From positions 124,001-188,000 of the forward strand of contig NZ_CP015363.1 in NCBI RefSeq assembly GCF_002078355.1: a DNA stretch of 64,000 nt, written 5' to 3'. The stretch is from Ferroplasma acidiphilum. Lineage in GTDB: Archaea; Thermoplasmatota; Thermoplasmata; Thermoplasmatales; Thermoplasmataceae. Below are positions 1 to 64,000 of this stretch, piece by piece; position 1 is the stretch's first letter; each line of letters opens with the position of its first letter. The position numbers were made by a program, and so were the translations under genes. Under the pieces are notes generated by a model that saw only the letters and a list, made by a program, of their open reading frames with translations, was not told the DNA's origin and ran no database searches.

Positions 1-2
1 TT

Positions 3-50
3 ATTGCAGCTCTGATTATCTTGAAATTCAAGGGCAAGTTTAAATCCTAA
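3..50 (+). CDS. C-terminal tail of a membrane protein (partial)
   Basis: The first bases read in frame 3 as a hydrophobic stretch (IAALIILKF) followed by a lysine-rich end (KGKFKS) and a TAA stop. This is the usual look of a last transmembrane helix with a positive cytoplasmic tail. The rest of the gene lies outside the window, so the family cannot be named. Only 15 codons are visible, so a chance open frame cannot be excluded. Confidence 0.35.
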   Translation: MAALIILKFKGKFKS

Positions 51-828
51 TTTGATGCACGGGACCATATAAAATTATGCCATGTATTTTATCGAACCAA
101 TATCTATTTTTGCCATATGTATCACTTTTATTGAAGTATTATAATCAAAGCATATAGTTATAGTTAACTTATATGTCTTATAACCTTTGCAAGTGAATTG
201 TTCCATATTATATTTTAGAAGACCCCTATAACTTTTCCTTTTTAATTTTTCACTTTTTTGCTACCTTCTTTTCTGCCCTCACAACTTTTAGATTTTCTCA
301 TAAAATTAAACATTCCATATACCATCTGTGTTTATTGCATTGAACTCCACCTATCCTCTGTCTACATGCTTTGCATGTTCTATTGTGCAGTGGAATTCAA
401 CCATTGGAAGCATCATTTTAAATTCTTCGACTAGGAGCATAGCGTTTTCTCTCTACTAGTGGCGAATCTCTGTACTTTCCAGTTGTCTAGCCACCTGATT
501 ATTATGTATGGTATCTTAGCAGCACAATTAATAAGTCGTTTCTTTATATGATGATAATGTTATGATCCACTTCCAGGATACAAACAGTCTTATACTCGGC
601 CTTCTGTTAGTTTGCCTGGATATGTATCGCGGTCCCTTTTACTTTCCAGGATACTAGCTTAACTTTCTTAAAAAAATTAACAGGTTAGGATTTGAACGTT
701 ATATCAACTCAATTTTAAGTTGCTTGTCGTTGTCAATATACATAATATAAATTGTCATAAAATCAAGTTATAATGTAACGGGATATTTGATAATAAAGAG
801 TTTAATAGAAACAAAAATTTTTGCACAA
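51..828. other. Gene-poor stretch with possible decayed coding remnant
   Basis: No intact gene is visible in these 778 AT-rich bases. On the minus strand around 300-435 a broken reading frame shows a plausible protein-like run (IEHAKHV, then a stop, then EFNAINTDGIWNV) interrupted by several stops and frame changes. This would suit an old transposase or other pseudogene, but I cannot name the family. The rest holds AT-rich sequence that may carry promoters or terminators; nothing else can be supported. Confidence 0.3.
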
Positions 829-1584
829 TCACCTGACATCTTTGATAGTTGCTTCCAAACCTTCCATGCCCGTATTTATTCCATAATCATGAATATTCTG
901 ATTTACATCTTGTAGTACTTTTTCTGGTGTGGCATTCCCATAATCAGGCTTAACTATATATCCATTCAAAAGGTATGCTCCGGATGGTCCAGTAATAAGG
1001 GTAACTGAGTTTATATGTGGTATACTGCTGATATTATCACTAGGCATACATGGCCCATTAACTATTGCCTCTGTAGTATATCCTTTTATTACGCTGTATA
1101 CAGATGGAGGAACATCTGCCTTTAAAGCTTTTAAGCCAGCTTCAGGTGTAGTATTCTTTGATAAATTTTCTCCATAAAGATATACTGGAACTATGATGGT
1201 GTTTCTATGATCATATGTAACGCTATACGTATAGCTGGTATTAAAGATAAGCCCGGGAGTATTATTGTACTGGTAACCACTCATGGATTGAGTTTCAATG
1301 AATTTCCCAGTCATATTAAACCCGGTACTATTAAGGAAATCATACACGGCCCATGAACCTGCGTCCCCTGTAGGGCTTCCATCCCAGGTAATATAGTAAA
1401 CAAACGTGCTGGTATTATCTTTAATCAGGTCGCTGTCTGAAACTTTACAATATTGTTCTAGTTCTATAGTTTCGTCATGAGCATCATAATGTTCCGCCCC
1501 ATAAATAGCAAGAAATGCTATTACAACAAAAAATACGATAAAAAATGCCAGTAATTTTCTGTTATTTTTTCTCTCTTCGGTCAT
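829..1584 (-). CDS. Membrane-anchored extracytoplasmic protein, DUF929-like
   Basis: The 251-residue protein has a charged N-terminus, one membrane segment at about residues 11-28 and a long extracytoplasmic part rich in N-x-S/T sequons. The stretch with WDGSPTGDAGSWAVYDFL near residues 67-84 resembles the thioredoxin-like core motif of the archaeal DUF929 family, in which GCPIGA precedes SW. Here the usual Cys appears to be Ser, so a redox role is doubtful. A TATA-like element near 1612-1625 could drive it. The function is unknown; the DUF929 assignment is from memory of the motif. Confidence 0.6.
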   Translation of the reverse strand: MTEERKNNRKLLAFFIVFFVVIAFLAIYGAEHYDAHDETIELEQYCKVSDSDLIKDNTSTFVYYITWDGSPTGDAGSWAVYDFLNSTGFNMTGKFIETQSMSGYQYNNTPGLIFNTSYTYSVTYDHRNTIIVPVYLYGENLSKNTTPEAGLKALKADVPPSVYSVIKGYTTEAIVNGPCMPSDNISSIPHINSVTLITGPSGAYLLNGYIVKPDYGNATPEKVLQDVNQNIHDYGINTGMEGLEATIKDVR

Positions 1585-1700
1585 TTTGGATAATAAGTTT
1601 AATAAGATATTTAGATATTTTTATAGAACTGATGTGCGACAATATGAGTAACAAGAGAAGGGCGTACCTATTAACCAGACATGATTTCGCCACATTTTAA

Positions 1701-1724
1701 GGTGTGTTAGCGACCTCACACACC
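1701..1724. repeat. Inverted repeat in the gap before the oxidase operon
   Basis: A perfect 7-bp inverted repeat (GGTGTGT at 1701-1707, ACACACC at 1718-1724) with a 10-base loop lies between the divergent DUF929-like gene and the oxidase operon. It could be an operator or a hairpin from an old element. The remaining 1585-2029 gap is AT-rich and contains at least two TATA-like stretches. Confidence 0.5.
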
Positions 1725-1998
1725 AAACCCTTTTAACAAATAAAGTTTCATCACGTTTATTCATTTAGAGCACCTTTATTTATGGGCAGGTATATAAAAA
1801 AGTACACAATTTAACATGTAATATATGTTAACCGATATTTGTATGCAAAAATAAAAATTTTTGAGTTTCACGGTGTGGTAATTTTTGAATTAAATAATTT
1901 ACAGGATAACAATATGGAAAAACGCAATAAAGAAGTTCTGCAAATCGTAAGCAATCAAAATATACGCATAAATTATCCACGAAAATATTCTATAATTA

Positions 1999-2009
1999 GT
2001 CTTATATTG
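1999..2009 (+). promoter_or_regulatory. TATA box of the oxidase operon
   Basis: A TATA-like stretch (TCTTATATTGA) is centred about 26 bases before the ATG at 2030. That places the expected transcription start at or next to the start codon. No Shine-Dalgarno precedes this ATG, so the operon's first mRNA is probably leaderless. Confidence 0.55.
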
Positions 2010-2029
2010 AACAGTGAAATAGTAAAGCC

Positions 2030-4537
2030 ATGGAAGCTGAAAGTAACGACCAGATTTATGAAAGAAATAACAAAATATACAATTCAGTCAGAGGCTGGAT
2101 TTTTACTACGAATCATAAACAAGTTGGACTGCTGTATATACTTACATCTTTGGTTTTCTTTATAGGTGGTGGAGTGCTGGCTCTTTTAATGAGGGTTCAG
2201 CTCGCTATACCCAGATATGATCTTGTGCACTATGGATTATTTTCAGGAAGATTCTTGGATGCGTTGCAGTATAACCAGCTTGTAACTATACATGGTTTGA
2301 CGATGTTAATATGGTTTTTGGGGCCACTTGGATTCGGTTTTGGTATATATCTGGTCCCACTGGCTCTTGGCTCAAGGGATATGATATTCCCGAGGATTAA
2401 TGCCCTTGGCTACTGGCTTTATCTGTTTAGCGGTATTCTCCTCTGGATAGGTTTCTTCCTGCCAGGAGGAAACCTTGATACCGGATGGACAGTGTATCAG
2501 CCATTATCATCTTTTAAATTCACACCGTACTTAGGGGCAGATACTGCAGCAGCCGCTGTGGTTGTAAGGAGCCTTGGGACAATAATTGCGTCGTCGGAGG
2601 TAATTGCCACGGTTTTCAAGGCAAGGGCCCGTGGCTTCAGATTAATGAATATGCCCCTATTTGTATGGGCAGTTCTATGGGTATCCATGATATCATGGTA
2701 TGTGTTCCCTGAAATCGGCGCAATGTTCTTTACCCTCGTTGTATCTAATGTTCTTGGACTTAGTGGCTTCATATCCACTTATGGCGGTGCTTTGATGTGG
2801 GAAAACCTGTTCTGGTATTTCGGGCACCCGGAAGTGTATTTACTATTATTGCCAGGTACCGGAGCAATGTTCGATTATCTATCTAATCTTGGTCATAGGG
2901 CACCCTACCTGAAGAAATGGATGATAGCTGCCATGGGTGCAATTTCTGTCGATAGCGTAATGGTGTTCCTACACCACACATTCATGACTGGAATAGTATT
3001 TGCATGGTTAATGGCAACTAGTGTATTTACAGAGACAATCTCAATACCAACTGGAATGCTTATAGTGGGATTAATAGCAACGCTATTGGGAGCTAAGCAT
3101 AAATTCCAGACACCCATACTATTTGCACTTGCGGCTTCAACATCCTTTATGATCGGCGGAATTACCGGTGTAACGCAATCTTCACTTGCAATTGACACAA
3201 TTGTGCATGGAGATTACTACGTTGTAGCACATTTCCATTACTTCATGGTAGGAGTTGCTGTGATGGGATTAATGGGAAACCTGTATTATTACTTCCCTAA
3301 GTTCACTGGAAAAATGTATAGTGAAACATGGGGAAGAATACACTGGGCTATTGCATATATTGGAGTTAATGTACTCTATTTCCCGATGTTCTTCCTTTAC
3401 GATTTGCCAAGGAGGGTATACACATATCCGGCTGGCTACGGATATACTATATTTAGCGAAATATCAACGGCGGGGGCATTTATTTTCGGTTTATCATTCC
3501 TGATAATGTTCGCGAATTTCGCCTATTCTATGAAAAAACATGCACCACTTACAGATCAGAATTCATATAAGGCTACAGCTGGATTTGTATGGTTCACATC
3601 AAATCCACCGAAATACTACAATTTCGATTACGAGCCATATGTCGGTGGAGAGGATCACAGAGATCTTCTACTGGATAAAAATAATCCGATAAAACCACCA
3701 AAGGTGGAACTTTCTACGAGGCCATTATTAATTGGAGTGGGAGTAGTTCTAGCATTCATCGGTGCAGCTGTTACTCTTATGGGATACAAGCCATACGCCT
3801 TTGGTCCTGCATATGCTTACCTTGGATATGGAATAATAGCATTTGCAGCAGCTATATTCCTGTGGGGCACCATAGGATGGATGTATGATGACTTCAAACT
3901 GAGATCACCGAATGTACCTCCTATGTACAAGAAAGAGCCTGTAATGAAAGGATTTAACAATACAAGGCTAGGTATGCTTATGTTTCTTGCAGGCAACATG
4001 ATATGGATGGCGACTTTCTATGGGATGGTTGAATGGCTTAAATTGCAGTCCGCATCACCATATGTGGATGGCAATGATCCTACTACCTGGTTCTTCCCGA
4101 CCATGGCAACAGTATACATAGTAATTTCCATAGTTGCAATAGGAATAGCAGCTTTGCTAGCATGGGGTTCTACATATGGAGCAATAAGAAAGGAACGCAA
4201 TAAAAGCGCCAATTATATGACTGCAGGTGTTGTATTAGCAGTGATATCACTGATAACATCATTGCTTTCCCTAATAGTAATTAATTCGTATCCGGCATTA
4301 AGGTATGGTGCTGCAACGGCGAATAATCCTATAGCATCAATGTACTGGCTAATTTCCCTTATGGACCTGCTATTCTCTATAGGTGTGATAGCCGTGATGA
4401 TAAATTACGTAGTACATCTAAAGAGGGGAAAGAAGATACTTTGGGGAAGAACCGCAACAAGGGCGGATGTCGTGATGTGGTTTGTTGCGTTTGTGTTCCT
4501 AACAGGTATCTTTACTACTATAGCTTTTGTGGTATGA
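2030..4537 (+). CDS. Haem-copper terminal oxidase, fused subunit I/III
   Basis: This 835-residue protein is the catalytic subunit of an aa3-type quinol/blue-copper oxidase that reduces O2 to water at the cell membrane. The subunit I part (to about residue 520) keeps the haem-copper motifs: HPEVY (H266, E268, Y270), the CuB pair H315-H316, and HFH (H401, H403). About 300 further residues carry roughly seven membrane helices, as in SoxM-type I-III fusions. The D-channel Glu (E268) is present, but the K-channel Lys of the IPTGxK motif is Leu (L344). It is the first gene of the operon. The start was chosen for its TATA spacing. Confidence 0.95.
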   Translation: MEAESNDQIYERNNKIYNSVRGWIFTTNHKQVGLLYILTSLVFFIGGGVLALLMRVQLAIPRYDLVHYGLFSGRFLDALQYNQLVTIHGLTMLIWFLGPLGFGFGIYLVPLALGSRDMIFPRINALGYWLYLFSGILLWIGFFLPGGNLDTGWTVYQPLSSFKFTPYLGADTAAAAVVVRSLGTIIASSEVIATVFKARARGFRLMNMPLFVWAVLWVSMISWYVFPEIGAMFFTLVVSNVLGLSGFISTYGGALMWENLFWYFGHPEVYLLLLPGTGAMFDYLSNLGHRAPYLKKWMIAAMGAISVDSVMVFLHHTFMTGIVFAWLMATSVFTETISIPTGMLIVGLIATLLGAKHKFQTPILFALAASTSFMIGGITGVTQSSLAIDTIVHGDYYVVAHFHYFMVGVAVMGLMGNLYYYFPKFTGKMYSETWGRIHWAIAYIGVNVLYFPMFFLYDLPRRVYTYPAGYGYTIFSEISTAGAFIFGLSFLIMFANFAYSMKKHAPLTDQNSYKATAGFVWFTSNPPKYYNFDYEPYVGGEDHRDLLLDKNNPIKPPKVELSTRPLLIGVGVVLAFIGAAVTLMGYKPYAFGPAYAYLGYGIIAFAAAIFLWGTIGWMYDDFKLRSPNVPPMYKKEPVMKGFNNTRLGMLMFLAGNMIWMATFYGMVEWLKLQSASPYVDGNDPTTWFFPTMATVYIVISIVAIGIAALLAWGSTYGAIRKERNKSANYMTAGVVLAVISLITSLLSLIVINSYPALRYGAATANNPIASMYWLISLMDLLFSIGVIAVMINYVVHLKRGKKILWGRTATRADVVMWFVAFVFLTGIFTTIAFVV

Positions 4538-4548
4538 GGTGAGAAAAT

Positions 4549-4770
4549 ATGGATAATTTAAATAAAGAACAAACAGAAAATGTAAATGTCAATAAAGCGC
4601 CATTGAAATATGGATATGAGGATATTGACATGGAAATAGGCGATGACGACCTTGAATATAACCAGGTAGGGATATTGAAAAATCCATATGCAGTGGCTAT
4701 TATAGTAATAGCCATATGGTTTTCCCTCTGGCTGTTCCTACAGGTGTTCCTGGGGAGGTGGTTTAGTTGA
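4549..4770 (+). CDS. Small single-helix protein of the oxidase operon
   Basis: This 73-residue protein has an acidic soluble N-terminal half (about residues 1-45) and one membrane segment at about 48-70 ending at the C-terminus. It sits 11 bases after subunit I and overlaps the next start codon. By position and size it may be a small accessory (subunit IV-like) oxidase subunit, but no sequence motif proves this. Confidence 0.75.
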   Translation: MDNLNKEQTENVNVNKAPLKYGYEDIDMEIGDDDLEYNQVGILKNPYAVAIIVIAIWFSLWLFLQVFLGRWFS

Positions 4771-5381
4771 AACCGATTCTGAAGGCGGCATTTGCTGTGT
4801 TGGCAATAGCTATAGTACTAATAGCTGCTATAGGTATTGTGACGGCTGAGTATCATCCGATGAACACAATAATGTCTGATCAGGGAGCAGTTTCGCACCG
4901 GGATATACCATATTACAACACAACAATCAATGGTACACATGTTGAAGTTGTGAACCTGTCACTTGCCGCATGGGGTCAGGGGAATGGGTATCCTAACGCC
5001 TACCCGTTTAACTTTAATGGGACTTCATACGGTGCGATGACCATTTATCTGCCTGCGAATGCCGATATTCATGCTAACATGACAAATTATGAGGTAAAAC
5101 CACATACTTTGAAGTTTGAATTACCGTATAGTTCACAGTGGTCGACAGGTCCTATATGGGCACATACCAGTGTGCACGTCAAAAAAGTAATAGCCAGTAC
5201 AGGAACAATAGATCCTATATGGTATGGTAATGTCGCACATTACAGATCAATATGGTGGAACGATACAGCGTCTGGCCATTACTGGGTAGTCTGTGGTTTA
5301 ACTACCCACGCTGAAGCAGGCATGTATGCGTTTGTGATAGTTAGCAGTAGCGTTACTACTCCATACTATACTATAAAATGA
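4767..5381 (+). CDS. Sulfocyanin-type membrane-anchored blue copper protein
   Basis: A 204-residue cupredoxin with an N-terminal membrane anchor at about residues 6-27. The type 1 copper ligands are visible: H113 in a KPHTL loop, then C176, H181 and M186 in CGLTTHAEAGM, the sulfocyanin signature. Such proteins carry electrons to haem-copper oxidases in acidophiles, and in Ferroplasma-like iron oxidisers sulfocyanin is thought to take electrons from Fe(II). Translation starts with TTG inside the previous stop (TTGA), preceded by a strong GGAGGTG. Its place inside the oxidase operon supports a direct partnership. Confidence 0.9.
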   Translation: MKPILKAAFAVLAIAIVLIAAIGIVTAEYHPMNTIMSDQGAVSHRDIPYYNTTINGTHVEVVNLSLAAWGQGNGYPNAYPFNFNGTSYGAMTIYLPANADIHANMTNYEVKPHTLKFELPYSSQWSTGPIWAHTSVHVKKVIASTGTIDPIWYGNVAHYRSIWWNDTASGHYWVVCGLTTHAEAGMYAFVIVSSSVTTPYYTIK

Positions 5382-5391
5382 GGTGGATAAG

Positions 5392-6222
5392 ATGTTTGAA
5401 ATATATAATATAATTCCAAGTGTGTATCATTTGATACCCAGGGGTTCCATTACGGGGGCCGAAATAACATCTATATTTCTGGCTTATGTATTACCAGGCA
5501 TATTGATAGGAGGGGGTTTTGCCCTCTGGTATGTATATGTCTTTTTAAAAAGCTATAAGCCTAAAAATGCAGATGAATTTGAGAAGGAGAAATACAACAA
5601 AGATATGGATATGAGGCCGGGCAGGATTGAAAACCTTGAACGTGGCAATAAAACAATATTTAAAATATTCGTTTTATTTGTTGTGTTAATATTGCTGTCT
5701 TTACTGGTTTATGACCTACCGCCTGCATATGGTATCAGGGTCGCTGGCGCTGCACCATCCGCACCTACAGATAGCCACCATTATATGGATATCAATGTTG
5801 TAGGTTACCAGTGGCAGTGGGTGTTCATATACCCCAACGGAGCATCAAGCAGGCATTTCCTTGTACTTCCAGCTGATACGCCTATACAGTTTAATGTAAC
5901 TAGTGTGGATGTGATGCATTCGTTTTACCTGATTAACGTAACTAAAGTGGATGCTTTCCCGGGTCATTACAACTATGTATGGTCTAATATTACATTGACC
6001 GGAGAATACCAATTTGAGTGTGTCGAACTCTGCGGTCTTGGACACGCTCATATGAGAGGACAGGCTTTCGTCCTTCCTAAAGCACAGTATGAAAGCTGGT
6101 TAAACACAACCAGGGGAGGCGAAATGGTAGAACAATTCCATGTCGGTACTTACTCTGAAAACTACGGACCCAACAACTATGATAATGGAACTGTAATAAC
6201 TCCACCTTCAGCCGGTGCATAA
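5392..6222 (+). CDS. Cytochrome c oxidase subunit II (CuA subunit)
   Basis: The protein receives electrons and passes them to subunit I. Two membrane helices (about residues 20-45 and 85-110) are followed by a cupredoxin domain. The CuA site is complete: H176 in VMHSFY, then C210, E212, C214, H218 and M221 in CVELCGLGHAHM. A YQWQW aromatic motif for electron transfer precedes it. I chose the ATG at 5392, which follows GAGGTGGA, over an in-frame GTG at 5383. It is the fourth gene of the oxidase operon. Confidence 0.93.
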   Translation: MFEIYNIIPSVYHLIPRGSITGAEITSIFLAYVLPGILIGGGFALWYVYVFLKSYKPKNADEFEKEKYNKDMDMRPGRIENLERGNKTIFKIFVLFVVLILLSLLVYDLPPAYGIRVAGAAPSAPTDSHHYMDINVVGYQWQWVFIYPNGASSRHFLVLPADTPIQFNVTSVDVMHSFYLINVTKVDAFPGHYNYVWSNITLTGEYQFECVELCGLGHAHMRGQAFVLPKAQYESWLNTTRGGEMVEQFHVGTYSENYGPNNYDNGTVITPPSAGA

Positions 6223-6278
6223 ATAAAATAAATTTATCTTTTAAAATTTTTAATAAACATTATTTATGGTGACTAATT

Positions 6279-7145
6279 ATGAGCAAAATTACAAATTTCA
6301 TGAAAATTACAAAGTTAGAAATTACGATTCTAATTGACTTAGTTGCCATTACAGCATTTATTCTGGTACCAGGCAGTTTTTCCCATCCTCTTATATTGTT
6401 TTTATTGATTTTGAGTGGGACTCTGGCATCGATGTCAGCCAGCATGTTCAATAATATTTATGATATGGATATAGATACCAAAATGAAGAGAACAAGGTCC
6501 CGGTCATCTACACTTAATCCCGGCACAAGAGGGCTTATCTTCAGTATAGCTGCTGCAATGATAGTTGTTTCTTTTGTTTTAAGCTCAGTATTTATTAACT
6601 TACTCACAGCGTTATTCATTTTTGGGGGTTTCCTTAGCTATGTTTTCCTGTATACAATATTTCTCAAGAGAAGAACTACATGGAACATAGTCATTGGCGG
6701 TATAGCGGGAGGTTTCCCAGCTCTGGCTGGATGGGCAGCGTTAACCAACTCTGTATCCTTTACATCTCTATTTCTTGCTTTCCTTGTATTTATGTGGACA
6801 CCAACTCATTTCTGGAATCTATCAATTAACAATGTGGACGATTACAAAGCCAGCCACGTGCCAATGCTTCCAGCAATAGTTGGAATAAAGAAAACAGAAT
6901 TCTGGATCGTTATAAATACCGTGATTCTAATATTTTATTCATTAATACCTCTACTTGTCCCATCAATAAAACTTGGCCTGCCATATATACCAATTGCTAT
7001 CATAATGGATATAATTCTGTTATACTATGTTCTAAAGCCAGCTTTCAGGTTGTATGACAAAAAATATTTCAGAAAAGCTTTCGGTTTTTCCAATATGTAT
7101 CTTATGATACTATTGCTGGTAATCATAATATATCCATTTATATAA
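6279..7145 (+). CDS. ctaB: Protohaem IX farnesyltransferase (haem O synthase), copy 1
   Basis: A UbiA-superfamily membrane prenyltransferase of 288 residues with about nine helices. It adds a farnesyl-type chain to haem b to make haem o, the precursor of the oxidase haem a. The first Asp-rich motif is NNIYDMDIDTKMKRTRSR and a second basic/aromatic loop holds WTPTHFWNL. The usual RPLPSG after the first motif is altered here to a STLNPGTRG run. It follows the oxidase genes by 56 bases and has its own GGTGA before ATG. A second copy lies at 51706. Confidence 0.87.
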   Translation: MSKITNFMKITKLEITILIDLVAITAFILVPGSFSHPLILFLLILSGTLASMSASMFNNIYDMDIDTKMKRTRSRSSTLNPGTRGLIFSIAAAMIVVSFVLSSVFINLLTALFIFGGFLSYVFLYTIFLKRRTTWNIVIGGIAGGFPALAGWAALTNSVSFTSLFLAFLVFMWTPTHFWNLSINNVDDYKASHVPMLPAIVGIKKTEFWIVINTVILIFYSLIPLLVPSIKLGLPYIPIAIIMDIILLYYVLKPAFRLYDKKYFRKAFGFSNMYLMILLLVIIIYPFI

Positions 7146-7178
7146 TTTAAATTAATAGCATTCTGGGGGTAATAATAT

Positions 7179-7793
7179 TTGTCTAAAATTAATTTTGATT
7201 TTCCTGAAGGAATTATGATCATACCAAATACGGTTGTAAATGTATACGTTATAAAATACATGGGAACAGTTATACAGATAGATGCTGGAATTAAATCTGA
7301 CGCTAATAAAGTCATCAATTTTTATAAGGATTCCGGCTTGAACCCCGACTACATTCTGATTACCGCGGTAGATTACATCCATGTAGGCGCACTAAGGGAT
7401 ATTTACGACGTATACAATCCGAAAATATACGTTCCAAAGAGGGAAATGGGGAGTATGAAAAATGGTCCTACGCTCAGGGGTATTCTTGAAGTAGAAGGCA
7501 AAGGGCTACAATTTGAAGGAATACAGCACGTTTATTCATATAACAAAATGGATATTGATTTTCTGGAAGTTATTGGAACTCCTGGTTATACCATGGATAA
7601 TGTTTCAATTTATTTTCGTGATAAAAATTCACTATTTGTTGGGGACTCTATTATAATTAAAAGGAACAAAATAAAAATTGATAGCATGTTTACACAAAAT
7701 ATGCAGATGGCTAGATCGTCTCTTGATAAAATTAAAGAATTTTGCCCGGCAACCTTATTCCCATCACACGGGAATCCATACAGGTGTGAATAA
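7179..7793 (+). CDS. Metallo-beta-lactamase-fold protein with degenerate metal site
   Basis: The 204-residue protein follows the metallo-beta-lactamase fold order (N-terminal strands, PGYTMDNVSIYF, LFVGDSI, and SHGNPY near the end). The usual THxHxDHxG motif reads TAVDYIHVG, so both first histidines and the Asp are lost and only the last His remains. The PGHT histidine is Tyr. The GD and SHG elements remain. It starts with TTG after a GGGGGT site, 33 bases behind ctaB. A hydrolase role is therefore uncertain; a structural or haem/copper-assembly role in the oxidase operon is a guess. Confidence 0.75.
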   Translation: MSKINFDFPEGIMIIPNTVVNVYVIKYMGTVIQIDAGIKSDANKVINFYKDSGLNPDYILITAVDYIHVGALRDIYDVYNPKIYVPKREMGSMKNGPTLRGILEVEGKGLQFEGIQHVYSYNKMDIDFLEVIGTPGYTMDNVSIYFRDKNSLFVGDSIIIKRNKIKIDSMFTQNMQMARSSLDKIKEFCPATLFPSHGNPYRCE

Positions 7794-7959
7794 CCATCAT
7801 TAAATATATTTTTATATTCAGTCTACCATAAGATATCTTTTCTATAATCCACTAAATCCATAGTGAACGTATAAATTAAATAACAAACTTAATAAATATT
7901 AATCTAATAACCTTTAGAATTTAACCATACACATTGGGCAATGCTAAATGCAACCCGTA

Positions 7960-7982
7960 ATATTGCAATTTATTGGCAATAT
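7960..7982 (+). repeat. Inverted repeat in the leader of the ribosomal operon
   Basis: ATATTGC at 7960-7966 and GCAATAT at 7976-7982 form a perfect 7-bp inverted repeat with a 9-base loop, 28 bases before the uL3 start codon. It could be an operator or an mRNA hairpin that controls the ribosomal superoperon. The uL3 start itself has a GGTGAT Shine-Dalgarno. The rest of the gap 7794-8009 is AT-rich promoter-like DNA. Confidence 0.55.
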
Positions 7983-8009
7983 AGCAAGTGTAACGGTTGG
8001 TGATATAAA

Positions 8010-9002
8010 ATGGCAACACCGCATCATTCCCGAAGGGGATCAATGGCGTACTATCCCAGAGTACGTGCTAAAAAAATTGGGGCTGAAATTCGTTCATGGC
8101 CAGAGATAGAGGGCAAATCGAAGATTCAGGCATTCGCTGGATATAAAGTAGGTATGACACACATACAGGTTACTGACTATAGAAAAACCAGTGTAACTGC
8201 TGGAAAAACAATTATGGTTCCTGTAACTGTGGTGGAAGTTCCTCCGATCAATGTCATAGCTATAAGATACTATGAAGATGGAGACAACGGGCTTCAGGTT
8301 TTCGCTGAGAAAAGAGCTGAACAAATAGAGAAAGAGGTATTCAAAAGGATTCCTGAAATTAAAAATAAAGAACCAAAAAATATTGAAATAAAGGACGTCG
8401 CTGATGTCCGCTTACTTGTGAATACAAATCCTCAACTTGTTACTGGAATTCCAACTAAAACCCCTGAGATATTTGAAGTTAGAATATCAGGTTCTACCAT
8501 AGCAGACAGAATCAAACTGGCAGAAGAAAAATTAGGCAAAGAACTTCACTTTGATGATTTCAACTCTACCGGTTCTTTTGTCGACGTCATATCAGTTACA
8601 AAGGGAAAAGGTTTTCAGGGAGTAGTAAAAAGATTTGGAGTTAAACTTTTACCAAGGAGCAACAGAAAACACAGAAGGATGATCGGAACCCTTGGTCCAT
8701 GGCATCCCGATTGGGTAAGAAACACTGTCCCACAAGCCGGGCAGGTTGGGTTACACCAAAGAACAATACATAATATCAGGATAATGAAAACTGCAACGAA
8801 AGAACAGGTAGACGAAATTAACGTCAAAGGTGGGTTCTTGAAGTACGGGCTTGTCAGAAATGATTACATACTTCTTTACGGCTCCATATCCGGGCCATCA
8901 AAACGGCTTATTAAAATGAGAGACCCCGCAAGGCAGGCTGTTCCAAATACGGACAAAGTCGATATTACATACATATCCAGAGAATCTAAGCAGGGTGATT
9001 AA
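8010..9002 (+). CDS. rpl3: Large-subunit ribosomal protein uL3
   Basis: This is the 330-residue archaeal form of L3, which binds 23S rRNA near the peptidyl transferase centre and starts large-subunit assembly. The N-terminus has the archaeal MATPHHSRRGS start, and the conserved VTKGKGFQGVVKRFG and GTLGPWHPDWV stretches follow. It is the first gene of the S10/spc superoperon. A GGTGAT site lies 7 bases before the ATG. Confidence 0.97.
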   Translation: MATPHHSRRGSMAYYPRVRAKKIGAEIRSWPEIEGKSKIQAFAGYKVGMTHIQVTDYRKTSVTAGKTIMVPVTVVEVPPINVIAIRYYEDGDNGLQVFAEKRAEQIEKEVFKRIPEIKNKEPKNIEIKDVADVRLLVNTNPQLVTGIPTKTPEIFEVRISGSTIADRIKLAEEKLGKELHFDDFNSTGSFVDVISVTKGKGFQGVVKRFGVKLLPRSNRKHRRMIGTLGPWHPDWVRNTVPQAGQVGLHQRTIHNIRIMKTATKEQVDEINVKGGFLKYGLVRNDYILLYGSISGPSKRLIKMRDPARQAVPNTDKVDITYISRESKQGD

Positions 9003-9004
9003 AA

Positions 9005-9775
9005 ATGAAAACTAACGTTTATTCTATTGAGGGAGAAGTTACAAAGGAAATAGAACTTCCACAGGTATTCGAGATAGAAACCAGGGAAGATTTGATACAC
9101 AAGGCATTCAGGGCAATTTCGCTGTCTATGAGGCAACCTTACGGGTCTAGCCCATTGGCAGGAACAAGAAGAGTGGGCCACAATCTTGGACCTAACCATG
9201 GTATCTCAAGGATTCCAAGACTTGCAAGCGGGTCGAGGGGAGTTCTTCTGGCCAGCATGGTAGGTGGAAGAAGTGCCCTATCACCACGCAGTGATAAGGT
9301 TTTATATAAAAAGATCAACAAAAAGGAACGCAGGCTTGCTAAATTAAGTGCGATCGCCTTTACTGCAAATAAGGAACGCATACTGCAGAGAGGGCATAGA
9401 ATTTCAGAGGAATCTATTGAAAAGTTAACGTTTCCTGTCGTAGTAGAAGATGATATTGAAAGTATTACAAAGGTTAAGGACGCAGTTCAGGTGTTATCAA
9501 ATCTTGGTGTTTATGACGATGTATTAAGATCTAAGGACGGGAAGAAAATAAGGGCCGGACGTGGAAAAATGAGAAACAGAACATATAAGCAACCTAAAAG
9601 TTTACTTATTGTTGGTTCTTCTGTGGAGAGCTTAAGGGCTTTTGCTTCACTGCCAGGCGTTGATCTTGCTTCACTTAATAGCCTTAGCATAACCAAACTC
9701 GCACCTGGAGGAAATCCAGGGAGATTGACAATTTATACTGCATCCACAATTGAAAACCTTAGGGAGGTGAATTAA
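9005..9775 (+). CDS. rpl4: Large-subunit ribosomal protein uL4
   Basis: The 256-residue archaeal L4 has the extended loop that lines the peptide exit tunnel, with the conserved GGRSALSPRSDK region and the GRGKMRNR segment. It sits 2 bases behind uL3 and ends next to the uL23 ATG, so the three genes are clearly co-transcribed. The length is typical for archaea. Confidence 0.96.
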   Translation: MKTNVYSIEGEVTKEIELPQVFEIETREDLIHKAFRAISLSMRQPYGSSPLAGTRRVGHNLGPNHGISRIPRLASGSRGVLLASMVGGRSALSPRSDKVLYKKINKKERRLAKLSAIAFTANKERILQRGHRISEESIEKLTFPVVVEDDIESITKVKDAVQVLSNLGVYDDVLRSKDGKKIRAGRGKMRNRTYKQPKSLLIVGSSVESLRAFASLPGVDLASLNSLSITKLAPGGNPGRLTIYTASTIENLREVN

Positions 9776-10024
9776 ATGGATTATGTTATATCTCCGGTGG
9801 TTACAGAAAAGACCACATTGATGATGGAAAAAGAGAACAAACTCACTTTCATAGTTGACCGCAGAGGCAGAAAAAAAGATATAAAGAAGGAAATAGAAGA
9901 AAGATTTGACGTAAAAGTAATTGGATTAAATATCCTGATAACCAAAAAGGGTAAAAAGGCAATAGCTAAATTATCCGATGATTACTCCGCAGAGGAAATA
10001 GGCGGCAGAATAGGAATATTCTAA
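9776..10024 (+). CDS. rpl23: Large-subunit ribosomal protein uL23
   Basis: The 82-residue protein has the typical [21 protein letters not shown] start of L23 and a basic [13 protein letters not shown] run. L23 lies at the tunnel exit, where it docks the signal recognition particle and the Sec channel. It starts directly after the uL4 stop, with GGGAGGTGA inside the end of uL4 as its ribosome-binding site. Confidence 0.95.
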
Positions 10025-10034
10025 GGTGAATATA

Positions 10035-10733
10035 ATGGGAAAACATATAGTAGCACAGAGGAGAGGACACGGTTCATTAACATACAGGAGCCCGAGTCAC
10101 AGGCATCTTGCTGAAATTAAGCATCTTTCCAATGGAAATTACAGTATAGATGATATAATTCAGGCACCGGGTAGAAATGCACCGTTACTGTCACTTAAAA
10201 ATGAACAGAATGAGATCAGTTATATGATAGCTTTCAACGGAGCTTTCAAGGGCCAGAAATTGTATGCAGGGGAGGTCGGCAATTCAAACAACGGCACTAC
10301 CACAACACTATCAAAAATAGAAGATGGAACATATGTATACAATATAGAAAACCATCCCGGTGATGGCGGGAAGTTCTGCAGAACTGCAGGGTCTTCCGGA
10401 CTGATAATAAGCCATGGCAATTCAGTTTCAATAAAATTACCATCTGGTAAAACCAGGGAGCTTAATCCAAATTGCAAGGCAACTGTCGGCGTGGTAGCTG
10501 GATCAGGAGCCAGGGATATACCAATATTAAAAGCTGGAAAGCATATAAAATATCTTCAAAGCAAGGCCAAAAGGCCGTATACCGTCAGGGGTGTAGCAAT
10601 GAATGCAGTAAATCACCCACATGGTGGTGGAAATCACCAGCATGTTGGAGGTCCAAGCACTGTAGCAAGAGGATCACCACCAGGAGCAAAGGTTGGTAGA
10701 TTATCACCAAAAAGGAGGGATAAGAAATGGTAG
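10035..10733 (+). CDS. rpl2: Large-subunit ribosomal protein uL2
   Basis: This 232-residue L2 binds domain IV of 23S rRNA and joins the two subunits. It carries the conserved [16 protein letters not shown] start and the near-invariant C-terminal block [18 protein letters not shown], whose His is important for peptidyl transfer. I prefer the ATG at 10035, placed after AGGTGA, to an in-frame GTG at 10026. The stop codon overlaps the uS19 start by 7 bases. Confidence 0.96.
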
Positions 10734-11182
10734 TTAGAAGACAGGTATCTGTAAAATCGATAAAGAGAAGATCACGAAAGGCTCAAAAAGCCATTACGGG
10801 AAGAGCTAGAGAGTTCTCCTACCGTGGAAAAACTATAGAAGAACTTGAGCAGATGGAACTTCCGGAGCTTCTGGAGTTGTTCCCTGCCCGTGTAAGAAGA
10901 TCCTACAATAGGGAAATGAATCACGAGCAGCAGAAACTGTTTGATGATCTTCTCGGGGATAAGGAAACATTGAAAACACATGTGAGGGATGTAATAATCC
11001 TGCCACAATTTGTGGGAAAGAAAATAGAGCTATATAATGGCACATCCTATTTGAAATTTGAAATCAAGCCGGAAATGATAGGCCATTATCTAGGTGAGTT
11101 TGCGCCAACAAGAAAAGAGGTAAAGCATTCCGGTCCAGGAGTCGGAGCTACAAGGTCATCAAAATTCCTGCCACTGAAGTGA
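10727..11182 (+). CDS. rps19: Small-subunit ribosomal protein uS19
   Basis: The 151-residue archaeal form of S19, longer than in bacteria through its N-terminal helices ([14 protein letters not shown]). The conserved core [18 protein letters not shown] and the C-terminal [23 protein letters not shown] are visible. S19 sits in the head of the small subunit near S13. The gene overlaps the end of uL2 by ATGGTAG. Confidence 0.95.
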
Positions 11183-11186
11183 TATT

Positions 11187-11636
11187 ATGAAAGGATACAG
11201 TATTGATAAAATGCCGGAAAAGCATGCTAGAGCACAGGTTAAAGAGACCGATATATCTCTGAAGGATGCAGTTAACGTAGCCCATTTCATCAGAAATATG
11301 GATCTTGAGGCAGCAAAAAATGCCCTTAACCTTGTTGTTGAGAAGAAAATGGCTGTGCCCTATTTCAGGTACCTTGATTCCGTGTCACACAGGAAAGGCA
11401 TAGGTCCTGGAAGATATCCTGTAAAGGCGGTCAAATCATTCCAGAAATTGCTTGATGATGTATCAGCAAATGCCGAATTTAAAGGCTTAACAGATGATTT
11501 AAAAATATTCCATATCTCCGCATCTAAGGGAAGGATGATTAAGAAATTCACTCCCAAAGCATACGGCAGGGCAGGTGCGAATTTCAAAGATCTGATCAAT
11601 CTTGATATAGTCGTAATAGAAAATGAAAAGGAGTGA
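11187..11636 (+). CDS. rpl22: Large-subunit ribosomal protein uL22
   Basis: The 149-residue L22 helps form the narrow part of the exit tunnel. The conserved core [13 protein letters not shown], the [21 protein letters not shown] stretch and the basic C-terminal hairpin [10 protein letters not shown] are present. The gene is spaced 4 bases from uS19, and its 3' end supplies the GGAG site for uS3. Confidence 0.95.
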
Positions 11637-11640
11637 TATG

Positions 11641-12309
11641 ATGAAGGAGAAAAAATTTGTAAGTGACAATATTAAAAAACTGCTGGTTACTGAATACCTG
11701 CAATCAGAGAACGATAGTGCCGGTTTCGGTGGTATGGATATGAAGCGTACCCCTTTCGGAACCAATATAACGCTCTATGTTAACAGGCCAGGGCTTGTTA
11801 TCGGCAGGCACGGATCTAAAATCAAGGCAATGACCAGCATTCTGGAGACCAAATATGGTTTAGAATCTCCCCAGATCGAGGTAAAGGAGGTAGAGAACGC
11901 TGATCTTAACCCGCAGGTTATTTCTAAAAAAATAGCACTTTCCCTTGAAAAGGGGTGGAATTACAGAAAAGCAGGAAATACCACATTGAGGAGAATAATT
12001 GATCAACACGCAAGGGGAGTATTAATCAGGATCGGTGGAAAGATATCTGGAGAGAGAGCAAGAACCCAGAAGTTTATGTATGGAGAAATTAAATATTCGG
12101 GTGAACCTGCAAGGGCTGGTGTCATAACCGGGTACTCAGTTGCAATGCTTAAAACCGGTGCCATAGGAATTTACGTAAGGCTGCTAAGGCAGGATTACCA
12201 TTTACCGGATGAGATATCAATAAACACAGAAAGAAAAATACCAGTACCCGATAAAAAATCGATGCCAGAAGAAAGTAAAGAGGTAGAGGAAGATGGAACT
12301 AAAAGCTAA
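11641..12309 (+). CDS. rps3: Small-subunit ribosomal protein uS3
   Basis: The protein has a KH domain with the [13 protein letters not shown] loop and a C-terminal S3 domain ([19 protein letters not shown]). It ends in an acidic tail ([14 protein letters not shown]). S3 lines the mRNA entry channel. Three in-frame ATGs exist at 11623, 11638 and 11641. I chose 11641 because GGAGTGA lies 4 bases before it and because archaeal S3 proteins begin MKEKKFV-like. Confidence 0.94.
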
Positions 12310-12490
12310 GGAATTAAGGGCAATGTCCGATGAGGAAATAAATGAGAAACTTAAGGCCTTAAAGGAATCCCTTTTGAAAGAGAGATCAGCTATAGCTATG
12401 GGTGGTGCTCCAGCAAGCCCGGGCACAATGCACTCTATAAAAAAGCAGATTGCAAGGATACTTACTGTTATGGAGGAAAAAAGAGAATGA
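12293..12490 (+). CDS. rpl29: Large-subunit ribosomal protein uL29
   Basis: The 65-residue two-helix L29 contains the typical [20 protein letters not shown] start and the C-terminal [12 protein letters not shown] helix. It sits near the tunnel exit. The gene overlaps the uS3 end by 17 bases and the aIF1 start by 4 (ATGA), which signals translational coupling. Confidence 0.94.
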
Positions 12491-12786
12491 AAGATAAAGA
12501 TTTCACAGGAATGCCAAAAGAACTGCAACCATGGGAAGGATTTAACCGTGACAGTAAGCTTATTAAAATAAGTGTAGATAAAAGAAGGTATGGAAAGCTT
12601 GTAACTGTTATAGATGGTATTGATCCGAAAACAGAGAACATAAACGACATCGCAAAAACATTAAAAAAGAAAGCTGCCTCAGGCGGAACGGTCAAAGATG
12701 GTAGGAGTATTGAATTGCAGGGGGACCATCGCGATGTTATGAAAAAGGAACTGGAAAGCATGGGATTCAAGGTGCAGATGGCATGA
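12487..12786 (+). CDS. Translation initiation factor aIF1 (SUI1 family)
   Basis: The 99-residue protein has the SUI1 fold with RRYGKLVTVIDGID and the basic-loop equivalent KKKAASGGTVKDG, followed by the ELQGDHRDVM signature. aIF1 binds the small subunit P-site region and checks start-codon choice. It lies inside the ribosomal operon between uL29 and RNase P protein 1, overlapping both by ATGA; this arrangement is common in archaea. Confidence 0.93.
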   Translation: MKDKDFTGMPKELQPWEGFNRDSKLIKISVDKRRYGKLVTVIDGIDPKTENINDIAKTLKKKAASGGTVKDGRSIELQGDHRDVMKKELESMGFKVQMA

Positions 12787-13085
12787 ATGCAAATGAAGTC
12801 TATTTAATGGAATTTATCGGCAAAAATATAACGGTAAAAAATTCACATAACATTAAAAATGTAGGCATTAAAGGCAAATTAATTGACGAAACAAAAAACA
12901 TGATGTATATATGGAATGGGTCTAAAATATGCAGCATACAGAAATCAGGCACCATATTTGGAATCGAATTCAATGAAGGTGCACATTACGATATTAATGG
13001 AGATGCCATATTAATAAAGCCTGAAGATAGAACAAAGGAGAAAAGAAAAATATATAAAAAATTAAGGGGGTACGAATCAAGATGA
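12783..13085 (+). CDS. rnp1: RNase P protein component 1 (Rpp29/Pop4 family)
   Basis: The 100-residue protein has the Sm-like barrel of archaeal Rpp29, with the GKNITVKNSHNIKNVGIKG start and an IWNGSKICSIQKSGTIF core. It ends in a basic helix (KEKRKIYKKLRG). It binds RNase P RNA together with Rpp21 and supports 5' maturation of tRNA. It is coupled to aIF1 and uS17 through short overlaps. Confidence 0.9.
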   Translation: MNANEVYLMEFIGKNITVKNSHNIKNVGIKGKLIDETKNMMYIWNGSKICSIQKSGTIFGIEFNEGAHYDINGDAILIKPEDRTKEKRKIYKKLRGYESR

Positions 13086-13402
13086 ATAATATAGGAATAG
13101 ATGTGAAACCACCTGAAAAGGAATGCAATGATATTAATTGCCCATTTCACGGTGAACTTCCTGTCCATGGTCAAATACTGGAGGGCAAGGTTGTTTCAGT
13201 CAAAATGAAGCGTAGTGTTGTAATACGGAGGGAAGCCAAGGTATATGTTAAAAAATATGAGAGGTATATAACAAAATTTACCAAATACCATGCTCATCTT
13301 CCAGACTGTATAGACGTAAAAGTTGGTGACAGCGTTAAGGCTGCTGAATGCAGGAAACTGGCAAAAACCATAGATTTTGTGGTTATAGAAAGGGTGAACT
13401 AA
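13082..13402 (+). CDS. rps17: Small-subunit ribosomal protein uS17
   Basis: The 106-residue archaeal S17 has an N-terminal CNDINCPFHGELPVHG segment typical of archaeal members, then an OB fold with GKVVSVKMKRSVVIRRE and the YERYITKFTKYHAHLPDCIDV run. It binds 16S rRNA in the body of the small subunit. It overlaps the end of rnp1 by 4 bases. Confidence 0.95.
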   Translation: MNNIGIDVKPPEKECNDINCPFHGELPVHGQILEGKVVSVKMKRSVVIRREAKVYVKKYERYITKFTKYHAHLPDCIDVKVGDSVKAAECRKLAKTIDFVVIERVN

Positions 13403-13801
13403 ATGAAGGGTATTTCAGGAAATGAATCAAGGGGGCTGCCTCTCGGGGCTGTTATTCCATGTGCTGATAATACAGGGGCTAAAATGATTAGCCTCATAGG
13501 GGTTAAAGATTTGCATACTGTGGCTAGAAGAATACCAGCTGCTGGTGTCGGTACCCTATTTATTGCCAGTGTTAGAAAAGGAACACCGGAAATGAGGGCA
13601 AAGGTCGTCTATGCAGTTGTTGTGAGGCAGAGAAGGCCATATAGAAGGGCAGATGGCAATATTATCGAGTTTGAAGATAATGCTGCTGTGCTTGTAACCC
13701 CGGAAGGGGAAGTAAGGGGATCAGAAATTAAAGGCCCTGTTGCCAGGGAAGCCGCAGAGAGATGGCCAAGAATTGCCGCAATTGCGTCAACTATAGTGTG
13801 A
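13403..13801 (+). CDS. rpl14: Large-subunit ribosomal protein uL14
   Basis: The 132-residue L14 contains PCADNTGAKMISLIGV near the start and the VVRQRRPYRRADGN and GPVAREAAERWPRIAAIAS blocks. L14 forms part of the subunit bridge. It starts directly after the uS17 stop codon. Confidence 0.96.
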   Translation: MKGISGNESRGLPLGAVIPCADNTGAKMISLIGVKDLHTVARRIPAAGVGTLFIASVRKGTPEMRAKVVYAVVVRQRRPYRRADGNIIEFEDNAAVLVTPEGEVRGSEIKGPVAREAAERWPRIAAIASTIV

Positions 13802-13810
13802 GGTATTATA

Positions 13811-14311
13811 ATGTTAAATACAAAAATAAATGTGTCTCTGAATCGCGATCTGAAGAAGAAATATGGCATCCGCCGTTTCCCGGTCGTTAAAGGAGATATA
13901 GTAAAGATAGTATCAGGTTCAAGGAAAGGCGAGGGTGGCAAGGTTATAGGTGTCAGCCATAAAACTAAGAAGATAGCAATAGAGGGCATAACAATTGCCA
14001 AGGCCGATGGAAAACAGGTTGAGTATTATATTGACCACAGCAATCTTGTGGTCACCAAACTGGATCTTTCAATAGAAGGCAGATTTAACAAGATTAAAGA
14101 AATAACAGCCAGGAGAAACCTTCCAACGCCTGAACCAGAAAAACCGGCGGAGTCGGAAGCAACACCGGTAGAATCTGAGCCAGTTGATGTAGGAGAAAGC
14201 AGTGGCGAAACTATTGACCTTCCAGAAGATAACGGGGACGAACTTGAGGAAGATAATAGTGACACTGAAGAAACAGACGATATAAAAGAGGATGATGATA
14301 ATGAAAACTAA
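13811..14311 (+). CDS. rpl24: Large-subunit ribosomal protein uL24 with acidic tail
   Basis: The first 105 residues are a normal archaeal L24 with a KOW motif (VKGDIVKIVSGSRKGEGGKV) that binds 23S rRNA early in assembly. About 60 further residues are almost all Glu, Asp, Ser, Pro and Thr, with no aromatic residues and only two Lys. They form a strongly acidic, probably disordered tail not usual for this protein. The tail's end overlaps the eS4 start region. Confidence 0.94.
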   Translation: MLNTKINVSLNRDLKKKYGIRRFPVVKGDIVKIVSGSRKGEGGKVIGVSHKTKKIAIEGITIAKADGKQVEYYIDHSNLVVTKLDLSIEGRFNKIKEITARRNLPTPEPEKPAESEATPVESEPVDVGESSGETIDLPEDNGDELEEDNSDTEETDDIKEDDDNEN

Positions 14312-15017
14312 AATAATGATGGCTTCGAGAAAACTGAAAATTCCAAGAAAAACAAATTTCTGGTCAGTTACTCCGACTCCAGCCACCCATAGCAAGGAGG
14401 ATTCCATTCCGATGCTTATTGCTTTAAGGGATTACCTTAAACTCGGGGATAAGGAACGTGAAATTACCAGGATACTGAATAACAATATGGTAAAAGTCGA
14501 TGGCAGGATAGTTAAAGATAGAAGATTTCCTGTTGGATTCATGGATGTTCTTTCAATAGATACACTGGAAAATGACTATATAATTGTTTATGACAGGAAG
14601 GGCAAACTTGTAATTCGCCAGAATGCCCCTGGCAACAAAGGATTGAAATTATTTAAAGTTGTTAAAAAAACTATTATAGGTACAGGGAAAATACAGCTTG
14701 GTTTCCATGATGGAAAAACAATAGTTACCGATAGAAAAGACATAAACACTTCCGATGTCCTATTAATGAAGATACCTGACCTTGAAATAGAAAATGTGCT
14801 GAAAATAGCTGAAGGAGATAAAGTGTTTATCACCGGTGGTTCACACGTTGGCGAACTTGCCACTATAAAATCTATCGAGGTAAAAAAATCATCAGTTAAG
14901 AATATGGTATATCTTAACGAGGGCTTTTCAACAATAAAAGATTATATGTTTGTCGTAGGCACGCCCAAGTATACCTTTAAAACACCGGAAATAGAGGTGA
15001 TATCAAATGATGAGTAA
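14301..15017 (+). CDS. rps4e: Small-subunit ribosomal protein eS4
   Basis: The protein has the eS4 order: N-terminal basic RKLKIPRKTNFW, then SIPMLIALRDYLKLG, an S4-like RNA-binding domain (NNMVKVDGRIVKD), and a C-terminal KOW-like part. Of several ATGs I chose 14301, 9 bases after GAGG; 14292 and 14316 are alternatives. The start overlaps the uL24 acidic tail in another frame. Confidence 0.93.
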   Translation: MKTKIMMASRKLKIPRKTNFWSVTPTPATHSKEDSIPMLIALRDYLKLGDKEREITRILNNNMVKVDGRIVKDRRFPVGFMDVLSIDTLENDYIIVYDRKGKLVIRQNAPGNKGLKLFKVVKKTIIGTGKIQLGFHDGKTIVTDRKDINTSDVLLMKIPDLEIENVLKIAEGDKVFITGGSHVGELATIKSIEVKKSSVKNMVYLNEGFSTIKDYMFVVGTPKYTFKTPEIEVISNDE

Positions 15018-15534
15018 AACAGATAACCCGATGAGGAAAATCGCCATAGACAAAGTAGTAATAAATATTGGTGTTGGTGCAGCCGGCGAGAGGCTTACAA
15101 AAGCAACCAAGGTTATAGAATTATTGACGGGCCATAAACCCGTGATTACAAGTGCTAAGAAAACAATAAGGGATTTCAACATAAGGAAAGGGCTCAACAT
15201 AGGCGCAAAGGTCACCCTCAGGAAAGATGATGCTTATAAATTCCTGAAAGAAGCATTTTATGCGAAGGACTATAAAATTCCTGTGTACTCCTTTGATAAG
15301 CAGGGAAATGCCTATTTCGGGATAACAGATTATACAGATTTCAAAGGCATGAAATATGATCCGGATATAGGAATATTCGGAATGGATATCGCTATAATAC
15401 TTAAACGGGCAGGCGGATACAGATTGCCACGCAGAAGGATTGCACCCAAGAGTATACCAAGAAGCATAGGAATATCAAAGGAAGAAACAATACAGTTTCT
15501 TGAGGAGAACTTCAACGCTCAGATTGTGAGGTAA
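15007..15534 (+). CDS. rpl5: Large-subunit ribosomal protein uL5
   Basis: The 175-residue L5 binds 5S rRNA in the central protuberance. It shows [30 protein letters not shown] and the [18 protein letters not shown] stretch of the family, with the [12 protein letters not shown] block nearer the C-terminus. A GAGGTGAT site lies 5 bases before the ATG, inside the end of eS4. Confidence 0.95.
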
Positions 15535-15539
15535 TATCA

Positions 15540-15698
15540 ATGCAGGTAAAATTACAACCAAAAAAGAATTTCGGGCATTCTCAGGGATGCGTCAGATGTG
15601 GAAGGAAAAGAGGTCTGGTAAGAAGATATGGTATCAGAATGTGCAGGCAATGTTTCAGGGAAACGGCTGAGAAGATCGGTTTCCGTAAATACAGTTGA
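15540..15698 (+). CDS. rps14: Small-subunit ribosomal protein uS14 (zinc-binding)
   Basis: This short 52-residue protein is the archaeal zinc-type S14. It has two CxxC pairs, CVRCGRKRG and CRQCFRE, and ends FRKYS as the family does. It sits in the head of the small subunit. It lies at the usual place between uL5 and uS8, with a GAGGTAA site upstream. Confidence 0.95.
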
Positions 15699-15708
15699 GG
15701 TGATATTA

Positions 15709-16098
15709 ATGAAAAGTGATCCGTTAAATGATGTAATAAATACCATAAAGATGGCCTCGAGAATAGGTGAAAACGAGATAACCATAAGCCCCGCTTCGAG
15801 AATCATAGGGCGTGTCCTTAAAGTGATGCAGGATTACAACTACATAAAGAGCTTTGAGGTAATAGAAGAAGAAAGAGGTGGCAAATTCAGTGTTGTCCTT
15901 AGCGATACAATAAATAACTGTGGTGTAATAAAGCCAAGGCTATCTGTTACAAGATCTAGCATAGGAAGATATGAATCAAGATATCTACCCGCACAGGATT
16001 TCGGCATAATAATACTTACTACCACTAAGGGTGTTATGAGCCACCTTGAAGCCAGGAAATTTGGGATAGGTGGAAAATTGCTGGCCTATGTTTACTGA
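15709..16098 (+). CDS. rps8: Small-subunit ribosomal protein uS8
   Basis: The 129-residue protein begins MKSDPLNDVINTIKMAS, typical of archaeal S8, and has the KPRLSVTRSSIGRYESRYLPA and GIIILTTTKGVMSHLEARK blocks that bind helix 21 of 16S rRNA. The frame is open further upstream to 15628, but that part overlaps uS14. A GAGGTGAT site lies just before the ATG at 15709, so I chose that start. Confidence 0.95.
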   Translation: MKSDPLNDVINTIKMASRIGENEITISPASRIIGRVLKVMQDYNYIKSFEVIEEERGGKFSVVLSDTINNCGVIKPRLSVTRSSIGRYESRYLPAQDFGIIILTTTKGVMSHLEARKFGIGGKLLAYVY

Positions 16099-16110
16099 GA
16101 GGTGGAATGA

Positions 16111-16656
16111 ATGGTAAATTGGAAAGATAAAATGGAATTAAAAATACCTGAAGGAATAAGTTTAGACATTGATGGCACTGTCATTAATGTTAAGGGAAAA
16201 CTTGGGGAAGCCTCAAGGAATTTCAGGGATAAATACGTAAAGGTATACAAAAAGGAAAATTCAATAATAATAGCGGTTAGCAAGGAAAACAAGTTCACAA
16301 ACGGAATCATAGGAACATGGTATTCCGAACTAAAACTTGTTTTTCACGGTGTGTCCAATGGGTTCAAATATGAAATGAAAATAGATTTCACCCATTTCCC
16401 TATGAGGGTTTCAGTACGTGGAAATGAACTGCACGTTGAAAACTTCCTGGGCGGGAAAGCCCCGAGAATTGCAAAGATCAAAAATTGCAAGGTATCGGTA
16501 AAGGGGGACCGTGTAATTATTGAAGGCATTGACAAGAGGGACATGGGGGATACAGCTGCTAATATAGAAAGAGCAACTTATATAAAACATTTCGATGCCC
16601 GTGTGTTCCAGGATGGAATATATCTGCTTAAGGGGGTGAATCCGGATGAGTTATAA
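16111..16656 (+). CDS. rpl6: Large-subunit ribosomal protein uL6
   Basis: The 181-residue L6 shows the two-repeat fold: KLGEASRNF in the first half, and [22 protein letters not shown] plus [18 protein letters not shown] in the second. It binds near the sarcin-ricin loop. The GAGGTGG site lies 5 bases before an ATGA, and the ATG at 16111 is the in-frame start. Confidence 0.94.
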
Positions 16657-17050
16657 GCCCTTATTAACTAAGGAACAGAAAGTACTATTAAAGAAAAAAA
16701 ATGAAGTAAATAGAAGAAGAGTAGAATTCCACAGGCAGGAATGGTTCAGGTATAAGAAATTTGATGATTCATGGAGAAGACCGAGAGGAAAGCATTCAAA
16801 GCTCAGAACACATCTAGGGTACAGGTCTCCTGTAGTCGGCCCCGGGTATAGAACCCCGAGAGCTGTAAGGGGCCTTCATCCATCAGGATTCAGGGAAGTT
16901 CTTGTACACAATGTAAATGAACTGTCTAAAATAAATCCTGATCTGGAAGGTGCAAGAATTGCATCTTCTGTTGGATACAGAAAAAGAATAGATATAGAAT
17001 CTGAAGCTGATAATCTCGGCATACACATATTTAATAGGGTGGTCAAATGA
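16646..17050 (+). CDS. rpl32e: Large-subunit ribosomal protein eL32
   Basis: The 134-residue protein has the eL32 signatures [32 protein letters not shown] and [22 protein letters not shown]. eL32 is found in archaea and eukaryotes only. The gene overlaps the end of uL6 by 11 bases and the start of eL19 by 4. Confidence 0.95.
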
Positions 17051-17523
17051 AAATGTCCAGCGTTAAGGAAATATCAGCAGATGAGCTTAAGGTTGGCATA
17101 TCCAGAGTCTGGATAGATACAAATAATCTTGATAGGGTACTGGATGCAACATCCCGTGAGGATATAAAGAAACTGATAGGCCTTAATATAATACAGAGAA
17201 GGGATAAGAAGAACCATTCAAATCAGAGACTGAAGAAAAGAATAAACCAGCTAACCAAAGGCAGAAGAAGGGGTCCGGGTTCTGTCAGAGGAACAAAATA
17301 TGCGAGATATCCAAGAAAGAGAAGATGGATAACAACCATAAGGGCTTTAAGAGATGAACTGAAAACCTTAAAAGAGAAAGAATCAATCGATAAAACAACA
17401 TACCGCAAATATTACAGAACCATAAAGAGCGGGTCTTTCTCTTCAAGGGCACAGCTTGTTTCTCACCTTAAAACGGAATCATTGATAAAGGAGGATAAAC
17501 ATGAAAACGACACCAGTACTTAA
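17047..17523 (+). CDS. rpl19e: Large-subunit ribosomal protein eL19
   Basis: The 158-residue protein contains the family's [21 protein letters not shown] start, the [23 protein letters not shown] block and a long C-terminal basic helix. eL19 binds 23S rRNA and forms a subunit bridge. It is archaeal/eukaryotic. A second ATG (17053) is an alternative start. It overlaps uL18 by 23 bases. Confidence 0.94.
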
Positions 17524-17974
17524 AAGAAGAAATCTGGGCATAACAGACTACCAGAAACGATACAGATTATTAAAGTCAAACGTGACACGTGCAGTTGTAA
17601 GGCCAACAAATAAAGGACTCATGATTGAATTTGTTGATTACAGCCCTTCTGGAGACCTGGTAAAGGTTACTGTTACAGACAAGACACTGCAAAAGGAATA
17701 CGGAGTATATGGCAATAACATTCAGGCTATGTACCTTGCCGGCTACCTTGCAGGCAAAAAGGCAGCAGAAAAGGGAATAGAATCAGCAATATTTGATACA
17801 GGAAGGTATAAATTTATACACGGAGGCCGATTAGCTGCAGCATTGAAGGGAATAGTTGATTCCGGGATAGAAATACCTGCCAGCGAGGATGTATTCCCTG
17901 ACGAATCCAGGATAAATGGTGAACATCTCAAAAATAAGGTGGATATTTCAAAATACGTTAAAAAAGGTGAATAA
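17501..17974 (+). CDS. rpl18: Large-subunit ribosomal protein uL18
   Basis: The 157-residue L18 binds 5S rRNA together with uL5. It has the archaeal RRNLGITDYQKRYRLLKS start, the YLAGYLAGKKAAEKGIE helix and the DTGRYKFIHGGRLAAALKG block. Overlap with eL19 and a GGAGG site inside eL19 point to coupled translation. Confidence 0.95.
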   Translation: MKTTPVLKRRNLGITDYQKRYRLLKSNVTRAVVRPTNKGLMIEFVDYSPSGDLVKVTVTDKTLQKEYGVYGNNIQAMYLAGYLAGKKAAEKGIESAIFDTGRYKFIHGGRLAAALKGIVDSGIEIPASEDVFPDESRINGEHLKNKVDISKYVKKGE

Positions 17975-17976
17975 TT

Positions 17977-18642
17977 ATGGATGAAGAATGGATTCCGAAG
18001 ACGGAACTTGGAAGGCTGGTTGCAAATAACGAAATTCAGAGTATAGGAGATGCTTTACATACAAAGCTTCCACTTCAGGAATATCAAATAGTTGATTATC
18101 TAATTCCTGATCTGCAGGATGAGGTAATTAACATAGAGAGAGCCCAGAGGATGACTGACTCCGGGAGAAGAATGAATTACTCAATTACTGCAGTAGTAGG
18201 CAACGGAAATGGATATGTTGGTATCGGAAGGGGCAAGGCAAAGGAAGCTGCTCCAGCAATAAGAAAAGCAATTAACAATGCAAAAACAAATATCATAGAA
18301 ATTAAAAGAGGGTGTGGATCATGGGAATGCGGATGTGGAAGGCCACATTCACTCCCATTTGAAATCATTGGAAAATCAGGTTCAGTTGTGGTTAAATTAA
18401 AGTCAGCCCCCCAGGGAGTCGGGCTTGCTGTCGGTGATGTAGTGAAAATTATACTTAAGATGGCAGGAATAGAAGATGCATGGGGATTCGCATCAGGCCA
18501 CACAAAAACAACAGTAAATTATGCACTTGCAACATTTGATGCACTTAAGAAAACTGTATCGATGAAGATGAATTCGCAGATTAATCTAACAACGCCCATA
18601 TACGTAGGAGGAATAGAACATGATAGCAATAATAAGAATTAG
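17977..18642 (+). CDS. rps5: Small-subunit ribosomal protein uS5
   Basis: The 221-residue archaeal S5 has an N-terminal arm, a double-stranded RNA-binding-like domain with [27 protein letters not shown], and the [17 protein letters not shown] insertion typical of archaea. S5 acts at the mRNA entry and in decoding accuracy. It sits 2 bases after uL18. Confidence 0.95.
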
Positions 18643-19114
18643 AGGAAGCACTGGCATAAAGCCATTTGCAGGGAAAACGGCTGAACTGCTGAACCTTAAC
18701 AGGATTAACCATATGGTTCTGTTTCAAGAATCTGAAAGTTTAAACGGTATGTTGAACAGGGTCAAAGATTATGTAACATGGGGGGAGGTTGACACTGAAA
18801 CCCTTGAGTTGCTTCTTAAGGAAAGGGTACTCCTTAATGGAAGGAAAAAATTGACGGAAGATTATCTAAAATCATCCGGTTACTCTTCTATAGAAGAGCT
18901 GGCAAAGGCTTTGTCAGAAAACAAAGTAAAGATAAAAGACCTTCCTGATGTAAAACCTGTAATAAGGCTCAATCCGCCAAAGGGCGGTTATGAAGCAATA
19001 CAGAAGCCATTCCATCAGAATGGTTCTGCAGGTTACAGGGGCAGCAAGATTAATAACCTTATTAGGCGCATGATTGTTCCAGGGGTAGATTTAAATGGTA
19101 AGGACAAAAACTAA
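18620..19114 (+). CDS. rpl30: Large-subunit ribosomal protein uL30
   Basis: The 164-residue archaeal L30 begins with an IIRIRGSTG beta strand and the [17 protein letters not shown] pattern. The archaeal C-terminal extension holds [26 protein letters not shown]. It starts within the end of uS5, with GGAGGAA before the ATG. Confidence 0.93.
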
Positions 19115-19502
19115 AAAATTAAGAGGAGGCCATTATGGCAGAGGCATGAAATCCGGAAGAGGAAAAGGAAAGCGTGGAGGAAGCGGTATGGCCGGGCTTG
19201 GCGGGCATAAGAAAATATGGCTGATCATTCACGACAAGAACCATTACGGTGTCCATGGATTTACAAGCCATTCAACTACATATGAAAATCCTATAACACT
19301 CAGACAGCTGAATGATAGGTATGAAGTGCTCAAAGCCAGCGGATATGTAGAAAATGACGTTATAGACCTGGAAAGTGCTGGATACACAAAATTACTAGCA
19401 AGCGGAAATTTTGAGATCAAATGCAAAATCAAAATTCCCAAGGCTACCGAAAAATCTATTAATAAGCTTTCCAATCATGGTATCACGATAGAACATGACT
19501 GA
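19095..19502 (+). CDS. rpl15: Large-subunit ribosomal protein uL15
   Basis: The 135-residue L15 has the glycine- and arginine-rich N-terminal [22 protein letters not shown] and the GGHKKIW turn that penetrate 23S rRNA. It overlaps uL30 by 20 bases and the secY start by 8, so the ribosomal genes are coupled directly to the secretion channel gene. Confidence 0.94.
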
Positions 19503-21255
19503 AATCCGTAGAAATAAGGGAGCGGCTATCCCAGTAATATTCATATTCGCTCTTTTTATTGTTGTATTTTATTATTTTTCTCATTATACAGGACTAAAGC
19601 TGTTCATACTGGGCTTGTTATCATCCCCATTATTTATTATTGCATACCTGTTATTGAGTTATAAAGGACCGAAGAAGAGCAGGCTATATGGGCTGGAAAA
19701 TCTTACCGCAAAGTTGCCTGCAATTAAGAAGGCTAAGGGACACGTACCGTTTAAATATAAATTGATGTGGACTGCTGTAGTAGTGCTGATATATTTTGCA
19801 CTAACGAATATCTACATATATGGATTAAACACATCGAAAACAGTGGATGTTTTTGCTTCATTCAGGGCAATATTCGCCGGTGCATCAGGTTCATTAATGG
19901 ATCTTGGCATAGGCCCAATAGTCACAGCCAGTATAGTAATGCAGCTTTTCGCCGGAGCAAAAATATTTAACCTGGATCTGAGTGATTCCAGTGATAAGGC
20001 TATTTATCAGGGTTTCCAGAAACTTCTGGTAATAATAATGATATTTGTTGAAGCTATACCCCAGGCCTTTGGATTTCTGGTACCTGATGCAGGGCTTGTC
20101 TCAAACATAGCCCATGTTGTTCCTGGATACGGTGAGTTTCTGGCACAATCAATAATTATATTGCAGCTATTCTTTGGATCATACCTTGTATTTCTGATGG
20201 ATGAAGTAGTATCAAAATACGGTATAGGTTCTGGAATTTCGCTCTTTATAGCAGCAGGTGTGTCACAGCAGTTGTTTACCGGCACATTTAACTGGATTCC
20301 ATCAACTATAACTTCTCCATTATCATTATCTAATCCTCCTGCCGGAGCAATACCAAAGGCACTTTACCTGTTTATCAATGCTCCCGGTTCATATCTAACA
20401 AATACAGGAATGGAGCAGATTCTTTTCGCACAGCCAAATCCTATGATTGCACTGGTTGGAACCCTGCTTATATTCTTTGTGGTTGCATTCTTCCAGAGTA
20501 GCAAGATAGAATTGCCTATAGCGCATGAACGGGTGCGGGGAGCACGGGGACGGTATCCTTTGCAGCTTTTATATGCATCTAACATACCGGTAATACTTGC
20601 GACTGCCCTGCTGGCAAATATCTCAATGTGGACACTTCTGTTCTGGGATAGTCCGGTCTTGAGTAAAATTCCTATACTGGGGCATAGCCATCTCTTAGGT
20701 TCGTATGCAAGTGCTGCGCAGATCTCTACGTTGGGAATATCCAGCACAACTCCCACCGGAGGTCTCGCGTATTATCTGTATACGCCTAACGGCTTATCGG
20801 ACTGGTTGTTCCCCATATTGCAACCATCTGTATCTCAAAGCGTGTTATTGGGTCACACGCCTGTGGAGGAATTAATACATATTGTGGTATTTATGGTGTT
20901 CCTGGTCGGATTCAGTATACTCTTCGCAAAATTCTGGATTGAAACAACCAACATGGGTCCAGATGCAGTTGCGAAACAGATACGGTCCAGTGGCATGCAG
21001 ATACCGGGTTTCAGAAGAGACCCCCGTATAATGGCAAAGGTGCTTAGCAAATATATACCAGCCATAACCATATTCAGTGGTGCTATAGTTGGTATCCTTG
21101 CGGGGGCTGCAGACCTTATCGGGACGGTAGGTGATACCAGTGGAACCGGCTTGCTTCTGGCCGTGGGAATAGTAATCCAGTTCTATGAAGCAATGGGAAG
21201 GGAACAGCTTATGGAAATGCATCCTCTGATAAGACAGTTCTTCAATGGTGGATAA
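19495..21255 (+). CDS. secY: Protein translocase channel subunit SecY
   Basis: The channel through which proteins cross or enter the cell membrane. At 586 residues with about ten helices plus one N-terminal extra, it is longer than usual archaeal SecY (about 450-500). The extra length lies in the N-terminus (two helices before the ASFRAIFAGASGSLMDLGIGPIVTASIVMQL plug region) and in an extended external loop after YASNIPVILATALLANI. The SSKIELPIAHERVRGARGRYPLQ ribosome-docking loop is present. It closes the ribosomal operon core. Confidence 0.95.
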   Translation: MTEIRRNKGAAIPVIFIFALFIVVFYYFSHYTGLKLFILGLLSSPLFIIAYLLLSYKGPKKSRLYGLENLTAKLPAIKKAKGHVPFKYKLMWTAVVVLIYFALTNIYIYGLNTSKTVDVFASFRAIFAGASGSLMDLGIGPIVTASIVMQLFAGAKIFNLDLSDSSDKAIYQGFQKLLVIIMIFVEAIPQAFGFLVPDAGLVSNIAHVVPGYGEFLAQSIIILQLFFGSYLVFLMDEVVSKYGIGSGISLFIAAGVSQQLFTGTFNWIPSTITSPLSLSNPPAGAIPKALYLFINAPGSYLTNTGMEQILFAQPNPMIALVGTLLIFFVVAFFQSSKIELPIAHERVRGARGRYPLQLLYASNIPVILATALLANISMWTLLFWDSPVLSKIPILGHSHLLGSYASAAQISTLGISSTTPTGGLAYYLYTPNGLSDWLFPILQPSVSQSVLLGHTPVEELIHIVVFMVFLVGFSILFAKFWIETTNMGPDAVAKQIRSSGMQIPGFRRDPRIMAKVLSKYIPAITIFSGAIVGILAGAADLIGTVGDTSGTGLLLAVGIVIQFYEAMGREQLMEMHPLIRQFFNGG

Positions 21256-21257
21256 AA

Positions 21258-21800
21258 ATGAGAGTAGTTATTTCAGGAATACCGGGTGTAGGAAAATCTA
21301 CAATACTTGATATGGTTTCAAAGAAGTCTATGTACGAAATTATCAATTTCGGGTCACTTATGTTTGACATGGCCAGAGACCTTGATCTGGTCAAATCCAG
21401 AGATGATATAAGAAGGCTCGATGTGGATACTCAGAGAAATCTTCAGAAAAAAACATCCAACCAGCTGGGAAAGATGGATAATATCATTATCGACACACAC
21501 ATGTCAATAAAATCTCCTGCAGGTTACCTTCCGGGGTTGCCAGCATGGGTTCTTAATGAACTGATGGTGTCGTCATACTTTCTCATTGAATCAACTCCTG
21601 CAGAAATTAAGCGGCGCCGTGACAATGATTCCACAAGAAGCAGGGATGAAGATACTATCAATGACATAGAAGAACACCAGCAGGTTAACAGGTATTATGC
21701 CGCAGCATATTCTGTATACTCTGGGGCCACAATAAAGTATATATACAATCCAGACAATCATCCAGAGATAGCAGCAGAGGCTATTTTGAGAGGTTTATAA
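21258..21800 (+). CDS. adkA: Adenylate kinase, archaeal AdkA type
   Basis: The 180-residue enzyme interconverts ATP, AMP and ADP. It begins MRVVISGIPGVGKSTIL (Walker A loop) and has the archaeal DTHMSIKSPAGYLPGLPAWVL stretch. The RRRDNDSTRSRDEDT motif replaces the bacterial LID. It stands 2 bases from secY, its usual place in archaea. Confidence 0.92.
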   Translation: MRVVISGIPGVGKSTILDMVSKKSMYEIINFGSLMFDMARDLDLVKSRDDIRRLDVDTQRNLQKKTSNQLGKMDNIIIDTHMSIKSPAGYLPGLPAWVLNELMVSSYFLIESTPAEIKRRRDNDSTRSRDEDTINDIEEHQQVNRYYAAAYSVYSGATIKYIYNPDNHPEIAAEAILRGL

Positions 21801-21801
21801 T

Positions 21802-22488
21802 ATGCAACAGGGAAATAATAGGCCAGCACAGAATCCGCAGATGACTAAGTTCATGATGATAGAGTTTGTTTTCATGTTCGCAGGTCTCGGGTTAATATTC
21901 ATTATCAGTGATCCATCAATAAGAAATCCTCTGGGGCACTACCTTAATTATGTTTTTATGCCATTATTAGGTTTTAATTACGAACTGCCGATTTTGACTT
22001 TAATGCTTACCGGAATAGTTCTGGGTCTTATATCTTCAATACCAAGGTATTTCTTCACTGATTGGCTGAAAATGGGAAAAACACAGATGATTAGTAAGGC
22101 ATACCAGAAAGCTATGAGGGAAGCGTACAGGTCTGGAGATCGTGCAAGGCAGCAGAAATTACAGAAATTGTCAATGCAGAGGCAGATGGACCAGGCTGCA
22201 CTTTCAATGAATACAATGAAACCACTTATGGTCACAGAAATATTCTTTTTCCTGATATTTATATGGCTATACGTCTTTATGCTTACAATACACTACCAGT
22301 ATGTTTCAATGCCCTGGGATTTAAATCTTAACATAGTTACATCAAAAATATATATTATGCCACTGTGGATGGCACTATACACACTTGGAAACCTTGCTGT
22401 AGGATACTTCGTTACCAGTATTATGAAATTTGTGGACTTTACATACAAACTAAGAAAATTGGATGATGACTCAGCGCGTTCACTATGA
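21802..22488 (+). CDS. EMC3/TMCO1-like membrane insertase (DUF106)
   Basis: A 228-residue membrane protein with three main helices (about residues 19-40, 52-75 and 145-170, plus one near 190) and a cytoplasmic coiled, basic, Gln-rich part (QKAMREAYRSGDRARQQKLQKLSMQRQMDQAA) after the first pair. This is the layout of archaeal Oxa1/YidC-superfamily proteins of the DUF106 family that help insert membrane proteins. Its place after secY and adkA is conserved in archaea. Confidence 0.85.
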   Translation: MQQGNNRPAQNPQMTKFMMIEFVFMFAGLGLIFIISDPSIRNPLGHYLNYVFMPLLGFNYELPILTLMLTGIVLGLISSIPRYFFTDWLKMGKTQMISKAYQKAMREAYRSGDRARQQKLQKLSMQRQMDQAALSMNTMKPLMVTEIFFFLIFIWLYVFMLTIHYQYVSMPWDLNLNIVTSKIYIMPLWMALYTLGNLAVGYFVTSIMKFVDFTYKLRKLDDDSARSL

Positions 22489-23027
22489 TAATAACAATTA
22501 GCGGGGAATCAGGGTCAGGCAAAACTACAGTTGGCAAATTGCTGGCTTCCAGTTTAAATTATAAATTTTTTTCTGGCGGTTATTTTTTCAGGAAGAAAGC
22601 TGAAGAATATAACATGGATCTAATTGACTTTAGCAATTATGCGGAGCATCATCCTGAAATTGATAAAGAAGAAGATAGGATGATTGTTGAATTCATGCAG
22701 CATAATGACAATATTATACTTGAATCAAGATTATCGGGATATATGGCATATAAGAATAATATAAATGCTATTAAAATTTATTTGAACACAGATATTGCCA
22801 CCAGAGTTGATCGATTAGCCAGCAGAGACAAAGGAGTAGATAGGGCTGGAATAATGACGCGGGCAAGGTCAGAGTTTTTAAGATATATGATTTTCTATGG
22901 AATAGATTACCGGGTTTTTACAAACTATGACTATATAATAGACACAGACCATATATCTCCTGAGAATATTGTTAACGATATAGTAGACTTTTACAATAAA
23001 TTCGAACCTGATAAAAACAAAGGTTAA
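22485..23027 (+). CDS. cmk: Cytidylate kinase, archaeal type
   Basis: The 180-residue kinase phosphorylates CMP and dCMP. It begins with the P-loop ISGESGSGKTTVGKLLA, followed by FSGGYFFRKKAEEY, where archaeal Cmk keep SSGxxFR, and ILESRLSGYMA. It overlaps the DUF106 stop by ATGA. Its usual neighbours eL34 and eL14 are not present around it. Confidence 0.88.
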   Translation: MIITISGESGSGKTTVGKLLASSLNYKFFSGGYFFRKKAEEYNMDLIDFSNYAEHHPEIDKEEDRMIVEFMQHNDNIILESRLSGYMAYKNNINAIKIYLNTDIATRVDRLASRDKGVDRAGIMTRARSEFLRYMIFYGIDYRVFTNYDYIIDTDHISPENIVNDIVDFYNKFEPDKNKG

Positions 23028-23054
23028 AATCAGGTTTATAATAAACTATAATCT

Positions 23055-24110
23055 ATGTATGCTTCAAATTCAACCCCGGAAGAAATAAACGGTTTTATCG
23101 TGATAGACAAGCCGAAGGGCCCGACCAGCCACCAGATCGATGCATGGGTCAGGGAAATCACAGGTGAAAAAAGAGTGGGCCATATAGGTACACTGGACCC
23201 GAATGTATCCGGTGTCCTTGTAATGGCACTTGGAAAGGCCACAAAACTGATAGATATAGTACACGAAAGGCCAAAAGAATATATATCTGTTATGAGGCTT
23301 TACTCCACTGCTGATACAGATAATATAATGAAGGTGTTTAAAGAATTCACCGGGAAGATTTACCAGTTGCCCCCTGTGAGGTCAGCAGTTTCAAGGCAAG
23401 TCAGGGAAAGGACAATATATAATATGGATGTACTGGAAATTCAGGAAAAATTAATACTTTTCAGGGTTAAATGTGAGTCAGGTACATATATACGGACATT
23501 ATGTACGGATATGGGCTATGTAATTGGTACAGGGGCCCAGATGGCAGATTTGAGAAGGCTTTCAACAGGGCAGTTTAATGAATCGCATATACACACCCTG
23601 CAGGAACTCAGCGATTCAGTAGTTTTAAAAAAACAGGGAGACACATCATTGTTTGACAATATGGTAATCCCTATGGATTTCGTTTTCGCCGATTCTCCAA
23701 AGGTTGTCGTGAAAAATACGGCAATAAAAAATATTATGCACGGTTCGGATATATACCCTTCCGGAATAAAAGCCCTGATAGGGGATATACACAAGGGAAG
23801 CCGTGTTGCTATATACTCTGGTGATAATGAGCTGCTTGCCTTTGGCACAATGCTCGTGGACAGTTTAAATGACCTTAAGGCAGTGGACCTTGATGGAATA
23901 TTGAGTGATAAATATGGAGAAAATAATGTGGTACGGAAAAATAATAGACAAAAAAATATACCTGTACAGAAACCTGCAAAAAGATTACATGAACATATTA
24001 GAAAGCCTGAGGCAAGGGATAATCCCGGAAACGGAAGAGACATGTTCAGAAAAAATCCCGGATTTAAGGGAAATCCTTCTAAAATTCGAAAAAGAAAGAA
24101 TAAATTCTGA
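23055..24110 (+). CDS. cbf5: tRNA/rRNA pseudouridine synthase Cbf5 (TruB family)
   Basis: The catalytic subunit of archaeal H/ACA RNPs; it also forms tRNA Psi55. The 351-residue protein has the NGFIVIDKPKGPTSHQ start, the catalytic-Asp motif GHIGTLDPNVSGVL, ESGTYIRTLCTDMG and a C-terminal PUA domain (about residues 218-290). About 60 residues of very basic tail follow. The last 200 bases also code for the start of nop5 in another frame. Confidence 0.92.
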   Translation: MYASNSTPEEINGFIVIDKPKGPTSHQIDAWVREITGEKRVGHIGTLDPNVSGVLVMALGKATKLIDIVHERPKEYISVMRLYSTADTDNIMKVFKEFTGKIYQLPPVRSAVSRQVRERTIYNMDVLEIQEKLILFRVKCESGTYIRTLCTDMGYVIGTGAQMADLRRLSTGQFNESHIHTLQELSDSVVLKKQGDTSLFDNMVIPMDFVFADSPKVVVKNTAIKNIMHGSDIYPSGIKALIGDIHKGSRVAIYSGDNELLAFGTMLVDSLNDLKAVDLDGILSDKYGENNVVRKNNRQKNIPVQKPAKRLHEHIRKPEARDNPGNGRDMFRKNPGFKGNPSKIRKRKNKF

Positions 24111-24717
24111 ATTTTCCCACGATCAGTACATCATAAAAGTTTATTCTGTTAAAAAGGAATTAGAGGAAATAATTAACCTGTATCTGGAAAAGCTTGTTTC
24201 AATATACACTTTGCTTGATATAAAATATAACAATGATCCCTGCCTTTATTTCTCAAAATTAAAAAATGCAGGATTGCAGGATGTGGATAATGCGGCCGCT
24301 GAGATGGGAATCAATATGTGTAGCTTCAGGTCTTATCTGGACAATTATCTGGGCAATGAAATAGAAAAATACATGCCACATACAGTATCATTGATAGGGA
24401 AAACACTTGCACTTGACTTTCTTCTTAAATCTGGCAGCCTGGAAAATCTTGTGAAATACCCGGCTGGAACCCTGCAAATACTTGGTGCAGAAAAAGCTTT
24501 TTTCAACCATATGAGGAAGGGCACACCACCACCTAAACATGGAATTATTTTTAACTATCCCGGGCTGTCTGCATTGCCACCAAACCAGCGTGGAAAGGTT
24601 GCCAGGGCAATAGCAAATAAGATGGCAATAACATTGAAAATGGATTTTTTTAAAACAGATGGAGATACTGAAGGAATGGTAAATGAAATTAAAAAGAAAA
24701 TGAATATTCAGGTGTAA
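23905..24717 (+). CDS. nop5: Nop5-family C/D box RNP core protein, short N-domain
   Basis: This protein holds box C/D guide RNAs with L7Ae and recruits fibrillarin. The Nop domain is clear: a coiled-coil helix with HDQYIIKVYSVKKELEEIINLY, then PHTVSLIGKTLALDFL and GAEKAFFNHMRKGTPPPKHG. At up to 270 residues it is much shorter than usual Nop5 (370 or more). The N-terminal fibrillarin-binding domain is reduced to about 70 residues. Up to 206 bases overlap cbf5 in the +1 frame. The exact start is uncertain (23905, 23914 or 23926). Confidence 0.85.
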   Translation: MINMEKIMWYGKIIDKKIYLYRNLQKDYMNILESLRQGIIPETEETCSEKIPDLREILLKFEKERINSEFSHDQYIIKVYSVKKELEEIINLYLEKLVSIYTLLDIKYNNDPCLYFSKLKNAGLQDVDNAAAEMGINMCSFRSYLDNYLGNEIEKYMPHTVSLIGKTLALDFLLKSGSLENLVKYPAGTLQILGAEKAFFNHMRKGTPPPKHGIIFNYPGLSALPPNQRGKVARAIANKMAITLKMDFFKTDGDTEGMVNEIKKKMNIQV

Positions 24718-26132
24718 TTTGGCTTTGCTCCTTCCGGTATGTCATCAGGGTATATTCCGGTAAGGCATCCCAGGCATAACTCATTCATCCCTATGCTCTC
24801 TTTTAACCCTTCTATTGATATGTAGGCGAGGGAGTCAGCACCTATTTCCTTTCTAATATCTTCTATTGAATTGTTGTTTGCAATGAAATCATCCTTGGTT
24901 TTCATATCAACACCAAAATAACATGGGGCTATTATCGGTGGTGAACCCACACGGACATGGACTTCGGTAGCTCCGTCTTTTCTCAGAATTCCTATGATAT
25001 GCCTCATTGTGTTGCCCCGCACAATGCTGTCATCTACCAGAACAACCCTTTTTCCGTTTATCACGGATTTAATGGTATTAAGTTTGATTTTAATTGCATT
25101 ATACCTTGATTCCTGGTCAGGAAGTATAAAAGTCCTGTCAGAGTATCTATTCTTGATTAACCCTTCACTGTAAGGTATTTTAGAATATACAGAATATCCA
25201 AGTGCCTGTGATCTACCGGAGTCGGGCACCGGAACAACCACGTCTGCGTTTACAGGGTTTTCAGTTGCAAGCCTTACACCTATGTTATACCTGACATCAA
25301 AAACTTCCCTTCCGTCAATTATGCTATCGGGCCTGGCAAAATATACATATTCAAACATACAGTGTGATTTCTTATGTTCTATGGTAAAGATGCTCCTGTA
25401 GCCTGTTTCCCTGATCTCTATTAATTCCCCGGGTTTTACATCCCGGATAACCTTCCCGGAAACCGTGTCAATTGCTGCACTCTCAGAAGCCACTATATAT
25501 CCATCATTATTCTTTCCAAGTATAAGTGGCCTGAATCCGAAAGGATCTCTCAGAGCATATAATGTATCATTGATAAGAATGGCCAGCGCATAGGCGCCCT
25601 TAATTTTCAGCATAGCTTTTTTAATTCCATCCCTGATGCCGTATTTATTGATCTCACTCACAATTTCTGTGAGCATAACCTCTGTATCGCTGGAGCTATA
25701 AAATATGTAACCCTTTTCTTTCAGTTTTTCCCGCAGGTCATGTGCATTGGTAACCTCCCCATTATGGGATATGCCTATATACCCCATGGAGGAAGATATT
25801 ACAAATGGCCCTGCATTCTCAACACCCTTGGATCCTGCAGTTGAATACCTGTTATGGCCTATTCCTATTCTCCCCTCTAAAAATTCATCCCTGAAAACTT
25901 CGGATACAAAACCCATACCCTTTTTTATATGTATTTTCCCATCAAAAGTAGCTATGCCTGAACTCTCCTGCCCCCTATGCTGCAGGGCCCTCAGTGCAAA
26001 AATTATATTGGTATATGCATTGTTGCCTATATATCCGACAACAGCACATTCTTCACTTGGCTTTTGCCCAGTTGTAATGTCTAATTCTGGGGGATGGAAA
26101 TCCACAGTAAGAACACCTTTTTTCCCTGACAT
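24708..26132 (-). CDS. purF: Amidophosphoribosyltransferase PurF
   Basis: The first enzyme of purine synthesis makes phosphoribosylamine from PRPP and glutamine. The nucleophile Cys lies in EECAVVGYIG (residue 29 from this start), so an unusually long propeptide would be removed. The PRPP loop VVLVDDSIVRGNT is present. Four cysteines (in SHCMFEY, IAPCYFG and ELCLGCL) match the Fe-S ligands of Bacillus-type PurF. Its start overlaps eL37 by 80 bases in another frame. The in-frame GTG ten codons later is an alternative start. Confidence 0.93.
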   Translation of the reverse strand: MSGKKGVLTVDFHPPELDITTGQKPSEECAVVGYIGNNAYTNIIFALRALQHRGQESSGIATFDGKIHIKKGMGFVSEVFRDEFLEGRIGIGHNRYSTAGSKGVENAGPFVISSSMGYIGISHNGEVTNAHDLREKLKEKGYIFYSSSDTEVMLTEIVSEINKYGIRDGIKKAMLKIKGAYALAILINDTLYALRDPFGFRPLILGKNNDGYIVASESAAIDTVSGKVIRDVKPGELIEIRETGYRSIFTIEHKKSHCMFEYVYFARPDSIIDGREVFDVRYNIGVRLATENPVNADVVVPVPDSGRSQALGYSVYSKIPYSEGLIKNRYSDRTFILPDQESRYNAIKIKLNTIKSVINGKRVVLVDDSIVRGNTMRHIIGILRKDGATEVHVRVGSPPIIAPCYFGVDMKTKDDFIANNNSIEDIRKEIGADSLAYISIEGLKESIGMNELCLGCLTGIYPDDIPEGAKPNYT

Positions 26133-26217
26133 TGTAGCTGTTATGACCGCATCTCCTGCATCTTATGTGAATCTTTTTAGTATTTGCCTTCCCCATTGAT
26201 GCTGTTCCATTGCTCAT
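26053..26217 (-). CDS. rpl37e: Large-subunit ribosomal protein eL37 (zinc-binding)
   Basis: The 54-residue protein shows two zinc pairs, CRRCGHNSYNVREKRCSYCGF, and the family end RIRHYNWAKAK. eL37 is an archaeal/eukaryotic 50S protein. A GGAGGTGA site precedes the ATG inside the end of the Sm-like gene, from which it is 1 base away. The order Sm-like, eL37, purF is conserved in many archaea. Its last 80 bases overlap purF in another frame. Confidence 0.92.
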   Translation of the reverse strand: MSNGTASMGKANTKKIHIRCRRCGHNSYNVREKRCSYCGFPSPRIRHYNWAKAK

Positions 26218-26218
26218 C

Positions 26219-26473
26219 TTATTCACCTCCCGGTGGGGACACGAAAATTATGTTATCCCCGCGCAATAGCATCATGCTGAAAGTTCCCTTGTTTTCATTG
26301 TTTATAGTCTCTGTAGCGTTCTTCAGCACAAGATTCATGTATATATCGTATCCTTCCAGTATACCCGAGTACATTCTGTTGCCCTTAACATCTATCATGA
26401 TGTTCTTTTCAAGTGAGTTTTTTAATGTTTCCATTGGTTTGGGAACATATCCTGACCTATTATTGTTAACCAT
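26219..26473 (-). CDS. Sm-like archaeal RNA-binding protein, copy 1
   Basis: The 84-residue protein has the two Sm motifs: MIDVKGNRMYSGILEGYDIYMNLVLKNA, then MMLLRGDNIIFVSP. Archaeal Sm proteins form heptameric rings that bind U-rich RNA. It precedes eL37 and purF in a likely operon. A second Sm-like gene lies at 53439. Confidence 0.9.
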   Translation of the reverse strand: MVNNNRSGYVPKPMETLKNSLEKNIMIDVKGNRMYSGILEGYDIYMNLVLKNATETINNENKGTFSMMLLRGDNIIFVSPPGGE

Positions 26474-26564
26474 TTATTATCACCAATTTAATGGATGTAT
26501 CATTATCCTAAATGGTGATTAGAAAATAATATAATAACTTTTATGATTTACAGCCCTGAATATT

Positions 26565-27014
26565 TCATAATTCATTTTTTCCTGCTCCGGATATTACAAG
26601 CAGATACCTGGAGGCTACCAGTGCAAATATAAGTATTGAAAATCCTATGATTTCGTAGACATTTACAATCCTGAAAATATGTACGGTAAAGACAGTCACT
26701 ATTATTTCCCTGGCAGTGAATGATATGGCACCATTAATAATGTAAAGGATAGTATCACCTTCCCCATGGAAAAATTCCACAACACTTTCATATATTTCAA
26801 ATATTACAACTGCAAGAAGGGAATCCTCTACTATAATATCAATAAAAGAATATATATAAGTTTCAATGGAAGATGGTGAATTTACTGCTCCCACCACCGA
26901 ATAGTAAATTCCTATAAACATATGGAGAATAACCGCAACGAAGGCTATCAACAGCAAAGACCGTAATAATAGTGAAACAATGTTTATGAATTTCTTATCG
27001 AATTGCTTTTCCAT
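26565..27014 (-). CDS. PsiE-like integral membrane protein
   Basis: The 149-residue protein has four hydrophobic segments (about residues 10-32, 56-75, 92-112 and 120-142) and the TAREIIVTVF segment seen in the phosphate-starvation-inducible PsiE family. The physiological role is unknown. It stands alone between the Sm-like gene and a tRNA-modification gene on the same strand. The family call rests on the motif and topology only. Confidence 0.5.
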   Translation of the reverse strand: MEKQFDKKFINIVSLLLRSLLLIAFVAVILHMFIGIYYSVVGAVNSPSSIETYIYSFIDIIVEDSLLAVVIFEIYESVVEFFHGEGDTILYIINGAISFTAREIIVTVFTVHIFRIVNVYEIIGFSILIFALVASRYLLVISGAGKNEL

Positions 27015-27049
27015 TTATTTGTATAAGATAAATGCATATTAATGTTTAT

Positions 27050-28027
27050 TTATAGTATCCGGCTCACCTTAAATATAGCATTCATGTGTTGATAATGTGG
27101 CCCTACAGATTTCACCTTTGTATTTTCAATGCATTCAATAACATAACCCAATTTCCTTGCAATATCTACAATAACATCCTGCGTGCTATTCATACTCTCA
27201 GTTGGGGTGAGGTAATGCATTGAAATCTGTGTTCCGATCCTCGAACGCAGAAGTGCAGCTACTATAAAATTAATAGAATTAAAATTGCCCATAATTATGT
27301 AATCTGCCTGCATGACTGGCAATACTGACCGTGAATCGCCTGTGTATACATCCACCTTTGATTTAATCCTGTTTACCTGTAGATTCTTTTTTAGATAATG
27401 TATGGAATCAGGATTAATATCGCACATTACCATTCTGGCAGGCCTGCTATTTTTTAAAATTTGCAGTGAGAAGTACCCTATCCCACAGAACATATCAAGT
27501 ATAACCATGCCTGTAAAATCTATAAATTTCATTTTGCTTCTGGTATTTATATTTCCCGGCGAAAACATAACTTTTTGCAAATCCATAATATAGGAAACTC
27601 CAGACTCCCTTACAATTGTTTCCCCACCACTTCCGTAAATTAATTTGAGTGATGGTTCTCTTTTAATTCCCCGAATTTTGCCTGTCTCCACATATATATT
27701 GTCAACTTTTAACCGTGATGCATATTTATATACAATCCTCCGGCTTATGCTGGATTTGAATATGATTGAATTGCCAAGCCTGATATATGGAGCTCCTGTA
27801 TTTTTTAATCCCCTGCGTTCAGAATCTTTTTCTATCCCTGTAAATACATCTTCACGGGGCTTGAAGTCATGATTAATAGAACCGCCAATATGCCTGATGA
27901 GAGGAATGTATACATAATTTTCATCCTGTTCAATATGGTAAGCAGTATCAAGCAATCCCAGTGCCCTGAACTTTTTTATGGCATCATCTGCAGAAATTTT
28001 GCTGGACCTGATGCAACTTCTTTCCAT
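27050..28027 (-). CDS. Trm5/Tyw2-family tRNA-modifying enzyme, probably Taw2
   Basis: The 325-residue protein has an N-terminal domain with IPLIRHIGG and a class I methyltransferase fold (GMVILDMFCGIGYFSLQIL, MCDINPDSIHYLKKNLQVN). Where Trm5 methylases keep an NLP catalytic motif, this protein has MGNFNS followed by SMHYL, closer to the Tyw2/Taw2 branch. That branch uses SAM to transfer an aminocarboxypropyl group to wybutosine-type G37 of tRNA-Phe. The subfamily is inference; the family is secure. Confidence 0.75.
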   Translation of the reverse strand: MERSCIRSSKISADDAIKKFRALGLLDTAYHIEQDENYVYIPLIRHIGGSINHDFKPREDVFTGIEKDSERRGLKNTGAPYIRLGNSIIFKSSISRRIVYKYASRLKVDNIYVETGKIRGIKREPSLKLIYGSGGETIVRESGVSYIMDLQKVMFSPGNINTRSKMKFIDFTGMVILDMFCGIGYFSLQILKNSRPARMVMCDINPDSIHYLKKNLQVNRIKSKVDVYTGDSRSVLPVMQADYIIMGNFNSINFIVAALLRSRIGTQISMHYLTPTESMNSTQDVIVDIARKLGYVIECIENTKVKSVGPHYQHMNAIFKVSRIL

Positions 28028-28114
28028 TGCAGGTAGATTAAATCATACAATTTAAGATTTATAAATTGCGGCAAGATTTAATTAAAAATAAATATTTTTC
28101 AGTAATACCTATAT

Positions 28115-29059
28115 ATGCCTTTACAGTCAGAACTCGTTGATATTAAAAGCAAAGTTTTGAGAAACAATGCACTTGGAGACCCTGATGAACGAAAAATCCT
28201 TGTATTCCATCCAGAAGAGCTTGATCCCGGGGCACCATTGCTAATAGAGCTTGCCGGGCTGAACGGAACGCCAAAGTTGAATAACCGTTTTTCGCAGGTA
28301 CTGAATAAGTTATACAAAAGGAATATGCTGGGCAATGCAGTGATAATTAACCCGGATTTTTCTACAAAATATCATGTTAACCAGTATATGAACTCTCCAG
28401 CAGCAGGCAACTATGAGGATTTTATAATTAAAGAGATTATTCCATTTATTTCAGAAAGGTATAAAACCGGGAAAACTGCCCTTTTTGGAAAATCTTCCGG
28501 GGGATTCGGAGCTTATACACTGGCTGCAAGAAATCCAGAAATTATCAATGGATTTGCAGACCATTTCGGTGATAGTGGATTCGAATATGTATACATTCCG
28601 GATATACCTGTTACATACAGGGAACTCGGAGATAAAGACATAAATGAGTATGTTCATGAAAAATCCCTTAAAGAAGACCTCAACGACAATGAAATAAGGG
28701 CACTTAATATACTTGGCATGTCAGCCTTTTATTCATATAATAATTCTGAATCCGGATTCGACCTCCCATTCGATAGAAAAACAGGCATGTTCCGTGACGA
28801 TATATGGAGCCGCTGGTCAAGTTTTGACCCTGCCAGAAATGTAGATAATAATATTGAGAACCTGAAAAAACTGGATGCAATTTATCTTGACGTCGGGCTT
28901 AAGGATGAATATAACCTGTATATGGGGATGAGGTCTCTGCATAGAAAGATGGAAAATTTCAATATAAGCCACAGGTATAACGAGTTTGATGGCGGCCATT
29001 TTTACAACACTCCAAGGTATGAGGAATCACTTCCGTTTCTTGTTGAAAAATTGAGTTAA
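28115..29059 (+). CDS. Putative esterase (alpha/beta hydrolase, esterase D type)
   Basis: The 314-residue protein belongs to the alpha/beta hydrolase group. The nucleophile elbow GKSSGGFGAY holds Ser near residue 129. An LLIELAGLNG oxyanion-type strand precedes it, and the catalytic His is probably in EFDGGHFYNT near the C-terminus. There is no signal peptide, so it acts in the cytoplasm. The natural substrate cannot be told. It stands alone, divergent from the tRNA enzyme gene. Confidence 0.75.
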   Translation: MPLQSELVDIKSKVLRNNALGDPDERKILVFHPEELDPGAPLLIELAGLNGTPKLNNRFSQVLNKLYKRNMLGNAVIINPDFSTKYHVNQYMNSPAAGNYEDFIIKEIIPFISERYKTGKTALFGKSSGGFGAYTLAARNPEIINGFADHFGDSGFEYVYIPDIPVTYRELGDKDINEYVHEKSLKEDLNDNEIRALNILGMSAFYSYNNSESGFDLPFDRKTGMFRDDIWSRWSSFDPARNVDNNIENLKKLDAIYLDVGLKDEYNLYMGMRSLHRKMENFNISHRYNEFDGGHFYNTPRYEESLPFLVEKLS

Positions 29060-29160
29060 AATTAATAATATTTTTAATATCCCCTGCAAAGGGTGCCGTA
29101 ACACTTCAAGCGTTTAAGCAGAAATAAAATTAAAATAAATTAATAAATTTTAAAATAATA
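29060..29160. other. Intergenic stretch between esterase and padR
   Basis: The two genes converge here. The stretch holds a short CCCT...AGGG hairpin with a GCAA loop near 29081-29092 and long A/T runs, which suit termination from both sides. Confidence 0.35.
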
Positions 29161-29688
29161 TTATTTGAACGTACCAAGCTGGCTGTTTATTTTTTTAATC
29201 CTGTCCTTTTCCGTGTCATTCAATTTGCTGGAGTTGTCAATAATGAACTGTGCATAATCTTCCATTCTTTCCAGAATGGTATCTATGCTGTTTATTTCCT
29301 CCTTGCGCTGGTTCCACGGAAATATTGTATCTTTTACTACCTCTTTTCCCTTTTCTGTTGCCTTGTAGTATTTTTTATTGTTGTCTTCCCTCATTTCAAG
29401 ATAGCCTTCTTCATACAATTTTCTCAGTGCAGGATATATGACTCCGGGCGATGGCACCCATCGTCCTTCTGTTCTCCGGTCTACTCTGTCTATTACATCC
29501 ACACCTGTTATCTCCTCACTGGAAGCCATATTAAGTATGAGATATTTCAACCCAAATCCATGCATTCCACGCCTGTTTTCTCCTGAACCCATTCTGTGGT
29601 GTCCCATATTTCCCATACGATGCCCCATCTCACCATTCATTCCATTGCAATCCTTTTCATCTTTTTCACTGTATCTTTTTCCATACAT
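29161..29688 (-). CDS. PadR-family regulator with Met/His/Gly-rich N-terminus
   Basis: The 175-residue protein has a winged-helix PadR domain (GLKYLILNMASSEEITGVDVIDRVDRR, SPGVIYPALRKLYEEGYLEM) and a C-terminal dimerisation helix. The first 45 residues are rich in Met, His and Gly, with one Cys (NGMNGEMGHRMGNMGHHRM). Comparable His-rich tails in metal-responsive PadR proteins such as E. coli YqjI suggest metal sensing, though this is inference. I chose the ATG at 29688, since the frame open to 29751 runs through an operator-like repeat array. It is divergent from hemL. Confidence 0.85.
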   Translation of the reverse strand: MYGKRYSEKDEKDCNGMNGEMGHRMGNMGHHRMGSGENRRGMHGFGLKYLILNMASSEEITGVDVIDRVDRRTEGRWVPSPGVIYPALRKLYEEGYLEMREDNNKKYYKATEKGKEVVKDTIFPWNQRKEEINSIDTILERMEDYAQFIIDNSSKLNDTEKDRIKKINSQLGTFK

Positions 29689-29699
29689 ATATATCACCA

Positions 29700-29745
29700 G
29701 ATATCTTTTATAGATATCTAAATTAGATATCGATAATAGATATTT
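29700..29745. promoter_or_regulatory. Four 13-base-spaced GATAT repeats, likely PadR operator
   Basis: GATAT occurs at 29700, 29713, 29726 and 29739, exactly every 13 bases. The first three read GATATC, a palindrome; the fourth reads GATATT. The array covers the region directly before the padR start codon, where its own promoter must lie, and also stands upstream of hemL. It is most easily read as an autoregulatory operator with cooperative binding. Confidence 0.65.
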
Positions 29746-29808
29746 AAACATTGTGGTTTTTCAGCCAGGCTGCGTAAAAAAATAAATCCTTAATAAGAAT
29801 GTAGATAC

Positions 29809-31071
29809 ATGAGATCATCGGAATTATTTAAGGAAGCGCTGGAACTGTTCCCTCTGGGCGTAAATTCACCTGTTAGATATTATTCACCTGAACCTGTAAT
29901 GTTTGCCCAGGGGCATGGTTCGAAAATTTTAGATGTAAATGGAAAAGAATACATAGACTATTCCCTAGGATTCGGCCCTATGATACTGGGGCATGCAAAC
30001 CCTGATGTTTCCAATCACATAAAATCACAGGTTGATAAAGGAATCTTATTTGGCTCTATAAGTGAGAATGAAATAAAACTTGGCAAAACCATAAAGAATG
30101 CTGTGGGTTCCATTGAAAGGCTAAGATTTACAAATTCCGGGACTGAAGCCACAATGCATGCCATAAGGCTGGCAAGAGGATTCACGGGGAAAAAGTACAT
30201 TGTAAAAATGGAAGGCGGATACCACGGTGCACATGACTATGCCCTGATAAAATCCGGCAGTGGCACCATGACATTCGGAGTTCCATCTTCTGCAGGTGTA
30301 CCGAAGGAAGTTTCCCGTACAGTGCTTGTTGGGAGATACAATGACGCTGAAAGCATTGAAAAGCTGTTCAAAGAACACAGGAATGAAATTGCTGCGGTAA
30401 TTACAGAACCGGTTCTTGGAAATATCGGTGTTATAAATCCGGAGAATGATTTTTTGAACTCTCTACGGGAAATAACTGAGAAATATTCATCCCTGCTCAT
30501 ATTTGATGAAGTAATAACTGGCTTTAGATTCGGATTTAAGGGATATCAGGACATTGCAGGAATAAAACCTGATCTTACCACTATGGGAAAAATTATCGGG
30601 GGAGGCGCTCCTGTAGGCATGTTTGGCGGGCGCGAAGATATTATGGCGCATGTAGCCCCCCAGGGCGATGTATACGAAGCGGGAACGTTTTCGGGGAATC
30701 CTTTGACCATGGCTGCAGGAATTGCAACTCTTGACCAGTTAAAGAGCAAGGATTATTCAGCCATAACTAACTATGCAGCCAGGCTTGAAGAAAAACTTAA
30801 CTCATTGATATCTGAGTACAATATTGATGCGACTATCAATAGATGCCACTCCATGTTCCAGATATTTTTCAATAAGAATAAGGTGACCGATTACAAGGGA
30901 GCAACAGCATCAGATACAGAAAAATTCAATAAAATGTTCCATATGTTACTGGAGAAGGGCATATTTTTCCCTCCAAGCCAGTTTGAAACCGAGTTTGTAA
31001 GTTTTGCCCACTCAGAAACTGATCTGGAATCTACCGTGGATGCCTTTTCATCGGTGTTGAAATGCCTGTAA
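29809..31071 (+). CDS. hemL: Glutamate-1-semialdehyde 2,1-aminomutase
   Basis: The PLP enzyme turns glutamate-1-semialdehyde into 5-aminolevulinate, so haem is made by the C5 pathway. The 420-residue protein has the [13 protein letters not shown] start, the [15 protein letters not shown] block and the PLP-binding Lys in [15 protein letters not shown]. It begins a hemL-hemC-hemD operon and overlaps hemC by 10 bases. Confidence 0.96.
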
Positions 31072-31919
31072 CAATTGGCACAAGAAATAGCAAACTTGCA
31101 CTGATACAGGCAAACAGTGTGAAAGATGCCCTGGAATCCAGAGGTTATGAAGTTAACATAAAGAGCTACACATCTGCAGGTGACTCAAATAAAAATATTC
31201 CATTGTATCGCATGAGTTCTACCGGTGTTTTTGTGGATGAATTGAATGAACGGGTACTGAAAGGTGAGATTGACCTTGCAGTGCACAGCGCAAAAGACAT
31301 TCCATCAAATATACAGAAAGGGCTTGAAATCACAGCAGTAACGGGAAGAGATGATTTCAGGGACGTTTTAATCTCACGGACACCATTGGAAGAAATGACA
31401 GCAGGTTCGGTAATAGGCACATCCAGCATGCGGCGGATCAGGCAAGCCATGACAGTGAATCCAGAAATAACTGTATCAGATATCAGGGGAAATATTGATA
31501 CCAGGATATCAAAGTATACGGAAAAAAAATACACTGGCATCATCATTGCCATGGCTGCTTATAAACGGATGAAACTGGATATTGAACATTTTATCCTCTC
31601 TGAAGAACAATTCCTGCCAGCGCCGAACCAGGGTATAATTGCTATAGTTGGAAAAAGCAATTCCACTGCCTCCATTATATCTGGAGAAATCAATGACAGA
31701 GAAACATATAGAGACATGAAGAACGAACGGTTTATCGCTACATCATTAAATCTAGGGTGTTCCATGCCCGTTGGAATACTTTCAAAAGATGGAAAAATAA
31801 AAACAAGGTTCTATTCACTGGATTCTGATGAACACAGGGATATGGTGTTCAGTGCGGAAAACCTGGATTCTGTTGTAGAACATATAAAAGAGGGGATAAG
31901 TGACTATGGATACTTCTAA
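31062..31919 (+). CDS. hemC: Hydroxymethylbilane synthase (porphobilinogen deaminase)
   Basis: The 285-residue enzyme joins four porphobilinogens. It has the [16 protein letters not shown] start, [20 protein letters not shown] and [11 protein letters not shown] motifs. The cofactor-binding Cys sits in [10 protein letters not shown]. It overlaps both neighbours and must be translationally coupled. Confidence 0.95.
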
Positions 31920-32625
31920 ATACATAATTACTACACGGCCTGGAATTAAATTCAAGCCTGTAAAAACTCAATGCATAGATATATTGAATATACCTCTCAC
32001 TTCCATCCAGGCACGCAATTTTGATGAAAATATAGGTAAGGAATTAATTCAGGCAAAGCCAGGGGTAATAGTGCTTACAAGTTCATTTGGAGCCATGGAA
32101 TTTTTTAAAAATTATTATAAATTTACAGTAAATCCGGATTTTGTAGCAATAGGGGAAAAAACTGCGGGCATAATAAGAAAATATGCCGGAAATGTAAAGG
32201 TTCCAACAGTAAAAGATTCATACGGGGTACTGGACCTGCTTTCAGGGTATGAAAATACAGATATTGCCTTATTCAGAAGCAATGAATCCAATAATATTAT
32301 CAGGGAATCTTTAACCAGAAGGGGTGTAAAATACCATGAATATCATGTATACGATGTAATACAGCTGGAAAATACAGGATTAAAGGACTCATTTCTTTCA
32401 TCCAGTTGCAATGGAATATTAGTTACATCATCTATGGAGGCGAGGATATTTAGAGAAACTATTGGAACCTATACCGGTGGCAAAAAAATTTATTCAATTG
32501 GGAAAATAACCACTTCCACACTGGAATCACTTGGATATAAGGTATCATTAACAGGAAATTCTGATTTCGAAGCCATGATAGAAAAAATAGACAAGGAAAA
32601 CTGCAATAGCGGGGAATGGATTTGA
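31906..32625 (+). CDS. hemD: Uroporphyrinogen-III synthase
   Basis: The 239-residue protein closes and inverts the linear tetrapyrrole. Sequence conservation in this family is low; visible signs are the TSSFGAMEFFKNYY and AIGEKTA runs, and SNESNNIIRESLTRRGVKY. Its place after hemC with overlap supports the call. The ATG at 31906 is preferred to a GTG at 31900. The last six codons lie in the complement of the initiator tRNA gene. Confidence 0.85.
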   Translation: MDTSKYIITTRPGIKFKPVKTQCIDILNIPLTSIQARNFDENIGKELIQAKPGVIVLTSSFGAMEFFKNYYKFTVNPDFVAIGEKTAGIIRKYAGNVKVPTVKDSYGVLDLLSGYENTDIALFRSNESNNIIRESLTRRGVKYHEYHVYDVIQLENTGLKDSFLSSSCNGILVTSSMEARIFRETIGTYTGGKKIYSIGKITTSTLESLGYKVSLTGNSDFEAMIEKIDKENCNSGEWI

Positions 32626-32681
32626 ACCATTGATCTACGGGTTATGAGCCCGTCGGGATCTCCTGACTACCCTACCCCGCT
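32607..32681 (-). tRNA. Initiator tRNA-Met (CAT)
   Basis: The minus strand folds into a cloverleaf: acceptor AGCGGGG with CCCCGCT, anticodon stem ACGGG with CCCGT around CTCATAA, and T-arm AATGG-TTCAAAT-CCATT. The A1-T72 pair and the three G-C pairs next to the anticodon loop are hallmarks of archaeal initiator tRNA. No CCA is encoded. A TATA-like GTTTATATTC on the minus strand at 32703-32712 is placed for start at the 5' end. Confidence 0.92.
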
Positions 32682-32702
32682 GTAATTATGTATTGCAAGA
32701 AA

Positions 32703-32712
32703 GAATATAAAC
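32703..32712 (-). promoter_or_regulatory. TATA box of the initiator tRNA gene
   Basis: The minus strand reads GTTTATATTC, centred about 26 bases before the tRNA 5' end at 32681. It lies just downstream of the pno1 stop codon, so the tRNA can be transcribed on its own. Confidence 0.55.
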
Positions 32713-32722
32713 TTTAACGATT

Positions 32723-33280
32723 TCAACTCCCGCCGAAGCTTTCTTCCATCTTCCTGAACTTTAATTCTCCGACATTTTTTTCAAGATAAGAGTATACGGT
32801 TTTGTGCTTTCTTCCCTGCAAAATCATGTTTACCGCTTCCCTTGCATATTGAATTGATATAAAATCACCAAGTATTGAAACAGTATTTCCACTTATAGAA
32901 ATATATGTTCCTGTTAATTCTTCAATTATCTCCCTCGTATGCCCCTCTTTTCCTATTAACCTCCCACGTATTTCTTTTATCCTTTTGGCATCTTTGTTTA
33001 CAAATTCCTTAATGGATATTACTATGAGTTGAACACTGTCATCAAATAAGAGCATGGCTTTTTCCGGATTGAAACCCCTTGCTATAGCCTGAACAACGTT
33101 TAATGCCATCAGGGCCTTCAATGGATCATTTTTCTGGTATACGGTAACTATTGCATTTTCTGAATCAATATCCAGTTTGGCTTTGCCTTCTTCTTCTATT
33201 TTAGCTTTTACTGTCCCTTCCTTTCCTATAAGCACCCCTATTCTGGCAAAGGGGACTTTAATATTTCCTATTTCAAGCAT
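32723..33280 (-). CDS. KH-domain ribosome maturation protein (Pno1/Dim2 family)
   Basis: The 185-residue protein has two KH domains with IGKEGTVKAKIEEEG and LIGKEGHTREIIEELTG loops, followed by ARGFNPEKAMLLF between them. Archaeal Dim2/Pno1 binds the 3' end of 16S rRNA and helps late small-subunit maturation with RIO1. I chose the ATG at 33280, which follows GGTGAT inside the RIO1 end; a frame start at 33298 is less likely. Confidence 0.9.
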   Translation of the reverse strand: MLEIGNIKVPFARIGVLIGKEGTVKAKIEEEGKAKLDIDSENAIVTVYQKNDPLKALMALNVVQAIARGFNPEKAMLLFDDSVQLIVISIKEFVNKDAKRIKEIRGRLIGKEGHTREIIEELTGTYISISGNTVSILGDFISIQYAREAVNMILQGRKHKTVYSYLEKNVGELKFRKMEESFGGS

Positions 33281-34046
33281 GTGTATCACCTTTAACATAA
33301 CTATAGAGTTCTATAGGGTCACATTTAACCCCTTTTTTAATAAAAAATGTTGATATATTTTTTATATCCCTTTTCAGGAACTCCAGTGCCATAGGATGTT
33401 TTGTGGACACCGATTGCCCAACATCTATGATATATGGGTTATTTCTGTAATATAATATATTATATTCGCTGAGATCAGCATGGACTATGCCGGCTTTATT
33501 ATACATCTTCCATATAGCCTCCCTCAATTTAACATAAATTTCATCAAAACCTCCATTGAGATCTTTAATTTGCAATGCTGGCCCTTTAGAACTCCCAAGA
33601 TAGGACATTAGAAGTATATTTTTATAGAATCCATAGGGCTTAGGTGCATGGACTCCAGAATCCCTGAGGCTTTGAAGATTTGTAAACTCCTTTTGTGCCC
33701 ACACAAATACAAGATTTGACCGGTTAATTTTTTCCTTATCAAACCGGTAATCACCTTTTATATATTCCATGGTATTGGAAAATTTTAATGTAGACATTTT
33801 ATAAATTTTAAGCGCCCTGGTAATCCCATTTCTTAACTTAACATTGAAGATCAGTGATTCCTTGCCGCTGGAAATTGGAAAATCAATGTAATCTATATCA
33901 TATTTTTTAATAACTTCATAAATAGCATTTAACGTTCTCCTGTCAAATACAAGGCCGTATGTTTTCCTATCAAGATTGAGCCTGTTGGAAAATTCATCCG
34001 ATTCAATTAATTGCTTCAGTGCACTTTTATCGTTCATTGAATACAT
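33273..34046 (-). CDS. RIO1-type serine protein kinase
   Basis: The 257-residue atypical kinase/ATPase acts in release of late pre-40S factors. It has the ATP-binding SSGKESLIFNV loop, Lys in ALKIYKMST, the catalytic HADLSEYNILYY loop and metal-binding IIDVGQSV. The flexible loop after KIYKMSTLKF is typical of RIO1. It overlaps aIF1A and pno1, so the three form one operon. Confidence 0.93.
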   Translation of the reverse strand: MYSMNDKSALKQLIESDEFSNRLNLDRKTYGLVFDRRTLNAIYEVIKKYDIDYIDFPISSGKESLIFNVKLRNGITRALKIYKMSTLKFSNTMEYIKGDYRFDKEKINRSNLVFVWAQKEFTNLQSLRDSGVHAPKPYGFYKNILLMSYLGSSKGPALQIKDLNGGFDEIYVKLREAIWKMYNKAGIVHADLSEYNILYYRNNPYIIDVGQSVSTKHPMALEFLKRDIKNISTFFIKKGVKCDPIELYSYVKGDTHA

Positions 34047-34359
34047 CTATAATCTCTGGCAACATCCTGTTACGGCTAAGGTATAATGCCTGGGTCCTTG
34101 TGTACCTGTAAATTATATCTCCCTTTTCATCCTGGAAATCCCATGGTTTCACAATAACAAGGTCGCCTTCCCTTATCCACATCCTTTTTTTCATTTTGCC
34201 AGGTATTCTGCAATTTCTTGTTGAGCCATCCTCACACATAACGGTAAGGCGTGATGCACCGGATAATTTTTCAACTATTCCGTATATTTCTCCCTTTCTT
34301 TTATTGGGTGTAATAACCCTCGTAATATTTTCTCCATTATCTTCTATTTTATGATCCAT
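34027..34359 (-). CDS. Translation initiation factor aIF1A
   Basis: The 110-residue protein has the OB-fold sequence GEIYGIVEKLSGASRLTVMCEDGSTRNCRIPGKMKKRMWIREGDLVIV of eIF1A. It binds the A site and with aIF1 and aIF2 sets up initiation. It leads the aIF1A-RIO1-Pno1 operon. A TATA-like stretch near 34389-34398 would give a very short leader. Confidence 0.95.
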   Translation of the reverse strand: MDHKIEDNGENITRVITPNKRKGEIYGIVEKLSGASRLTVMCEDGSTRNCRIPGKMKKRMWIREGDLVIVKPWDFQDEKGDIIYRYTRTQALYLSRNRMLPEIIDVFNER

Positions 34360-34698
34360 ATATATAATACATAATCATATGCAGGGATATAAATATAATC
34401 CAATTGCATGCACTTTATCTTACCGGAGTATAGGCAAATAGGCCGCACATGCCGTGGGATTAATTTTGGCAATATCCTCCATTACATTGAAATTTCGGTA
34501 TTTTAAAGCACATAATAATTTCTAAGCTTTTATATTAGCATTCTCTAGATTAAATATAAAATTACCGGTGGATATGCAAGAAACAATGTATTCTTCCATG
34601 AATATTTCGGAAATTTGCTTGCTAAATTCCGTGTCATCCTATGTATATGTTCGAAATTTATTAAGAAATATTTATATATAACTGCTAAATATTCTCAC
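34360..34698. other. Divergent promoter region, aIF1A and permease
   Basis: No gene is apparent in this 339-base gap. It holds the aIF1A promoter on the left (TATA-like near 34389) and the permease promoter on the right (TATA at 34670-34680). Repeated AAATTTCGG and TTTCGGAAATTT runs near 34490 and 34605 might be regulator sites, but the similarity is short. Confidence 0.4.
34670..34680 (+). promoter_or_regulatory. TATA box of the APC permease gene
   Basis: ATTTATATATA is centred about 24 bases before the ATG at 34699, which fits a leaderless transcript. This position supports the later of two possible start codons (34699, not 34615). Confidence 0.55.
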
Positions 34699-36447
34699 AT
34701 GGCTGATTCAATATCAGAAAAAACTGTTATCGCCAATAGTAAACTGCAGGATAAGAGGTTAAAGAAGGCATTAAACACATGGGACCTTTACTTCCTAAGC
34801 CTTGGTGGCATAATTGGCTCAGGATGGCTTTTCGCTGCTGCAGCATCTGCAGGAACTACTGGACCTGCCGCTATTCTATCATGGATTATTGGCGGTGTCA
34901 TAGTATTGTTTATCGCTCTTGTTTATGCTGAGCTTGGAAGCATGATACCCAGGACCGGAGCAATTAGCAGGTATGGTCACTATTCGCACGGTGGAGTAGC
35001 TGGATTGTTTTTCGGGTGGACCTATTTCCTCTCGGCTGTATCAGTGCCAGCTATAGAAGCTGAGGCTGTAATTACATATGCGAGTTCATATATTAAAGGG
35101 CTATCATATAGCGCTCCGAATCCCATAAATCCATCAGCGACTGTGGCCCTTTTAACCGGACTTGGAATATTGCTTGCCGCTATACTCATAGTTGCTTTCT
35201 TTGCATTAAACTACGCTGGTGTAAGGATAATGGGGAAAACAAATACAGGTATGACATGGTGGAAATTAATAATACCTTCAATAACTATAGTAATGCTTGC
35301 ATTCCTTGTTTTTCACACCTCAAACTTCACCTCACCAGCACTCGGTGGATTCCTTCCAGGAAACAACAGCGCAACAATATTTGAAGCTGTTTCAACGGAT
35401 GGGATAGTATTTTCGTTCCTGGGATTCAGGCAGGCACTTGATTATGGAGGAGAGGCAAAAACGCCGCAGAGGTCTATTCCAAGAGCCACAATTTTCTCTG
35501 TGCTGACAGGTATTGTTGTATATGTCCTGCTGCAGGTTGTTTTTATAGGGGCTATAGACCCAACTAAACTTGCAGCAGCCGGAGGATGGTTCGGGCTTGT
35601 ATCATCAACCCCCACCACATATGCAGCCAGTGTTGTAGCAGCGCCATTTGCATTCCTTGCAAAAAGCTCTGGAATATTTGCACTTGTTGTCCTGACTTAT
35701 GTATTATACGCAGACGCATACGTATCTCCAGCCGGTACACTTAATGTATACGCCGGAACTTCAACAAGAACCCTGTTCGGGTTAGCTGAAATCGGATATT
35801 TCCCGAAACAGCTTTCAGTTGTAAGCAAAAAGACCCATGTTCCTGTTCTGCCGATAATACTATCTGTGATCATCGGTATTATATTCCTTGCTCCATTCCC
35901 GAGCTGGTATGCCCTTGTAGGATTAATAACCGGAGCCACGGCATTCACATACATAGTGGGAGGATCAGCATTGATGGTGTTGAGAAGAGAAGCGGATGCA
36001 CTGAAAAGGCCATTTAAACTCCCATTTGCCAAAATACTTGCCCCTATAGCTTTCATCGGTGCCACACTTATAGTATACTGGTCAGGATGGCCTACAATAC
36101 CGTACCTAGCAATAGGAATATTCCTGGGCATTGTGGTTTACCTGATCATACTGGCAACACACAAAGTGGAGAACGTATTCACGAAAGAAAATATCAAAGC
36201 TGGATGGTGGGTACCTGGATTTATACTGGTCTTAACGCTTTTATCATACCTTGGAGAAGGAGACTATGGGGGAACAAATACTCTTCCATACCCATATGAC
36301 TTTGTTGTGGTAATAATAGTAGCCATTATATTCTATCTGATATCCATAAGGTCTGGCTACAGGACAGAGGAAATAAGCGATATAATAGAATCAGGAACAC
36401 AGTATATCCAGGAAGAGGATGTTACCACTACCGCAGGGCAAAAATAA
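34699..36447 (+). CDS. APC-family amino acid permease
   Basis: The 582-residue transporter has about 14 helices. The first holds the APC signature LGGIIGSGWLFAAAASAG, whose Gly-rich break binds the substrate. The FSFLGFRQALDYGGEAKTPQRSIPRA loop after helix 5 is also typical. Substrate amino acid cannot be told. It stands as a single gene with its own TATA box and a T-rich end after the stop. Confidence 0.88.
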   Translation: MADSISEKTVIANSKLQDKRLKKALNTWDLYFLSLGGIIGSGWLFAAAASAGTTGPAAILSWIIGGVIVLFIALVYAELGSMIPRTGAISRYGHYSHGGVAGLFFGWTYFLSAVSVPAIEAEAVITYASSYIKGLSYSAPNPINPSATVALLTGLGILLAAILIVAFFALNYAGVRIMGKTNTGMTWWKLIIPSITIVMLAFLVFHTSNFTSPALGGFLPGNNSATIFEAVSTDGIVFSFLGFRQALDYGGEAKTPQRSIPRATIFSVLTGIVVYVLLQVVFIGAIDPTKLAAAGGWFGLVSSTPTTYAASVVAAPFAFLAKSSGIFALVVLTYVLYADAYVSPAGTLNVYAGTSTRTLFGLAEIGYFPKQLSVVSKKTHVPVLPIILSVIIGIIFLAPFPSWYALVGLITGATAFTYIVGGSALMVLRREADALKRPFKLPFAKILAPIAFIGATLIVYWSGWPTIPYLAIGIFLGIVVYLIILATHKVENVFTKENIKAGWWVPGFILVLTLLSYLGEGDYGGTNTLPYPYDFVVVIIVAIIFYLISIRSGYRTEEISDIIESGTQYIQEEDVTTTAGQK

Positions 36448-36490
36448 TTTTTTTTTAATAATTACAATTTAATATATTTTACTTTTTTTA
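36448..36490 (+). terminator. T-rich terminator after permease
   Basis: A run of nine T (36448-36456) follows the permease stop, and another T7 lies near 36483. Such U-runs end archaeal transcripts. The gap continues A/T-rich to the nusA-like stop, which faces it, so nothing else is seen here. Confidence 0.5.
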
Positions 36491-36599
36491 CGTTTAAATT
36501 TCTATGATATTTTATACTGGCATTGAACGGCACTCAAAATTTATATAAATTAATTAAGAAACTTATTTCAGGATATTATAAATTAAAACTTTAAAAAAT

Positions 36600-37031
36600 T
36601 TATCTCTGCTTTATTATTACATTTTTTATTTTAAAGTACCTGGAAATAGCATCCCTCATTAATTTTATGTTTCTGCTATCTTTGCCGATAGCTTTACCTA
36701 TATTTTCCGGAGCTATTCCTACAAAAATGTTTGTTATATTGTCCTTCCATATGAGATTAATCTCATTTACCCCATACCTGTAAAATAAATTCTTTGTAAA
36801 TGTTAGAAGGTCAGGGGAAAACTCTGCCATGACTATCCTTTTGTTGATCTTTGCTTTTAAATCTGCAATTATATTTTCATGTTTTTTAAAAATATCTGCC
36901 AGTTTGTGCTCACCTACAACAAAGAGGACCATCTCTTCGTTTTCAAGGCATTCAAATACGTTAGTTCTAGTATAGCTTTCAAATAATTTTATAAATCCTA
37001 TTGTCTGATTATCCAGTGTTATTTCATTCAT
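36600..37031 (-). CDS. nusA: NusA-like KH-domain transcription factor
   Basis: The 143-residue protein matches the archaeal NusA: two KH domains with the VVGEHKLADIFKKHENIIADLKAKI and VGIAPENIGKAIGKDSRNIKLMRDAI runs. It is thought to bind RNA and act in elongation or termination. It ends the polymerase operon. The usual archaeal neighbours eL30 and uS12 are not present beside it. Confidence 0.88.
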   Translation of the reverse strand: MNEITLDNQTIGFIKLFESYTRTNVFECLENEEMVLFVVGEHKLADIFKKHENIIADLKAKINKRIVMAEFSPDLLTFTKNLFYRYGVNEINLIWKDNITNIFVGIAPENIGKAIGKDSRNIKLMRDAISRYFKIKNVIIKQR

Positions 37032-37040
37032 GGTATCCCT

Positions 37041-41214
<4,174 letters not shown>

Positions 41215-41218
<4 letters not shown>

Positions 41219-44200
41219 TTCATATCACCCAGCTCCAATCTCATTACAATTCCCATTGAACTTAATTCATCCCTCATCAATTTAAATGCATAACTTGTTT
41301 CTATGGGATAAATATTGCCTGTATTGCCACATGCAGGACACCGCAATGTCCCTTTCCTGAAATCATAAATAGCTATATGCCCGCAGGTAGGGTTTCCACA
41401 AACATAGAGTATTGTACCATCACTCTGATCCAGCAAACGGTCTTTTATAACCATAGACGCACCATGGGCTATCAGAGTATCCCTTTCCATTTCACCAAAT
41501 CTCAGACCTCCCTGCCTTGATCTGCCTTCTGTTGGCTGCCTGGTAAGTATCTGTACAGGGCCTCTAGACCTTGCATGGAACTTGCTGGCTACCATATGGT
41601 GGAGTTTCTGGTAATAAATTACGCCCATAAATATATCCACTTCAAATTTCTTTCCGGTAATTCCATCATACATGACTTCGTTTCCGGATTCACGGAACCC
41701 ATATTTCTTTAACTGTTCCCTGAGGCTTCTCTCAGGTTCCCCATCAAATATTGTGGAATCTATATTCTCACCGCTCATTGTAGAAACCTTTGCACCCATC
41801 ATTTCAAGCACATGTCCCAGAGTCATCCTCGAAGGAACTGAATGTGGATTGAAAAGCAGGTCGGGTATAATTCCATCCTCTGTGAATGGCATGTCTTCCT
41901 GGGCGGCTACATAACCTATAACTCCTTTCTGCCCATGCCTTGAAGCAAATTTGTCACCTGGCTGGGGTATCCTGTCGCTTCTTACTTTAACTTTAATTAT
42001 CCTGCTGTTGCTTTCAGAAACTGTAAGGAAAACATTGTCAACATATCCGGATTCAGTAGGCCTTACTGTAACAGAAGATTCCCTCCTTCTCAGTGGGCCA
42101 AGTTTGTCGGCATTTTCTTCCTCCAGAAATCTCGGTGGTGATGTTTTTCCAACAAGCACATCTGAACCTTCTACTTTAGATTCGGGGAATATTATTCCAT
42201 TTTCATCAAGATTTTTATAATATTCTTCAGCTCTGGCCCCAAGCACATCGTGGCTTGGAATTTCAAATTTATCTTCCTGCCCTCCTGGATATCTTCTTTC
42301 CTCTGCTGTATATGTCCTGAAGAATGAACTCCTGCCCAGCCCTCTTTCTATAGATGCTTTGTTCATTATAATTGCATCCTGCATGTTGTACCCATGGTAG
42401 GATACTATTGCTACAACAAAATTCTGGCCTGCAGGCTTCCTCCTGTATTTAATGAAATCCATAACCTTGGTTGTAACAAGTGGAATCTGCGGGTAGTGCA
42501 ATAAATGCCCCCTGGTATCTGTCCTTATCCTGTAATTTGCCTGTGGCAACCCTATGGACTGCTTAATCATTGCAGAAGCTATTGTTATTCTTGGTGAGGA
42601 GTTATGTTCCGGATATGGAATAAGGGAAGCAACAACTCCAAGGATCATTGAAGCATCTATTTCACAGTGTGTATGGTCCATGGATAGGTTATTTGTACCC
42701 TTAAAGTGTGCATGGCATTCATCGCACTCAAGAGTAACATCACTATTTCCTGGATTTATCCATGTGACATTATCCCTGTAAAGAACTTTGCCACAATCCG
42801 GGCAATTATCGGGAAATTCGAATGGAAATACTGATATATATGCGTTTTCCTCTTCTTCAGCATCAAGCCATTCTATGGCTCCACTGGAAATAAGGTCATT
42901 TACTGTATATTCGCCCATTCTCAATTTCTCGAGCATTTCCTCATTCATTACTGTTTTTCCTTCATTTACGACAAATAATGGCCTTCTTAGCCTTCCGCGG
43001 TCGCAGTTAATAATAACCTCATTTGTGTTGGAATCGTATTTAACATTTACCTCGTTTGATAATTTTCCCGACCTTCTTAAATTTCTTATTGTGTCGGTGA
43101 GTATTGCCGGGTCATTATGGTACCCTATGAAATCCCCATTCAGGTAAATACGCCCGGAAGCTTCTTCCTTTGTTACTTCGTGTATGTCCATGTTTTGCAA
43201 TTCTTCCATTACAATATCAGGATCTATTCCCTGGGTTACATTAATTATAAGTGATGCATTTTTAACCAGGCCACAGTTCTGACCTTCCGGGGTCTCGTTA
43301 GGGCAAATTCTCCCCCACTGTGTCGGGTGGAGATCTCTGGCCTCAAAATGCGGCTGCGATCTTGTCAGTGGAGAAATAATCCTTCTCAGATGGCTCAATG
43401 TGGACATATTGGATGTCCTGTCCAGCAGCTGGGACACGCCTGTCCTTCCACCTATCCAGTTTCCTGTTGCCATGGAATGCAGTACTTTCTGTGTGAGCAG
43501 ATCCTGCCTGACTGCAGGCCTCAGCCTGATACCTCTTTTTTTATTGTAAGTTTTTTCCAGCTGGTATTTCAGATCTTTCATAACTGACTGGAATGCATTT
43601 CTGAAAAGTTCATCCAGAAGGTCGCCGGAAAGTTTGATTCTCTTATTTGCATAATGGTCTTTATCGTCAACATGACGCATTCCTAAATTAAGCTCAAGAA
43701 GTGATCTTGCCATTCTTCCAAGGTAAATAGCCTTCTTTAACCTGTCTGAAACATCATCTCCAAGGTGTGGAAGCAAAGCACGATCCAGCATCTGTGTGAT
43801 CTTCTTATCCCTGAACTCTTTGGCCTGCCCTGCAGCAAACCTCTTTTTCAGGTAAGACAGTGCATCTTCATTATTGTTAATTCCATTGGGTGGCAGAATT
43901 TTAAGATTTCTTGAATCCTCTATATTGGCATAGATTAATGGATCCATTCTCGGATCGGTATAAATTGCTTCATGGATATCAACATCCTTGTCGATTCCCA
44001 GCGCCTTCATCAGTATTACAAGAGGTATTGTTCCAGCTACAGTGGGTATAGAAACGTTAATTATACCATCGCTTCCTTTTTCCATAGATATCAATGCCCT
44101 GAATCCGCTCTTCTGGGAGAAAATCTTTGCAACTTCTACCCTTGAATCATATTTTTCTTCGTACTCAACAAGTATCTTATTTGGCGCAAGGTCTTCCAGT

Positions 44201-44802
44201 GAAACTATTACCCTCTCTGATCCGCCAATGATAAAATATCCTCCAGGGTCTGTGGGATCCTCGTCTACATATCTCAGTTTGTTCTCCCTTGTTTCATCTA
44301 TAGGGCCATTGTTTTTTTCAATGTAAAGGTCCAGATTCTGTTCTGACAATGTACATATTTTTGATCTTACCATTACCGGTATTTCCCCTATTTTAATGGT
44401 ATTTGCATCTCTTTCTATCCCATCTTCCACTATACGCAGCCGCAACATTATGGGTGCCATATAGTTAAGGTCCCTGAGCCTGGCTTCCTGTGGTGTTATC
44501 TGGTTTGTAGCACCGGAAGCTTCCTTGATTTCAGGTTTGTCTACCCATATCGTTGGATCTCCCGTAGCCTTGCCATTCTGCCTTTCCCTGCCAAAATAAA
44601 TTTTTATGTCCTTGCCCTTTGTTTTTGAAGGGTCAAGATCTATTACTCCAGGTGTTGCATCATCGGATATCTTGGTCTCATCCACTATCTGTTGCATTAT
44701 ATTATCTGGATTGTTCTTTGAAGCATAAAAATAATTCATGGAATCAATCTGATAATTAACTACACTCTCTGATTTGAAAAACGCATCTAAAATAGGATTC
44801 AT
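41215..44802 (-). CDS. rpoB: DNA-directed RNA polymerase subunit B (unsplit)
   Basis: The 1195-residue second-largest subunit is in one piece. This is the form in Thermoplasmatales, crenarchaea and some others; many methanogens and haloarchaea split it into B' and B''. It has the [13 protein letters not shown] motif, the wall and hybrid-binding regions and two zinc sites (CPDCGKVL with CDECH, and CGNPTCGH with CPACG). It is the second gene of the operon. Confidence 0.97.
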
Positions 44803-44803
44803 C

Positions 44804-45064
44804 TTATATCACACTCTTAACAATAACTCTATAATACTCATAATAACCTGCAGTGGGGCTTTTGCGAATAATTTTAACTACCCGGCCCGGCTCAAGTGTT
44901 CCGTGAATTTCCTCCAGTGCCTTAATTGTAGGGTCATTAATGCTAATTTTCGGCAGGTTCTCTTTTGTCACATTAAGCTTTGTTAAAACGCTTTCCTCAT
45001 CTTCCACAGGCACCAGATGGTGTTCTGGCACTATTTCGTGCTCAAGCACATTGAACTTACTCAT
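44804..45064 (-). CDS. rpoH: DNA-directed RNA polymerase subunit H
   Basis: The 86-residue protein matches archaeal RpoH/eukaryotic Rpb5 C-terminal domain: [39 protein letters not shown] and the [23 protein letters not shown] end. It is the first polymerase gene. AGGTGA lies before its ATG, and the tRNA-Lys gene ends only 13 bases upstream on the same strand. Confidence 0.95.
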
Positions 45065-45077
45065 ATTTTCACCTAAA

Positions 45078-45151
45078 CGGGTCCGAAGGGGTTTGAACCC
45101 TTGACCGCCTGGTTAAAAGCCAGACGCTCTACCTAGCTGAGCTACGGACCC
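45078..45151 (-). tRNA. tRNA-Lys (TTT)
   Basis: The minus strand forms GGGTCCG with CGGACCC as acceptor and TCTGG-CTTTTAA-CCAGG as anticodon arm (anticodon TTT). The T-arm is AAGGG-TTCAAAC-CCCTT and the D-arm GCTC-AGCTAGGTA-GAGC. No CCA is encoded and no intron is seen. It stands directly in front of rpoH on the same strand. Confidence 0.95.
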
Positions 45152-45165
45152 ACAATATGTAGTCA

Positions 45166-45190
45166 GCTATATACATTTGAATGATATAAC
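45166..45190 (-). promoter_or_regulatory. TATA-like elements before tRNA-Lys
   Basis: The minus strand shows GTTATATCAT (45181-45190) and TGTATATAGC (45166-45175) before the tRNA. The upstream one has the right spacing to start a few bases before the tRNA 5' end. No other TATA box is visible between this place and rpoH, so it may serve the tRNA and the polymerase operon together. Confidence 0.5.
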
Positions 45191-45301
45191 TTTTTTTGTA
45201 TAATGATATTACTAAATAGTATTTTAACGTTTTACTTTTTTTGCATTTTAGTACGGAAAATTTCATGAAAAATTTAATATCTCTGCCTATTATATTCTAT
45301 A

Positions 45302-46318
45302 ATGAAAGTTAACATAAACGGCGTGTCAAAGGCAATTCTTGCAGTATGGTTTGAAGATAACCAGGTAAAACTGATAGATCAGAGAAAAATTCCGGAAACA
45401 ATTGAGATATATTCTGCAAAAAATAGTGATGATATTTACTATGCAATTAAAAATATGGTCGTCCGCGGGGCACCAGCAATAGGTGTTACTGCAGCATATG
45501 GGTTGGCTATGGCTTCTAAAAATAAGGAAAATATGGAGGAAGCTGTTAAGGTCATATCATCATCAAGGCCCACAGCTTATGATCTCTTCAAGGCAATTGA
45601 TTTTATGAAGGCAAATAATTTTTCAGAATCAGCAGCAAAGAGGTACGCCCTTGAAATAACAGAAAGATCCAGAAAGATAGGGGAATATGGAAATACGCTT
45701 ATACAGGCTAATGACCATATACTCACACATTGCAATGCAGGGGCACTTGCGGTGGTTGACTGGGGAACTGCCCTAGCACCTATGAGGATGGCGCATGATG
45801 CTGGCAAAAAATTTTTTGTCTATGTTGATGAAACCAGGCCCAGATTGCAGGGTGCGAAACTTACTGCATGGGAACTCCAGCAGGAAGGCATAGATTATTC
45901 AATAATAGCAGATAATGCTGCAGGGCATTTCATGAAGAATAAAGACATAAACCTTGCAATAGTAGGTGCTGACAGGATAGCGGCGAATGGTGATTTTGCC
46001 AACAAGATTGGAACCTATGAAAAGGCAGTTCTTGCAAAGGTGAACAATATACCCTTTTACGTTGCTGCACCCGGAAGCACCTTTGATTTTTCCCTGAAAA
46101 ACGGTGATGGTATACCCATAGAGGAAAGGGATGAAAGCGAAGTATTGACTGTCAACAATTCAAGGATCGGGCCGGTTGAAGGGCATGCCAGGAATCCTGC
46201 ATTTGATGTTACACCAAATGAATATGTAACCGCATTCATAACGGAATATGGCATATTCAAGCCTGGGGAACTTAAAAAATTGTATAGTTTAATTCACGAA
46301 GATCTCTTTATGAGGTAA
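45302..46318 (+). CDS. mtnA: S-methyl-5-thioribose-1-phosphate isomerase-like protein
   Basis: The 338-residue protein belongs to the eIF2B-like isomerases and matches MtnA: DQRKIPETIEIY, MVVRGAPAIGVTAAYG, a catalytic Cys in THCNAGALAVVDWGTAL and catalytic Asp in VGADRIAANGDFANKIGT. MtnA acts in methionine salvage on methylthioribose-1-phosphate, and related enzymes use 5-deoxyribose-1-phosphate. It converges with trpS, overlapping its end by 25 bases. Confidence 0.9.
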   Translation: MKVNINGVSKAILAVWFEDNQVKLIDQRKIPETIEIYSAKNSDDIYYAIKNMVVRGAPAIGVTAAYGLAMASKNKENMEEAVKVISSSRPTAYDLFKAIDFMKANNFSESAAKRYALEITERSRKIGEYGNTLIQANDHILTHCNAGALAVVDWGTALAPMRMAHDAGKKFFVYVDETRPRLQGAKLTAWELQQEGIDYSIIADNAAGHFMKNKDINLAIVGADRIAANGDFANKIGTYEKAVLAKVNNIPFYVAAPGSTFDFSLKNGDGIPIEERDESEVLTVNNSRIGPVEGHARNPAFDVTPNEYVTAFITEYGIFKPGELKKLYSLIHEDLFMR

Positions 46319-47586
46319 TCATCCAGCTTTCCAAGTGATTCATCCTTTTTTTCTGCAAGTGTTTTTAACATTCCTGATATATTTTCAGCAGCTTCTATTT
46401 TGCACGGCCCGCACATTCTTACGCCGCCCTTGCATTCTTCATAGACCCTGGTTACATACTTATCGTTGCTGTTATGGTATTTATAAAGTTCAAAAACAGG
46501 GCATATATCCGGATTTCCCCCATATTTTTTCTGCTCTTCAATGGTCTGTTTGCCGCCTGTTACTGCATGCTTTATCTTTCTGGTTGCTTCTTCTCCAGTA
46601 TCATTAAGGCTTATAAGTGAATCAGGAACAGAAGAGGACATTTTGCCTCCTTTTAATCCAGTTTCCAGTTTCTGGAACGTTGCCGACGGCTCAATAAACG
46701 CATAATCGTTTATCCGGCTTTCTTCAATGGCAAGCATCATATCTATTTTTATCTTATCCTCGCCTGTGGAATTTTTAACATATATGGCACGGTATTCATA
46801 ATTTGGCATGCATTCATATCCACTGTTCCCCAGCACACTTATGGCTGAATTGATTTTATCTGCAGGGTCATCGCTGCCCTTTATGTAGATAGAAATTTTA
46901 TTATCTTCAATTTTCACATTGTAAACCCTTAACCTTTTAGCAATGTCACGCATAAGCCTTATATGAGGGTCCTGGTCAATTCCAACAGGCACAATGGTTG
47001 CCCTGGGCCCACCCAGATGGCCCAGCTGTGTATGCAGAACATCTGCAGCCTGTATTATAGGTGCATTTACATGCAATATAGAAGATGAATCTGTCAATCC
47101 ATATATTGATTTTAACTCGCTCATATTTGTTTCGTTGGATAGGACAAATGATAAACTCTGCGTATCGTAATTTTCAGACTGGAAATATATCCTGCATGGC
47201 TTAAGCCCCATGGATATATAATTGGCTATGTATTCATTTATTGCTATATTGCGGGCCTTGTCAAAGCTTATTCCCCTTGTCGCATACGATTCCAGGTCTG
47301 CCACAGCAATGTAGACATCCGCTCCCAGTGACTGGAAATATATTATCTGGTCTATGGTGAGTTTGTTGCCCAGGTGCATTTTGCCCGAAGGCATTAATCC
47401 TGTCATAGCATTGAATTTAATTTTGTTTTTAATTGAATATTCCAGATAATCTATCCCCCTTTGCCCGAATATCAGGTGGCGCCTGAACATAAAATAGTCA
47501 AAATAGTTATCGGGCCTTTGAATTCCGAATTCTTTAATTAATTTCTCGTAGTCAAAATACTGTGCCGAACTCCACGGATTTATCAT
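46294..47586 (-). CDS. trpS: Tryptophanyl-tRNA synthetase
   Basis: The class I synthetase has the archaeal/eukaryotic TrpRS features: PWSSAQYFDYEKLIKEFGI start, the HIGH-type motif SGKMHLGNK, and the KMSKS-type motif GGKMSSS. The CGPCKIEAAENI end follows. I chose the ATG at 47586 (430 residues); one at 47607 is possible. It lies about 75 bases downstream of 5S rRNA on the same strand. Confidence 0.94.
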   Translation of the reverse strand: MINPWSSAQYFDYEKLIKEFGIQRPDNYFDYFMFRRHLIFGQRGIDYLEYSIKNKIKFNAMTGLMPSGKMHLGNKLTIDQIIYFQSLGADVYIAVADLESYATRGISFDKARNIAINEYIANYISMGLKPCRIYFQSENYDTQSLSFVLSNETNMSELKSIYGLTDSSSILHVNAPIIQAADVLHTQLGHLGGPRATIVPVGIDQDPHIRLMRDIAKRLRVYNVKIEDNKISIYIKGSDDPADKINSAISVLGNSGYECMPNYEYRAIYVKNSTGEDKIKIDMMLAIEESRINDYAFIEPSATFQKLETGLKGGKMSSSVPDSLISLNDTGEEATRKIKHAVTGGKQTIEEQKKYGGNPDICPVFELYKYHNSNDKYVTRVYEECKGGVRMCGPCKIEAAENISGMLKTLAEKKDESLGKLDDYLIKRSS

Positions 47587-47661
47587 AACTCCTGATTGAG
47601 TGTGCATTAATTAATTTTCCTTACAATGTACAAAACAATTAATTAAAAATTTGATAATAAA

Positions 47662-47781
47662 AACGACAGCGAAACATAGTTCCCGTCCCCTCGCGGAAGA
47701 TAGTACAGTATGCAACACATCGGACTTAACCGTCGGGTTCGGAATGAGACCTGGTATTTCCCCGATGTTATGACCGTCGTC
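47662..47781 (-). rRNA. 5S ribosomal RNA
   Basis: The minus strand reads as a 5S gene of about 118-120 bases. The ends pair as ACGACGG with CTGTCGT. The conserved loop segments GGTCATAACATCGGGGAAA, CAGGTCTCATTCCGAACC and GACGGTTAAGTCCGATG are all visible. No 16S or 23S gene lies nearby, as known for Thermoplasma, whose rRNA genes are unlinked. The ends are accurate to one or two bases. Confidence 0.93.
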
Positions 47782-47799
47782 AACACTTAATCACTAACA

Positions 47800-47810
47800 G
47801 ATATATAAAT
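47800..47810 (-). promoter_or_regulatory. TATA box of the 5S rRNA gene
   Basis: The minus strand reads ATTTATATAT, centred 24-25 bases before the 5S 5' end. A T5 run after the gene (about 47659-47663, plus strand A-run) may end transcription. Confidence 0.55.
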
Positions 47811-47869
47811 ATTTTTTTTATGAGGTAGTGAATAATAATTCTTAATTACTTAATATTAGGTATATACTC

Positions 47870-47882
47870 AATATTTATATAT
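47870..47882 (+). promoter_or_regulatory. TATA box of the MFS transporter gene
   Basis: AATATTTATATAT is centred about 27 bases before the ATG at 47905 and no Shine-Dalgarno is present, so the transcript is probably leaderless. This element is on the other side of the same gap as the 5S TATA box. Confidence 0.55.
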
Positions 47883-47904
47883 CCAATTGCAATAACCGGT
47901 TGAA

Positions 47905-49233
47905 ATGAACAGTTATAAAACAATTTCAGATGCACCATCAACACCATTTGTCCGGAAGATTACAGTGCTATCATCCATGGGAGTTATGATGGATGGCTAC
48001 ACGCTCACTGTTTTCTCATATGCATTGCTATACCTGATCAATGTAATGTCGCTGAAAAGTTATGAGATCTCAATTATGGGAATATCATCAATAGGGGGCG
48101 TCCTGATCGGGAGTCTCATTTCCGGTTATATAGCAGATATTTACGGGAGACGTTTCATATACATATATGATCTATTCCTGGTTTCTATATTTATTTTCCT
48201 TACAGGATTTGCCACAAATTACATAAATTTTTCAATACTTGAATTAATTGTTGGAATAGGCATAGGTGCTGATTACCCTGTGAGCTCTTCAATCCAGGCA
48301 GAATTTTCGCCTACAAAATCCCGTGGCAAATTTATGTTTTTTAATATATTCTCATTTTCAATAGGTTCACTGATATTTCTCGGGCTTGCAGTGCCGCTTG
48401 TATTGTTTACAGGGGTGAACGCATGGCGGTATATGTATATGATTGGCGCAGTGTTCCCAATTCTTGTCCTGTTTTCACGGAAGAAGATACCGGAAAGCCC
48501 GTACTGGGTACAGCATAAATATGGAAAGGAGGCAGGTGAAGGGGCGAAGAAGCAATTTGAAGCTTCAACAGGATACACCATAGAAGGTTTGCCTGATGTT
48601 AGCAGGGAAAAAACAAGATTCAGGGACATATTTAAGGGCAAATATGCCGCCTATATTATGTTTATTACTGTGGCATGGTTTTCATACGATATCGTCAGTT
48701 ACGGCATATGGACCTATTCACCTCTCATATTTTCAACTGAAATTACATCATACTATGCTGATCTCTATGTGGTGTTTACCGGCATGGCTGAATCAATTCC
48801 GGTGGTTGTAGGATTCCTGATTGCAATATACTATGTAGACCGCATAGGGCGCCGCCTTCTCCTTATAATAGGATTTTTAGGGGCCTTTGCAGTACTTATA
48901 TTATTCTTCTTTGTGAACCAGTATATGGTAGTAGGCCTTTTGATGACTTTCAGCGCCTTCGGGTTTGTTCACTTTTTCCATAATGTAGGGCCGAGCCCGA
49001 TAACATATACGTATCCACTGGAGATATTTCCCACCAGAATAAGGGGCACTGCAATGGGTTTTGCCACTTCAGTTTCAAGAATTGGATCTATAGTTGCTGT
49101 ATTTTCATTTCCTATAATAGATGCATTATACGGATTGAAGGCAATAATAATTTTCTTCGCCATATTCGAATTCATCGGACTAGCATTTACATTAAAATAT
49201 GCACCGGAAACAAATGGGAAATCCTTAACATAA
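47905..49233 (+). CDS. MFS transporter, sugar-porter-like
   Basis: The 442-residue transporter has 12 helices. MFS signature loops are clear: GYIADIYGRRFIYIYD between helices 2 and 3, and IYYVDRIGRRLLLIIG in the second half. IPESPYW after helix 6 is typical of the sugar and organic acid porters. A TATA box at 47870-47882 lies at leaderless distance. The substrate is not known. Confidence 0.87.
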   Translation: MNSYKTISDAPSTPFVRKITVLSSMGVMMDGYTLTVFSYALLYLINVMSLKSYEISIMGISSIGGVLIGSLISGYIADIYGRRFIYIYDLFLVSIFIFLTGFATNYINFSILELIVGIGIGADYPVSSSIQAEFSPTKSRGKFMFFNIFSFSIGSLIFLGLAVPLVLFTGVNAWRYMYMIGAVFPILVLFSRKKIPESPYWVQHKYGKEAGEGAKKQFEASTGYTIEGLPDVSREKTRFRDIFKGKYAAYIMFITVAWFSYDIVSYGIWTYSPLIFSTEITSYYADLYVVFTGMAESIPVVVGFLIAIYYVDRIGRRLLLIIGFLGAFAVLILFFFVNQYMVVGLLMTFSAFGFVHFFHNVGPSPITYTYPLEIFPTRIRGTAMGFATSVSRIGSIVAVFSFPIIDALYGLKAIIIFFAIFEFIGLAFTLKYAPETNGKSLT

Positions 49234-49261
49234 AAATAACAAAGGCTTATTTAAAATAAAT

Positions 49262-50200
49262 TTATAAAAATGGGGCAACCATAATAGGAAGAATTGCTGT
49301 AGCATCCCCGTAAATATTTACAAATTTTGCATCTTTTCTTACCTTTTTCCAGGTTATTGCTTCCTCAAGCTTTGCACCTGAGAGTGAACCATCGTATTCC
49401 TGTGCGGTTGTGATATAAACAGCCTCGTTCAGCCCGTCCCTGAACTGGTTCCACCATATGGTATGGTGCTTTGAAATGCCGCCCCCTATCATCAATGCGC
49501 CCGTTTTCTTTGCATCAAATACTATATCAGAAAGCCTGTGCTCATCTTCAAGGATGTTTATTTTGAAATCATGGTGCATTTCATAGAATGACCATAACTG
49601 TGACCCGAATGATCCATCGGTTATGCCCGGAACAAACACAGGTATGTTATTTTTTGCAGCGTTATATAGAATTGAGTTTTCATTGTCCAGTTTCAATCCT
49701 ACTTCCCTTATCAGATCCACCGGTGCCCATTCTTTCTTTTTGTTGTATAACTCCTCTATCATGGGCATTAGCTTCTCTTCTATTACAACTCCATAACTTT
49801 CATCGGGGACAAATACATTGCCCAATCTGTTAATATTCATATCCTTGAGTTTCTCATCACCAAAGTTAAATGTCCCGGCGTAATAATCTGTATACACACG
49901 TGCAACGTCATGGTCAAGGGTACCATTGGTTGTTATAATTACATCAACAAGTTTGTTTTTTACAAGCTGATTTATTATCCCTCTTGTCCCTGTGGAAATT
50001 ATATCAGCCGGAAACGAAAGGAATGTTGTTTCATCCGATGTGAATTCTTCCTTTAAAATCTGATATCCTTCATATAATTTTTTTGATGTAAAACCACCGC
50101 TTGTCCCGAACATTTCCATTAATTGCATTAAGGTAGTATTTTTATTTATTTTCAGATCCTTTACCGGATCTTTTAATAAATCCTCTCTTTTTATTTCCAT
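49262..50200 (-). CDS. dys: Deoxyhypusine synthase
   Basis: The 312-residue NAD-dependent enzyme moves the aminobutyl group of spermidine onto a Lys of aIF5A, found at 56825 in this window. It has the TSGGFTSKKLYEGYQIL start, LSFPADIISTGTRGII, the TTNGTLDHDVAR block and the active-site Lys in GGGISKHHT. tRNA-His lies 134 bases upstream on the same strand. Confidence 0.94.
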   Translation of the reverse strand: MEIKREDLLKDPVKDLKINKNTTLMQLMEMFGTSGGFTSKKLYEGYQILKEEFTSDETTFLSFPADIISTGTRGIINQLVKNKLVDVIITTNGTLDHDVARVYTDYYAGTFNFGDEKLKDMNINRLGNVFVPDESYGVVIEEKLMPMIEELYNKKKEWAPVDLIREVGLKLDNENSILYNAAKNNIPVFVPGITDGSFGSQLWSFYEMHHDFKINILEDEHRLSDIVFDAKKTGALMIGGGISKHHTIWWNQFRDGLNEAVYITTAQEYDGSLSGAKLEEAITWKKVRKDAKFVNIYGDATAILPIMVAPFL

Positions 50201-50334
50201 GAAACATAATAGTAATTTTATAATTCAATCTATCGGTTTATTTCCGGTTTTCATTACAAAGAAACTATGTATTGAATGCTTTAAAATACAAATTCATACA
50301 AGCCAGTAATGTTAAAAATTTAACAGTATACAAG

Positions 50335-50407
50335 GGCCGGGACCGGGAATCGAACCCGGGTCCGGGGATCCACAGTCCCCAAGGATGTCCATTACCCCAC
50401 CCCGGCC
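50335..50407 (-). tRNA. tRNA-His (GTG)
   Basis: The minus strand folds with acceptor GCCGGGG/TCCCGGC plus the extra 5' G (G-1) opposite C73, the identity mark of tRNA-His. The anticodon loop CTGTGGA holds GTG. The T-arm is CCGGG-TTCGATT-CCCGG. No CCA is encoded. A TATA-like TTATACATAG at 50432-50443 on the same strand precedes it. Confidence 0.94.
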
Positions 50408-50448
50408 ATTTTAGCTCATGGATATTATTACTATGTATAATTATTTTT

Positions 50449-51066
50449 TTAATTTTTGATGCCATATACAAGAACAGATTCTATTTCATGGTAATTATCT
50501 GTATGGTGTGCATAGATCCTCGGCACCTTTATAAATATCCTTTCCTGCCTTATTATTTGAATTCTCTGTGAATAGAATTCCCTGATATATTCATAGCTTT
50601 TTATATTATGTATACTGTATATATGTGTCCCTATTTCTATGGCTTTATTAATAAATGGCATATCGTCGTGTTTTATGACAGATCCAAATGGGGGATTCAT
50701 TAACACAGTGTCATATTCCCCCTTAACATCAGAAACATCTACATTTGCAAATTCTGCATCTGAAGCGTTATTTTCTGCATTTTTCCTGGATGTAGCTACC
50801 ATCTCGGGGTCTATATCTATACCTGTGGAAACTTTTGCACCGAGATATGATGCCCCGATAGCAAATATCCCATTCCCTGTTCCAAGGTCTATTACATTCT
50901 TCCCTGCAATATTGCCATCCATATACGCTTCAATTAAAAGTGTTGAGGCAGTATCTGCATCTGTTGGGTACTGCTCCAGGTTAATATTATAAAAATCAGG
51001 CTTTTCCAATCTGGAGAGGAAAATTTCAAGCGCTTTTTTGTTTATTTTATTCCTGCGGGTTTCCAA
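50449..51066 (-). CDS. METTL5-like RNA N6-adenine methyltransferase
   Basis: The 205-residue class I methyltransferase has LEQYPTDADTASTLL, the SAM motif VIDLGTGNGIFAIGA and the amino-methylating catalytic motif NPPFGS. This combination matches the archaeal/eukaryotic METTL5 group, which methylates an adenine in small-subunit rRNA. It overlaps an upstream unknown gene and would be followed by tRNA-His. Confidence 0.85.
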   Translation of the reverse strand: METRRNKINKKALEIFLSRLEKPDFYNINLEQYPTDADTASTLLIEAYMDGNIAGKNVIDLGTGNGIFAIGASYLGAKVSTGIDIDPEMVATSRKNAENNASDAEFANVDVSDVKGEYDTVLMNPPFGSVIKHDDMPFINKAIEIGTHIYSIHNIKSYEYIREFYSQRIQIIRQERIFIKVPRIYAHHTDNYHEIESVLVYGIKN

Positions 51067-51364
51067 TTGCCATCTCCAGAATATTTTTGGCTAGACGTTT
51101 AGCTACCGGCATTTCATTTCCTCTCTCTATAAGTATTTTTTCAATCTTCCTTACAGCTCTCTGCCTTTTCCACGTGCCATTCTCATGAACTGCGAGAACT
51201 ATATACTCCGCAATTTCACGGTCTATATTGATGCCGAATCTTTCCCTTATCTTAATCTGCCATACTGGAACCAGAACTACCGGAATATCACGCAGGGTGT
51301 TACTCCTTGCTTTTTCTATTAATCGGTTAATATTGCTTTGGTCTGACATCCGGCTTTCATTCAT
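51047..51364 (-). CDS. Conserved-looking hypothetical protein, 105 residues
   Basis: A basic, helical protein with VPVWQIKIRERFGINIDREIAEYIVL and TWKRQRAVRKIEKILIERG stretches; no membrane segment. It overlaps METTL5-like by 20 bases and is probably co-transcribed. I do not recognise the family. A second start at 51349 is possible. Confidence 0.7.
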   Translation of the reverse strand: MNESRMSDQSNINRLIEKARSNTLRDIPVVLVPVWQIKIRERFGINIDREIAEYIVLAVHENGTWKRQRAVRKIEKILIERGNEMPVAKRLAKNILEMAIGNPQE

Positions 51365-51705
51365 AACGTCTATATAAACATTTCATCTTTTGCCATTATA
51401 ATGATATTCAGCATTATGAATAAAATCAATTGCTTGAATTATTATTACAATTTTATTTCCATCATTATTTCATATATCTGTATACATTTGCAGCATATGG
51501 AGCTAATTTCTTCCGGATCAAGCATTTCACAGAAAGAGGGCGTACGGCATAATCATGCTGCTAAATTAATATAATTACTGCAGGCAAGTAATGGCATAAA
51601 AACACCACCATTAACTCACTCATTAAAGACAATTTCCAGAATATATATTAGTTTTCCTTAGCACCTAATATATTTATTTAGGATTAACATACATATGAGA
51701 AGTAA
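51365..51705. other. Divergent intergenic region
   Basis: No gene is apparent in these 341 bases. The right end carries the haem O synthase promoter (TATA at 51667-51680, inside a CCTAA...TTAGG inverted repeat). A short GCAT/ATGC palindrome lies near 51540-51553. The left end is AT-rich DNA that should hold the promoter of the hypothetical/METTL5 pair. Confidence 0.4.
51667..51680 (+). promoter_or_regulatory. TATA box of the second haem O synthase
   Basis: AATATATTTATTTA lies 26-39 bases before the ATG at 51706, giving an expected leader of only a few bases. It is enclosed by a 5-bp inverted repeat (CCTAA / TTAGG), which may be a regulator site. Confidence 0.45.
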
Positions 51706-52599
51706 ATGTCCGGTAAAATAGCTTTATACATTGAATACTCCAAACCACGGGTATGGTGGCTTCTTGTTTTTATTGGCTTTGGTGGGGCTATACTGGCGAT
51801 TAATCATTTTTCATTAACAAATATATTGATGGTAATTGTTGCAATTGTTGCTATAACAGCAGGGTCTATGGGTGCTGAAGGCTTAACCAATTATATAGAC
51901 CTTGAAATGGATACGACAATGGAAAGAACCAGAAACAGGCCGCTTCCAAGTGGAAAGATCACCATGAAGGGGGCACTTATATTCGGTTATTCACTTGCCA
52001 TATTCTCTGTGTTAATCCTACTTGTATTTGGAAGGTTTATAGCATCACTTTTCATGGCAATTGGCATAGTAGATAATGTTTTTATTTACAGCTACCTTCT
52101 CAAGAAGATTTCATCATACAGTATCATATACGGGGGGTTTTCAGGAGCTTTTCCGGTACTTATAGGCTGGTATGCAGTGACATCCACTTTTTCCTGGCTT
52201 CCGTGGGTATTGTTCCTCCTGGTCATGTTCTGGATTCCGGTACATGTCTGGAGCCTCGCCTATAGATACAGGGAGGACTATAAAAAAGCTAATGTGCCTA
52301 TGTTCCCCGTTACCCACTCAGACAGGTCAACCGCTATTGCAATCTCATTTTCATCCCTGTTGCTGATAGTATTTTCACTGACACCATATTTTCTGGGGCT
52401 TTACAATCTGGTATATCTAATACCGGTTGCAATTCTATCGATTCCAATAATAATATTCTCATATAATTTTATAAAAAAACCTGATAGAAAGACATCTTTC
52501 CGGCTATTTGTCTATACTGCCCCCTATCTTACATTTGTATTTATTCTTGTTATAATATTGAATCTGTTGCGTGTATTAAATTTATTCCGTTTTTTCTGA
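51706..52599 (+). CDS. Protohaem IX farnesyltransferase (haem O synthase), copy 2
   Basis: A UbiA-superfamily membrane enzyme of 297 residues with about nine helices. The motif TNYIDLEMDTTMERTRNRPLPSGKI is canonical for haem O synthase, and FWIPVHVWSLAYRYREDYKKANVPMFPV is the second conserved loop. It is more canonical than the copy at 6279. A neighbouring oxidase is not present. The two copies may make different haem types or serve different oxidases; this is inference. Confidence 0.85.
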   Translation: MSGKIALYIEYSKPRVWWLLVFIGFGGAILAINHFSLTNILMVIVAIVAITAGSMGAEGLTNYIDLEMDTTMERTRNRPLPSGKITMKGALIFGYSLAIFSVLILLVFGRFIASLFMAIGIVDNVFIYSYLLKKISSYSIIYGGFSGAFPVLIGWYAVTSTFSWLPWVLFLLVMFWIPVHVWSLAYRYREDYKKANVPMFPVTHSDRSTAIAISFSSLLLIVFSLTPYFLGLYNLVYLIPVAILSIPIIIFSYNFIKKPDRKTSFRLFVYTAPYLTFVFILVIILNLLRVLNLFRFF

Positions 52600-52708
52600 T
52601 TGTGCTAATCAAAAAATTAATAATAAATGAATTACTTAATATAAAATCATAGAATACATATACAGTGGAATTCAATTGTATAATGCAAAATATGACAGAG
52701 GTAATTAA

Positions 52709-53287
52709 ATGGAACAGGTTAATGACATAGTATTTCCGGGCGACGTGATAGCAAAGGAGGAAGAATACCTCTCAGGTAGAAATACACAGGATATAGACGG
52801 AAATATCATAGCCACCGCTTTCGGAAAAGTATCAAGGGATGATAAATCACTTGTAATATCTGTTGATACACAAAAACAGGCAGTAGTTATAAGAAGATAT
52901 GATATTGTATATGGAAAAATAATAAAAATTCTTAACAAGGAAGCAGTAATACTGGTTTCTGGAGTTGATAAGGGAAAGGCAATAGTCCCTGTGGCCACAG
53001 AAGCAAGGCTCAAATTGCCGATTCCAAACAAAACAATGTATTCCCATATTGTTACACTTGGAGATATATTAAGGGCAAAAATAGTAAGCACAAGGCCACT
53101 TTATGCCACTATATTTGAATCCGGGCTTGGTGTACTTAAGGGCAGATGCACCGTATGCAGGAGTGAACTCATTGCAGATAACGGAAAACTGTATTGCAGA
53201 AATTGTGGTAGAATAGAGCAGAGGAAAATTGCCCAGGATTATGGCAATATAAATATATCAGGTGTTAATTATGAAAGAAGCCGATAA
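52709..53287 (+). CDS. csl4: Exosome RNA-binding subunit Csl4
   Basis: The 192-residue cap protein of the archaeal exosome has an N-terminal domain (VFPGDVIAKEEEYLSG), an S1 RNA-binding domain (about residues 60-140) and a C-terminal zinc ribbon (CTVCRSELIADNGKLYCRNCG). It links RNA and the DnaG partner to the hexameric ring. The other exosome genes are not here. A small coupled gene follows. Confidence 0.92.
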   Translation: MEQVNDIVFPGDVIAKEEEYLSGRNTQDIDGNIIATAFGKVSRDDKSLVISVDTQKQAVVIRRYDIVYGKIIKILNKEAVILVSGVDKGKAIVPVATEARLKLPIPNKTMYSHIVTLGDILRAKIVSTRPLYATIFESGLGVLKGRCTVCRSELIADNGKLYCRNCGRIEQRKIAQDYGNINISGVNYERSR

Positions 53288-53429
53288 AACAAAAAATGTT
53301 CAGGAGCTTTCAAGAGAAGTTAAAGACATGAGAAAGGAAATAGATAGTATGAAGGAGCTTCTGGGCGGATTGATAAAGGTCATGATGGATCATGATGACC
53401 AGTTTAGCGACGAGGATGAATATAATTAG
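53271..53429 (+). CDS. Small acidic coiled-coil protein, 52 residues
   Basis: The gene starts 17 bases before the csl4 stop and ends with TAG, whose last G begins the GGTGAA site of the following Sm-like gene. Its product has a charged heptad-like helix (NVQELSREVKDMRKEIDSMKELLGG) and ends in an acidic tail (DDQFSDEDEYN). I do not recognise the family. Tight coupling between two RNA-metabolism genes suggests a real gene with a related role. Confidence 0.75.
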   Translation: MKEADKTKNVQELSREVKDMRKEIDSMKELLGGLIKVMMDHDDQFSDEDEYN

Positions 53430-53438
53430 GTGAATAAA

Positions 53439-53654
53439 ATGGCAACATTACCGATGAAAATGCTTGAAGAAAATTTAAATAAAAAAGTTACGCTCTTATT
53501 GAAGGACAACAGGTCACTTGTAGGGATACTTGCAGGGTATGATGAGTACATGAATATGACTCTGGATGATGCAGAGGAAAATGGTGAAGTCCAGAGAAAA
53601 ATTGGAAAAGTCATTATACGTGGAAGCAACGTGGTAAGAATTACCACAAAATAA
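53439..53654 (+). CDS. Sm-like archaeal RNA-binding protein, copy 2
   Basis: The 71-residue Sm fold shows LLKDNRSLVGILAGYDEYMNMTLDDAEE and VIIRGSNVVRI, the two Sm motifs. The ATG at 53439 follows AGGTGA; a GTG at 53430 is less likely. It is the last gene of csl4-small protein-Sm. The other copy lies at 26219 with eL37. Confidence 0.92.
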   Translation: MATLPMKMLEENLNKKVTLLLKDNRSLVGILAGYDEYMNMTLDDAEENGEVQRKIGKVIIRGSNVVRITTK

Positions 53655-53660
53655 TTTCTA

Positions 53661-53672
53661 AAGTATATATAA
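53661..53672 (+). promoter_or_regulatory. TATA box of arcS
   Basis: AAGTATATATAA is centred about 26 bases before the arcS ATG at 53692, which again suggests a leaderless transcript separate from the Sm-like gene. Confidence 0.5.
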
Positions 53673-53691
53673 TCTGTTTTAATAACACCCT

Positions 53692-55266
53692 ATGTCTGAA
53701 AAGATAAACGATAAGCAATATGTAATGGGATTTACATGGGCAGGGTACAGAAATGGCAGAAGATTCCCACTTTTAATTAACACATTTTCAAATGATTATA
53801 AAAACGATAAGGACAGTATAGAAATTCTCGGAGAGAAATTTTCCAGGAAGATATATTACCCCTCTTTCCTCGGCGGTGAAAAAGTTATCGAAGGAAATGA
53901 AATGGTTATAATATACAATGGCCTGGAACTTATACAGAGGCCAGCCCGCCTTATTGCATTTATAATGGAATTAAGGAAGAAATATGGGTTTAAAAAAATG
54001 TTTTATCTACAGGGAATTTCTGACCCCTACCTCCTGCCTGTACTCTCATATCTAGGAATCAATATTTTTGATGACCTGTATATAAGGAAAGAAAGCCAGG
54101 AGAATTTAAAATATACTGTTGCCGGTAAAACAAAGGTTGATTATAATCCGCTGGAAGAAAATATAAAATTCGCTGAATCCATCCTGGACTCAATTTTTCT
54201 GGCTACCAGAGATGGCACATTGCGTGAAATTGTTGAAAAAATTGCAATATCAGGGAAAGCCCTTGAAATTTTAAGAATAGCAGATACAAAATATTATAAT
54301 GAGTTTTCCCAGGTATTTCCTTCAAGGACCCCATATATCCAGGCTAATTCAATCGAATCATTAAACAGGCCTGATATAGCTTATTACAGGAATAAAATAG
54401 CAGAATATACAAAACCGGAACACAGGAACATTGCACTTCTGCTCCCCTGCTCAGCAAAAAAGCCATATTCAGATTCAAAAACCCATAAAAAAATACTTGC
54501 AGGCATCTGGCAATATAGAAGATATCTCCATGAGCTGATAGTAACATCACCTGTCGGGCTTGTACCACGTGAACTGGAAAATGGGTATCCTGCCAGATTT
54601 TATGATATTCCGGTAATCGGCACATGGTATGAGGATGAAAAAGTCATGATGAAAAACCTCATTTCCAGTTATATGAAGAAAAATAATTATTCAGAAATAA
54701 TAGCATACATACCGGAAGACCTGGATTTTATCCGGGAATCACTTCCGGAAAACTCAAAGATAATAGAGGGAAGGGTTACTGATGATGGCAACATTGCGAA
54801 ACTGGCATCCGTTTTAAAGGATACAATAACGGGTGATAGTGAGTATGCAAAGAAGCTGGACGATTACCGGGCAATATTGAGATTTCAGTTTGGTGAATGG
54901 ATCATGCCATACCTTTCCAAGATAAAGCTGATAAATAGCTTTCATCAGGATATGCTTGTTGAAGATGGCAAAATACTTTTTGTGTATAACGAATCTATTG
55001 GCCGTTTTTCAATTACCCATGAATCGGGCAAATTTTTCATGGAGAACAATAAGTTTAATGTTTCAATTGAAGATTTTAACCCCACATCCAGTGTATACGC
55101 TATGGGAATACGCGACGCCACCACGGACATAAAGGCCTTCGATGAGGTGGTAATGACATATGGAAATGAATTGCGTGGCACCGGCACAGCATTAATGCCA
55201 TCCAGGGCTATGGTAGATATGGATCATGGAGCTGCTGTAAAGGTCAGGTCAGGAGTTAAAAAGTAA
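53692..55266 (+). CDS. arcS: Archaeosine synthase ArcS (TgtA2)
   Basis: The 524-residue protein turns preQ0-modified G15 of tRNA into archaeosine. It resembles the guanine transglycosylase family without its nucleophile and shows the ArcS motif LLPCSAKKPYSDSKTH near residue 250. It ends in a PUA RNA-binding domain (GRGTGTALMPSRAMVDMDHGAAVKVR-like). A TATA box at 53661-53672 is at leaderless distance. Confidence 0.88.
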   Translation: MSEKINDKQYVMGFTWAGYRNGRRFPLLINTFSNDYKNDKDSIEILGEKFSRKIYYPSFLGGEKVIEGNEMVIIYNGLELIQRPARLIAFIMELRKKYGFKKMFYLQGISDPYLLPVLSYLGINIFDDLYIRKESQENLKYTVAGKTKVDYNPLEENIKFAESILDSIFLATRDGTLREIVEKIAISGKALEILRIADTKYYNEFSQVFPSRTPYIQANSIESLNRPDIAYYRNKIAEYTKPEHRNIALLLPCSAKKPYSDSKTHKKILAGIWQYRRYLHELIVTSPVGLVPRELENGYPARFYDIPVIGTWYEDEKVMMKNLISSYMKKNNYSEIIAYIPEDLDFIRESLPENSKIIEGRVTDDGNIAKLASVLKDTITGDSEYAKKLDDYRAILRFQFGEWIMPYLSKIKLINSFHQDMLVEDGKILFVYNESIGRFSITHESGKFFMENNKFNVSIEDFNPTSSVYAMGIRDATTDIKAFDEVVMTYGNELRGTGTALMPSRAMVDMDHGAAVKVRSGVKK

Positions 55267-55313
55267 TATTTATTCTTAATAAAGGATTATTAATAATATT
55301 GAAATTATCCCCT

Positions 55314-56564
55314 ATGAGTATTCTGATCAGGAATGGAACAATAATCACTGAAAACGACAACAGAGATATACTGCACGCCAACATACTTGTAGATGGCAAT
55401 AAAATAACATATATTGGCAGTGAAGAGCTTCCACATGACAATGAAATAGATGCCACCGGCAAAGTTATCCTGCCCGGGTTCATAAATACTCACACACATG
55501 TGGGGATGAGTGGATTTAAGGGTTTGCTTGATGATATGGTTCTTTCCGAATTTCTTGATAAAACATCAAAACTTGATTCACAGAGGACAGAAGAAGGAAT
55601 ATACAACTCAAGCCTGCTGGGCATGAATGAAATGATCAACTCCGGAATAACCTCATTTGTTGATTTATATTATTCTGAGGATGTAATTGAAAAAGCAGTA
55701 GAAAAAACCGGAATGCGCGGCTTTCTTGCCTGGGCAACGCTTGATCAGGAGTTTACCACCCAGAAAGGAGACCCCGTTAAAAATGCAGAATCTTTCATAA
55801 AGAAAAAGCATCCTGACACAGTTACCCCTATGGCAGGAATTCAGGGCATATATGTTTCATCAGATGAGAACTATTTCAGGGTGAAAGAACTTTCTGAAAA
55901 GTACAATGTTATGGTGCACACACACCTTTCAGAAACCAGAAAGGAGGTATATGATTTTGTAAAAACCCATAATGAGCGGCCTGTAGAGCATCTGGGTTCC
56001 ATAGGTTTCCTGTCTGATAAGCTCATTGCTGCACACTGTGTATGGATTACATTAAACGAAATTAAACTGCTTTCAAAATATAATACATCTGTTTCATGGA
56101 ATTCTATAAGCAATGCCAAACTGGCATCCGGCGGAATAGCACCTGTTCCTGAATTGCTTTCCAACAGCGTTAATATCTCTCTTGGTACAGATAGTTCAGG
56201 AAGCAATAACTCATTAAACATGTTCGAAGAAATGAAATATTCAGCAATATCAATTAACAATGACCGGTGGTCAGCTGATACGGTAAAATCACAGCAGATA
56301 CTGGATATGGCAACCAGGAACGCAGGCATGGCATTGCACGCACCAATCGGAATAATAAAAGAAGGATACCTTGCAGACCTTATTGTGCTTGATATGGAGC
56401 AATACAATACAATGCCATATACAGATTCTAACATAGTGAATAACATTGTATTTTCGGCAAATTCCGGGAATGTGGAACAGGTAATGGTAAACGGAAAAAT
56501 AATCATGAAGAAGGATTCTAGCAAAACAGGAGTGTCTTTTTTCAGTGGATTAAATTATTTATAA
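55314..56564 (+). CDS. MTA/SAH/5'-deoxyadenosine deaminase-like amidohydrolase
   Basis: The 416-residue metal-dependent deaminase has the PGFINTHTHVGMSGFKG metal motif, HTHLSETRKEVYDF, AAHCVWITLNEI and the GTDSSGSNNSLNMFEEM Asp motif. This set marks the archaeal MtaD/DadD group, which deaminates methylthioadenosine, S-adenosylhomocysteine or 5'-deoxyadenosine. The window's mtnA would act in the same kind of salvage. ATG 55314 is preferred to TTG 55299. Confidence 0.88.
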   Translation: MSILIRNGTIITENDNRDILHANILVDGNKITYIGSEELPHDNEIDATGKVILPGFINTHTHVGMSGFKGLLDDMVLSEFLDKTSKLDSQRTEEGIYNSSLLGMNEMINSGITSFVDLYYSEDVIEKAVEKTGMRGFLAWATLDQEFTTQKGDPVKNAESFIKKKHPDTVTPMAGIQGIYVSSDENYFRVKELSEKYNVMVHTHLSETRKEVYDFVKTHNERPVEHLGSIGFLSDKLIAAHCVWITLNEIKLLSKYNTSVSWNSISNAKLASGGIAPVPELLSNSVNISLGTDSSGSNNSLNMFEEMKYSAISINNDRWSADTVKSQQILDMATRNAGMALHAPIGIIKEGYLADLIVLDMEQYNTMPYTDSNIVNNIVFSANSGNVEQVMVNGKIIMKKDSSKTGVSFFSGLNYL

Positions 56565-56824
56565 TTCCGGTCATACGGAACTATTTTCAAAATCTTAAAA
56601 GTATATAGAACCCTGCAAAGCAGGCCAGTTATTTATACTATTTACCTGCATTAATTGTAAATATATAACGGGTGGTGATGAAAACCCTATTATCTACCAA
56701 ATAAAACACATGAGGCGCAGCTTTTAATTCTTTCTACTTTATTTCCATATCAGAATGCAATGCTAAATAACCATATGGATATAAAAATATATAAAGGCTT
56801 AAAATATTAACCAAAGGATAAGAT
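56565..56824. other. Intergenic region with possible small RNA
   Basis: No protein gene is seen. Two TATA-like stretches (about 56597-56608 and 56659-56668) precede structured pieces: a perfect CCTGC-AAA-GCAGG hairpin at 56612-56624, and a GGGT...ACCC stem enclosing a GTGATGA C-box-like motif near 56675. A clear D box (CTGA) is not visible. The last 60 bases hold the aIF5A promoter (TATA at about 56785-56795). Confidence 0.4.
56612..56624 (+). repeat. Short perfect hairpin
   Basis: CCTGC and GCAGG pair over a 3-base loop. It lies just after a TATA-like stretch and 31 bases beyond the end of the deaminase gene. It could be an RNA terminator-like end or part of a small RNA. Confidence 0.4.
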
Positions 56825-57214
56825 ATGAGCTGGACAGAAGCTGAAGTTAGGGAATTAAAAGTAGGAAGATACATGTTAATAGATGATTCACCCTGTAAAA
56901 TAGTTGATATTACAATGTCAAAACCAGGTAAACACGGTGAAGCAAAAGGGCGAATTGTCGCCATAGGAGTATTTGATGGGCAGAAGCACAGTGTTGTTTA
57001 CCCAGTGAAACATAAAATCAAGGTTCCTATAATAGTTAAAAAGAATGCACAGATACTTTCTATTGCAAATAATGAAGCACAGATGATGGATTCTGAAAGT
57101 TTTGAAACATTTATTTTGCCAATAGAGCCAGAAGATCAGGATAAATTAAAACCGGGAATGGAGGTGCCATATTGGGAAGCTATGGGAAAAAGGAAAATAA
57201 TGCTGCAGAATTAA
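56825..57214 (+). CDS. Translation factor aIF5A (hypusine-containing)
   Basis: The 129-residue protein has the hypusine loop [12 protein letters not shown], where the middle Lys is modified by deoxyhypusine synthase (gene at 49262), then an OB fold. It frees ribosomes stalled at proline-rich or other difficult peptides. A TATA box at about 56785-56795 allows only a short leader. Its stop overlaps the agmatinase start (TAATG). Confidence 0.95.
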
Positions 57215-58077
57215 TGTCGCAGTTTTCCAATCTAAAAATTGCTGACGCGCTGGCCAGCTATGAAGATGCAGATTATGTGATATTCGGGGCCCCATTCGAT
57301 AATACGTCCAGTTACAGGAGAGGTTCCAGGCTGGCACCCAATTCCATACGGGCTGCCTATGATAATCTCGAATCATATGAGGTAAATTATGGTATAAACC
57401 TTCTCGATGCAAAAATATGTGACCTTGGGGACCTCCCGGTTTATGAGGATGTTGATTATATACTCAGTGAGATTGAAACGGCCACTGCTACAATATTCCA
57501 CGACAAGAAAATACCGGTAATGCTTGGTGGTGAGCACTCCCTTACAGTAGGTGCACTGCGCAACCTTAAAGATATTACAATGGTAATTATTGACGCCCAT
57601 TCTGATTTCAGGGATTCATATATGGGCAATAAGAATAACCATGCATGTGTTACAAGAAGGGCTCTTGAACTCCTGGGTAAAAACAAAATAATCTCAATAG
57701 GGACAAGGTCAACATCATACGAGGAAATAGCTTCAGGAGAATATGAAAATGTTAGATTCATCTCAGCAAATGAGGTCCGTGCATCAGGCATAGATGAAGT
57801 TATAAGCGAAGTTATGGAAAAAACATCGGATAGGGTTTATTTCTCCATTGATATGGATGGTTTCGACCCGGCATATGCACCTGGCGTTGGAACTCCAGAG
57901 CCATACGGGCTTACATCATATGATGTTCGCAGCATATTAACATCAATATCAGATAGAATAATTGGTTTTGATATAAATGAAATGACGCCACTATACGATA
58001 ATGGCAATACATCAATGCTTGCTGCAAAATTAATTCAGGATTTTATAGCGAGCCGTGAAAAGGCTCTAAAAAAATAA
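57214..58077 (+). CDS. speB: Agmatinase-like ureohydrolase
   Basis: The 287-residue manganese enzyme of the arginase family splits agmatine into putrescine and urea. The metal motifs are visible: LGGEHSLTVG, IDAHSDFRDSY and SIDMDGFDPAYAPGVGTPEP. I chose the ATG at 57214, which overlaps the aIF5A stop (TAATG); an in-frame TTG at 57172 is an alternative. Putrescine leads to the spermidine used to modify aIF5A. Confidence 0.92.
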   Translation: MSQFSNLKIADALASYEDADYVIFGAPFDNTSSYRRGSRLAPNSIRAAYDNLESYEVNYGINLLDAKICDLGDLPVYEDVDYILSEIETATATIFHDKKIPVMLGGEHSLTVGALRNLKDITMVIIDAHSDFRDSYMGNKNNHACVTRRALELLGKNKIISIGTRSTSYEEIASGEYENVRFISANEVRASGIDEVISEVMEKTSDRVYFSIDMDGFDPAYAPGVGTPEPYGLTSYDVRSILTSISDRIIGFDINEMTPLYDNGNTSMLAAKLIQDFIASREKALKK

Positions 58078-58079
58078 AT

Positions 58080-58610
58080 TTATAATCCCATTTTTGAAGT
58101 TATTTCTTTTCCCTTTGTTATTATTACCTTGCATGGTGTAGGCAATTTTATGGAAGCTTTCTTTAAAGCATCTTTCATGGTTTTAGCGCTGGCTCTGTCT
58201 ACCTTCCCAACCATAATAATTTCTCCAATATGGACTCTTGCGGCTGTTCCTACCGGTTTTCCAAAAGCCATTCTCATACCACTGGATATCCTATCAGCAC
58301 CTGCTCCGGTAGCCATTTTATGTTCACGGATTACCTGGTGCGGGTACACGCGTATATGAAGGAAATAATTTCCAGCTCCCACGTTTTCAAGTAATTTCCT
58401 GTTAATAGAAATTCTTGCAGCTTCCAGGGCTGTATGCCTTATCTGGCACGCTTCTTCTGCTACTAATTGCATTTCAATTTCAAATTCCCTTTTCTGGTTA
58501 CCCTGTACGAATGTGGTAATCTTGGGGTAAGGAACCCCGCCCATAAACTCCTTTCTCGTATATGCTGGGCCTGAAATCTTTGAATACATTCTTGCTGGTT
58601 TAGTTACCAT
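58080..58610 (-). CDS. rpl10e: Large-subunit ribosomal protein uL16 (L10e)
   Basis: The 176-residue protein is the archaeal/eukaryotic form of L16, placed next to the peptidyl transferase centre and 5S rRNA. It has PARMYSKISGPAYTRKEFMGGVPYPKI, the HIRVYPHQVIREHKMATGAGADRISSGMRMAFGK block and the GKVDRASAKTMKDALKKA end. It stands alone, converging with agmatinase. Confidence 0.95.
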   Translation of the reverse strand: MVTKPARMYSKISGPAYTRKEFMGGVPYPKITTFVQGNQKREFEIEMQLVAEEACQIRHTALEAARISINRKLLENVGAGNYFLHIRVYPHQVIREHKMATGAGADRISSGMRMAFGKPVGTAARVHIGEIIMVGKVDRASAKTMKDALKKASIKLPTPCKVIITKGKEITSKMGL

Positions 58611-58724
58611 AATAATCTATTCATGAATTCATGCGCGTATAAAAACATTTACGAAAATATCCGGTAAAAAATTTTATAGCTCCATCCAGGAATTCAAAAA
58701 AATATTGCTATTTGATTATTAAAC

Positions 58725-58732
58725 TAAAGTAA
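58725..58732. repeat. Target-site duplication, left copy (TAAAGTAA)
   Basis: The same 8 bases occur at 59732-59739 on the other side of the element. They arise by staggered cutting on insertion. Confidence 0.8.
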
Positions 58733-59731
58733 TAGGGCGTCTCACATTTTAACAATTGACGATTTTCATTATCTCCCTCGGTTTTTCTCCCAGTTCCATG
58801 TTTGATATTATCATGAGATTGTATGCAATTGTTTTCAGGCCTATTGCAGTATCATAATCCCTGTTCACAGTGTACCAGATATTCTCACACTTCAGTATTT
58901 CTTCAAGTATGCTGAAGGTACGCTCTATTTCCCATCTAAGAGGATACATTGAAGCATATTCTTTTCTCATGTCAATGCCTATTTTCCTGTTTAATGGCAA
59001 CCTATTATCTACTATCCCTCTTCTCCTATTGGTATCAATTACAGGTAGAGCATGTGTATTTTCAAATATATAATCGTATATGTCAGATGCATCATAAGCT
59101 GAATCTGCAAGAACATATGAGAAATCTCTAACAGAATCCACCATATCATGCGACACATGGGAATCATGCATATTTCCCTTTGTTACCATCCATTCCATTA
59201 TAATGAGGGAATCAACATCAATTGCCATATGGCATTTTCTACCATATGACCATCCCTTTGTTGTCTTTGACCATCCTGATACTGGATCTTTGTAATTATT
59301 CCATGCCTTTCTTCTCATTGCTGTTGAATGCTTGCATGTATGTATTATAAAGGAATCTATTGCAGCTATTGATTCTATTGAATAAAGATAGGTAATTTCG
59401 TTGTTTACTGCATGGAGGTCTATCATTCTGGCTCTCCTTGAAAGTGTCTGGAAGCTTGGTATCTCGTTAAGGCCAGCCATTCTTATATATTCCTCATGGT
59501 TGGTGAGGAATATTCTGGCTGATCTATAAGATATATTGAAAATCTGTAAAACTATCAGCACCTTCAATATCTGTCTATCTGTGTACTTTCTTTTCCTGTC
59601 ATCAGGCGAAACAATATTATCTATGATTTCCATAATCAATGGGATTTGCTGTGAGGGCATATCCCATTATTGTTTTTTTGTTAATAATGTTCGACATCTG
59701 TCTGATATTTTATGAAATGTGAGACACCCTA
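58733..59731 (-). mobile_element. IS5/IS4-like insertion sequence, 999 bp
   Basis: The element holds one transposase gene flanked by inverted repeats: TAGGGCGTCTCACATTT at the left and TAGGGTGTCTCACATTT (minus strand) at the right, one mismatch in 17. It is bordered by a perfect 8-bp direct repeat TAAAGTAA (58725-58732 and 59732-59739). A 6-bp reading with one more terminal base is possible. An 8-bp duplication is known for the ISH1 branch of IS5. The perfect copy suggests recent movement. Confidence 0.9.
58749..59660 (-). CDS. DDE transposase, IS5-like
   Basis: The 303-residue transposase has the DDE triad in family-typical places: Asp in IAAIDSFIIH, Asp in YVLADSAYDASD and Glu in RWEIERTFSILEE (the YREK-type region). 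An N-terminal region with DRQILKVLIVLQIF suits DNA binding. The frame is intact, so the element may be active. The ATG lies about 55 bases inside the right inverted repeat. Confidence 0.9.
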   Translation of the reverse strand: MPSQQIPLIMEIIDNIVSPDDRKRKYTDRQILKVLIVLQIFNISYRSARIFLTNHEEYIRMAGLNEIPSFQTLSRRARMIDLHAVNNEITYLYSIESIAAIDSFIIHTCKHSTAMRRKAWNNYKDPVSGWSKTTKGWSYGRKCHMAIDVDSLIIMEWMVTKGNMHDSHVSHDMVDSVRDFSYVLADSAYDASDIYDYIFENTHALPVIDTNRRRGIVDNRLPLNRKIGIDMRKEYASMYPLRWEIERTFSILEEILKCENIWYTVNRDYDTAIGLKTIAYNLMIISNMELGEKPREIMKIVNC

Positions 59732-59739
59732 TAAAGTAA
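59732..59739. repeat. Target-site duplication, right copy (TAAAGTAA)
   Basis: Identical to 58725-58732. Joining the flanks without the element restores an intergenic region between uL16 and the permease, so no gene was broken. Confidence 0.8.
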
Positions 59740-59757
59740 TTTATCCAGTGGCAGTTA

Positions 59758-61176
59758 TTAATCCACTGCATCTGCGGGCGTTTCTTCTACTGTTGTGGAA
59801 CCTGCATTTTTGACAGTGTCAGGTCTCTTTATCCATGTAATTAATGTAATTGCAAGTACAACTACTATTATTACGATTCCCAGCACTGATGCAAAGTTAT
59901 ATGGATATGCAGGAAGGGGGAAGAAATTTGATGCCAGTACAGCTATAAGGGCAACTATTGAAATTACAGGTGCAATCAAATATCCGGTGAGGGTTTTTTT
60001 GTTAATTTTCCCTGCCTTAAATGTTGAAATTATAAGACTTGAAGAAGATATGGATCTGATCAGGAATGAGAAAAATGCATCGGCAAACAAAAGCACGTAG
60101 CCTCCATCTATGGGGCCAAAATATATTCCGAATACCATGCACAGGAATACGGATATAGCCAGAATGAAAATTGTTGTATAAACAGGAGTTCCATTTTTGT
60201 CAGTGCGGGAAAATATTCCGGGGAAAATTATATTATCTCTGGAAAATGCGTAAAATATCCGTGTCATGGAAGTTCCCATGGATATATTGTTTCCCATGAA
60301 GCTATTGACAGTAAATATGAAGAGAAGCCCGAACATTATTGGGCTCAACTCTCTGAAAAGGACTAACCCGTTATCCACAGAATTTCCAAAGGAAAGCATT
60401 CTAGATGGCCCCCATGCAACTGTCATAGCATATGATAAGAATACTATAGTAACGCCTATTATAATTGAGGAAATTAATAATGATTTTGGAACCGTTTTTT
60501 TCGGTATATGTGCTTCTTCAGAAATTGCAGTTAATGCTATAGATAACCCTATAAATGTTACCACGGACAGGGTAAGGGAATGTGCGAATCCTATGATCCC
60601 GCCACTGGCAATAAACGGCGAAAAAACCGCAAGCGTATTATTCTTCCCTGCAAGTATAACAAGGCCTATTCCCCCGGCTATAAGAATGATGAATTCTGCG
60701 ATCCCGGTTATTATCTGGTAATTTGTGGAAAACCGGATTCCCTTATAGAGTATTATAAAGGTTATAACATTCAATGCAAGTACTATGGGAATCCATAATC
60801 CTCCGGTCAAGATTTTACTATCAAATATGCCAAAAAATCCAGCAAGTCCAAGCATGCCAAACCCCGCATAAGCAAATATTGTTCCGAAAAGCAAATTCCA
60901 CCCTTCGAATGTTGCCATGAATCCCCCTATACTCTTTCCCACATAGGTAAAATCACTCCCTGCGGAAACATACTTGCTGGAAAACCTGTAGGAAGTATTC
61001 AATATAGTTAAATATATAAGAAAACCCACCAGTATTGATAGTGGAGTTGCGCCCAGAGCTACCAGTGCTATACCTCCAAGGAGATACGCTATATCAGCGG
61101 CGGGAGCAGTCATTCCCCAGCCCTGCCATACAAGCCTGTTTGTTCCAAGAATATTTCTTTTTAAATTATCTGCCAC
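59758..61176 (-). CDS. APC-family amino acid permease, second copy
   Basis: The 472-residue transporter has about 12 helices. It shows the APC core with WQGWGMTAPAADIAYLLGG in helix 1 and ALTAISEEAHIPKKTVPKSLL after helix 5. The start codon is GTG. It is not close to the permease at 34699 in sequence. The substrate is unknown. Its 3' end lies about 27 bases from the insertion sequence. Confidence 0.85.
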   Translation of the reverse strand: MADNLKRNILGTNRLVWQGWGMTAPAADIAYLLGGIALVALGATPLSILVGFLIYLTILNTSYRFSSKYVSAGSDFTYVGKSIGGFMATFEGWNLLFGTIFAYAGFGMLGLAGFFGIFDSKILTGGLWIPIVLALNVITFIILYKGIRFSTNYQIITGIAEFIILIAGGIGLVILAGKNNTLAVFSPFIASGGIIGFAHSLTLSVVTFIGLSIALTAISEEAHIPKKTVPKSLLISSIIIGVTIVFLSYAMTVAWGPSRMLSFGNSVDNGLVLFRELSPIMFGLLFIFTVNSFMGNNISMGTSMTRIFYAFSRDNIIFPGIFSRTDKNGTPVYTTIFILAISVFLCMVFGIYFGPIDGGYVLLFADAFFSFLIRSISSSSLIISTFKAGKINKKTLTGYLIAPVISIVALIAVLASNFFPLPAYPYNFASVLGIVIIVVVLAITLITWIKRPDTVKNAGSTTVEETPADAVD

Positions 61177-61262
61177 GGAAAACGATAAAAATGTTATCTA
61201 TAAATATATTGTAGCACAGAAATATAACAATATTGTGATATAAAATAATACCTGTTTCCTAT

Positions 61263-62357
61263 TTATGGTTGCCTTCTTCCTATAATATTGTTAATAATTA
61301 TATTATATGGCCCTGTGTAATCTTTATCCAGTTTCTGGCCACATTTTGTGCATTCAAGGGACATATCTGGCCCTATCCTGTATTCCACGTTTCCACAATT
61401 GGGGCATGCACTTCTTATCCAGAGCTCATCAGGTGGTGTTTTGATCCTTGGCTGAATTTTCGCTGCCGTATTGGGTTCTCCAGATTGTGCCGGTTCATCC
61501 GTGCCTCTTTCCCGGGAGGCTTTTCTATTTCTATCTACAATATAAAAAGTCACAGTGTAAAGCCCGAGAAATGCCCATATAAATATGAAAACTGAAGTGA
61601 TCGATGATACTATAACATTGCCGGCAAAGGCAGTAAGTGCAAATTCAATGAACGAGGAAACGAAACTGGCAAAGACTGATCTTAATAATCCATATCTTAT
61701 ATAAATAAAGCTGAGTGCCAGTGTTGAAAGGTAAATTAGAATGGAATCATAAATATTATAATTTGTAATTAGGACAGCTACTGCTGCGGGCAATATCATA
61801 AAAACTATCAGATACTCTTTAACATGACCGTAGGGATTCAGGAACGAAGAAAATTTGAACTTTTTTGTAGCCAGCAGAATTATGGCAATTAATATTGTAA
61901 TAGGTATAAACTCAAATATGAGAACCTGAAAAACAGAACTCATGAGATAGATAAAATTCTGTTCCCCTAATGGCATTTTTGATACCGGGCTAACTGCTAT
62001 TGACGGATCAAAAACTTCTATAATTACAGAGGAAAATACGAGCAAAGCCATGTAAACAGCAAGTGCAGAGAAATAATACTCATTATTTTTTATATCAAAA
62101 CTTGCAAATTTAGTGCTGTTATAAATGAATGGTGTGAAAGATGCCAGAACTATAATAATGCCTGATATTAGAAATATATATGCCAGATTGCTAGTAACGG
62201 TAATATGAAGGTAAAAATAGGAACCTGAAACACCTATTATTGAGTTTATGTCTTTGATAAGAAAAGGGATTGTAAAAAAGAATCCAAGAACAGCTATAGC
62301 AATTCCAATATACGAAATGCCCCTGTTCAGTCTATTTATTAAATTCAGTTCATCCAT
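61263..62357 (-). CDS. Multi-helix membrane protein with C-terminal zinc ribbon
   Basis: The 364-residue protein has about eight or nine helices and a cytoplasmic tail. At about residues 310-345 the tail holds a zinc ribbon: CPNCGNVEYRIGPDMSLECTKCGQ. The segment between helices and ribbon is polar and probably flexible. No enzyme motif is visible and I do not recognise the family. The ribbon may bind a partner protein or nucleic acid near the membrane. Confidence 0.75.
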   Translation of the reverse strand: MDELNLINRLNRGISYIGIAIAVLGFFFTIPFLIKDINSIIGVSGSYFYLHITVTSNLAYIFLISGIIIVLASFTPFIYNSTKFASFDIKNNEYYFSALAVYMALLVFSSVIIEVFDPSIAVSPVSKMPLGEQNFIYLMSSVFQVLIFEFIPITILIAIILLATKKFKFSSFLNPYGHVKEYLIVFMILPAAVAVLITNYNIYDSILIYLSTLALSFIYIRYGLLRSVFASFVSSFIEFALTAFAGNVIVSSITSVFIFIWAFLGLYTVTFYIVDRNRKASRERGTDEPAQSGEPNTAAKIQPRIKTPPDELWIRSACPNCGNVEYRIGPDMSLECTKCGQKLDKDYTGPYNIIINNIIGRRQP

Positions 62358-62459
62358 TTAAAATCATATAAAATAATCATAATTCAACCTATCGGTTTCA
62401 CAGGCATAATTAAAAATTTTTGCCAGAAATTTATAAAAATAAATTATGCAGGCATAAAT
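62358..62459. other. Short AT-rich gap
   Basis: The gap lies between two minus-strand genes. It holds only AT-rich DNA that may carry the promoter of the membrane protein gene. No gene or clear signal is seen. Confidence 0.3.
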
Positions 62460-63173
62460 TTATTTCAAAGTTATTGTAAGCCGTTTATCTATTTTCCCTT
62501 TAACGGTTGAACTGGCCACTTCTATTTCGCCTACTTCGGATGTAGTTGCCGTATAGAGGCCATAATCAGACTGCAATGGAAGCCCCGCAATGTTTATGAC
62601 CCTCAGTTCTTCATCATCTGGCAATGTCCCCGTGGAATAGCTCATTCTCTGTTTTTCCCGTGGAAAATCATTATTGTTCATGTATTCTATCTTTATGGGA
62701 ATGTTCTGCTTCACTATTTTGTTTGCTTCCTCAGTGATATTTTTTACTATGTCTTCTGTAATGTTGTCTATATAAAGATCAACCCATGCTTTGTCATCAT
62801 ATGTCTGGCTTATTCTTGATTTGGCGTTGTAAAACTTATAAGCCAATCCAGATATTATAAACATGGCCGTCCTGAATCTCATATGGATACTCCTGACATC
62901 CCAGTCCAGTTTCTGCTGAATTGTTTTTCCAACCACATTCTCCGGATATGTATCCAGAGAAATAAGGTGAATATAGTCCCCGTCTGTCCACACGTCCACT
63001 ATTCCATAAGTTTTTCCGTCAATAACTATTTCACCCTTATCATTCTGCTGCCCATCCATAGTAGGGAAAAAAATAGTTTTGTCCACAGTCAAATCTGTAA
63101 ATTCACACATAAGGACCTTCCCCTCGCATTCCTTTAAGTATGAGTCCTTTAAGAATATCTGTTCTGTTATCAT
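62460..63173 (-). CDS. AlaX-like protein lacking all metal ligands
   Basis: The fold follows alanyl-tRNA editing protein AlaX: MITEQIFLKDSYLKE start, TVDKTIFFPTMDGQQNDKG (AlaX usually FYPEGGGQ), and a C-terminal ELRVINIAGLPLQ region. The zinc motif HxxxH is replaced by R104 and F108 (FRTAMF), the Cys by D206 and the last His by Y210, counting from a possible earlier ATG at 63182. Editing activity is therefore unlikely by the known mechanism. It may bind tRNA or a partner instead. Confidence 0.75.
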   Translation of the reverse strand: MITEQIFLKDSYLKECEGKVLMCEFTDLTVDKTIFFPTMDGQQNDKGEIVIDGKTYGIVDVWTDGDYIHLISLDTYPENVVGKTIQQKLDWDVRSIHMRFRTAMFIISGLAYKFYNAKSRISQTYDDKAWVDLYIDNITEDIVKNITEEANKIVKQNIPIKIEYMNNNDFPREKQRMSYSTGTLPDDEELRVINIAGLPLQSDYGLYTATTSEVGEIEVASSTVKGKIDKRLTITLK

Positions 63174-63239
63174 TAAGCACATAAGAACTTATTTCTATAT
63201 AATTTTATTTTTATTTTTTCATGAATAATATGCATACTA

Positions 63240-63989
63240 TTACTGTTTATCTAAATTCTCCCCAAAAATATCATAAAGCATATACCCTGTCCTGGTAATT
63301 TTTTCTTTTTCCATTAAATAATGGTTATGGCGTTTAAAATCGAAGTTTTTGAAAGTTACATTATCATATGATATATCCATTAATACCAGGGGCTCCGGGC
63401 TTGCCAGATACGTAAATTTGTTTTCCAGTGAGAAAGGGTGTTTTTTCCCCATAAGTGCAAAAGCCATCATGCTCCGTATCTGATGCCATACAAAACTACG
63501 CCCCTGGATATTAATTATGTAAAATCCATTGCGGGTTGAATAATTTATTGATTTTATAGTTCTTACAGTATTCCTACTGTCCAGTTTACAAAAATTTACA
63601 AAATCATGCTGCCCCACAAATTCTCCAAGCGTTTCCATTACCCGGGATATATCAATATTCTCAGTTATAATATATGAATATTGCTTCAAGGAGTTGTGCC
63701 TGGGGTTTAAATAGCTATCAAGTGCCGAATAGGAATAAAAGAACATTCCTGGAATTCTGGCGTTCAGGATTCCCATGACATTTCCTATATTTGTATCTGT
63801 GTCAACCAGCATAACATTTCCCCTTGCCGATACATACCTATCAGTTCTTGCTGCACTTTCAATGTTATTTCCAATACCGTATTTTTTCAGTATTTTTATA
63901 ATTGAATCCTCAACACTGTTTTCACCATTCCCCCTTTGAAAACCCGTAAATGATGTTCCATCATATCCATATTTTATAAGATAATACAT
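63240..63989 (-). CDS. truA: tRNA pseudouridine synthase A
   Basis: The 249-residue enzyme makes pseudouridine 38-40 in tRNA anticodon arms. The catalytic Asp is D50 in AARTDRYVSARGNV. The KYGYDGTSFTGFQRG start and the FVWHQIRSMMAFAL block near the C-terminus are typical. It lies complete in the window, 11 bases from the edge. Confidence 0.92.
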   Translation of the reverse strand: MYYLIKYGYDGTSFTGFQRGNGENSVEDSIIKILKKYGIGNNIESAARTDRYVSARGNVMLVDTDTNIGNVMGILNARIPGMFFYSYSALDSYLNPRHNSLKQYSYIITENIDISRVMETLGEFVGQHDFVNFCKLDSRNTVRTIKSINYSTRNGFYIINIQGRSFVWHQIRSMMAFALMGKKHPFSLENKFTYLASPEPLVLMDISYDNVTFKNFDFKRHNHYLMEKEKITRTGYMLYDIFGENLDKQ

Positions 63990-64000
63990 TGTTTCTCTCT

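Follow-up and report, generated by a model that had tools for sequence, protein, structure and literature searches.

A tRNA-Lys gene, paired with rpoH across most sampled Thermoplasmatota families, probably leads the core RNA polymerase transcript of Ferroplasma acidiphilum

How does the message for the core RNA polymerase of Ferroplasma acidiphilum obtain its 5' end, when a tRNA gene stands directly before the first polymerase gene? The window, that is, the whole stretch of 64,000 nucleotides analysed here, raises this question through the following features, listed in the direction of transcription.

45206..45223, minus strand: AATACTATTTAGTAATAT, with the dyad TACTA-TT-TAGTA, near-invariant in 10 genomes
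45185..45194, minus strand: AAAAGTTATA, BRE/TATA box of the predicted promoter before tRNA-Lys, from motif score and conservation in relatives
45078..45151, minus strand: tRNA-Lys(UUU), 74 nt (ARAGORN; Rfam RF00005, 69.6 bits; acceptor GGGTCCG/CGGACCC)
45065..45077, minus strand: spacer TTTAGGTGAAAAT, 13 nt, read from the sequence
45069..45074, minus strand: Shine-Dalgarno sequence AGGTGA, 4 nt 5' of the rpoH ATG, read from the sequence
44804..45064, minus strand: rpoH (Rpo5), 86 aa (PF01191, E=2.7e-26; RpoH chains in the PDB, E down to 1.5e-17)
41215..44802, minus strand: open reading frame that we take, from sequence knowledge, to be rpoB, starting 1 nt past the rpoH stop
38555..41218, minus strand: open reading frame, on the same basis presumably rpoA' (NADFDGDEM motif), overlapping the end of rpoB by 4 nt
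37041..38558, minus strand: open reading frame, presumably rpoA'', again from sequence knowledge
36600..37031, minus strand: open reading frame taken likewise to be a nusA-like KH-domain gene, the last of the operon

ARAGORN gives tRNA-Lys(ttt) a span of 45077-45152 on the minus strand, and acceptor pairing together with the discriminator G indicates that the mature tRNA runs from 45151 to 45078; CCA is not encoded in the gene. The original prediction had placed the tRNA at 45078-45151 on the rpoH strand, with 13 bases (45077..45065) before the rpoH start and a Shine-Dalgarno sequence (45074..45069) within this gap, and all of this was confirmed. The tRNA lies immediately 5' of the rpoH reading frame, and rpoH, rpoB, rpoA' and rpoA'' follow one another on one strand with minimal gaps, as in the archaeal rpoH-B-A'-A'' operon. 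The further wording of the prediction, that tRNA processing would create the 5' end for all polymerase genes, was too wide, as the operon holds only these four genes and the nusA-like gene.

Where would transcription of this unit begin? A TATA motif trained on the sequences upstream of 42 further tRNAs in the same genome (consensus AAAAGTTATA) scores 10.99 at about -42 of tRNA-Lys, which ranks at the 95th percentile among the training sequences and is comparable to the best tRNA promoters of the genome. This position is 8 nt farther upstream than the genome's tRNA median of -34, implying a slightly longer leader, and we infer that transcription would start near 45163. The motif scan found no comparable TATA element in the tRNA, the spacer and 40 nt, where the best score was 1.69; at the level of motifs, the early view that TATA-like elements occur only before the tRNA was borne out, the box at 45194..45185 being the sole strong one. 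The longest T-run in the 45 nt past tRNA-Lys is 2, the minimum among the 44 tRNAs of the genome, a value shared with Thr(GGU) and with Gln(UUG), which heads a tRNA-led unit of its own, and a scan of these 45 nt found no terminator-like T-run between tRNA-Lys and rpoH. Across 10 close relatives, nine of the genus and one of another genus, the BRE/TATA box, the leader around TATAGCTGACTACAT, the tRNA and an invariant GGTGA in the spacer are kept, and the flank drifts. The dyad AATACTATTTAGTAATAT sits between tRNA-Lys and a divergent gene at 45302. As a genome-wide operator it was rejected, being present in a single exact copy with no second good one.

We located rpoH in 60 of the 61 genomes of the order searched and read the DNA upstream of it. 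The layout that was to be sought in other Thermoplasmatales is present there: tRNA-Lys(UUU) precedes rpoH at 50 loci (families f1, f2, f4, f5 and f6). The spacer measures 11-27 nt at 49 of them, which leaves no room for a separate TATA promoter, the exception being one genome (L013) with a 70-nt spacer and a TATA-like sequence. At most loci of the order a TATA-like element is found ~35-44 nt 5' of tRNA-Lys within differing surrounding sequence, and Shine-Dalgarno matches of at least 6 nt occur in 24 of the 50 spacers, against ~2.3 expected from shuffled spacers. Three further loci, two of f4 and one of f1, are uninformative or negative; a contig end cuts the f1 locus and one of the f4 loci, the latter inside a tRNA-like 3' end. 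Family f3 has tRNA-Lys at none of its nine rpoH loci. In these tRNA-less genomes (L005, L009, L029, L045, L052, L054-L057) a conserved leader occurs instead ~120 nt before rpoH. It contains (C)AATTCCAGAGG and, complementary to it, a segment resembling CTCTGGAA, together with a short reading frame that ends near the rpoH start.

The narrow spacers bear directly on the possibility that tRNA-Lys and rpoH are transcribed separately, with an rpoH promoter inside the tRNA or the spacer. Internal promoters do exist in some archaeal operons, and the long spacers of certain families could accommodate one before rpoH, but the tight spacing within the order, the lack of a TATA-like element in tRNA or spacer and the absence of a T-run after tRNA-Lys make separate transcription very improbable.

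How far does the pairing extend? A same-strand tRNA-Lys gene lies upstream of rpoH in 46 of the 51 Thermoplasmatota families sampled, those outside the order being represented mostly by one or two genomes each. ARAGORN alone had limited the pairing to the order and the methanogenic family f11; this reading was rejected, as intron-bearing tRNA-Lys genes were found upstream of rpoH elsewhere. In many families of the class (L101, L105, L119, L129, L135 and others) tRNA-Lys carries up to three introns, in the D-loop, anticodon loop and T-loop, which is why ARAGORN missed many of these genes; we found them by acceptor pairing together with D-arm, anticodon and T-loop motifs. With this motif-and-pairing finder no tRNA-Lys-rpoH pairing was detected in families f3, f14, f33, f36 and f52, so the pairing can be dispensed with. 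Outside the order the spacers extend to 50-400 nt, and a simple scan found no clear TATA element in GC-rich families; a second promoter is therefore possible there. Two families (f42, f48) have an rpoH with an N-terminal extension, the tRNA lying ~50 nt before the extended start. In f11 (L107-L111, L140), 110-145 nt separate tRNA-Lys from rpoH and contain a conserved motif, TTCATGAGCGATC(N)GATCAAGTATGAGG, that may form a hairpin; a search of the f3 and f11 leaders against Rfam gave nothing above the gathering score except tRNA. The idea that the phylum matches are in fact halophiles or classical methanogens was rejected, since mcrA occurs only in f11 and f24, consistent with Thermoplasmatota.

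By our own arithmetic, any same-strand tRNA would end at most 27 nt before a given gene with p ~3e-4, a figure that rests on 44 tRNAs in 1,826,943 bp, and the phylum-wide recurrence of the pairing rules out chance. Outside the phylum, a same-strand tRNA-Lys-like gene lies upstream of rpoH at 5 of 80 loci (one in Thaumarchaeota, one in Bathyarchaeota and three in DPANN), in a biased sample that is mostly Thermococci and Bathyarchaeota with most methanogens and halophiles left out. Our estimate of the chance expectation for a tRNA-Lys gene of either of two isoacceptors within 300 nt is ~0.02 in 80 genomes. These cases may reflect either an old linkage or repeated gain.

We consider it highly probable that tRNA-Lys(UUU) heads a single rpoH-rpoB-rpoA'-rpoA''-nusA transcript that is processed by RNase P and RNase Z. 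The original prediction had raised a shared transcript conditionally; from the position of the promoter, the lack of a terminator, the Shine-Dalgarno sequence in the short spacers and the recurrence across families, we strongly infer that tRNA-Lys and rpoH are co-transcribed. The apparently shared promoter and the recurrence in nearly all sampled families of the phylum further suggest that the polymerase message probably acquires its start through excision of the tRNA. This second part of the prediction would follow from the shared transcript, and genes for RNase P RNA (223 bits) and RNase Z (334 bits) are present in the genome.

A single archaeal TATA promoter 5' of tRNA-Lys would give one RNA, from which RNase P would remove a short leader in front of the tRNA, while RNase Z would cleave past the discriminator base. 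Since the 3' product of RNase Z cleavage carries a 5' phosphate, the leader of the polymerase mRNA would be monophosphorylated and 13 nt long, with the expected sequence TTTAGGTGAAAAT, which includes the Shine-Dalgarno sequence. Leaderless mRNAs are widely used by Thermoplasma (PMC7531240), and for this reason the Shine-Dalgarno sequence fits an internal cistron. In a folded model of the precursor this sequence is mostly unpaired, with unpaired probabilities of 0.52-0.95. The unprocessed RNA might thus be translated too, and any block before cleavage would be steric rather than exerted through pairing.

Does processing then govern polymerase supply? Such regulation, which the original prediction drew from a shared transcript, is speculative. 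It is reasonably likely that the two genes are co-transcribed and processed without regulatory meaning, as two essential genes that share a promoter would be costly to separate. Operon inertia accounts for the persistence of the pair, and the mostly open Shine-Dalgarno sequence of the modelled unprocessed RNA points the same way. A control pair in the same window, tRNA-His and a methyltransferase gene, lends further weight to this reading by being kept at 19 of 23 f1 loci without an obvious functional link; it is found at 0 of 7 loci outside f1, indicating that tRNA neighbourhoods are fairly stable inside this family but not beyond it. The tRNA-Lys-rpoH pair, unlike the control, persists across families, despite the gain of introns in the tRNA, and this counts against a reading without regulatory meaning.

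We regard it as rather doubtful that the tRNA or its maturation sets the translation or stability of the polymerase mRNA. Such a coupling might operate, for example, through the 5'-monophosphate end or through a steric block of the Shine-Dalgarno sequence, which lies 3 nt from the tRNA. Close spacing within the order and the depth of conservation argue for it, while loose spacing outside the order and loss of the link in five families argue against it. A precedent is offered by metY-nusA-infB of Escherichia coli, where, according to the title of Regnier 1989 given in PMC6511841, release of the tRNA by RNase III initiates decay of the downstream mRNA. We think it unlikely that, across Thermoplasmatota, the core polymerase mRNA has inherited tRNA-Lys(UUU) as a 5' leader whose maturation or availability sets polymerase synthesis; if this were true, transcription capacity would be coupled to the tRNA pool across the phylum.

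Other tRNA genes of this genome also adjoin protein-coding genes. tRNA-Gln(UUG) forms a second conserved unit with the gene behind it, which encodes a ubiquitin-fold protein of SAMP2/ThiS type (G000:C1:1804739-1805005; L087, L241). The protein matches SAMP2 just under the cut-off (PF21965, E=8.7e-6) and ThiS above it (PF02597). Spacers are ~1-12 nt in most f1 genomes examined (loci L242-L268), and the 1-2 nt of Ferroplasma-type genomes would make the SAMP2-like mRNA practically leaderless after RNase Z cleavage; the tRNA is missing at two loci of the genus Thermoplasma and lies farther off in a few others. Gln(UUG) and Lys(UUU) tRNAs generally carry 2-thiolated wobble uridines. Proteins of the SAMP2 type function in wobble-uridine 2-thiolation (PMC4048286, PMC5372717), and the coincidence of a SAMP2-like gene behind the gene of a thiolated tRNA is suggestive, not proof; the words 'tRNA gene' do not occur in a comparative study of ubiquitin-like genes in archaea (PMC2948915). 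tRNA-Ser(UGA) is followed after 11 nt by a reading frame of ~208 aa (L086:1201-1919), and the two adjoin in all eight same-genus genomes that have the frame (L301-L308), which has no Pfam match. A tRNA-led mRNA of tRNA-Glu(CUC) and a USP gene was rejected, the tRNA being near the USP gene at only 1 of 22 loci, and for the reading frames next to the Ala(GGC) and Ala(UGC) tRNAs no support for their start codons was found. Within the window, tRNA-Met(cat) (32607-32681) lies ~40 nt 3' of a same-strand cluster (32723-34359) that resembles aIF1A, a Rio-type kinase and a KH-domain protein.

mRNAs headed by a tRNA are known from a few scattered cases. The arrangement described here joins an RNA of translation to the core enzyme of transcription and has persisted in almost an entire phylum of archaea, a depth of conservation that lifts its interest beyond the layout of a single genome. 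It offers a system in which the influence of tRNA processing on mRNA 5' ends can be tested in archaea, where the phosphate state of the 5' end is believed to influence mRNA decay. Families without the tRNA provide natural comparisons.

How does this arrangement relate to known systems? We found no report of it in the literature searched, older papers being outside its coverage; the polymerase genes of Thermoplasma acidophilum were reportedly described by Klenk et al. in 1992, in an account that may show this tRNA. In E. coli, the tRNAs of thrU-tyrU-glyT-thrT-tufB are co-transcribed with a downstream essential protein gene. Unlike tRNA-Lys-rpoH, that operon is bacterial, with four tRNAs and encoded CCA. 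In mitochondrial tRNA punctuation, cuts by RNase P and RNase Z at tRNAs make mRNA ends, but this system is organellar and genome-wide rather than confined to one operon. Background on it is given in PMC5474008. The rpoHB2B1A1A2 genes of Methanococcus maripaludis have the same core order, although the available part of that report does not mention a tRNA leader (PMC10450193). The metY-nusA-infB operon (PMC6511841) has a tRNA as its first gene too, excised from a transcript of transcription and translation factors, but it is bacterial, involves an initiator tRNA and release by RNase III, and has several promoters, one of them at the 3' side of metY. In Thermococcus kodakarensis, tRNA-Lys (TKt3) lies within the 159-nt 5'-UTR of the mRNA for the DEAD-box helicase TK0306 (PMC4247193). 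There too a tRNA-Lys heads an archaeal mRNA, with apparent co-transcription inferred from mapped start sites, yet the gene is another one, the leader is longer and phylum-wide conservation is not described in the accessible part of the source (PMC4247193). Given the TKt3 and metY cases, this kind of arrangement is already known, and tRNA-led mRNAs as such are not new; what is new for tRNA-Lys-rpoH is the depth of its conservation.
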